The notes below the pieces were generated by a model, which saw only the letters and a list, made by a program, of their open reading frames with translations, had not been told where the DNA came from and ran no database searches. Of a DNA stretch of 32,248 bases, positions 1 through 32,248 are shown piece after piece (positions within the stretch are counted from its first letter, which is position 1; each line of letters opens with the position of its first letter). Made by a program: the position numbers and the translations under genes. The DNA is from Atribacterota bacterium (GTDB taxonomy: Bacteria; Atribacterota; Phoenicimicrobiia; Phoenicimicrobiales; Stramentimicrobiaceae): NCBI GenBank assembly GCA_028717805.1, contig JAQUNC010000030.1, forward strand, positions 1 to 32,248. Reading direction: 5' to 3'.

Positions 1-84
1 GACGTCTTTGCCTATCTGATAATTGGCTTTTAAGAACAGGCTTTTTACCTTTGCCGAAATCTCATTGGCTTCAATCTTTCTCAT
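1..84 (-). CDS. Fumarate hydratase / L-tartrate dehydratase class I alpha subunit, N-terminal 28 residues (runs off the left edge)
   Basis: Only the start of the gene is inside the window. It begins with ATG at 84-82, and the 28 codons present read MRKIEANEISAKVKSLFLKA and onward without a stop. The opening resembles the N-terminus of the alpha (Fe-S) subunit of class I two-subunit fumarases and tartrate dehydratases, which interconvert fumarate and malate in the cytoplasm. A good ribosome binding site (AAGGAG, minus strand, 97-102) lies 12 bases upstream. It is separated from livK by a terminator and has its own leader with IclR-like half-sites, so it probably starts a new transcription unit. 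Fumarase would follow naturally if aspartate made by the upstream genes is deaminated to fumarate. The call rests on 28 residues, so the family is likely but fumarase versus tartrate dehydratase is open. Confidence 0.65.
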   Translation of the reverse strand, partial: MRKIEANEISAKVKSLFLKANYQIGKDV

Positions 85-127
85 TTGTCTCTTTATCTCC
101 TTTTAATCCATTCTGATAGACATTGGT

Positions 128-176
128 GTTCCATATTATGGTAAATAGTTCCATAAATAATATGAAAAAAATTATA
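128..176 (-). promoter_or_regulatory. Promoter and candidate IclR operator half-sites in front of the fumarase-like gene
   Basis: On the minus strand a perfect TATAAT lies at 176-171, although no convincing -35 box is visible. Downstream of it are two direct copies of ATGGAAC (154-148 and 134-128), 20 bases apart, or about two helical turns. The second is part of an imperfect palindrome GTTCCAT-ATT-ATGGTAA (128-144, five of seven pairs). The same heptamer forms a perfect palindrome in front of the iclR gene (9752-9768). Position just after the presumed transcription start fits a repressor site. Assignment to the IclR protein is inference. Confidence 0.45.
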
Positions 177-275
177 CTAAGAAACAAACTCTTTAAATTT
201 TTAATTCTTTATGATGCTTGCTTTGCTAAGCTATATAATTTTATTTTAATAAAATAAATAAAAATAGAGATGGGA

Positions 276-306
276 GGGACTGTAACCAATAAGTAATTAC
301 AGTCCC
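276..306 (-). terminator. Intrinsic terminator after livK
   Basis: A perfect 10-bp stem (GGGACTGTAA at 276-285, TTACAGTCCC at 297-306) with an 11-base loop starts 21 bases past the livK stop. On the minus strand it is followed by a T-rich stretch. It closes the pyr-liv transcription unit and separates it from the fumarase-like gene. Confidence 0.75.
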
Positions 307-326
307 TATGCTTAAGGGTTATTTTA

Positions 327-1559
327 TTATCTGTCTTTCCAAGCTGGAGCAGGATATAATGGTGCACTTTCTTGTGAGCTTTCAGGATAAACAATTTTAA
401 ATTCCTGGTTTTGAACCTGAATTACGGGATGTAACCATTGAATATTCTGTCCCTTTTCATTAAATTCAACGGCAGGCCAGGTAGTCAGTTCAATGTTCAT
501 ACTTAATAAAGCTTCTCTAACCTTATCTGTTTCAATCGTACCAGCTTTTTCAATAGCAAGTTGAAGAACACTGCCTGCTGCACTTGAACTAGCAGTCCAG
601 TATTGTCCTCTAAAATCTTCTCCAAACAAGTCTTTGCATGCTTTCATATAATTTTCAGTTGTTCCGAATATGGGATCTTCTAACTGCATTCCCGGTAACC
701 ACCATTCACCCTCTACAGCATAATCACCGTCTGCACCCATTTCATCAACATAAGCGGGAACCATTACGCCAACTGAGAAGGCATACAGTTTTGGATTAAA
801 ATCTAATTCTTTGCATTGTCTCATAACCATTAAGGAATCAGCAGTATATCCACCAACACCTAAAACATCAGGATTCAATCCCTTAACCTTGGTCAATAAG
901 GCAGACAAATCAGTTGCTCCGGCGGGATATTTTTCAAACAAGACCACATCAAAACCTAATTCCTTACAAGCTTTATCAAATCCTTCAGCACAGCTTAAAG
1001 GAAATAAGTCGTTAGCAGAAATTATGGCAACAGTTTTTGGCTTAGGATCCAGCATTTCATCCATCATGTAGGCAACAGGTGCCATCAGCATCGGTGCAGG
1101 AGGAAGAATAGAAAATACATACTTATATCCTCTTTCATAGATATTAGTTGCATTTGCTTCTGGAGCAATGGTGATAACTCCATACTTTTCACCAATAGCT
1201 GAGGTAGCAAAGGTTATAGCGCTGGAATAAGGTCCGCCTAAGAAATGAACTTTATCTTCAGTAATAAGTCTTTCGGTTAATCTTGCTCCACGAACAGGAT
1301 CACTCTCATCATCATAGTAAATAATCTCAACACCATAGGTTTTACCATCAGCTTTAATCCCGCCATGTTCGTTAACCCATTTTTCCCATACTTCATATCC
1401 TTGTTTAACCAAATTGCCTTCATAGGCAACTTTACCGGTCAGTGAAACCGCTGCTCCAATTTTAATTACATCATCAAACTGTTGAGCAGCAAAAGTAGTT
1501 CCAGAAGCTACTAATAAAAGTATGCTTACTAAAAACATTACTGATAATTTTTTAATCAT
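327..1559 (-). CDS. livK: Liv-type ABC transporter substrate-binding protein (first transporter)
   Basis: This is a periplasmic binding protein of the branched-chain amino acid/amide (HAAT) class, type I fold. The preferred start is ATG at 1559 with GAGGA 8 bases upstream. A GTG at 1574 is in frame but its own sequence makes up that binding site. The N-terminus MIKKLSVMFLVSILLLVASG followed by TTFAA is a Sec signal peptide without a lipobox cysteine. The mature part opens with the typical IKIGAAVSLTGKVAYEG-like ligand-binding segment and has GVGG and late-domain features of the family; length about 410 residues is normal. It is the last gene of a livH-M-G-F-K order, 140 bases after livF. Family members bind leucine, amides, urea, aromatic acids and other small polar compounds. 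The gene neighbours (pyrD, pyrK, pyrB, carbamate kinase) make a carbamoyl- or pyrimidine-type ligand worth testing, but the ligand cannot be read from sequence. Confidence 0.9.
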   Translation of the reverse strand: MIKKLSVMFLVSILLLVASGTTFAAQQFDDVIKIGAAVSLTGKVAYEGNLVKQGYEVWEKWVNEHGGIKADGKTYGVEIIYYDDESDPVRGARLTERLITEDKVHFLGGPYSSAITFATSAIGEKYGVITIAPEANATNIYERGYKYVFSILPPAPMLMAPVAYMMDEMLDPKPKTVAIISANDLFPLSCAEGFDKACKELGFDVVLFEKYPAGATDLSALLTKVKGLNPDVLGVGGYTADSLMVMRQCKELDFNPKLYAFSVGVMVPAYVDEMGADGDYAVEGEWWLPGMQLEDPIFGTTENYMKACKDLFGEDFRGQYWTASSSAAGSVLQLAIEKAGTIETDKVREALLSMNIELTTWPAVEFNEKGQNIQWLHPVIQVQNQEFKIVYPESSQESAPLYPAPAWKDR

Positions 1560-1714
1560 TATTATTTTCCTCACTTTTTTTTATTTTTTAGCTATCATTA
1601 ACAATTAAAGCTTATCTTTATTCTACCACCTCCTTACTTACAAAATATTGCTTGACATCAATACTATAGTATCTTTCTAGCAACAAAATGGCATTAACAT
1701 ATTATAGATAATGA

Positions 1715-2443
1715 TTAAGCAATACCCAGATAAGCAGCCTTTATATGCTTATTCTTAACTAATTTATCAGTGCTGTCTCTCATAACAATATGACCACTCT
1801 CCAACACATAACCTCGGTCAGCAACATCTAAGGCCACCTGCACATCCTGCTCTACTATAAGAATTGTTAAAGCCTCTTCGTCTCTCAGTTTAATAATGGT
1901 TTCAGTTAAATCATCCACTACTACTGGAGCTAATCCCAGAGAGAGCTCATCAATAATCAGTAATGCTGGTTTTGACATGAGTGCCCGTCCAACTGCACAC
2001 ATTTGCTGTTCTCCGCCAGAAAGGTTTCCGGCATATTTATTCCTATATCCTTTGAGAGGCTTAAAAAGATTATAGACAAAATCAAGATCTTCCTTAAGGG
2101 TTTTTCGATCTGCTTTGCGCTGAAAAGCTCCCATTAATAAATTATCTTCTACTGTTAATCCGAAGAAAAGATGTCTGCCTTCTGGTGCATAACCAATTCC
2201 CATTTTTATTCTTTCAGGAGAAGTAAGGTTGGTAACATCCTTATCCTGATATTTTATCTGCCCGCTAAATGGTTTTAAGGTACCCACAATATTATTTAAT
2301 AGTGTGCTTTTCCCTGCTCCGTTTGCCCCGATAATACATACAATTTCTTTTTTATTCAATTCAAAATTAATATCCCATAATACCTGAATTGCACCGTAGC
2401 CAGCATTTATTCCTATTGCCTGTAATAAAATGTCATTACTCAT
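1715..2443 (-). CDS. livF: Liv-type ABC transporter ATPase LivF (first transporter)
   Basis: This is the cytoplasmic ATP-hydrolysing subunit pairing with LivG to drive uptake. Walker A is GANGAGKST near residues 40-48. The ABC signature LSGGEQQM is canonical near residue 141, and Walker B is LLIIDELSLGL, where the usual DEP is DEL. The 242-residue length is typical for LivF. Its start overlaps the livG stop by one base, a sign of translational coupling. LivK follows after 140 bases. Confidence 0.93.
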   Translation of the reverse strand: MSNDILLQAIGINAGYGAIQVLWDINFELNKKEIVCIIGANGAGKSTLLNNIVGTLKPFSGQIKYQDKDVTNLTSPERIKMGIGYAPEGRHLFFGLTVEDNLLMGAFQRKADRKTLKEDLDFVYNLFKPLKGYRNKYAGNLSGGEQQMCAVGRALMSKPALLIIDELSLGLAPVVVDDLTETIIKLRDEEALTILIVEQDVQVALDVADRGYVLESGHIVMRDSTDKLVKNKHIKAAYLGIA

Positions 2444-3207
2444 TAGTTATCCATGACCTCCTTGGCATACTTTTTACCCAGGTAAGCTTCAATTACAGCA
2501 GGGTTGTCACACACTTCCTGAGGCGAACCTGCACATATTTTCTCCCCGTGATGCAAAACAATTATCCGGTCAGAGATTCCCATTACTGCCTTCATTATAT
2601 GTTCAATATATATAATAGTTAATTGTTTGTCTTCTCTGATTTTTTTAACCATTTCCATTGATTCTTCTACCTCAGAGGGATTAAGACCGGCCATAACCTC
2701 ATCTAGAAAAACCACTTCCGGATCCATAGCCAAAACCCGGGCAAATTCCATTCTTTTTAAATCAGGCAGAGTAATATCACTTACCTTAAATTCCTTCTTT
2801 TTATCCAGACCCACTAATTTCATAATCTCGCGGGCATTTTTTCTGGCATGATTCAAATCATTATCCCTGCTGCTGCGGCCAAAAAGAGATCCGACCAATA
2901 CGTTTTCTTCAACAGTCATACCCTGTAATGGTTTTACTACCTGATATGTTCTGGTTAAACCAATACGGGCAATCTGAAATGGCTGCATATTACTAATATT
3001 GATTCCTTTAAAATAGACTTCTCCTTCTGTTTTTCTTAAATCACCGGTAACCAGATTAGTAATTGTCGTTTTTCCTGCACCATTGGGACCAATCAATCCG
3101 AGAATTTCTCCCTTTCTGGCCTGAAAGGAAACTTTATCTACTGCTTTTAAAGCGCCAAAGTGCTTGCTTATTGATCTGACATCTAAAATAACATCATTAT
3201 CAGCCAT
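2443..3207 (-). CDS. livG: Liv-type ABC transporter ATPase LivG (first transporter)
   Basis: This is the second ATPase subunit of the transporter, 254 residues. Walker A GPNGAGKTT lies near residue 40, followed by the LivG-type segment GLTRTYQVVKPLQGMTVEENV. The signature loop is unusual: where E. coli LivG has LAYGQQRR this protein has TLPDLKRMEFARVLA, and the Walker B strand ends LDEVMAGLNP instead of LDEP. Such signatures occur in some LivG homologues, so loss of function is not implied. The gene overlaps livM by 8 bases and livF by one. Confidence 0.92.
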   Translation of the reverse strand: MADNDVILDVRSISKHFGALKAVDKVSFQARKGEILGLIGPNGAGKTTITNLVTGDLRKTEGEVYFKGINISNMQPFQIARIGLTRTYQVVKPLQGMTVEENVLVGSLFGRSSRDNDLNHARKNAREIMKLVGLDKKKEFKVSDITLPDLKRMEFARVLAMDPEVVFLDEVMAGLNPSEVEESMEMVKKIREDKQLTIIYIEHIMKAVMGISDRIIVLHHGEKICAGSPQEVCDNPAVIEAYLGKKYAKEVMDN

Positions 3208-4180
3208 TGGTCACCTCCACCTTTTTGCTCATTGCAATTTTTCTGTTTTGTATTTTATCAGTAATAGTTCCGATAACGCCTCTGGGAACAAAAAATACTA
3301 TAACTATTGTGGCTATTCCTAAAACTGCTAAATGATATTCCATAAATCCGCTCCAGGCAAATTCTGATACTGACTCGATAATAAAAGCGCCAACTATGGG
3401 ACCCAGTATAGTTCCTGCTCCTCCGATCAGCATCATTATTATTGAATTAGTTACAAACATCAGATCAAATACCTCATCTGGTGAAATAAAGGACATCCAG
3501 TACCCGTACAAACCTCCGGCAATACTGGTGAATAAGGCACTGATAGCCCAGGCAGACACTTTGGTATAAGTTGTATTTATTCCCATAGAATTAGCTGCCT
3601 CTTCATTTGCTTTTATACTTCTTATACCATAACCAAATTTAGAATTAACAATAAAATACATGGTTAAAGCTGTTATGACCATCAATCCCAAAAAGGCTAG
3701 ATAAAAATAGTTATACACCCGACCTGGTGGAAGCAATATTATGGGATAGGTAGTACCCATTGCTCCTCCGGTAATCTCAGTAGCATTCTGGGCAACAGAC
3801 ATAATTGCTCCGTTCATACCAATAGTGGCAATTGCAAAATAATGACCCCTTAACCTCAGAACAGGAAAACCTAAGATAATGCTTACTACTATCGCAGACA
3901 CAGAAGCCAGTGGTATTGCTACAATAAAAGGTAAACCCCTTCCCATCAGGATAGCAGTCATATAGGCACCTATGCCAAAAAACATGACATGACCAAATGG
4001 CAGGTAACCCATATAACCGGACATTAAGTTAATACACTGGGCAATAGTTGCATACATGAAAATTGCTGTAAATATACGGACATAATATCCGGAAACAAAA
4101 TTAGGTAAAAGGATAAAGACTACAATTGCAGCAATAATAAAAACTATATTTATATTAAATTTCTTATTATTTTGTGCCAT
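3200..4180 (-). CDS. livM: Liv-type ABC transporter permease LivM (first transporter)
   Basis: This 326-residue integral membrane permease begins with a hydrophobic helix at residues 10-30 and has about eight to ten membrane segments. The cytoplasmic coupling region GYGIRSIKANEEAANSMGIN (about 190-210) is the family's EAA-like loop. The C-terminal helix is followed by a charged tail. The gene overlaps livG by 8 bases and lies 47 bases after livH. With LivH it forms the membrane channel of the importer. Confidence 0.92.
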   Translation of the reverse strand: MAQNNKKFNINIVFIIAAIVVFILLPNFVSGYYVRIFTAIFMYATIAQCINLMSGYMGYLPFGHVMFFGIGAYMTAILMGRGLPFIVAIPLASVSAIVVSIILGFPVLRLRGHYFAIATIGMNGAIMSVAQNATEITGGAMGTTYPIILLPPGRVYNYFYLAFLGLMVITALTMYFIVNSKFGYGIRSIKANEEAANSMGINTTYTKVSAWAISALFTSIAGGLYGYWMSFISPDEVFDLMFVTNSIIMMLIGGAGTILGPIVGAFIIESVSEFAWSGFMEYHLAVLGIATIVIVFFVPRGVIGTITDKIQNRKIAMSKKVEVTNG

Positions 4181-4227
4181 TACTTAATTTTCACTTCCTC
4201 TCTTCATAAATAGTTCCCTAATAGTGA

Positions 4228-5091
4228 CTAACCAAAAAATTTCTTACCTATTAAGCCATGTGGCCTAAACAATAAAATTAAAACCATAATGACCAAACCA
4301 ATGGCTTCCTGCCATTGGGAACCTAAAAAGGTTGCACCGGATGTTTCAGCGAATCCTAATAAAATTCCTCCTGCAGCCGCTCCCCATATATTTCCTAATC
4401 CTCCTAAAATGGCAATAATAAAAACCTTCCCGATTATCACATCCATAACGTGAGGAGAAAAACTATAAATACTAGCCCACAGTGAACCGGTAACACCTGC
4501 CAGAGCAGTTCCCAAAGCAAAATTTATCAAATACATTTTTTGGTCGTCAACCCCAACTGCTAATGCTCCTTCTTTGTCTAAGGCAACAGCTTGTATTCCC
4601 TTTCCTATTTTAGTATTCATCATAAATTGATAAGTAAGATAGATAATCGCTCCAGCTAAGAGGAAAGTTAAAAATTTGGTCAGGGGTACAAAAGTGCCTA
4701 AAAACTGGAAATTACTGCCGGCATAACTTAACCTAATAGTGCGATAGTCAGCAGACCAGACCAAAAGTATAATATTTTCGACTATAAGCCTGACAGCAAA
4801 TGTGATAATGAGAGTAAAAACAATTCCTCCTTTTATAGAAGGCTGTAATGTAAATTTATAAACAAATGCACCTAATAAAAATAGTAAAAATCCTGAAAAA
4901 AACATGCTGATAAAGGGATCAATATTAAACATATTAAAAATGATTAAAGACAGATAAGAGCCTAAAACTACCATAGCCCCGTAGGACAGATTGATGATTC
5001 CGCTGATTCCCCATTGTAATGAAAAACCAATTCCCATCAACGCATATAATCCTCCTAACAGGATGGCATTGATTAGCATCTGCAAGCTCAT
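4228..5091 (-). CDS. livH: Liv-type ABC transporter permease LivH (first transporter)
   Basis: This 287-residue permease has the classic LivH opening (LINAILLGGLYALMGIGFSL) and a short NLSYGAMVVLGSY motif near residue 35. The coupling loop is KIGKGIQAVALDKEGALAVG, and the ending LLFRPHGLIGKKFFG is typical of the family. AAAGGAGG lies just upstream of the ATG. It starts the transporter part of the operon 101 bases after pyrD, with no terminator visible between them, so co-transcription with the pyr genes is likely. Confidence 0.93.
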   Translation of the reverse strand: MSLQMLINAILLGGLYALMGIGFSLQWGISGIINLSYGAMVVLGSYLSLIIFNMFNIDPFISMFFSGFLLFLLGAFVYKFTLQPSIKGGIVFTLIITFAVRLIVENIILLVWSADYRTIRLSYAGSNFQFLGTFVPLTKFLTFLLAGAIIYLTYQFMMNTKIGKGIQAVALDKEGALAVGVDDQKMYLINFALGTALAGVTGSLWASIYSFSPHVMDVIIGKVFIIAILGGLGNIWGAAAGGILLGFAETSGATFLGSQWQEAIGLVIMVLILLFRPHGLIGKKFFG

Positions 5092-5192
5092 AAATTCTTC
5101 CTCCTTTGATATTTAGGATGTTTAGATTAATTCAAAACTATTTAAAAGAATTTTTAAAATTCGATACATAAAATTAATACAAAATATCTATA

Positions 5193-6104
5193 CTATACCA
5201 AACCAACAATATCCTTTATTGAACTATAATTTTTTCTTATCAGATATTCTTTAATTCCTTCAATGACATCAAACATAACCAATGGGCTACTGAAGTTGGC
5301 AGATCCAATCTGAATAGCACTGGCACCCGCCAGAAACATTTCCAAAGCATCTTCAGTACATGTTATCCCGCCAACACCAATTATGGGAATTTTTACCACT
5401 TTACTGGTTTCCCAAATCATACGAACAACTATTGGCCTGATAGCTGGTCCTGATAATCCTCCCACTTTGTTGCCCAGTCTTGATTTCTGGTTTTCAATAT
5501 CTATAGCCATTCCTACCAGGGTATTAGCTATGGTTATAATATCTGCTCCCGCCTGCTCTGCGGCTAAAGCCATTTCAGTTATATCTGATACATTAGGTGA
5601 CAATTTAGCAATTACCACCTTTTGAGTAATCTTCTTAATGCTATTTATCAGTTTAGCCATCACTACCGTATTTATACCAAAATGCAGTCCATCATTAAGA
5701 TTAGGACAGGATAGATTTATCTCCAGTGCAGAAATAGCTTCAATCTGATCAAGTTTGCCTGCCAGTTTACAAAAATCTTCATTAGAATTTCCAACTATGC
5801 TGACAATTATTGTGTCATTTGCCTCTTTTAACAGAGGTAATTCTTTTTCTTTAAATTCCTCAAATCCTTTGGAAGGTATTCCTACCGCATTAAGCATCCC
5901 ACCATCAGTTTCCCATATTCGCGGTCCAGGATTGCCTGTCCTTTTTTCCAATGAGATGCTTTTGGTAACAATAGCTCCCAGGCTGTTAAGCTGTCTTTTG
6001 TTTAAAATAGTATCTCTAACATCAAAAGTCCCTGATGCAGACATTACCGGATTTTTTAAAAAGAGAGAGTTTAATTTTATCTTTAAATCAGTTCCTTTAT
6101 TCAT
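5193..6104 (-). CDS. pyrD: Dihydroorotate dehydrogenase B, catalytic (FMN) subunit
   Basis: This cytoplasmic FMN enzyme interconverts dihydroorotate and orotate, and the class 1B form works with NAD through PyrK. Visible features are the N-terminal NPVMSASGTF (18-27), the substrate/active-site motif NLSCPN at 130-135 with catalytic Cys133, and the phosphate-binding IIGVGGI and GASAIQIGS segments near the C-terminus. The 303-residue length is normal for class 1B. Its start overlaps the pyrK stop by 8 bases. In Bacillus-type operons it serves biosynthesis. In orotate fermenters such as Clostridium oroticum the same enzyme type runs towards dihydroorotate. The transporter and carbamate kinase neighbours leave the direction here open, with a catabolic lean. 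Confidence 0.93.
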   Translation of the reverse strand: MNKGTDLKIKLNSLFLKNPVMSASGTFDVRDTILNKRQLNSLGAIVTKSISLEKRTGNPGPRIWETDGGMLNAVGIPSKGFEEFKEKELPLLKEANDTIIVSIVGNSNEDFCKLAGKLDQIEAISALEINLSCPNLNDGLHFGINTVVMAKLINSIKKITQKVVIAKLSPNVSDITEMALAAEQAGADIITIANTLVGMAIDIENQKSRLGNKVGGLSGPAIRPIVVRMIWETSKVVKIPIIGVGGITCTEDALEMFLAGASAIQIGSANFSSPLVMFDVIEGIKEYLIRKNYSSIKDIVGLV

Positions 6105-6900
6105 CCAGTACTACCTCTTCTAAAGGAAATACAGGACCCTCTTTGCATACCCTCTGATAACCATGCTTAGTCTGAATAACACATCCCTTACAAGAACCTA
6201 TCCCGCATCCCATCCGTTCTTCTAAACTGATATAGGCATGAAAATGATACTTTTTCTGCAATTCTCTTATATGTCTGGCCAGCCTTTTTGAGCCACAGGT
6301 ATATACAGCATCGATAACTTCAGGATTTTTACCCAGCAAATCTTCTAAAAACATAGTTACATTGCCCGGTAATCCTTTTGAACCATCATCGGTAGTATAG
6401 AAAGTATTTACAGACAGAGATTCCATAATGTCAATGCCTAACAGTAATTCGTTTTTACTGGCTGACAAAAAGCTGTAAATACCTTTGTTTTCTTTTCTAC
6501 CCTGCCTTACCAAAGTCAGCATAGGCACAATCCCAATTCCCCGAGCTACCACAGCCATATTTTTTACATTTTCAGGAATAACAAAACCACTGCCCAAGGG
6601 GCCGATTAATTCAATGTACTCACCGGGTTTTGATTCAGACATAATAGCCGTACCTTTTCCTACCTTCTTATACAAAAGGGAAAAACTATCTCTATCCGGT
6701 TCAATTTCGTAAAAACTGAAAGGCCTCTTTAATAGCAATTCTTTTATCTTCCATTTAGATAACATAACAAATTGTCCTGGCTGTGCTATTTCGGCAATTA
6801 ATGGTGCGTTGATAACAATTTTGTAATATTCATTCTTTAAATGTCGGTTTTCCGTTACTAAACCTTTGGTAAATGCCGGGACATTTTTTTTTAATATCAT
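6097..6900 (-). CDS. pyrK: Dihydroorotate dehydrogenase B, electron-transfer subunit (FAD, 2Fe-2S)
   Basis: This subunit carries electrons between NAD(H) and the PyrD FMN. The FAD-binding RPFSFYEIE lies near residues 57-65, and the ferredoxin-reductase nucleotide site is ARGIGIVPML near 118-127. The C-terminal 2Fe-2S motif in MGCGIGSCKGC...C has spacing C-x4-C-x2-C-x11-C. At 267 residues it is the usual size. It follows pyrB by 52 bases and overlaps pyrD by 8. PyrK commits the complex to NAD, as expected for a fermentative cell without a quinone-linked enzyme. Confidence 0.93.
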   Translation of the reverse strand: MILKKNVPAFTKGLVTENRHLKNEYYKIVINAPLIAEIAQPGQFVMLSKWKIKELLLKRPFSFYEIEPDRDSFSLLYKKVGKGTAIMSESKPGEYIELIGPLGSGFVIPENVKNMAVVARGIGIVPMLTLVRQGRKENKGIYSFLSASKNELLLGIDIMESLSVNTFYTTDDGSKGLPGNVTMFLEDLLGKNPEVIDAVYTCGSKRLARHIRELQKKYHFHAYISLEERMGCGIGSCKGCVIQTKHGYQRVCKEGPVFPLEEVVLDE

Positions 6901-6952
6901 TTACTGCTTCCCCAGTTTACTTAAATTACCTTTATTTTCCGGTCTTTTCCGG

Positions 6953-7876
6953 TTAAATACTTCCGCTTACTAAAGCTAATAAAGCCATACGAACATACAT
7001 TCCATTATGTGCCTGTCTGAAATAGGCAGCTCCTTCATAAACATCAACATCAGTAGCTATCTCGTCTACTCTTGGTAAGGGATGAAGAACTGTAATTCCC
7101 TTTTTGGCTTTATTAATAGTATCTCGATCTATAATGTAAGATCCTTTAAGTTTTTCATATTCTTGTGGATCTTCAAATCTTTCTCTTTGTATACGGGTAA
7201 CATAGACTATGTCACTTTTAGCCAAAGCTTCTTGAACATCTTCCATCTCTTCAATTTCTGCACCGCGGTTGCGAAAATCGGCGGTTAATTTTTCAGGCAT
7301 ACGTAAAGCCTTAGGTGACACAAAAATCATCTTATTGCCATAAAGGGTCATAAAATAACCCAGGGAATGGACGGTTCTTCCATATTTTAAATCACCTAAA
7401 AAGGTTACTGTCTGTCCTCCCAGAGCACCTTTTTCCTGACGGATAGTAAAAATATCCAAAAGGGCTTGAGTAGGATGCTGATTACTCCCGTCGCCGGCAT
7501 TGATAAAGGGATGGACAGCATGGTCTGCAGCAATTTGGGCAGAGCCGTTCTCAGGATGACGCATAACAATAACATCAACATAACCATCTACTGTTCTAAT
7601 AGTATCTGGTAATGATTCCCCTTTTGCTGTAGAAGAACTTGCTGCTCCAGAAACACTGATAACCCGAGCTCCTAATCTATTGGCAGCTGATTCAAAAGAA
7701 AGACGCGTTCTAGTACTGGGTTCGAAAAAAAGGCAGGCAACAATTTTCCCTTCCATATCCTTTATGACTTCATTCTTCTTAACTCTGTGCTCGTAATGTG
7801 CAGCAGTATTCATAATCAGATTAAGCTCTTGGGTTGAGAATTGAGCAGTGTTTAAAATATCTTTTCCTTTTAACAT
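6953..7876 (-). CDS. pyrB: Aspartate carbamoyltransferase, catalytic chain
   Basis: This enzyme transfers the carbamoyl group between carbamoyl phosphate and L-aspartate. The carbamoyl-phosphate motif FFEPSTRTRLSFE (about 51-63), the HPTQALLDIF motif (about 136-145) and the aspartate-side loop HPLPRVDEI (about 267-275) are all intact. The HPLPRVDEI form points to aspartate and not ornithine as partner. Length is 307 residues; no regulatory PyrI chain is adjacent. AAAGGAG lies 9 bases upstream of the ATG. It follows carbamate kinase by 45 bases. That pair can either make carbamoyl-aspartate from carbamoyl phosphate or, run backwards, release carbamoyl phosphate for ATP synthesis as ornithine carbamoyltransferase does in the arginine deiminase pathway. 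Confidence 0.92.
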   Translation of the reverse strand: MLKGKDILNTAQFSTQELNLIMNTAAHYEHRVKKNEVIKDMEGKIVACLFFEPSTRTRLSFESAANRLGARVISVSGAASSSTAKGESLPDTIRTVDGYVDVIVMRHPENGSAQIAADHAVHPFINAGDGSNQHPTQALLDIFTIRQEKGALGGQTVTFLGDLKYGRTVHSLGYFMTLYGNKMIFVSPKALRMPEKLTADFRNRGAEIEEMEDVQEALAKSDIVYVTRIQRERFEDPQEYEKLKGSYIIDRDTINKAKKGITVLHPLPRVDEIATDVDVYEGAAYFRQAHNGMYVRMALLALVSGSI

Positions 7877-7921
7877 TTATTCAAACTCCTTTGTATATTA
7901 TTAATTTTGATTTACTATTAT

Positions 7922-8890
7922 TTATTTCTCAATAATAGTACCTGTTTCACCTCTATAAGCTTCCATAACTTTATCCAATGAGGAAATAATTGCTTTCTTT
8001 CCGCCGTTTTCCAGAAATCTTAGACACGCTTTCACTTTCGGTCCCATACTTCCTGCTAAGAATTGTCCTTCTTCATAATATCTTTTTGCTTCCTCATAGG
8101 TTAGTTTACCTAATCCTCTTTCATTTGCTTTACCAAAATTTATCTTAGCTTTTTCCACATCAGTAAGCACAAATAAAATATTGGCCTTGATAATCTCAGC
8201 CAGCCTTTCTCCAGCCAGATCTTTATCAATAACCGCTTCAACGCCTTTTAATTTTCCATTGGCATCCCTTAATACCGGTATACCGCCTCCGCCAGAAGCG
8301 ATTACAATAACTCCGGCATCAACCAGTTTTTTAATAACATCTCCCTCTATATTAGAAATAGGGTCAGGAGAAGGAACTACTCTCCTCCAACAACGTTCAC
8401 CATTGGGCTTAACTTTTTTAATAATATAATCAGGCTGATTCCTTTTTAGTTCTTGTGCTTCTTCTTCAGTTAAAAAATTACCTACCGGTTTAGAGGCATT
8501 TTCTCCCTCAAATTCCGGATCATCTCGATCCACCAGTACTTGATTCAGCAAAGTACAAACAGATTTTTTTATCTTCTTTCCTTTTAAATGATTAACCAGA
8601 GTCTGTTGTAACATATATCCTATTTGACCCTGGGTCATGGCACCGACCACATCCATAGGGTGAGCAGGCACTATGTCTTCAGCAGCTTTCTGTTGCACCA
8701 TAAGATTCCCTACTTGTGGTCCATTACCGTGAGTAATTGCTAAGCGGTCTTCTGGTGCAAGATTTTGAATAATATTAGCAATATATTGGGTAGTTTTCCA
8801 GCAGTTTTTGAATTGCTCTTCTGAAGATCCTTTTTCATTTGCCTGTTTGATGGCGTTACCTCCCAAAGCAATTAGTACAACATTTGCCAT
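7922..8890 (-). CDS. arcC: Carbamate kinase
   Basis: This enzyme catalyses reversible transfer of phosphate between carbamoyl phosphate and ADP, normally yielding ATP in catabolism. The protein opens with the amino-acid-kinase motif VVLIALGGNAI. It has THGNGPQVGNLM (about 58-69), the carbamate-kinase hallmark SPDPISNIEGDVI, the ASGGGGIPV motif, and the late GSMGPKVKA segment. At 322 residues it is full length. AAGGAG lies 11 bases before the ATG. It is the first enzyme gene after iclR (75 bases, no terminator seen). No arginine deiminase or ornithine carbamoyltransferase is nearby, so its carbamoyl phosphate most likely exchanges with PyrB. Confidence 0.94.
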   Translation of the reverse strand: MANVVLIALGGNAIKQANEKGSSEEQFKNCWKTTQYIANIIQNLAPEDRLAITHGNGPQVGNLMVQQKAAEDIVPAHPMDVVGAMTQGQIGYMLQQTLVNHLKGKKIKKSVCTLLNQVLVDRDDPEFEGENASKPVGNFLTEEEAQELKRNQPDYIIKKVKPNGERCWRRVVPSPDPISNIEGDVIKKLVDAGVIVIASGGGGIPVLRDANGKLKGVEAVIDKDLAGERLAEIIKANILFVLTDVEKAKINFGKANERGLGKLTYEEAKRYYEEGQFLAGSMGPKVKACLRFLENGGKKAIISSLDKVMEAYRGETGTIIEK

Positions 8891-8965
8891 TTTTCATCTA
8901 ATCTCCTTACTTTTTAATAAATTGTATTGATAATTACCAAATTTATTTTATATATAGATCTAAGC

Positions 8966-9724
8966 CTACTTGTTATATCCTATCATTTGGGAAATTTCAT
9001 TTGCCGCATTTACAACAGTTTTAACCAACTGATCAAATACTGCTGATGTAATTCTATTGACCAATCCGGTAACAGTGATACTAGCTACCGTTTTCCCATT
9101 AAAATTTCTTATAGGAGCTGAGATGGCTCTTATCCCTTCTTCTAACTCTTCATCACAAATAGCAAAACCTTTAGACTTAATCTCTTTTAGATGCTCCCAA
9201 AGTCTCTCTGGATCGACAATTGTTTTAGAAGTATATCTTTGGAATGAAGTATTTTTTATTAACCTATCTATTTCTTCCGAAGATTGATAAGCTAAAAGGA
9301 TCTTGGCAGCTGCTGCACAGTGAAATGGCATTATTTTACCGATATCCACAAAAAGATGATGCATTTGAGGATTTTGAAAAGACCTTGCAGAATCAATACA
9401 AATCCCTTTGCCGTCTTGCCAGATACATAAAAATGTAGTGAGACCAGTATCCAGGCAGGTTCTTTTTAATACTGTTTTGGAATATCTGCGTAAATCAAAA
9501 GAATTATAAAATGAATTGGAATATTTAAGAATTTGCACTCCTAATCTATAGCGTGAGGTATCGCTTTCTTTACTGACTAAAGAATAATTTAATAGGATAG
9601 ATAAAATTCTATGAACAGTACTTTTAGGAATTGAAAGTTTTAAACTTATTTCTGTTATTCCTAAACTTCTGTCAGAAGCACTAAGGCAATTCAAAATATG
9701 AATTATCTTCTCAACTGAATTCAT
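8966..9724 (-). CDS. IclR-family transcriptional regulator
   Basis: This is a DNA-binding regulator with an N-terminal winged helix (VEKIIHILNCLSASDRSLGI onward, with the recognition segment IPKSTVHRILSIL) and a C-terminal GAF-like effector domain. The latter includes CAAAAKILLAY and the conserved CDEELEEGIRAISAPIRN region. IclR proteins mostly control catabolic genes and respond to a pathway metabolite. I choose ATG at 9724 (252 residues). The in-frame ATG at 9778 has no ribosome binding site and would put the palindrome 9752-9768 inside the gene. The usual family N-terminus also begins at the later Met. It heads the carbamate kinase-pyr-liv genes and is the natural candidate regulator of them. 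Confidence 0.9.
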   Translation of the reverse strand: MNSVEKIIHILNCLSASDRSLGITEISLKLSIPKSTVHRILSILLNYSLVSKESDTSRYRLGVQILKYSNSFYNSFDLRRYSKTVLKRTCLDTGLTTFLCIWQDGKGICIDSARSFQNPQMHHLFVDIGKIMPFHCAAAAKILLAYQSSEEIDRLIKNTSFQRYTSKTIVDPERLWEHLKEIKSKGFAICDEELEEGIRAISAPIRNFNGKTVASITVTGLVNRITSAVFDQLVKTVVNAANEISQMIGYNK

Positions 9725-9751
9725 AATATGGTATATGTTCTCTTTATGATT

Positions 9752-9778
9752 GTTCCATATGATGGAACGTTTTTCCAT
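9752..9778 (-). promoter_or_regulatory. Candidate IclR autoregulatory operator
   Basis: The sequence GTTCCAT-ATG-ATGGAAC (9752-9768) is a perfect 7-bp palindrome with a 3-base centre. A third half-site, TTCCAT (9773-9778), faces it. IclR-family operators are commonly short palindromes rich in TGGAA/TTCCA, which this matches. It lies between the presumed promoter and the chosen iclR start, a suitable place for self-repression. Related half-sites occur at 128-154 and 14830-14836. Confidence 0.55.
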
Positions 9779-9800
9779 TTATCTGTTCAAACTTTTTTTT

Positions 9801-9829
9801 ATATTATCATACAATCAACTATAAATCAA
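9801..9829 (-). promoter_or_regulatory. Candidate iclR promoter
   Basis: Minus-strand TTGATT (9829-9824), a 17-base spacer and TAATAT (9806-9801) form a moderate sigma-70-type promoter, with an overlapping GATAAT as an alternative -10. Transcription would begin about 25 bases upstream of the palindrome. Confidence 0.4.
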
Positions 9830-10047
9830 TTATTTTTTAAAATTTTATGGTTTAATAGTTGTAGTTTTGTAGTTGCATTTATTTTATATTTGGAATCAAT
9901 TTGATGTAGAATGAATAATCCTAATAGGCCAAGAGTAGAAAATCTTATACATTAAGATGAAAATAAATTATTTGCTGTAACTGTCAAAGCTAATAATACA
10001 TAGCATAGACTTATTTTATTTTCAAAAAATCAAAATAACCTTAATAT

Positions 10048-10758
10048 TTATATTCCAAGATAATGTTTCTTTATATGTTCATCCTTTAATAATTCCTTAC
10101 TGTTACCTTCCATAACAATTTTACCATTTTCTAAAACATAAGCTCTTTCCGCTATTTGTAACGCATAATTTATATTTTGCTCTATTAATAGAATAGTAAG
10201 ACCTTTTTTCTTTAAAATTGATAATTTATAATAAATCTCATCTACCAGCTTCGGAGCCAAGCCGAGTGAAGGTTCATCAAGCATTATGAATTTAGGCTGA
10301 CTGGCTAAACTCCTGCCAATAGCAAGCATCTGTTTTTCACCACCACTAAGGGTTTTAGCCAGTTGTTTTTCTCGTTTTTTAAGTATGGGAAATATCTGGT
10401 AAATATCCTCTAAAACATCTTTCTGAAAATACTTTCTATTTTTATAGGTTCCCATGAGCAGATTTTCATAGACAGTCATATTCATAAATAGTTTTCCGCC
10501 TTCCTGTACATGGGCAATTCCTAATTGAGAAATTATGTGGGGTGGATATTTCACAATATCCTTACCCTGGAAAATAATATCTCCAGCCGTAGCAGGGATT
10601 AAATTAGAAATCGTTTTTAGAAGTGTAGTTTTTCCAGCTCCATTAGAACCAATAATAGCTACAACTTCATTCTCCTCTACCTGAAAATTGATATCTCTCA
10701 AAATAGTTATGTTTCCATAACCAGAGCTTAAATCTTTAACCTGTAGAACCTGTTTCAA
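10048..10758 (-). CDS. livF: Liv-type ABC transporter ATPase LivF (second transporter)
   Basis: This 236-residue ATPase has Walker A GSNGAGKTT, signature LSGGEKQML, and Walker B FIMLDEPSLGLAP, all canonical. The start is TTG at 10758. It has AGGAGGA 7 bases upstream and overlaps the livG2 3' end by 23 bases, which supports this unusual codon. It ends the second transporter operon. Overall it resembles the first LivF but is clearly a diverged paralogue, so the two transporters probably differ in ligand. Confidence 0.93.
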   Translation of the reverse strand: MKQVLQVKDLSSGYGNITILRDINFQVEENEVVAIIGSNGAGKTTLLKTISNLIPATAGDIIFQGKDIVKYPPHIISQLGIAHVQEGGKLFMNMTVYENLLMGTYKNRKYFQKDVLEDIYQIFPILKKREKQLAKTLSGGEKQMLAIGRSLASQPKFIMLDEPSLGLAPKLVDEIYYKLSILKKKGLTILLIEQNINYALQIAERAYVLENGKIVMEGNSKELLKDEHIKKHYLGI

Positions 10759-11485
10759 GGCTGATTCCTCCTCCTAAATAGGCTTCAATTACCCTTTGAT
10801 TATTGCAAACCTTATCTGGATTACCAGAGGCAATTAGCTCTCCCGCATCCAAAACAAAAATTCTCTCACAGAGACCCATTACCATTGGCATCACGTGCTC
10901 TACTACACACAGGGTAATCCTGGTTTCCTGATTAAGTTTTTTAAGTGCTGCCATAAGCTTGAAAAGTTCAGCACCAGTAAGTCCCGCTCCCGCCTCATCA
11001 AGCAAGAGAAGATCAGGTTCAGTTGCTACTGCTCTGGCTACTTCCACTTGACGTAAAGAGGCTAATCCTAAATCGTTACATTTAGATCTTCGGATATCCA
11101 GTAAATCAAAAAACTCAATCACCCAGTCTACTTTTTTTTGAACTTCTTTTTCCTCTCGTCTATTGTATGCTCCCACCCTTATGGCATCTTCAACAGACAT
11201 TTCTCCAAAAGACCTCGTTACCTGAAAAGTACGAGACATTCCCAATTTACAAATCTTGTGAGGAGACATAAAGGTAATATCGTGATTGTTAAAAAAAATC
11301 TTTCCTTTGTCTGGAATTTCCAGTCCTGTTATTAGATTAAAAAAGGTGGTTTTACCTGCACCATTCGGACCAATAAGTCCAATAATCTCCCCTCTTTGGA
11401 TTTCCAAGTCAACATTTTTAACAGCAGTTAAATTACCAAAACACTTGGTAAGCTGGGAAGTTTTCAAAATTGTTTCAGATGGCAT
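10736..11485 (-). CDS. livG: Liv-type ABC transporter ATPase LivG (second transporter)
   Basis: This 249-residue ATPase has Walker A GPNGAGKTT and the LivG motif GMSRTFQVTRSFGEMSVEDA. As in the first LivG, the signature loop is not LSGGQ-like: it reads LGLASLRQVEVARAVA. Walker B ends LLLLDEAGAGL in place of DEP. It starts three bases after the livM2 gene behind a strong GGAGG site and overlaps livF2 by 23 bases. It should pair with the canonical LivF2 in a heterodimer. Confidence 0.92.
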   Translation of the reverse strand: MPSETILKTSQLTKCFGNLTAVKNVDLEIQRGEIIGLIGPNGAGKTTFFNLITGLEIPDKGKIFFNNHDITFMSPHKICKLGMSRTFQVTRSFGEMSVEDAIRVGAYNRREEKEVQKKVDWVIEFFDLLDIRRSKCNDLGLASLRQVEVARAVATEPDLLLLDEAGAGLTGAELFKLMAALKKLNQETRITLCVVEHVMPMVMGLCERIFVLDAGELIASGNPDKVCNNQRVIEAYLGGGISLETGSTG

Positions 11486-11487
11486 CT

Positions 11488-12480
11488 TTATTCTTTACCT
11501 CCCCCCGCTATAAGTTTCTTATAAGCATCCTGAAAAAAGGTAGCAATTCCTCTAGGTTTGAAAAGAACAACAATAATCAAGATAATGGCGTAGATTAATA
11601 GATATAAGCCTGAAAATTCTCCTCCCAGACTAGCTCTGAGATACTCTTGAGCTCCTACTAATAACACGGCAGCCAAAAGAGGACCATAGGTAATCCCTCT
11701 TCCCCCTACAATTCCTAATATGGCAATTTTGGTAGTCTCCTGTCCGTTAAAAAAGCTGGGATGAATATAGCCGTACATATTAGCATAAATACCGCCAGTC
11801 ATACCTATTAAAAAGGAATAACAGAGTAAAGCCTTTAATTTAGCGGTTTGAGTATCAACTCCCAAAACTTCAGCGGCAGATTCATCCTCCCCTAATGCTT
11901 TAAGATAATAACCAAGCTTGGAGGAGGCGATTCGTTGATTTAAAAATAGAGAAATTATAAGCATAACAAACATTATATAATAATAAGGGGTATAAGAGGT
12001 AAAGCGCATATGCAGCAAGGAGCCAGAAAAGTAAGGGAGACATCTCTCTACCGGGCCCCCTACTTCTTCCCACATATTAAAAGACACCTTAAGTATTTCT
12101 ACCAGAGCACTGGTAGTCAAGGCATACCAAACCTCTTTTATTCTGAATCGAAATAAGGGAATCCCAATTAATAAAGCAAATCCCGCAGCTATCACTCCCC
12201 CTAAAATCATACCAATCCAGGGGGTAAGATTAAATCGAATGAGTAGAGTGCCGGAAGTATAGGCACCTAATCCTAAATAAGCAAAAGCGGCAAAGTCAAG
12301 TTGACCTGCTAATCCGCCAATGATATTCCAAGAAGTTGCCATTACTCCATAGAGCAGCACAGTCGTAGCCAGAAGTACTTGATATTGATTGGACCCAAGT
12401 ATAAGTGGTATAAATAAAGCAAAGATGATTAAAAATATTATTAACAATTTTCCTATATTCGTTTTTTTGAAAACATTCAT
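11488..12480 (-). CDS. livM: Liv-type ABC transporter permease LivM (second transporter)
   Basis: This membrane permease has about 330 residues. I place the start at ATG 12480, where TAATG couples it to the livH2 stop and GGAGG stands 5 bases upstream. An in-frame ATG at 12516 would overlap livH2 by 37 bases and lacks such a site. The N-terminal helix follows MNVFKKTNIGKLLIIFL. The conserved NIIGGLAGQLDFAAFAYLGLGAY segment of LivM and the coupling loop KALGEDESAAEVLGV are clear. It ends with a lysine- and glycine-rich tail. Confidence 0.92.
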   Translation of the reverse strand: MNVFKKTNIGKLLIIFLIIFALFIPLILGSNQYQVLLATTVLLYGVMATSWNIIGGLAGQLDFAAFAYLGLGAYTSGTLLIRFNLTPWIGMILGGVIAAGFALLIGIPLFRFRIKEVWYALTTSALVEILKVSFNMWEEVGGPVERCLPYFSGSLLHMRFTSYTPYYYIMFVMLIISLFLNQRIASSKLGYYLKALGEDESAAEVLGVDTQTAKLKALLCYSFLIGMTGGIYANMYGYIHPSFFNGQETTKIAILGIVGGRGITYGPLLAAVLLVGAQEYLRASLGGEFSGLYLLIYAIILIIVVLFKPRGIATFFQDAYKKLIAGGGKE

Positions 12481-13340
12481 TACTTCCTCCCAAATAATCC
12501 TCTGGGTCGCAACCAAAGAACTAAAATAAAGATCAGATATATTACCAGTGTCCTAGCCCTGGGATCCCAAAAAGACATCGCCAGTGATTCACTTATACCT
12601 ACAATCAATCCAGAAATTACCAATCCAGTAATCGAGCCTAATCCTGCAAGGGCAAGAATACAAAAACTAAGCAATCCAAATCGTAAACCCATTGTAGGGT
12701 CAACTTGTTGGAAGGTCATCAATAAACTTCCAGCTATGGCAGTCAGTCCTGATCCTAAGCCGAAGGCGAGAGCATAAGTCTTTTGAAAGTCTATCCCCAT
12801 CAAAGATGCTGCACTGGAATCATCAGAAGTTGCTCGTATTGCTCTTCCTGGCCAGGTCCTGGCTAAAAAAAAGGATATAATCATTATGATGATAAGGCTT
12901 ATTATCGCAGAAATTAATCGTGATAGTGCAATGGTATAACTTCCAAATTGAATGGTACCTTGCACAAAAGAGTAGGCAAGTGCGCGTGGCCGTGCCTGCC
13001 AAATCAACTGAGTAATTGCACCTAAAAAGGTCATTAGACCTACTGTTACTGCAATTTGTATAGTATAATGCTCTCTCAGCGTTCGACTAATTAATCCATA
13101 ATAGACTAATATTCCAAATAGAAATAATAGGGGAAAAGTAATAAGTGAGCTAAGTACTGCATCAATTTTATATAAAGTACCAGCCCAAAAAGTAAAATAC
13201 ATCGAAAGCATTACAAAATTGCCATGAGCAAAATTCACTACATTCATTACACCAAAGATAAGCGATAATCCTAATGCAATTAAGGCATAAATGCAGCCCA
13301 TTAATATCCCATTAAATATACTCTGAATCATTACTTCCAT
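12480..13340 (-). CDS. livH: Liv-type ABC transporter permease LivH (second transporter)
   Basis: This 286-residue permease opens with the family pattern IQSIFNGILMGCIYALIALG and carries NFAHGNFVMLSMY near residue 36. The coupling loop is RAIRATSDDSSAASLMG, and the C-terminus is LWLRPRGLFGRK. It is 126 bases after livK2, with a large hairpin in the gap. It overlaps the livM2 start by one base. Confidence 0.93.
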   Translation of the reverse strand: MEVMIQSIFNGILMGCIYALIALGLSLIFGVMNVVNFAHGNFVMLSMYFTFWAGTLYKIDAVLSSLITFPLLFLFGILVYYGLISRTLREHYTIQIAVTVGLMTFLGAITQLIWQARPRALAYSFVQGTIQFGSYTIALSRLISAIISLIIIMIISFFLARTWPGRAIRATSDDSSAASLMGIDFQKTYALAFGLGSGLTAIAGSLLMTFQQVDPTMGLRFGLLSFCILALAGLGSITGLVISGLIVGISESLAMSFWDPRARTLVIYLIFILVLWLRPRGLFGRK

Positions 13341-13391
13341 ATTTTACCGCCAATCTCTCTCTGTATTCTGTATCTATCTTAGCAAAACATA

Positions 13392-13436
13392 TTTTTGCCT
13401 GGTTAATTACTCTAATATTAATTAACCAGGCAAAAA
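13392..13436 (-). terminator. 18-bp perfect hairpin between livK2 and livH2 (partial terminator or mRNA stabiliser)
   Basis: The arms at 13392-13409 and 13419-13436 pair perfectly over 18 bases around a 9-base loop. The core is GCCTGG/CCAGGC and the outer ends are A/T runs. It sits about 30 bases past the livK2 stop and 52 bases before livH2. Binding-protein genes often have such structures after them, giving more binding protein than permease by partial termination or protection of the upstream mRNA. Confidence 0.7.
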
Positions 13437-13466
13437 TTATAAAAATATTTACTTGCCAGCTGAAAA

Positions 13467-14738
13467 TTAATAAGTAGCATCTGGTCTGGGGAAAACAAAC
13501 TCGGCTTCTGCTTCTTCAAAAGGCCATACCACTTTAGGCTCCCCATTAATTACCTGTAAAATAGTAGCTCTAGCAGAGGGATTATCTCCCTTTCCATCAA
13601 AAGCAACATGATTGGTAGGATAGGTTTCAACTGCTGGACCAGAGGTTAAGTCAAGTTTTAAAAAGGCGTTACGTAGATTATCTGGATTTAAAGGATCTTC
13701 AGGGAATAGATTCCCGGAAAGTTCAAGAGCTTCTTTTAAAATCCACATTCCGTAATAATTCATGCCGGCGCCTTCAGTAGGAATGTGTCCCACCTGTGCT
13801 TTATATTCTTCAACAAATTTACGATTTTGGGGAGTATCTTTAGCAGGATTGAAACTGTAAGTGTTACAGTAATTCTCAGCTGTTTTACCCAATGTTTCTA
13901 TAGACTCCGGATCTGTATATCCACAAGCACCCATACCGGTAATAAATTTGGGAAATAAGTTTAATTCCTTAAAGGCTTGAGCAAAAATGATAGCATCCAT
14001 AAAATAGGGGCAATGGACTACAAAATCTGCCTTAGCTGTGGCAATGCCATGCACAATAGATGAAGCATCGGTAATATCATAAGGATACTCCTTTTGATAG
14101 ACAATGGTCAGTCCATTATCTAATGCGGCTTGTACAGCGCCTATGGCATTACTCCTTCCAAAAGAAGAATCTTCGTTTAGAATGGCAATTTTCTCTACCG
14201 CTACTCCAGCCTTTTCAGCCGCTTGCAGAACAAATTCTACAGCTGATCTTCCCTGCATACTTGCTTTAGGAGCAGGTCTGAATACATATTGCCGTCCCAT
14301 CTCAGTGACATCATCCACCAGAGCATCAGCTACCATAATTACTTTTTCTCTTTCAGTAATCTCAGATGCTACTGTGGTTAACCGGCTGATATACAACCCC
14401 AAAACAGCAACAGGATGATATTTACTTATAATGCTTTCTGTTGCCAGACGTGCACTCATGGCATCTTCGCCAACATCTTCACTTACTAATTCCAAAGGTA
14501 TGCCACCTAAGGATTTAATGCCACCGGATTCATTAATATGTTTGACTGCGAATTCCATACCAATTTTCCCTTCTGTTCCAAAGACTGCGTGTGCCCCAGT
14601 AAGTGGCTCTAGACAACCAACAACAATTTTATCAGGTAAATTAGCGGAAAATACAGAGAAATTAAATAAGAAGAAACTAATTAAAAAAATAACCACAATA
14701 CCAAAAAAAGTTTTTGAAATAATATGCTTACTCAACAT
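13467..14738 (-). CDS. livK: Liv-type ABC transporter substrate-binding protein (second transporter)
   Basis: This 423-residue periplasmic binding protein has an N-terminal Sec signal (about residues 1-32, LISFFLFNFSVFSA) without a lipobox. The mature protein begins DKIVVGCLEPLTGAHAVFG, the type I ligand-binding fold opening, and has the early GIKSLGGIPLELV strand. Its start has AAAGGAGG 10 bases upstream. It is first in its operon, unlike livK of the other transporter, and is very diverged from it, so a different ligand is likely. The ligand is unknown. Confidence 0.9.
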   Translation of the reverse strand: MLSKHIISKTFFGIVVIFLISFFLFNFSVFSANLPDKIVVGCLEPLTGAHAVFGTEGKIGMEFAVKHINESGGIKSLGGIPLELVSEDVGEDAMSARLATESIISKYHPVAVLGLYISRLTTVASEITEREKVIMVADALVDDVTEMGRQYVFRPAPKASMQGRSAVEFVLQAAEKAGVAVEKIAILNEDSSFGRSNAIGAVQAALDNGLTIVYQKEYPYDITDASSIVHGIATAKADFVVHCPYFMDAIIFAQAFKELNLFPKFITGMGACGYTDPESIETLGKTAENYCNTYSFNPAKDTPQNRKFVEEYKAQVGHIPTEGAGMNYYGMWILKEALELSGNLFPEDPLNPDNLRNAFLKLDLTSGPAVETYPTNHVAFDGKGDNPSARATILQVINGEPKVVWPFEEAEAEFVFPRPDATY

Positions 14739-15199
14739 TTCTATTTATCCTCCTTTATAATTTTTTCTTAATAACACATTACTATCATTTATTTTATTTA
14801 CTACATCGTCCTCCTTTTTTATTAATCTTGTTCCATTTTATCAGAGGGCTTTTCCCAAGTCAATTTACTCTTTTCTACTCCCGTCAATAATTTATTAATA
14901 TTTTTTCTTACCTCGAAAATTAAGCATAACATCTTAAAGATAACCTTGGTCATCTTCACGAAGAAACCTAAAGAGGTTACCGATTTATCCTAAGAATACA
15001 CCAAACTATTTTTTGTCACAAAGGGGTAATATTTATTTAAAGTTACCTGATCGGGGTACTATATCAACTAAAATAACTTATCAATCATAGAAAGAAGAAC
15101 AGATACTATCTAGATATTCACAGATAGAAACTCACTTTATCTGGCCATTATCATGAATCTTAACACTGGAAGATTATCCGCTGGTCAGAAAGGGAGAAA
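14739..15199. other. Intergenic region between lplA and livK2
   Basis: No gene is visible in these 461 bases. The left part carries the livK2 ribosome binding site and promoter. Around 14941-14979 a small structured stretch can fold: TAACCT pairs with AGGTTA, enclosing TCTTC/GAAGA. The remaining 200 bases up to the lplA stop show nothing recognisable. Confidence 0.5.
14830..14863 (-). promoter_or_regulatory. livK2 promoter with an IclR-like half-site at the -10 box
   Basis: On the minus strand TTGACT (14863-14858), a 17-base spacer and TAAAAT (14840-14835) make a strong sigma-70-type promoter. The heptamer ATGGAAC (14836-14830), found also at the iclR and fumarase leaders, overlaps the end of the -10 box. 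Only one arm is conserved here. The leader to the livK2 ATG is about 90 bases. Confidence 0.6.
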
Positions 15200-16186
15200 T
15201 TAACCAAAGAAAACTGTCATTATTTCTGGTAACGTTATATTTCCAAAATAATACTTTAGGTTAAATCGGGATAGGATTTTTTCTATGGTTTCTGATTCAT
15301 AACGCTTACTTTGTAATGCCTTCTCGACTTCAGAGACATCACATAAAGATAAAAAATCACCGAATATCTGACAATTTTTTATTGTTCCCTTCTCTACATC
15401 AATAAACACTTCCACCTTTCCACCTGAAAATCTACGGGCATTCTTAATACTATAGGGAGGGGAATAACCAAAATTCCACTCCCAGGTACTATACTTATTA
15501 TCTACCAACTCATTTATTTTTACTAAATCTTCTTCACTCAAAAAATATTGATTAACCTTTTCTCCATGAAATAATTCACTTAAAATAGATTCCCGAAATT
15601 CTTCAATCGTAATTTGCTGTTTGAAATAGGGCTTTAGATTGGTAACACGACTGCGTATTGATTTAATTCCTTTTGATTGAATCTTATCAACTCCCACTTG
15701 AAGCACCTTTGCCATTAACTCTAAATCTGTATCGAAAAGCAGAGTCCCGTGATGAAGAAGTTTATTTCTGAAAAGACGTTGTGCATTACCAGAGATTTTT
15801 TTACCTTCAACGCTTATATCATTACGACCTGTTAATTGGGCAGGAATACCTAATTTATTCAATGCCACCACAACAGGTAGAGCAAATTTCTTAATGTCTA
15901 AATTTGAAGGCTTACTTAAACGTTTCAGAAAAGTAAAATTCAAATTACCTAAATCCTGGTATACTGCCCCTCCCCCAGAAAGTCTACGCACAACTTTAAT
16001 GTTCCGCTCATTTACAAAAGGCATATTGACTTCTTCAATGGTATTCTGATTATTCCCAACCACAATAGTCGGTGTATTTTGCCATAGAAAGACAATATCT
16101 TCCTTAATATTTCTATTTTTCAATATATACTCTTCCAAAGCCAAATTAAAATAAGGATTTAAAGAATTACTATCAATATATTTCAT
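15200..16186 (-). CDS. lplA: Lipoate-protein ligase A
   Basis: This cytoplasmic enzyme activates lipoate (or octanoate) with ATP and attaches it to E2 subunits or glycine-cleavage H protein. The catalytic domain shows the lipoate-binding RRLSGGGAVYQDLGN at 67-81, NDI at 122-124 and KKISGNAQ at 129-136 with the conserved Lys130. The C-terminal accessory domain (about 245-328), with the RFSGGKVEVFIDVEKG segment, is present, so this looks like a complete one-protein ligase of 328 residues. CCAGGAG precedes the ATG. It stands alone; its acceptor proteins are not in the window. Confidence 0.92.
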   Translation of the reverse strand: MKYIDSNSLNPYFNLALEEYILKNRNIKEDIVFLWQNTPTIVVGNNQNTIEEVNMPFVNERNIKVVRRLSGGGAVYQDLGNLNFTFLKRLSKPSNLDIKKFALPVVVALNKLGIPAQLTGRNDISVEGKKISGNAQRLFRNKLLHHGTLLFDTDLELMAKVLQVGVDKIQSKGIKSIRSRVTNLKPYFKQQITIEEFRESILSELFHGEKVNQYFLSEEDLVKINELVDNKYSTWEWNFGYSPPYSIKNARRFSGGKVEVFIDVEKGTIKNCQIFGDFLSLCDVSEVEKALQSKRYESETIEKILSRFNLKYYFGNITLPEIMTVFFG

Positions 16187-16471
16187 CTCTAACTCCTGGA
16201 AATATTTTTATTACATTTATTGTTATGGGAAAGGGATTGATAATCTAAATTATTTTCATTTTCTCTTTCAATAAATAATATATTTATAACTTCAGTTAGC
16301 AGTCCCTTTAAAATATTAATTCATAATTGCTTATTTGGCAACTTATATTGTTAGGCAGAGTTGTTATTAATAAAAATCTAATTAATCTGAAAAGGTTTCC
16401 ATTCAGATTGTTTTCCTTTATAATAAATAGTTATGGAACAATACGAATAATCAATATTGAAGGAGCCACTT
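16187..16471. promoter_or_regulatory. Divergent intergenic region with the promoter of the EamA transporter
   Basis: The plus strand carries a perfect TATAAT at 16419-16424 with TTTCCA 17 bases upstream (16396-16401). An 8-bp inverted repeat AATCTGAA / TTCAGATT (16384-16391, 16402-16409) encloses the -35 region and is a possible operator. An ATGGAAC heptamer (16433-16439) lies at the presumed start of transcription. Confidence 0.5.
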
Positions 16472-17395
16472 TTGCTTAAAAAAACAAAAGGATATCTTCT
16501 GATAGCCACCGCTGGAGCTCTCTGGGGAACAGTTGGTTTTTTGGTCACAAAATTACTGGATGCTAAACTCCCCCTCTCTACCATCATTTTTTATAGAATG
16601 TTCTTAGCTTTTTTTTTACTTTTTTTCTTTCTTCTTTTTACAGATAGTGCTAAATTAAAAATTGACCGAGTACTATTAAAATATGTTATAGCAATTGGTT
16701 TAATTAGCCAATGTCTTTTTAACATATGTTATTTTAGTGCTATAAAACTAACCTCTATCGCCACTGCGGTAACTTTGCTCTACACCGCACCCATCTTTAT
16801 TGCCATAATGGCTCGAGTTTTTTTCCATGAATTTTTTACTAAAAACAAGTTGCTGGCTTTACTGTTGTGTGTGTTTGGTTGTTTTCTTGCTGTTACCGGC
16901 GGTAATTGGAAAAATATAGAATTTAGTTCAATAGGAATACTGCTGGGAATAGCCTCTGGAATAACCTATGGCTCTTTGACTATTTTCAGTAAACCTATTG
17001 CTCATAAATATCATTCCCATACTATTGTCTTTTATTCTCTTGGTTTTGGCATTCTTTTCTATTTGCCATTGGCACAACCCATGGTTCTATGGCAATCAAC
17101 TATTAATGCTCTAACCTGGTTTTATATCCTATCTCTCAGTATTATCTCTACCATCATTCCCCTTCTTTTTTATTGTGTTGGTTTGTCAATGGGAGTAGAA
17201 GCCTCTCAGGCTGGTATCATTAGCACTGTTGAAGTAGTTGTATCAGTTATAGTATCCCATTTCTTTTTGCAGGAACTACTCTGGGGCTGGAAATTAATGG
17301 GCATTCTAATGGTTATAGGTTCAGTAGTCCTGGTTCGGCTAGATAAGCTTATTAGAATAAATGGAAAGGCTAGCCTTAATAATGAATCTGCTTAG
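16472..17395 (+). CDS. EamA/DMT-family membrane exporter
   Basis: This is a ten-helix drug/metabolite transporter of the EamA (RhaT) family with two internally repeated five-helix halves. The N-terminal LIATAGALWGTVGFLVTKLL and the C-terminal half-repeat with IISTVEVVVSVIVSHFFLQE are typical. The start is TTG at 16472 (307 residues), because AGGAG ends 6 bases before it. An in-frame TTG at 16457 would put that site inside the gene. Members export amino acids, cysteine pathway compounds or sugars; no substrate can be assigned here. It is convergent with a second EamA protein, 47 bases away. Confidence 0.87.
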   Translation: MLKKTKGYLLIATAGALWGTVGFLVTKLLDAKLPLSTIIFYRMFLAFFLLFFFLLFTDSAKLKIDRVLLKYVIAIGLISQCLFNICYFSAIKLTSIATAVTLLYTAPIFIAIMARVFFHEFFTKNKLLALLLCVFGCFLAVTGGNWKNIEFSSIGILLGIASGITYGSLTIFSKPIAHKYHSHTIVFYSLGFGILFYLPLAQPMVLWQSTINALTWFYILSLSIISTIIPLLFYCVGLSMGVEASQAGIISTVEVVVSVIVSHFFLQELLWGWKLMGILMVIGSVVLVRLDKLIRINGKASLNNESA

Positions 17396-17442
17396 ACAAG
17401 TATTCAGATACAGATATAAAATCTTTATTTTTCACTCTATTC

Positions 17443-18333
17443 TTATTTCTTATTAACTAGAAAAACACCGCTTAATACTACTAGAGCACCCAGGACGAAG
17501 GACATAGTAATCTGTTCGCCTAAAATTAGAATAGCCAATGCTGTTGCCCATACTGGAACAAAATTGATAAATATTCCAGTTTTGGAAGCTCCTATTTTCT
17601 CCAATCCTTCGTAATACCAGATATAAGCTAAAACAGTTCCCAGTATCGATAGAGCAAAAACACTTATCCAAATCTCTGTAGAGAATTGAAGAAATTTAAA
17701 AAGCTGCCCTTCCTGCCAGGCTGGAATAGCAAGTAAGCAAGTTCCAGTAAGACAGGCTAAAGTAATGGCAGTTAATGGTGGCATTTCTTGAATAACTAAT
17801 TTACTTATTATGGTAAAGGTTGACCAGCATATTACACATCCCAGAATATACAATTCTCCTATGCCGATATCCCCAAAAGTCATAAAACTTAATTGACCCT
17901 TAGTGATAACTATTATGGCACCTATAAAGGAAAGGATGATCCCAAATATTTTTATAGAATTGATTCTTTCTCGGAAAAAAAGAAAAGAAAGAATAGAAAT
18001 TAAAGCTGGATTCAAAGAAACAATTATGGAAGCCCTGGAGGCATGAATAAATTTCATGCCAGAAAAGAAAAGGTAGTTATAGCCAGCAATGCCAGAAAGA
18101 GCTAAAAAGAATATCTGAAAGACTATTTTTAATTTGAAATTGGGTAGCTTGATGGGTCTACTCAATAAGAACAAAAGTAAGAACAAGCTTGCCACTAAAA
18201 ATCTAAAAAAAGAAGCAGTAAATGGAGGAAGTGCTTGTGATAATACCCTGGCCGCAATAAAGGTGCCCCCAAAAAACATGGCTACCAAAGAAAGTTTCAG
18301 ATATAACAAAAACTTATTGACTATTTTGGGCAT
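17443..18333 (-). CDS. EamA/DMT-family membrane exporter (second)
   Basis: This 296-residue protein has about ten membrane segments and two EamA repeats. The first contains LSLVAMFFGGTFIAARVL and SGIAGYNYLFFSGMKFIHAS. The second contains EKIGASKTGIFINFVPVWA, a common EamA signature near the C-terminus. No good ribosome binding site precedes the ATG. It lies 79 bases downstream of cysK on the same strand, so it may be co-transcribed and could export a cysteine-related compound, as some family members do. That link is only positional. Confidence 0.87.
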   Translation of the reverse strand: MPKIVNKFLLYLKLSLVAMFFGGTFIAARVLSQALPPFTASFFRFLVASLFLLLFLLSRPIKLPNFKLKIVFQIFFLALSGIAGYNYLFFSGMKFIHASRASIIVSLNPALISILSFLFFRERINSIKIFGIILSFIGAIIVITKGQLSFMTFGDIGIGELYILGCVICWSTFTIISKLVIQEMPPLTAITLACLTGTCLLAIPAWQEGQLFKFLQFSTEIWISVFALSILGTVLAYIWYYEGLEKIGASKTGIFINFVPVWATALAILILGEQITMSFVLGALVVLSGVFLVNKK

Positions 18334-18412
18334 ATATATAAATAAAAGGAAAATAATATTAAGGATTTTCTACCTGTTTTTTACTGCTAATACACCTTAC
18401 AGTGTGTTGTAT

Positions 18413-19309
18413 TCATAAAAGAGCAGTACTGAAATATCTTTCTGCTCTATCTGGTAATACAGTAACAACCCTATTTCTGCCATTATCTAAATTCAAAGCA
18501 GCAAACACGTTTGCTCCTGAAGAAGTACCTACTAATAATCCTTCCTGAAATGAAAGAAGGCGGGTAGTTTTAATTGCCTCTTCATCAGAAACCGTTATAA
18601 CAAAATCTACCAGGTTTACATCCAGGACACCCGGAATAAATCCATCTCCGATACCTTGAATCTGATGTAGCCCTGGTTCTTTACCCAGTAGGGCTGCGCT
18701 GTTCTTGGGCTCCACTGCTACAATTTTTATGGCAGGATTTTTCTCTTTTAAAAACTGGCCCATACCCTGAAGTGTTCCGCCACTTCCCACGCCAGCAACA
18801 AATATATCAATTTCACCCTTAGTATCTTCCCAGATTTCTGGACCCAAAATCTTGTAGTGTGTCTCTGGATTCTTGGGATTAACAAATTGATCAGCTACAA
18901 AATATCTCTCTGGTTCCCTTTTTATTATTTCTCTCATCTTGTTAATGGAACCAGTTAGGCTTTCTTCAGCAGGAGTGGCAATAATTTTACCACCAAAGGC
19001 ATGAATTATTTTTTTTCTTTCTTCACTCATATTTTCAGGCATCACACAGACTACCTTGTAACCTTTCTGAACTCCAATAAGTGTTAAGCCTATGCCTGTA
19101 TTGCCAGAGGTTGCCTCAATAATAGTCATCCCTGGTTTTAAGATCTTTTCTTTTTCTGCCTCTTCAATGATATATTTTGCTACACGATCTTTAATGCTAC
19201 CTCCAGGATTTAGAAATTCCGCTTTAGCGTATACATTTCCTGATGATATCTTTTCTAAACGAAGAAGTGGGGTATTGCCTATTGCCTTGATGATATTATT
19301 AATTAACAT
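18413..19309 (-). CDS. cysK: O-acetylserine sulfhydrylase (cysteine synthase)
   Basis: This is a PLP enzyme forming cysteine from O-acetylserine and sulfide. The PLP lysine lies in NPGGSIKDR (Lys40), the substrate loop is TSGNTGIGL (about 67-75), the phosphate cup is GVGSGGT, and the late PLP-ring motif is GTSSGAN. The length of 298 residues is slightly short for CysK (about 310), mainly at the C-terminus. AGGAAGG precedes the ATG. No cysE is adjacent. A cystathionine synthase-like or CysM role cannot be excluded. Confidence 0.9.
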   Translation of the reverse strand: MLINNIIKAIGNTPLLRLEKISSGNVYAKAEFLNPGGSIKDRVAKYIIEEAEKEKILKPGMTIIEATSGNTGIGLTLIGVQKGYKVVCVMPENMSEERKKIIHAFGGKIIATPAEESLTGSINKMREIIKREPERYFVADQFVNPKNPETHYKILGPEIWEDTKGEIDIFVAGVGSGGTLQGMGQFLKEKNPAIKIVAVEPKNSAALLGKEPGLHQIQGIGDGFIPGVLDVNLVDFVITVSDEEAIKTTRLLSFQEGLLVGTSSGANVFAALNLDNGRNRVVTVLPDRAERYFSTALL

Positions 19310-19622
19310 GTTATTGCCTTCCTATTCTGATTTATCTTCTAATTTTGGTCGGGAAATAAATTATAAACACTAAACACAGTTAGTAAAAATATAATAACAA
19401 ATGATATCAAAATTATCATCTTTTCGCAAGAAAAAAAGCACCTGCAGAGTTGATAGCTTTAATAGGTCTCTTAAAGCGGAAAGATTTCTTTCAGTCAATA
19501 AATATTATTAATAGCGATAGGTTGGTGATAAAGAAAGGTTACGGTAAATCTTTTATTAATAGAAAATTTCAAAATAATAAAACCTAAAAATATCTTGGCT
19601 AACACGTGGTAAAACGAAGTAA
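19310..19622. other. Intergenic region upstream of cysK
   Basis: These 313 bases hold the cysK promoter. Near 19431-19459 there is a weak terminator-like element: minus-strand AAAGC...GCTTT around a CTGCAG core, followed by seven T. It could end the nikR-operon transcript. No gene was seen. Confidence 0.4.
19360..19387 (-). promoter_or_regulatory. cysK promoter
   Basis: Minus-strand TTTACT (19387-19382), 16 bases, and a perfect TATAAT (19365-19360) give a plausible promoter about 50 bases before the cysK start. No T-box or SAM-type leader motif was recognised in this region. Confidence 0.5.
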
Positions 19623-20276
19623 TTATGGTAATCTCAAACTTGATTGAGGATTTATACTTTTATCTTTCCAGCTAATCTGGTTACGTTCTTTCATTATCTC
19701 TAGAGTTCGATAAATATCTGCCAGGGAATACTGATTAGGCATAGCATATACCAATTCTTGAGCAGTAACTTGTTCTTTCTCTCGCAATAATTCCTTTAGA
19801 TACATAATGATTAATTCACTAATATCTTTATACTTATCTTCTTCTCCTGACGGAACGGATTGTGGAAATGTTACATCATTCTTATTTGAATATACTTCTT
19901 GTTGTTTTTCAGAAATGTCATCAGCCTTTCGATTCAATTTCTGGTTAATTTCCATTTGCATTTCTTTTACATATTGGATTTGCTTTTTAACTTCCTTTAA
20001 TTCATTAAGGTTTATATTTTCATTGGAAAGAGCTATATCTTCATCTCTGTTTCTTTGATTATTTTCTTTCATCTTAAAATAAGCAATTTCATAAATATAT
20101 TGCGATAAGTATTCTAAGTTATCAACATTCTGCTTCATTTTGATAATCAGTAATTCAATCTTTTTTATTATTTGTATAGACCATAGATAAAAAATAATAC
20201 CCAAACACATCGCCAGAACAATCATAATAATAGATAGCCAGGGTGCCGTCTGTCCAAGTAATATAATATTTTCCAT
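19623..20276 (-). CDS. Unknown membrane-anchored coiled-coil protein
   Basis: I do not recognise this 217-residue protein. One hydrophobic helix at about 12-34 (LSIIMIVLAMCLGIIFYLW) is followed by a long, charged, heptad-like stretch (about 40-125, rich in K, E, N and Q). A hydrophilic linker follows. The C-terminal part (about 150-210) looks helical and could be a small winged-helix-like fold (EQVTAQELVYAMPNQYSLADIYRTLEIM). The short N-terminal side suggests the bulk is cytoplasmic. AAAGGGAG stands 7 bases from the ATG, which supports a real gene. It follows a second small membrane protein and sir2 on the same strand. Confidence 0.7.
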   Translation of the reverse strand: MENIILLGQTAPWLSIIMIVLAMCLGIIFYLWSIQIIKKIELLIIKMKQNVDNLEYLSQYIYEIAYFKMKENNQRNRDEDIALSNENINLNELKEVKKQIQYVKEMQMEINQKLNRKADDISEKQQEVYSNKNDVTFPQSVPSGEEDKYKDISELIIMYLKELLREKEQVTAQELVYAMPNQYSLADIYRTLEIMKERNQISWKDKSINPQSSLRLP

Positions 20277-20415
20277 TTTTTACTCCCTTTAAAAGAAATG
20301 GAATAAACAACTTAGGTCTTTCTTCTGTCAGTTAGTATATCTTAATTTGTATGATTAAATCATTTTATTTAACAACTCCAGCGGTAAAGAATTTCTTCAT
20401 AATTCAATAAAATGG

Positions 20416-20733
20416 TTATATTTCTTCGCTTTCCTGTCTTGGTGCCTTACTTAATTGATCGGGCATCTCCATATTTTTTTGTTTTGTCTTTTCTTCAATA
20501 ATCTGGTTATCCGGAGAAGAGCTTTTAGGCAAAACTAATTCTTCGTTATACAGAATTTTAGGCAATCGTCCTAAGCGTATAGTGCTGATATCTAATCCTT
20601 TGGACATTTCAGTAACCATGAGCGAAAATTGGGTATAAAGACGATAGAATAATATAGCTAGCCAGATAGTAAACAAACAGATAAGCACAGAGAGAAAGGA
20701 TAGTATAATAACAACTATTTCTGAATAACTCAT
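20416..20733 (-). CDS. Unknown small single-span membrane protein
   Basis: This 105-residue protein has one strong membrane helix at about 6-30 (IVVIILSFLSVLICLFTIWLA). A charged, lysine- and glutamate-rich tail with little predicted fold follows. GAGGT lies 6 bases before the ATG. Layout (short N-terminus, one helix, polar C-tail) matches the 217-residue protein 139 bases downstream, so the two may act together. No family was recognised. Confidence 0.65.
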   Translation of the reverse strand: MSYSEIVVIILSFLSVLICLFTIWLAILFYRLYTQFSLMVTEMSKGLDISTIRLGRLPKILYNEELVLPKSSSPDNQIIEEKTKQKNMEMPDQLSKAPRQESEEI

Positions 20734-20755
20734 AACTTACCTCACTTAATAATCA

Positions 20756-21514
20756 CTATACTCCCATATGTTTACAAACTTCGGATAGGAAAACGCCAAC
20801 ATCCTGGTGTACTACAATGGTAGCTTTATTATCTAAATGGGTTTCCATATAATTAATAATAATCAGATCACCCTTCCGGGCTAAACTATATTCAGGTAAT
20901 AAATTAGCCGGGGAAACCTGTAATGATGAACCTGCCACTAAAAACAGATCAGCCTTATTTGCTTCAGCAATTGCTTCTTCCAGGTTGGATAGCATTTCAC
21001 CGAATAGCACTACATCCGGTTTAAAAACACCACCACACTGACAATAAGGAACTTGTTGATCATTATTCTTTATTTTTTGTAATAATAAACAGGAAGAAAT
21101 TTTTTCTCCACATTTAGTACAGATAGCCTGGGATAAATTGCCATGAATTTCCAAAACATTCTTTGACCCTGCTTTTTGATGCAAATTGTCAATATTCTGG
21201 GTTATTAGTACTTTTAAATAATCCGCCTGCTCCAACTGAGCAAGGGCATAATGAGCCTGGTTGGGAGCAACATTATCTAATTCTTCTATTCTGGGACGAT
21301 AAAAATGATAAAATCGAGCAGGATTTTCCTGAAAAGCCTGTATACTAGTTACTTCTATTGGATTTACCTTAGACCACAAACCTTTACCCGGAGTCCGGAA
21401 GTCTGGGATACCGGAAGCAGTGCTTACTCCGGCGCCTGTTAAACAGACGGTATATTTTGAGCTCTGTATTAACTTGCTTACTTCTGTTATTTTTTGCTGT
21501 TCGATTGCTACCAT
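20756..21514 (-). CDS. Sir2-family NAD-dependent protein deacylase
   Basis: This cytoplasmic sirtuin removes acyl groups from lysines using NAD, for example on acetyl-CoA synthetase. The NAD site GAGVS (27-31) with GIPDFR (35-40), QNIDNLH (106-112), and catalytic His124 in EIHGN are intact. A zinc ribbon is formed by Cys132, Cys135, Cys158 and Cys160; the second pair has C-x-C spacing. FGE at 171-173 and GSSLQVSPA complete the fold. Length 252 is usual for class III/U bacterial sirtuins. It follows the YchF-like gene by 87 bases; a GGAGG-like site in that gap has no start codon behind it. Confidence 0.93.
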   Translation of the reverse strand: MVAIEQQKITEVSKLIQSSKYTVCLTGAGVSTASGIPDFRTPGKGLWSKVNPIEVTSIQAFQENPARFYHFYRPRIEELDNVAPNQAHYALAQLEQADYLKVLITQNIDNLHQKAGSKNVLEIHGNLSQAICTKCGEKISSCLLLQKIKNNDQQVPYCQCGGVFKPDVVLFGEMLSNLEEAIAEANKADLFLVAGSSLQVSPANLLPEYSLARKGDLIIINYMETHLDNKATIVVHQDVGVFLSEVCKHMGV

Positions 21515-21601
21515 TCCTATCGTTGGGAATATCTGATATCCCCTAAATTCCCTCCTTTGATAAATAATATCTTATATATATTATTCCATGAAATTATTTT
21601 T

Positions 21602-22675
21602 TTAGACATTAAATCTAAAATTAACAATATCACCATCCTCAATAAGGTAGTCTTTCCCTTCCACCTTTAATAAACCCTTTTCTTTTATTTTTGGCATTGA
21701 CTTATATTGTATAAAATCCAAAAAACGTACTACTTCCGCTCTTATAAATCCCCTCTCAATATCGCTGTGGATTTTACCTGCTGCTTTTATCGCTGTGGTA
21801 CCTTTATAAATAGTCCAAGCCTTTACTTCATCTTTCCCCACTGTAAAGAATGATATCAAACCAAGATGTTCATAAAGAACACGAGAGAGCCTTTCTATGC
21901 CTGTTTCTTTAAATCCTAAATCCTCTAAAAATACTTTTCTCTCTTCTTCTGAGAGTTCATTTATTTCCATTTCCAACTTTCCACAAACAGATATACTTGC
22001 CATTTGATGATCTTGAATAAATTGGCTGAACTTTTCATGATTCGGAAATTTATTGTCATTTATGTTTTTCTCATCAAGATTTATTGCGAATATAACCGGT
22101 TTTAAAGTAAAAAATCTAAATCCACTTAATAATTTCAATTCTTCTTCGCTTAAGTCTTGAGTAATTAACAATTGATCAGAAATTAAATGTTTCTGACATC
22201 TTTCTAAAATTTGTTTTTCCATCTCTTCCTGGTTGGTTAATTTTCTTTTCGATTCACTTAAACGGGCAATTCTGTTATCTATTACTTCTAAATCGCGAAG
22301 TAAGATTTCATAAATTAAACTTTCTGCTTGATAAAAAGGATCTGTACTTCCGGGAATCCTGCTATCATTAAAAACTCGAATAACTATTAACAGTGCATCA
22401 ACATTTTGTATTTGACTAAAAACTTCCTGCTTTACTTTATCAGGCATATCAGATGAAATACCTGGTATATCAATTATTTCAATATTGGCATGAATTGTTT
22501 TTTTAGGTTGATATATTGAACTTAAGGCATCCACTCTCTCATCAGTCACTTTTACTACACCAATATTTTTTGCTTTATGGGAAGAGAATAATTCTGTTTC
22601 TTTATGTTGACTAGTTAAAAGGTTAAACATAGTGGTCTTCCCGGTTAAAGGCATTCCTAAAATACCTATATTCAT
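21602..22675 (-). CDS. ychF: Divergent YchF-like (Obg family) P-loop ATPase with TGS domain
   Basis: This is a 357-residue translation-associated P-loop NTPase. The P-loop is GMPLTGKTT at 7-15, where usual YchF has GLPNVGKST. The G3 region is DIPGISSD. The base-recognition motif is NLDE, the NxxE form that gives YchF its preference for ATP. The C-terminal TGS domain is very clear (KAWTIYKGTTAIKAAGKIH, ERGFIRAEVV, KGLLKVEGKDYLIEDGD). The glycine-rich KGEGLGN segment after G3, present in standard YchF, is missing. It may be a paralogue beside a standard copy elsewhere. GAGGTG precedes the ATG; nikR is 39 bases upstream. Confidence 0.85.
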   Translation of the reverse strand: MNIGILGMPLTGKTTMFNLLTSQHKETELFSSHKAKNIGVVKVTDERVDALSSIYQPKKTIHANIEIIDIPGISSDMPDKVKQEVFSQIQNVDALLIVIRVFNDSRIPGSTDPFYQAESLIYEILLRDLEVIDNRIARLSESKRKLTNQEEMEKQILERCQKHLISDQLLITQDLSEEELKLLSGFRFFTLKPVIFAINLDEKNINDNKFPNHEKFSQFIQDHQMASISVCGKLEMEINELSEEERKVFLEDLGFKETGIERLSRVLYEHLGLISFFTVGKDEVKAWTIYKGTTAIKAAGKIHSDIERGFIRAEVVRFLDFIQYKSMPKIKEKGLLKVEGKDYLIEDGDIVNFRFNV

Positions 22676-22714
22676 GATTCACCTCACTGGATATCTTAAG
22701 AGCAAAGATAAATT

Positions 22715-23131
22715 TTAGATTAACTCTTTCCCGCAGGTAGCCATAGCTAAATTACCATATTTAACACCCTTCACTGCTTTCAGCTTATCGGTAAGCTGCT
22801 CTAAGGAACGGGCTTTACCATGTACAATAATTACTTCCAGGCAGTTATCATGATCTAAATGTATATGCTGTGTGGAAATAATCATGTGATGACAAGAATG
22901 TTGTAAGGTTGTTAATTTCTGAACTAATCCTCTTTTATGATGACTGTAAACCAGGGTAATAGTGCCAGCAACCTTTTCGTTTTTAATCCATTCTTTTTCC
23001 ACCAGCTCTTCCCTGATTAAATCTCTAATTGCTTCAGATCGATTTTTATATTTTTGCTCTTTAAGATGAAGGTCAAATTTTCGTAATAGCTCATCTTCTA
23101 AAGAAATACTAAAACGAACTAAATGAGACAT
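22715..23131 (-). CDS. nikR: Nickel-responsive regulator NikR
   Basis: This 138-residue protein has an N-terminal ribbon-helix-helix domain (VRFSISLEDELLRKFD, RSEAIRDLIREEL) and a C-terminal ACT-like metal domain. Aligned with E. coli NikR, the four nickel ligands are all present with a shift of two: His78, His89, His91 and Cys97, in TQHIHLDHDNCLE. With nickel bound, NikR represses nickel uptake or nickel enzyme genes. It is first in an apparent operon with ychF-like, sir2 and two membrane protein genes. A NikR-like operator covers its own promoter, so it likely controls itself. No nickel transporter lies in the window. Confidence 0.93.
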   Translation of the reverse strand: MSHLVRFSISLEDELLRKFDLHLKEQKYKNRSEAIRDLIREELVEKEWIKNEKVAGTITLVYSHHKRGLVQKLTTLQHSCHHMIISTQHIHLDHDNCLEVIIVHGKARSLEQLTDKLKAVKGVKYGNLAMATCGKELI

Positions 23132-23153
23132 AAGGCAAATAATCCTTTTAAAG

Positions 23154-23199
23154 TGTTATTTCTTTATATAATAATAACACAACAGATTTCTACCAGCAA
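23154..23199 (-). promoter_or_regulatory. nikR promoter with overlapping NikR-type operator
   Basis: On the minus strand TTGCTG (23199-23194), a 17-base spacer and TATTAT (23176-23171) form a promoter. The inverted repeat GTGTTAT-N13-ATAACAC (23154-23160, 23174-23180) overlaps the -10 box. It resembles the GTGTTAC-N13/14-GTAACAC NikR motif I recall from delta-proteobacteria. This supports negative autoregulation by nickel. Confidence 0.65.
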
Positions 23200-23266
23200 G
23201 CTTGGAGATTTTTTAAAAACACTACTTAGGGTATACTTTGTCTGATTTAAGGGAAACTCTCGTTTA

Positions 23267-23332
23267 ATTTTAGAAAATAAAAGACCCTATATACCACAAA
23301 TTAATTATATAGGGTCTTTTATTTTCTAAAAT
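23267..23332 (-). terminator. 27-bp perfect hairpin terminator (bidirectional form)
   Basis: Arms 23267-23293 and 23306-23332 pair without a mismatch around a 12-base loop. The core GACCCTATATA / TATATAGGGTC is flanked by AAAA and TTTT runs, so it could terminate in either direction. It lies 62 bases after the 76-residue gene and ends the riboswitch-controlled unit before the nikR promoter. Confidence 0.8.
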
Positions 23333-23393
23333 CTGTTTATTATTTCGTTTACCAAAATATTTCCATCAGAAATTAGCCAGACTGGTAAGAACA

Positions 23394-23606
23394 TCATTTG
23401 CTTTTTTCTAATTTGATGCATCTTGGAGCAGTAATTTTCTTAGCATACCTCAATGCTTTTTTCTCACTGGAAAAAATGCGGTCTCCAATCAATATGGGTG
23501 GACAAATGATTTTACCATTATAGGTCTGGTAACCAAACTTAACCAGATATTCGCCCTGATTTTCTGAAATTTCACAATAGTCGTAACTATTCCTTTCAAG
23601 ATTCAT
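23394..23606 (-). CDS. Unknown small protein downstream of the C39-like lipoprotein
   Basis: I do not recognise this small soluble protein. It has about 70 residues from ATG 23606, for which GAGAGG stands about 10 bases upstream; in-frame ATGs at 23615 and 23624 are alternatives. The sequence has alternating strand-like segments (GEYLVKFGYQTYNGKI, ILIGDRIF) and a basic C-terminus with one Cys. It follows the peptidase gene closely and precedes the strong terminator, so it should share the cyclic-di-GMP riboswitch control. Confidence 0.6.
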   Translation of the reverse strand: MNLERNSYDYCEISENQGEYLVKFGYQTYNGKIICPPILIGDRIFSSEKKALRYAKKITAPRCIKLEKSK

Positions 23607-23638
23607 ACCTTCCATACCTCTCATTTATCTACTAACAC

Positions 23639-24271
23639 TTATAGATAAGTTGGGGCAATAACAATAGCCATGCTATATAGAGTATTCGAAGTTAGATTCA
23701 AATGCATAAACTGCTCATAAGAGATAGTATAATTCTTACCAATGGTTGGATCATTAGTTATTATTTCTCTTTTCTCAGCATCAAATCCAATAATTACACG
23801 GGCATGAGCCAAGGGATTGCTCTCTTTATATTTCTGAATAGCTATCAAAGGAATCTGATTGGATAAATACTCTTCAATCTCTTCCATGGTCAAGACAGTA
23901 AAAGAAGCTTCAAAACCTAAATCTTTGGCAAACTTAACCATTTTATAAATATCTCCCAATCCATCTGGTTTAATTATTTTCTGAGCTAATTCTTGTTGGC
24001 TAATGGTAAGTCCCAAAAAATCGAGAGTCATTGCAGCCGAAGCAGGTAGACACCAATTAACTCCGGCATATTTCTGATAAGGAACCTCCAGATAAATCGA
24101 GCTGGCTTTAGCCTTATATTCTTTTTCTGGGTCTATGCTACCATCCAGATAGTTTTCCTGATTAACAAGATCTGTTTCCGGTAAAACTCCACTACAGGAT
24201 GTTAAAAAGAATACAGTTCCAATGATGATTAAAACTTTACTGATTTTCATTAACTTCGCCCAAACTCTCAT
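23639..24271 (-). CDS. C39-like cysteine peptidase, predicted lipoprotein
   Basis: I place the start at ATG 24271 (210 residues), 6 bases after AAAGGAG. The open frame continues up to 24370, but that part is riboswitch RNA. Residues 1-26 form a lipoprotein signal with lipobox LTSC (Cys26). The rest is a papain-like C39 domain: the catalytic Cys74 in NWCLPASAAMTLDFLG, His156 in LAHARVIIGFD, and Asn173-Asp174 in ITNDP. C39 peptidases cleave leader peptides or surface proteins. Here a membrane-anchored, extracytoplasmic enzyme under cyclic-di-GMP control suggests processing of a surface or adhesion protein; the target is unknown. It is linked to the small gene downstream. Confidence 0.8.
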   Translation of the reverse strand: MRVWAKLMKISKVLIIIGTVFFLTSCSGVLPETDLVNQENYLDGSIDPEKEYKAKASSIYLEVPYQKYAGVNWCLPASAAMTLDFLGLTISQQELAQKIIKPDGLGDIYKMVKFAKDLGFEASFTVLTMEEIEEYLSNQIPLIAIQKYKESNPLAHARVIIGFDAEKREIITNDPTIGKNYTISYEQFMHLNLTSNTLYSMAIVIAPTYL

Positions 24272-24315
24272 TTTATACTCCTTTATAAGCAGTTGAAAGG
24301 CATCAAAGTTTGGGC
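24258..24315 (-). promoter_or_regulatory. Riboswitch expression platform hiding the ribosome binding site
   Basis: In the mRNA, GCCCAAACT (24315-24307) pairs with AGTTTGGGC (24266-24258) over 9 bases. Inside it CCTTT (24300-24296) pairs with AAAGG of the ribosome binding site (24284-24278). The ATG at 24271 falls in the loop. Such nesting would hide the binding site, so cyclic-di-GMP probably acts on translation. No intrinsic terminator was seen between aptamer and gene. The sign of the response cannot be read. Confidence 0.5.
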
Positions 24316-24320
24316 AAAGA

Positions 24321-24409
24321 TAAAAGGTGGCAGTCTGGCGACCATAGTCTTTTTTTGACTTTAGGCCCAAAACTTTGCGCCCTATTCTTTCGAATAGTTT
24401 GCCTTTTTC
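24321..24409 (-). ncRNA. Cyclic-di-GMP-I (GEMM) riboswitch aptamer, gene-proximal copy
   Basis: Read on the minus strand, the element matches the GEMM-I pattern: P1 (AAAAGG/CCTTTT), then GGCAAAC, a hairpin closed by a GAAA tetraloop (CTATTC-GAAA-GAATAG), and GGGCGCAAAG. The tetraloop receptor half GGGCCTAAAG...CTATGGTC and the closing CAGACTGCC follow. Receptor and tetraloop both fit the canonical fold. It ends about 50 bases before the C39-like lipoprotein start. The preceding aptamer at 24444-24534 makes this a tandem arrangement. Confidence 0.9.
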
Positions 24410-24443
24410 AACCTTAATTTTATTTTCTATATTTTTTCAAAAA

Positions 24444-24534
24444 GAAAAGAAGTCGGTAGCCTGGCAATCTTAACAGTCTCCTGCCTTAGATCCAGTGCTT
24501 TGCGCCCTATTCTTTCGAATAGTTTGCCTTTTTC
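24444..24534 (-). ncRNA. Cyclic-di-GMP-I (GEMM) riboswitch aptamer, distal copy
   Basis: This element shares a 41-base identical block with the proximal copy (24498-24538 versus 24373-24413), covering the GGCAAAC, tetraloop and GGGCGCAAAG segments. The second half differs: the receptor reads ATCTAAGG...TTAAGAT in place of CCTAAAG...CTATGG, and P1 carries mismatches. This suggests the two aptamers may differ in ligand affinity. It is transcribed first. Confidence 0.85.
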
Positions 24535-24603
24535 AACCCCTAATTGACTTCTATTTAATTAATACTTGTATTAGCAATTATTAAATTAACAATGTTCTGT
24601 TTT

Positions 24604-24631
24604 ATTCTACTATATATATTCCCTAAATCAA
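24604..24631 (-). promoter_or_regulatory. Candidate promoter of the riboswitch unit
   Basis: Minus-strand TTGATT (24631-24626), 16 bases, and TAGAAT (24609-24604) are a moderate promoter about 70 bases before the first aptamer. The stretch between ddl and the riboswitches has no gene. Confidence 0.4.
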
Positions 24632-24668
24632 ATTTTTTAGACAATATTTTAAAAAAAAATAAAAAATT

Positions 24669-25811
24669 TTATTTTTCCAATAATTTTGAAGGATAATCTA
24701 TTTTATTTGATAACTTATCTTGATAACGCTCCAGGGCTAGTTGTATTAATTTATCTATCAATTCTCTAAAGCCAATTCCGCTTTTTTCCCATAATTTAGG
24801 ATACATACTAGCCTGGGTAAAACCGGGAATGGTGTTAATCTCATTTAAATATATCTGATAAGAATTTTTTCTTTTCTGCACCAAAAAATCAACTCGGGCA
24901 AAACCAGCAGCATCAATGGCTAAAAAAGCGAGTTTAGAAATATCTTGAATCTGTTTGGCAATTTTATTTGGTATTCCAGCTGGAATAATTAATTGGGTAT
25001 TTTCATCAATATACTTGGAATCATAATCATAATATTTACCTGCTGGTTTCACCTCTCCCACTACAGAAACTTCGGGTTCATCATTACCCAAGACACTACA
25101 CTCCACCTCAATATTGTCTTCTACTCCTTCTTCTATGATAATTTTGCGGTCATAGGCTGTAGCTAAATTAATAGCAGAGGCTAATTCATCTCTTTTTTCC
25201 ACCTTACTGATACCTACACTGGATCCTAAATTTGTTGGTTTAACAAAAAGAGGGAAGCATAGTTCCTTTTCAATTTCTGTTAATATTTTTTCTGGCTCAG
25301 AACTCCATCTCTTCCGTTTTATCATTATCCATCTGGTGTGAGGCAGACCTGCTTGCTGAAAAATCTTTTTCATTAACTCTTTATCCATTGATAAGGAAGA
25401 GGCAACTACGCCTGAACCCACATAGGGAATATCAATTAATTCTAATAAACCTTGAATAGTACCATCTTCACCATATGGTCCATGTAATACTGGAAAGATA
25501 ACATCTAATTTTTCCAAAAAAGAATAGTTTATTTCATTATTCTTCTTGTTAATGATAATAAACTGATGCTCATCTGTTTTACTTTCCCAGCATATAATCT
25601 CTTTTCCTTCAATCCTTCCAGTCAGTAATGCACGACAGCTATCTTCAGGAGATAACCAATAACCATTCTTGGTAATACCAATTGGTATTGCTTTATATTT
25701 TTCGGGATTAATGGCTTTAATAACTGAGGAAGCTGAACAGAAAGAAACCTCATGCTCACCAGATTTACCTCCAAACAATATTCCTACTTTTATTTTTTTT
25801 TGCTGTTTCAT
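24669..25811 (-). CDS. ddl: D-alanine--D-alanine ligase
   Basis: This cytoplasmic ATP-grasp enzyme joins two D-alanines for peptidoglycan precursors. Motifs in order are GGKSGEHEVS (14-23), HGPYGEDG (110-117), the ATP loop KPTNLGSSVG (191-200), KYYDYDSKY (259-267), and the metal/catalytic end RVDFL plus NEINTIPGFT (323-332). The tyrosine-containing DYDSKY region resembles D-Ala-D-Ala ligases more than VanA-type D-lactate ligases. The length of 380 residues is typical of the longer DdlA-like type. It is 36 bases after the thiS/moaD-like gene. Confidence 0.93.
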   Translation of the reverse strand: MKQQKKIKVGILFGGKSGEHEVSFCSASSVIKAINPEKYKAIPIGITKNGYWLSPEDSCRALLTGRIEGKEIICWESKTDEHQFIIINKKNNEINYSFLEKLDVIFPVLHGPYGEDGTIQGLLELIDIPYVGSGVVASSLSMDKELMKKIFQQAGLPHTRWIMIKRKRWSSEPEKILTEIEKELCFPLFVKPTNLGSSVGISKVEKRDELASAINLATAYDRKIIIEEGVEDNIEVECSVLGNDEPEVSVVGEVKPAGKYYDYDSKYIDENTQLIIPAGIPNKIAKQIQDISKLAFLAIDAAGFARVDFLVQKRKNSYQIYLNEINTIPGFTQASMYPKLWEKSGIGFRELIDKLIQLALERYQDKLSNKIDYPSKLLEK

Positions 25812-25847
25812 TTTATTCCTTTCTTAAGGCTACCAATGAGATAGGTT

Positions 25848-26090
25848 TTAACCTCCGCCTATAACTGGAAATACTTCAACCATATCTCCCTCAACTAATT
25901 GATAATCGAAATTGGTAATCTTCTTATTAACTAACACCATTCCCACAAAACCTATGGCTTCTTGAGGCAAAAAACGGTTCAAAATCGATGTAATATCTTC
26001 TCCATTATCGAGGTTTAATTTCAATAATCTATTGCAATTATCCTGTAGGTATTTTTCAAAACCAGAATAAAACTTTATGCTTACCTTCAT
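25848..26090 (-). CDS. MoaD/ThiS-family small sulfur-carrier protein
   Basis: This ubiquitin-like protein of about 80 residues ends in the Gly-Gly(-Gly) tail needed for thiocarboxylate formation (VEVFPVIGGG). It opens with a beta strand (MKVSIKFYSGF) and has the VLVNKKI...DYQLVEGDMVEVFP core. I prefer ATG at 26090: GGGAG stands 8 bases upstream, whereas GTG at 26099 overlaps the rarA stop but lacks spacing. Its partner enzyme (MoeB/ThiF-like) is not in the window. It could serve molybdopterin, tungstopterin or thiamin synthesis. Confidence 0.82.
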   Translation of the reverse strand: MKVSIKFYSGFEKYLQDNCNRLLKLNLDNGEDITSILNRFLPQEAIGFVGMVLVNKKITNFDYQLVEGDMVEVFPVIGGG

Positions 26091-26095
26091 AGCAA

Positions 26096-27487
26096 TCACT
26101 CCCTGTTTATGTTCTCCTCTTTAGGAATAGCCTTTTTTATACTTTTTTTCTGCTGCAACAATGTTTTCATTTTTTTTCTCTGTTCCATTATCTCTTTAAT
26201 TTTCCCCTCCAATCCTCTTCCGGAAGGGAAATAATATTTTCTTTCTACCAGCTGATCAGGAAGATGTTGTTGGTCAACAAATGCATCCCGATAATCGTGG
26301 GCATACTGGTATCCTGCTCCATAACCCATATCTTTCATCATCGAAGTTGGAGCATTACGAATAACAAAAGGTACCGGCAATGGACCATATCTCTTTATAT
26401 CCTGACCGGCTAGTTGTCTACCTTTATAAAGAGCATTACTTTTTGAGGTATTAGATAGATAAACCGCAGCCTGTATTAGAGCTAAATCTCCCTCTGGCAT
26501 TCCAAGAAAATGAACTGCCTGCATTGCTGATACTGCAACAGAAAGTGCTTGAGGATCTGCATTTCCAATATCCTCCGAGGCAAACCTGATGAGTCTACGG
26601 GCAATATAAAGGGGATCCTCGCCTGCTTCAATCATACGGGTAACCCAATAAAGAGCTGCATCAGGATCAGAATCGCGCATACTTTTATGTAATGCTGAAA
26701 TGAGATTATAATGTTCCTCACCACTTTTATCATAACGAAGGATATTTTTCTGTACAACTTGCTGAATTAAGTCTCTATCTATTTTAATTTTATCCTTATC
26801 CTTAAAGTGGGCAATTCTGGTATTCACAGCAAATTCAAGTATATTTAAAGCTATCCTGGCATCTCCATAAGATAGCCCGGTAATAAGATTAATTATCTCT
26901 TCATCTATTTCCAGAGGTAAGTTTCCATAACCATTCTCTATATCAGCTAAAGCACGCTGAATAATTCTGGATAAATCCTTCTCGGTGAGAGAATCGAGCA
27001 CATAAACACTTGAACGTGACAATAGGGGAGAAATCACTTCAAAAGAAGGATTTTCAGTAGTAGCCCCAATCAATATAATAGTCCCGTCCTCCACATAGGG
27101 GAGAAAGGCATTTTGCTGATTTTTATTAAAACGATGAATCTCATCTACAAAGAGAATAGTCTTCTGCTGATGAAAAGTCCAGCGCTGTTTAACTTCTTTA
27201 ATGATTTCCTTTAAATCAGGAATACCGGAAGTAACAGCACTAAACTGGACAAAAAAACTTTTGGTCATTTGGGCAATAATCATAGCCAGGGTAGTTTTCC
27301 CTGAACCCGGGGGACCCCACAAAATAATTGACTGTAGCTGATCTTTCTCAATAGCAATGCGCAAAGGCTTGCCCTTGCCAATAATCTTTTCCTGCCCTAC
27401 AAATTCCTCCAGATTTTTTGGCCGCATTCGGTCAGCTAAGGGAGCTAATTTGGTTATTTTTTTTGCCTGTTGATGAAAAAGATCCAT
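26096..27487 (-). CDS. rarA: Replication-associated recombination protein A (RarA/MgsA), AAA+ ATPase
   Basis: This clamp-loader-like AAA+ ATPase acts at stalled replication forks. Walker A is GPPGSGKTT (58-66), Walker B is ILFVDEIHRFNK with DEIH at 115-118, and sensor 1 lies in GATTENPSFE (141-150). The C-terminal MgsA domain (ESHK-type region, SMRDSDPDAALYWVTRMIEAGEDPLYIARRL) and KDMGYGAGYQYAHD are conserved. It has 463 residues and the normal N-terminal NLEEFVGQ motif. A DNA-binding basic tail ends the protein. It overlaps or adjoins the thiS/moaD-like gene, and ddl follows. Confidence 0.94.
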   Translation of the reverse strand: MDLFHQQAKKITKLAPLADRMRPKNLEEFVGQEKIIGKGKPLRIAIEKDQLQSIILWGPPGSGKTTLAMIIAQMTKSFFVQFSAVTSGIPDLKEIIKEVKQRWTFHQQKTILFVDEIHRFNKNQQNAFLPYVEDGTIILIGATTENPSFEVISPLLSRSSVYVLDSLTEKDLSRIIQRALADIENGYGNLPLEIDEEIINLITGLSYGDARIALNILEFAVNTRIAHFKDKDKIKIDRDLIQQVVQKNILRYDKSGEEHYNLISALHKSMRDSDPDAALYWVTRMIEAGEDPLYIARRLIRFASEDIGNADPQALSVAVSAMQAVHFLGMPEGDLALIQAAVYLSNTSKSNALYKGRQLAGQDIKRYGPLPVPFVIRNAPTSMMKDMGYGAGYQYAHDYRDAFVDQQHLPDQLVERKYYFPSGRGLEGKIKEIMEQRKKMKTLLQQKKSIKKAIPKEENINRE

Positions 27488-27978
27488 TATTTTTATCCTT
27501 GATTACTTTTATTTTATTATCTTATCATTTTTTTAATATTTTTAAAATAACTAAAAACAAGCGGTTTCTGAACACTTTCTTCCTGAACTTTGCCTATCTG
27601 TAGATTTAGAGTGAAAACTTCTTAATCTTAATTAAATTCTAATCTTCTATCCTCTATTGCAAATTGTAAAAGAAATAAAATAATTGTGAAGAAAAAAGGT
27701 AAAAAGTAGACTACCTAAAATAATTGAACAAGTAGTTGGTATTGCATTCTAATCTTAGTTTGTTAAAAGATAGTCAGAAATATTATTTTCATGATATTAA
27801 AAAGAAATTATTGACTATTACTATGGCTTGAGTTACTTTATTGTATGTTATCCTTGTAACGATTTATATGCGTTCAGAATTTGGATTTAGTTGAATATAT
27901 TTACAAATTGAAAATAGCTCACTATGAACTTAAATATTTAACTTGAATAAAACTAAAAGCGATATTTCAAGGTCTGAT
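27488..27978. other. Gene-free intergenic region between rarA and the YczE-like gene
   Basis: I see no credible gene, tRNA or strong hairpin in these 491 very AT-rich bases, apart from the rarA ribosome binding site (AAGGAT) at the left end. Confidence 0.5.
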
Positions 27979-28644
27979 TTATTTAACTTTTAGGTCATTA
28001 TTCCTAAAAATGATTTTATAAGTATTATCAATTGCTTCATGCTCTACTTGTGTTGCATCAAATTTAAATAATTTAAAAGTAATCTGTATCCAAAATCCGA
28101 TGGTAAGTGCCGCTAAGATAGTTCCAACTCCAACCATACCGCCTAATTTCCACCCAATGATAACTACTAACACTTCAATTATTCCCCGACAGATGCCAAT
28201 GGGTAAGCCTGTTTTTCTGGTAAGTGCAACCATTAAACTATCCCTGGGTCCTGCGCCAAGCCCTGGTTTCATATAAAAGTAGGTCCCTAGGGCAATAATT
28301 ATTAAACCTACAATTAACATGGGAATACTCCATATAAAATTATTTGCTATCGGTATAATATGAAGTGAAATAATAATATCTAAAAAGATACCAATTAGTA
28401 CCATATTAAAAATAGTGCCCAGTCCCAGTTTCTCTCCGAGAAATATAGATAAGAGGCCAATAATAATACTGATTATAATTGATGCATTACCAATGCTGAT
28501 ATCGGTTGTCTTAGCTAATCCTGCATGGAAAACATCCCATGGAGCATATCCTATATGTGCATTTATGGTAATGGCGATACCCAATGCAAAAAGGAAAAGC
28601 CCCCAGGTTAATTGAAAAACACGCACTAAGTATAATTGTCTCAC
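27979..28644 (-). CDS. YczE/YitT-like integral membrane protein
   Basis: This 221-residue protein has about six to seven membrane helices. The start is GTG at 28644 with AGAAAGG upstream (28653-28659). The opening LTWGLFLFALGIAITINAHIGYAPWDVFHAGLA and the repeat GAGPRDSLMVALTRKTGLPIG are typical of the YczE (COG2364) group. Related proteins are often beside GntR/MocR regulators in Firmicutes; none is here. The function of the group is unknown. Confidence 0.82.
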   Translation of the reverse strand: MRQLYLVRVFQLTWGLFLFALGIAITINAHIGYAPWDVFHAGLAKTTDISIGNASIIISIIIGLLSIFLGEKLGLGTIFNMVLIGIFLDIIISLHIIPIANNFIWSIPMLIVGLIIIALGTYFYMKPGLGAGPRDSLMVALTRKTGLPIGICRGIIEVLVVIIGWKLGGMVGVGTILAALTIGFWIQITFKLFKFDATQVEHEAIDNTYKIIFRNNDLKVK

Positions 28645-29015
28645 AGTATAAACCTTTCTGAACTGATTTGTTAAATAAACATAATAGACTAACTAACGTA
28701 TTTTGGAGTATATATATGATGTTTATTATAGAGATGTACATGGCAAAGTCAATAATCCACTTTCTTTTTTGTTTTATCATTTTATAGCTTGACCCATAAT
28801 ATTTATATTAGTACACTATGAGATAAGGGAAAAGAAGGCGCTTCTAAATTAGTAATTATTTACAGAATTTTGATTGGACTAAAGATATTAAAAGATCAGG
28901 TAAAAATATAGAGGCAATCTGGTTAAGAATTAGAATTAGGCATCAGGTTTTCCTGATAATATATGATAATTTCTGAACAAAATATAAAGAATAAAAAAAT
29001 GAAGAGGAATGGTAA
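28645..29015. other. Divergent intergenic region between the YczE-like gene and malY
   Basis: These 371 bases hold the YczE-like promoter on the minus strand and the malY ribosome binding site GAGGA (29004-29008) 7 bases before its ATG. No clear malY promoter could be chosen, and no gene was found. Confidence 0.5.
28725..28752 (-). promoter_or_regulatory. Strong promoter of the YczE-like gene
   Basis: Minus-strand TTGACT (28752-28747), 16 bases, TATAAT (28730-28725). The leader to the GTG start is about 75 bases. Confidence 0.65.
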
Positions 29016-30221
29016 ATGAAGAAACATTACAATTTTGATCAAATTATCCCACGGGGCTGTGATAGCGGTTCTTATAGTGTAAAATGGCAGAGTTTTGAAC
29101 ATAAATTCCCTGGTTACGATGTTCAGGGAGCTTTAGGTATGTGGATAGCAGATATGGATTTTTTATGTCCATCTGAGGTTATCACAGCGGTTAAAAAAAG
29201 AGCTGAACATGGAATCTATGGGTATGTTTCACCTGATGCTGTAGAAGCTTTTAAAAAAGCTGCTGCGGGATGGTTTGATAGGCGCTATAATTATCAAATC
29301 CCTACTGATTGGATGCTCTTTATTAGTGGTGTGGTACCCTCAATAAATGCTGCTATTCAAGAGTTTACCAAACCTGGAGATGGGGTCATTATACAAAATC
29401 CTGTTTACTATCCTTTCCGGGAAAGTATTGTAAATTGTGGAAGAAGAGTACAAAATAACCAGTTAATTGAAAAAAAAGGTTTTTACAGTATGGATTTTAA
29501 AGGCTTAGAAGAGTTAGCAAAAGATCCTGATACTAAACTCATTATACTTTGCAATCCCCACAATCCGGTAGGTAGAGTTTGGACCAGGGATGAATTGTAT
29601 CGTGCTGGCAAGATCTGTTTGGATAATGAGGTATTAATTTTCTCTGACGAGATTCATGCCGATTTGATAATGAAAGAACACAAGTTTATTACAGCTGGGA
29701 AATTACCAGATACCATCACTCAGAATCTTATCATCTCTTATGCACCCAGTAAGACATTTAATATAGCTGGCCTGAGCGCCTCACTAATTGTAATTCCGAA
29801 TAAGGAAATAAGAGAAAGATTGACTAAGAGAATGATTATTAATAATTATCCTGATCCTAATGTATTTGCACCTATCGCTGGTGAAGCTGCTTATCTTTAC
29901 GGGGATAGTTATGTAGATGATTTAACAGAATATGTAGAGAATAACTTTGATTATGTTATTGAATATCTTAAGGATAATTTAACAGATATACACATGAAAA
30001 AACCTGAGGGAACATACTTGGCCTGGATTGATTTCAGAGGAACTGGATTAAGTAATAAAGAAATCTATTCCTTGATATTGGAAAAGGCAAAGATAGCTGT
30101 AGACCTGGGAGAGTGGTTTGGCTCAGGAGGAGAAGGATTTATGAGATTTAACTTTGCCTGTCCCAAATCAACAGTGGTCACAGCTATGCAACGACTTAAA
30201 AATGCATTTCAAAACTTATAA
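29016..30221 (+). CDS. MalY/PatB-type aminotransferase (cystathionine beta-lyase)
   Basis: This is a fold-type I PLP enzyme of 401 residues. Motifs are MWIADMDF near residue 42, ISGVVPSINAAI (103-114) around the PLP phosphate, CNPHNPVGR (179-187), SDEIHADL (210-217), and SYAPSKTFNIAGL with PLP Lys246. The RFNFACP arginine near the C-terminus binds the substrate carboxylate. The family usually cleaves cystathionine or cysteine to release a thiol or sulfide plus pyruvate and ammonia. MalY in E. coli also affects maltose regulation. A methionine or sulfur role is likely; exact substrate open. Confidence 0.88.
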   Translation: MKKHYNFDQIIPRGCDSGSYSVKWQSFEHKFPGYDVQGALGMWIADMDFLCPSEVITAVKKRAEHGIYGYVSPDAVEAFKKAAAGWFDRRYNYQIPTDWMLFISGVVPSINAAIQEFTKPGDGVIIQNPVYYPFRESIVNCGRRVQNNQLIEKKGFYSMDFKGLEELAKDPDTKLIILCNPHNPVGRVWTRDELYRAGKICLDNEVLIFSDEIHADLIMKEHKFITAGKLPDTITQNLIISYAPSKTFNIAGLSASLIVIPNKEIRERLTKRMIINNYPDPNVFAPIAGEAAYLYGDSYVDDLTEYVENNFDYVIEYLKDNLTDIHMKKPEGTYLAWIDFRGTGLSNKEIYSLILEKAKIAVDLGEWFGSGGEGFMRFNFACPKSTVVTAMQRLKNAFQNL

Positions 30222-30224
30222 TTT

Positions 30225-30255
30225 AGAACATTAAGAATGAATTTGTTCTGTTTTT
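30225..30255 (+). terminator. Weak intrinsic terminator after malY
   Basis: A 6-bp stem AGAACA (30225-30230) / TGTTCT (30244-30249) is followed by five T, just after the malY stop and at the convergent 3' end of the acyltransferase. Confidence 0.4.
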
Positions 30256-30257
30256 GC

Positions 30258-31475
30258 CTAATCTATTTTTTCTCGGGTAATGCCAATGGATTGTACCCAT
30301 TTATAGGCAGACAAATGCGGATTTTTAAATTTACACCGGTACATTTTCTTATCATGATAATTAAACTCCAGCACTGCTTGAAACTGAACACTAAGACCGG
30401 TAATTTTCCCTAATTGAAATCGGCACTTCTCTCCATCCGGAAATTCAAAATACAACTCTTTTTGATTTAAACATAAGTTCCCCTCTCCCATATAAGCAAA
30501 GGGCTGGCTAAGGCTACCGACAAACATTTCAACCTCATTATCTCTTAAAATATCTTTACAGTCTTGGTTTTTGATATTGTATTTTTCTGTAATAAACTCT
30601 CTTAAAAAGAGATTCTGCCATCGATTCCAATCTCTGAGGTTATCAAAATACAATTTTTTCTGTAAGCCTTCCAAAAAACCATATTGATTGTAAATCACAC
30701 TGTAGTGACATTGCTGGCAGGATAATTGATTACCATGAGAAATAAGTGTATTAAGGGACTGACAATTAGGACAGGTAAATAAAAGATGTTCCAGGTTCTC
30801 TGCTAAATCTTTACCGATATATTTACTATATTCCTTTCTCTGATAATCTACTTCATCATGAGCAAGGTACTGCTTTATTTTGTCTTCAATCTGCTCTAAT
30901 GATAATGCACGACACTCATCTTTAGTAAGACACAAAGTATAAGATAAGTCTACCCTACCTTTTCTTGATACTTTTGCCCACCGTGGATAAGCAAGATACC
31001 CGCCTCTTATCTTTACCGTTACTACGGGTACATCTAATTTCTTAATTAATTTTGCTGTAGCGCATAAAGTCTTAAAATCAGTAGTTCCATCCCATTTCCG
31101 TTCACCTTCAGGGAAAATACCCAATATTCTTCCGTTATCTTTAGCTCGAAGCAATCTTTTAATGGGTAAATATTGTTTCATATATCTCTTTTTAGGAATA
31201 GAGCCGACTGAATTGAGAATGAGACGGAATAAAGGATTTCTGAAATAAACCGCCTCAGCAATGTAGCATATTGGTTCCTCAACAAACATATTTACTAAAA
31301 AGGGATCCCAGTAAGTTACATGATTAGCCAAAACAAGATAGGAGGGATTCAAACTATTAGTATCATTTTTTGATACATGGATATCTATCTTCCAATGTAA
31401 ATACACGCTGGTTAAAAATCGTAATATTTTCCCCCAAGGAGGTTTAATTTTTTTAACTTCTTTATAATAATACAT
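30258..31475 (-). CDS. PlsC-type acyltransferase fused to a zinc ribbon and unknown C-terminal domain
   Basis: The N-terminal half is a 1-acyl-glycerol-3-phosphate acyltransferase domain, with NHVTYWD at 51-57 (His52, Asp57) and FPEGER at 121-126; membrane-bound acyl transfer to a lysophospholipid is the likely role. Residues 235-256 form a C-x2-C...C-x2-C zinc ribbon (Cys235, 238, 253, 256). The last 150 residues are a strand-rich domain (SQPFAYMGEGNLCLNQKEL, GKITGLSVQFQAVLEFNYHD) that could be PH- or GRAM-like. At 405 residues it is nearly twice a plain PlsC. Only weak signals precede the ATG. Confidence 0.8.
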   Translation of the reverse strand: MYYYKEVKKIKPPWGKILRFLTSVYLHWKIDIHVSKNDTNSLNPSYLVLANHVTYWDPFLVNMFVEEPICYIAEAVYFRNPLFRLILNSVGSIPKKRYMKQYLPIKRLLRAKDNGRILGIFPEGERKWDGTTDFKTLCATAKLIKKLDVPVVTVKIRGGYLAYPRWAKVSRKGRVDLSYTLCLTKDECRALSLEQIEDKIKQYLAHDEVDYQRKEYSKYIGKDLAENLEHLLFTCPNCQSLNTLISHGNQLSCQQCHYSVIYNQYGFLEGLQKKLYFDNLRDWNRWQNLFLREFITEKYNIKNQDCKDILRDNEVEMFVGSLSQPFAYMGEGNLCLNQKELYFEFPDGEKCRFQLGKITGLSVQFQAVLEFNYHDKKMYRCKFKNPHLSAYKWVQSIGITREKID

Positions 31476-31721
31476 TATTTATTTTTTCTATAACAATTTT
31501 CATTATTCTACAATTATATTCCATAATGTGGCAAATATTATTTATTTCATTCCACCGAAAAATAAATCAGGGAGGAGGGAAAATTAAAAATAAAGGTTTC
31601 AAAGCATTTAAAATCTATTAATGAGTGTTTATGACATAATTATCACAATAACAATTTAAACCATCACTATTGAATGTTTATTAAAAATACTATAAGCCCA
31701 ATATCTTTGCTTGCATTAATT

Positions 31722-31928
31722 TTAGCTCCATTTTTGTATTTCAATTATATTACCCTCCGGATCTTTGTCATATACTACATGTATTTTCACTACACTATCA
31801 ATATGCCCCATAACTGTTTCTCCTACTGTCGTTCCTCCATTTTCTTTTAGCTTAGCCAAACAATTCTCAACATCGTCAACCACAAAGGAAATATGACTAT
31901 GGGTTTTGGGGTCTATAATTGAAAACAC
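31722..31928 (-). pseudogene. C-terminal half of a glyoxalase/VOC-family protein
   Basis: The 68 residues match only one beta-alpha-beta-beta-beta module of the VOC fold: the strand HSHISFVVDDVENCLAKLKENG and the metal-site strand DPEGNIIEIQKW with a Glu ligand. A full VOC protein has two modules, about 120-130 residues. The frame starts at GTG 31928 without a ribosome binding site, directly behind an in-frame TAG, and the missing half is not visible in any frame upstream. It is probably a decayed gene, or else a short subunit. Confidence 0.55.
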
Positions 31929-32081
31929 CTACTGAAATTTTACACTATCCAATAATAGAGTTTTACTAATTTTTTATTAAACAGATTATAGAATAATGAT
32001 ATAAATGGAAAAGAATAAATCAAAAAATTGTATTTGCTTTTATATAAGCTTATTCTATAGTTAGTGTTTATTTTAAAATAT

Positions 32082-32099
32082 AAACCCTCCAGGTTTTTT
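32082..32099. terminator. Weak bidirectional terminator-like hairpin
   Basis: AAACC (32082-32086) pairs with GGTTT (32092-32096); T runs follow on the plus strand and A/T-rich sequence on the other. It may end the partial gene at the right edge. Confidence 0.3.
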
Positions 32100-32188
32100 A
32101 TTTAATTTTGTTTTATTTACTCCTATAATGGAAAACCAAAAAAAATAATATAATCTCACATTGTTATCTATCTACTGCTGTTAGAAAT

Positions 32189-32248
32189 TTAGTCAAACTT
32201 ATTATTAAGATACTTAATAATTTCTTTCTCCATTTCCTCTTTCAAATG
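32189..32248 (-). CDS. Last 19 codons of an unidentified gene cut by the right edge
   Basis: Reading leftward from the window end, an open frame gives HLKEEMEKEIIKYLNNKFD and stops with TAA at 32191-32189. It is too short to identify. The charged helical composition and the hairpin about 90 bases later favour a real 3' end, but chance remains possible. Confidence 0.35.
   Translation of the reverse strand, partial: HLKEEMEKEIIKYLNNKFD

Follow-up and report, generated by a model that had tools for sequence, protein, structure and literature searches.

The window, the whole 32,248-nucleotide stretch of Atribacterota DNA analysed here, yields exactly two RNA family matches in an Rfam/Infernal search, both to RF01051 (c-di-GMP-I, also called GEMM-I) and both on the minus strand. 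They lie between ddl (24669-25811) and the gene of a lipoprotein of 210 residues (start 24271), 39 nt apart in a leader that has one promoter box upstream and one operon downstream. In addition to genes for GGDEF and EAL proteins, the source genome (2.27 Mb, 97% complete) carries 13 GEMM-I elements. Elsewhere in it they precede genes for proteins that are secreted or at the surface (transglutaminase-like, Ig-like, InlB-repeat, and LRR lipoproteins), and also a sigma factor gene and one for a GGDEF-EAL protein. The features of the leader and its operon are the following:

24618-24642, minus strand: SigB/F/G-like promoter box (GTCTAAAAAATTTGATTTAGGGAAT), an exact pattern match
24452-24538, minus strand: distal c-di-GMP-I aptamer with receptor UAAGA (RF01051, 79.0 bits, E 3.6e-14)
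24440-24451, minus strand: U-tract directly after distal P1 (UUCUUUUCUUUU; 10 of 12 U), putative terminator tail with P1 as the stem
24326-24413, minus strand: proximal c-di-GMP-I aptamer with the canonical receptor UAUGG (RF01051, 78.0 bits, E 6.4e-14)
24365-24377, minus strand: strand T (CAAAGUUUUGGGC), the 5' side of P3 in the proximal aptamer and an alternative partner of element A
24316-24325, minus strand: U-tract directly after proximal P1 (UUUUAUCUUU; 8 of 12 U)
24304-24319, minus strand: switching element A (CUUUGCCCAAACUUUG), which pairs with T or X and is conserved in all orthologs
24296-24300, minus strand: anti-SD CCUUU, complementary to AAAGG of the Shine-Dalgarno (SD) sequence; counterparts in orthologs read by eye
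24278-24284, minus strand: SD sequence AAAGGAG, read in the sequence 6 nt before the start codon
24254-24271, minus strand: start-codon region X (AUGAGAGUUUGGGCGAAG), the other alternative partner of A
23639-24271, minus strand: gene for the C39-like lipoprotein, 210 residues (PF13529, E 6.7e-16; PF03412, E 2.9e-7)
23394-23624, minus strand: partner gene, 76 residues (YDYCEI family), downstream in 17 of 17 ortholog loci examined
23274-23320, minus strand: hairpin AAAAGACCCTATA...TATAGGGTCTTTTATTTT, read in the sequence, probably the intrinsic terminator that ends the operon

The two c-di-GMP-I aptamers are complete and score highly, and from their sequence both are predicted to bind the ligand. 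Each spans model positions 1-87 of 87 and scores well above the gathering score of 35 bits in the RF01051 search that the preliminary description had proposed; its two complete tandem aptamers are there, its span of 24321-24534 is correct to within 5 bases, and the identical block that it gave as 41 bases is exactly that long (GGTTGAAAAAGGCAAACTATTCGAAAGAATAGGGCGCAAAG; 24413-24373 and 24538-24498). The bases that contact c-di-GMP (G20, A47, and C92 in Vc2 numbering, mapped from Vc2 onto the model in this analysis) are present in both copies, and both have a GAAA tetraloop, with the receptor CCUAAA/UAUGG in the proximal copy and UCUAAG/UAAGA in the distal one. The change in the distal receptor noted earlier (UAAGA versus UAUGG) therefore stands, whereas the difference in affinity drawn from it is weakened: UAAGR is a common variant, found in about 9 of the 35 classifiable GEMM-I elements in the phylum, and UAAGA is retained in orthologous distal copies, so that the changed receptor says little about affinity.

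The downstream gene was likewise correctly named as that of a C39-like lipoprotein. The Pfam match and the catalytic Cys, His, and Asp place its product in PF13529, with proteolytic activity as a prediction only; C74, H156, D174, and the LTSC lipobox are invariant in an alignment of 10 orthologs, and in two distant orthologs Glu replaces the upstream Gln. An AlphaFold2 model of the peptidase was too poor for use (pLDDT 53). The product of the partner gene is conserved at about 70 residues across the ortholog loci, and the 76-residue protein has no Pfam or NCBIfam match; its AlphaFold2 model is confident (pLDDT 84.7; three strands and one helix), and no significant match was found in the PDB. 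The hairpin that follows the operon was omitted by our simple terminator scan because its loop is too long for the scan. The peptidase may trim surface proteins.

Of 50 genomes of the phylum, 13 encode an ortholog of the lipoprotein, and a GEMM-I element upstream of the gene is kept across two families, down to 47% protein identity. The leader contains the tandem in G000, G004, G008, G039, G036, and G046 and a single copy in G003, G006, and G009; the leader of G001 is cut by the contig end, and those of G041 and G049 contain runs of N. Within the 41-nt block (also at L015) the two copies of a genome share the same G or A, which differs between genomes, the block reading GGGCGC in both copies of G000 and GGACGC in both copies of G004. 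This agreement within genomes and difference between them hints at concerted evolution, and suggests that gene conversion may have acted between the blocks of the two copies.

The U-tract that directly follows P1 in both copies recurs widely. Orthologous proximal copies have 9-11 U in the 12 nt after P1, and in 87 of the 113 GEMM-I elements of the order U takes up at least 8 of the first 12 positions, against a background of 5%, which rules out base composition as the cause; the same combination of P1 and U-tract is found upstream of many unrelated gene families. Across these 113 elements P1 consists of seven covarying pairs (pairs 3-6, z 4.7-8.8), with G-C/A-U exchange at pair 3 and A-U/U-A exchange at pair 6. 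Past P1 (beyond pair 6) pairing drops to the shuffle level and the U content is still 56-83%, and the U-tract as a mere pairing partner of the A-rich 5' flank was rejected beyond the seven pairs. Elements without a U-tract have a weaker P1 (4.9/7 versus 6.7/7 pairs, p 5e-10), a comparison that is partly circular because the first U bases take part in the outer pairs. The outer stem of P1 is different and longer in another family of the phylum, where the U-tract comes correspondingly later (six sequences, by eye), and among about 14 GEMM-I elements inspected from other phyla (plasmids, viral contigs) only 1 has such a U-run.

Several of the elements have a leader of 27-45 nt, too short to hold a second terminator, and in those with leaders shorter than 50 nt no classical terminator lies between the U-tract and the start. 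From this anatomy we infer that the ligand-stabilised P1 would itself be the terminator stem. A stem followed by a U-tract and by no separate terminator, although some families here have an extra one, is the arrangement of transcriptional direct occlusion, a group that a 2024 review treats as hypothetical: it grants that a ligand could in principle stabilise a terminator directly, considers it unlikely that a case will be found, and cites guanidine-IV alone as a possible one (PMC10907184). More than 80 GEMM-I elements here have the anatomy that such a terminator needs, which makes the question testable.

The proximal copy has a further platform, in which element A pairs alternatively with T or with X. 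The alternation is conserved by covariation in 11 orthologs, in which the A-T duplex averages -16.6 kcal/mol (shuffled, -6.05 ± 0.66) and the A-X duplex -16.5 kcal/mol (shuffled, -6.8 ± 0.7), about 16 and 14 standard deviations beyond the shuffles, respectively. When X was resampled with synonymous codons, the observed A-X strength was reached in 0 of 500 cases (mean -13.6, best -15.96). The minimum-energy fold of the leader pairs A with X in a long hairpin around the SD sequence and AUG, and the predicted accessibility of the SD sequence shifts as expected in 3 of 4 orthologs tested. This A/T/X strand exchange is a new control anatomy of the proximal copy, and it predicts translational shut-off by c-di-GMP. 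Element A is mostly absent after distal copies and in other GEMM families (mean z -2.1 in the cluster of this gene family, counting the distal copies that lack A, and 0.0 elsewhere); as a general GEMM-I feature of the order it was rejected, being specific to the proximal copies of the lipoprotein family.

Upstream of the tandem, the box at 24618-24642 was found with the pattern GTCTAAA-N9..14-GGGAAT and is conserved upstream of the ortholog leaders. It resembles SigB-type promoters, whose consensus we take to be GTTTAA-N12-15-GGGTAT. Exact matches number six in the 2.27-Mb genome, five of them upstream of a GEMM-I element, and 24 genomes of the order together contain 75 boxes, of which 49 have a GEMM-I element 28-336 nt downstream on the same strand, with the reverse geometry seen in 0 of 75. 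The genome also encodes a SigB/F/G-type sigma factor, which matches TIGR02980 with an E of 2.5e-26, though short of the model's own cut-off, and the SigF structure 1l0o with an E of 1.9e-10; its gene stands behind the box and a GEMM-I element, as do its orthologs in at least five further genomes. This sigma factor may be the one that reads the box.

At the sigma factor locus (L138; G000:C53:3500-11325) a PAS-GGDEF gene, the sigma box, a GEMM-I element, the sigma gene, and a PAS/GAF gene follow one another in this order. The C-terminus of the PAS/GAF product is HD-GYP-like as read by eye, so that a sensor, a sigma factor, and a probable c-di-GMP-degrading enzyme stand in one locus, which is conserved in other genomes. 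The sixth exact box, the one without a GEMM-I element (L137:1014-1038, G000:C1), precedes a type IV pilin gene by about 350 nt; the pilin genes of other genomes (cluster 7) have both box and GEMM-I, and an Rfam search of the pilin leader that has the box alone gave nothing credible.

The reading that we prefer, and hold to be evenly poised between right and wrong, is that the tandem is an OFF switch for c-di-GMP, built in two layers, and controls a conserved operon made up of a surface protease gene and its partner. Transcription would start at the SigB-like promoter, and RNA polymerase leaving each aptamer would transcribe the U-tract; bound c-di-GMP would stabilise P1 as the stem of an intrinsic terminator, so that either copy could stop transcription by itself. 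A transcript that got past the two would meet a third gate at the start codon: with ligand bound to the proximal aptamer, T would be locked, A would pair with X, and the ribosome site would be closed to translation, and without ligand A would take T and leave the start region open. Such a series of gates would sharpen the response and, since all of them close with ligand, the lipoprotein peptidase and its partner would be made when c-di-GMP is low.

A broader proposal for the order falls somewhat short of even confidence. Its GEMM-I elements would be their own ligand-stabilised terminators and would gate the regulon of a dedicated SigB/F/G-type sigma factor, itself behind the same box and riboswitch; in the tandems control of translation would come on top, and in one family its sign may be the opposite, making a band-pass. 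SigB-like box and riboswitch would then constitute a compact two-input circuit, reading a sigma factor and a second messenger, in a hardly cultured phylum, and the suggested output is a surface protease, resembling the PPEP-1 system of Clostridioides difficile. In the open-licence literature searched, no paper connected Atribacteria to riboswitches for c-di-GMP or to this sigma box.

By folding, P1 is barely stable on its own (median -3 kcal/mol), its apo probability exceeds 0.5 in 69% of elements, and in the proximal copy of the window no P1 is predicted without ligand (+1.5 kcal/mol). A stem so short and A-U rich, with so high an apo probability, might terminate constitutively, or the U-tract might be a mere pause. 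If the OFF switch were purely translational, only the proximal A/T/X exchange would act, the U-tracts would serve as pauses for ligand binding, and the distal copy would add little or sharpen binding; P1 is indeed weak for a terminator, A/T/X is the best supported of the platforms, and the single-aptamer orthologs (G003, G006, G009) retain it. We nevertheless consider this rather unlikely, because the distal copies have U-tracts and mostly lack element A, and because in many GEMM-I elements of the order the U-tract alone stands between P1 and the SD sequence, so that it must do more than pause.

Alternative terminator hairpins that abut the U-tract and draw on the 3' part of the aptamer did not exceed chance (mean -4.9 versus -4.7 shuffled). 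Were c-di-GMP to turn the operon ON, by preventing termination or freeing the ribosome site, the peptidase would belong to the sessile state, in which c-di-GMP is high; induction by c-di-GMP is common among surface proteins, and some GEMM-I elements here look ON in that the aptamer sequence AAUCGCC pairs with the SD region. The characterised GEMM-I triplet Bc3-5 is ON as well, its units being transcriptional ON switches in series (PMC4759541). An ON switch here is still quite improbable: an alternative terminator hairpin competing with the aptamer is missing, the ligand should stabilise P1, which is the sole conserved stem adjoining the U-tract, and the logic of A/T/X yields OFF.

Variants of GEMM-I that sense 3',3'-cGAMP exist (PMC9481103, PMC8835794), and one or both aptamers might bind it instead of c-di-GMP; this we reject as very improbable, since the c-di-GMP-selective G (the first of GGCAAAC) and C (of GCC) are kept in both copies and in the orthologs. 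There is next to no chance that the pair is a decayed or accidental duplicate without function, as the single copy in G003, G006, and G009 might suggest, given that both copies score 78-79 bits and that both are retained, with their copy-specific receptors, in distant relatives.

Set beside known systems, the locus belongs to the c-di-GMP-I family, in which its variant of the expression platform and its promoter context are new; the preliminary description mentioned neither these platforms nor the promoter box or the circuit around the sigma factor. The tandem arrangement itself is known, as had been said there, with 347 doublets and 12 triplets published (PMC9481103). Like the published tandems, this one places two complete copies, one after the other, ahead of a single gene, for which a sharper response is expected; unlike the ON units of Bc3-5, its platforms differ, the distal copy having a U-tract only and the proximal copy a U-tract and the start-codon strand exchange. 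Aptamer sequence and structure, ligand-contact bases, and upstream location are those of RF01051 in general, whereas the P1 that usually runs straight into a U-tract sets this order apart from RF01051 elsewhere.

Three characterised systems share parts of this design. Cd1 of C. difficile is a c-di-GMP-I OFF switch with a separate downstream terminator hairpin that competes with an antiterminator (PMC9262584); c-di-GMP is expected to promote termination here too, but no separate hairpin was found in the leader. In the HMP-PP (thiS) riboswitch the aptamer is embedded in the terminator, which the ligand disrupts, giving an ON switch (PMC6478431). Aptamer and terminator would likewise be one structure beside a U-run here, although the ligand would stabilise the terminator (OFF), and the aptamer is a three-way junction. 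A class I OFF riboswitch for c-di-GMP controls zmpI/PPEP-1 of C. difficile, a protease of surface proteins (PMC6366702); in both cases a surface protease gene would be repressed through c-di-GMP, by a single riboswitch for the metalloprotease PPEP-1 and by a tandem for the lipid-anchored, C39-like cysteine peptidase of the window.

Other designs were seen among the GEMM-I elements of the phylum. In cluster 5, which is one gene family, the SD sequence itself forms the 3' strand of P1, and L066, L155, L158, L165, and L172 have this direct translational occlusion design, with the SD sequence inside that strand (ACUCCCG ... CGAAGGAGG). It is the translational counterpart of the P1 and U-tract design, and the simplest reading of both sets of sequences is that the stabilised P1 regulates, as a terminator where it lies beside a U-tract and as a block to translation where it contains the SD sequence. 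The lipoprotein leaders L004, L035, L044, and L046 combine P1 and U-tract with a separate conserved classical terminator (ACCCC...GGGGUUUUU) about 17 nt further on, for which these aptamers offer no obvious anti-terminator; this speaks against P1 as the terminator stem.

The cluster-0 tandems (L148, L156, L161, L174) have a distal copy with P1 and U-tract and a proximal copy with little P1, for which ON-type SD sequestration is predicted, the aptamer sequence AAUCGCC pairing with GGCGAUU. An ON-like proximal copy conflicts with a distal OFF copy unless the pair is a band-pass, so these tandems may either be band-pass switches or have U-tracts with another role. In L054, L056, L057, L064, L067, L072, and L075, from other families of the phylum, a conserved element GCGUCAC(UCUC), complementary to the GGACGC region of the aptamer, precedes the start together with an anti-SD.
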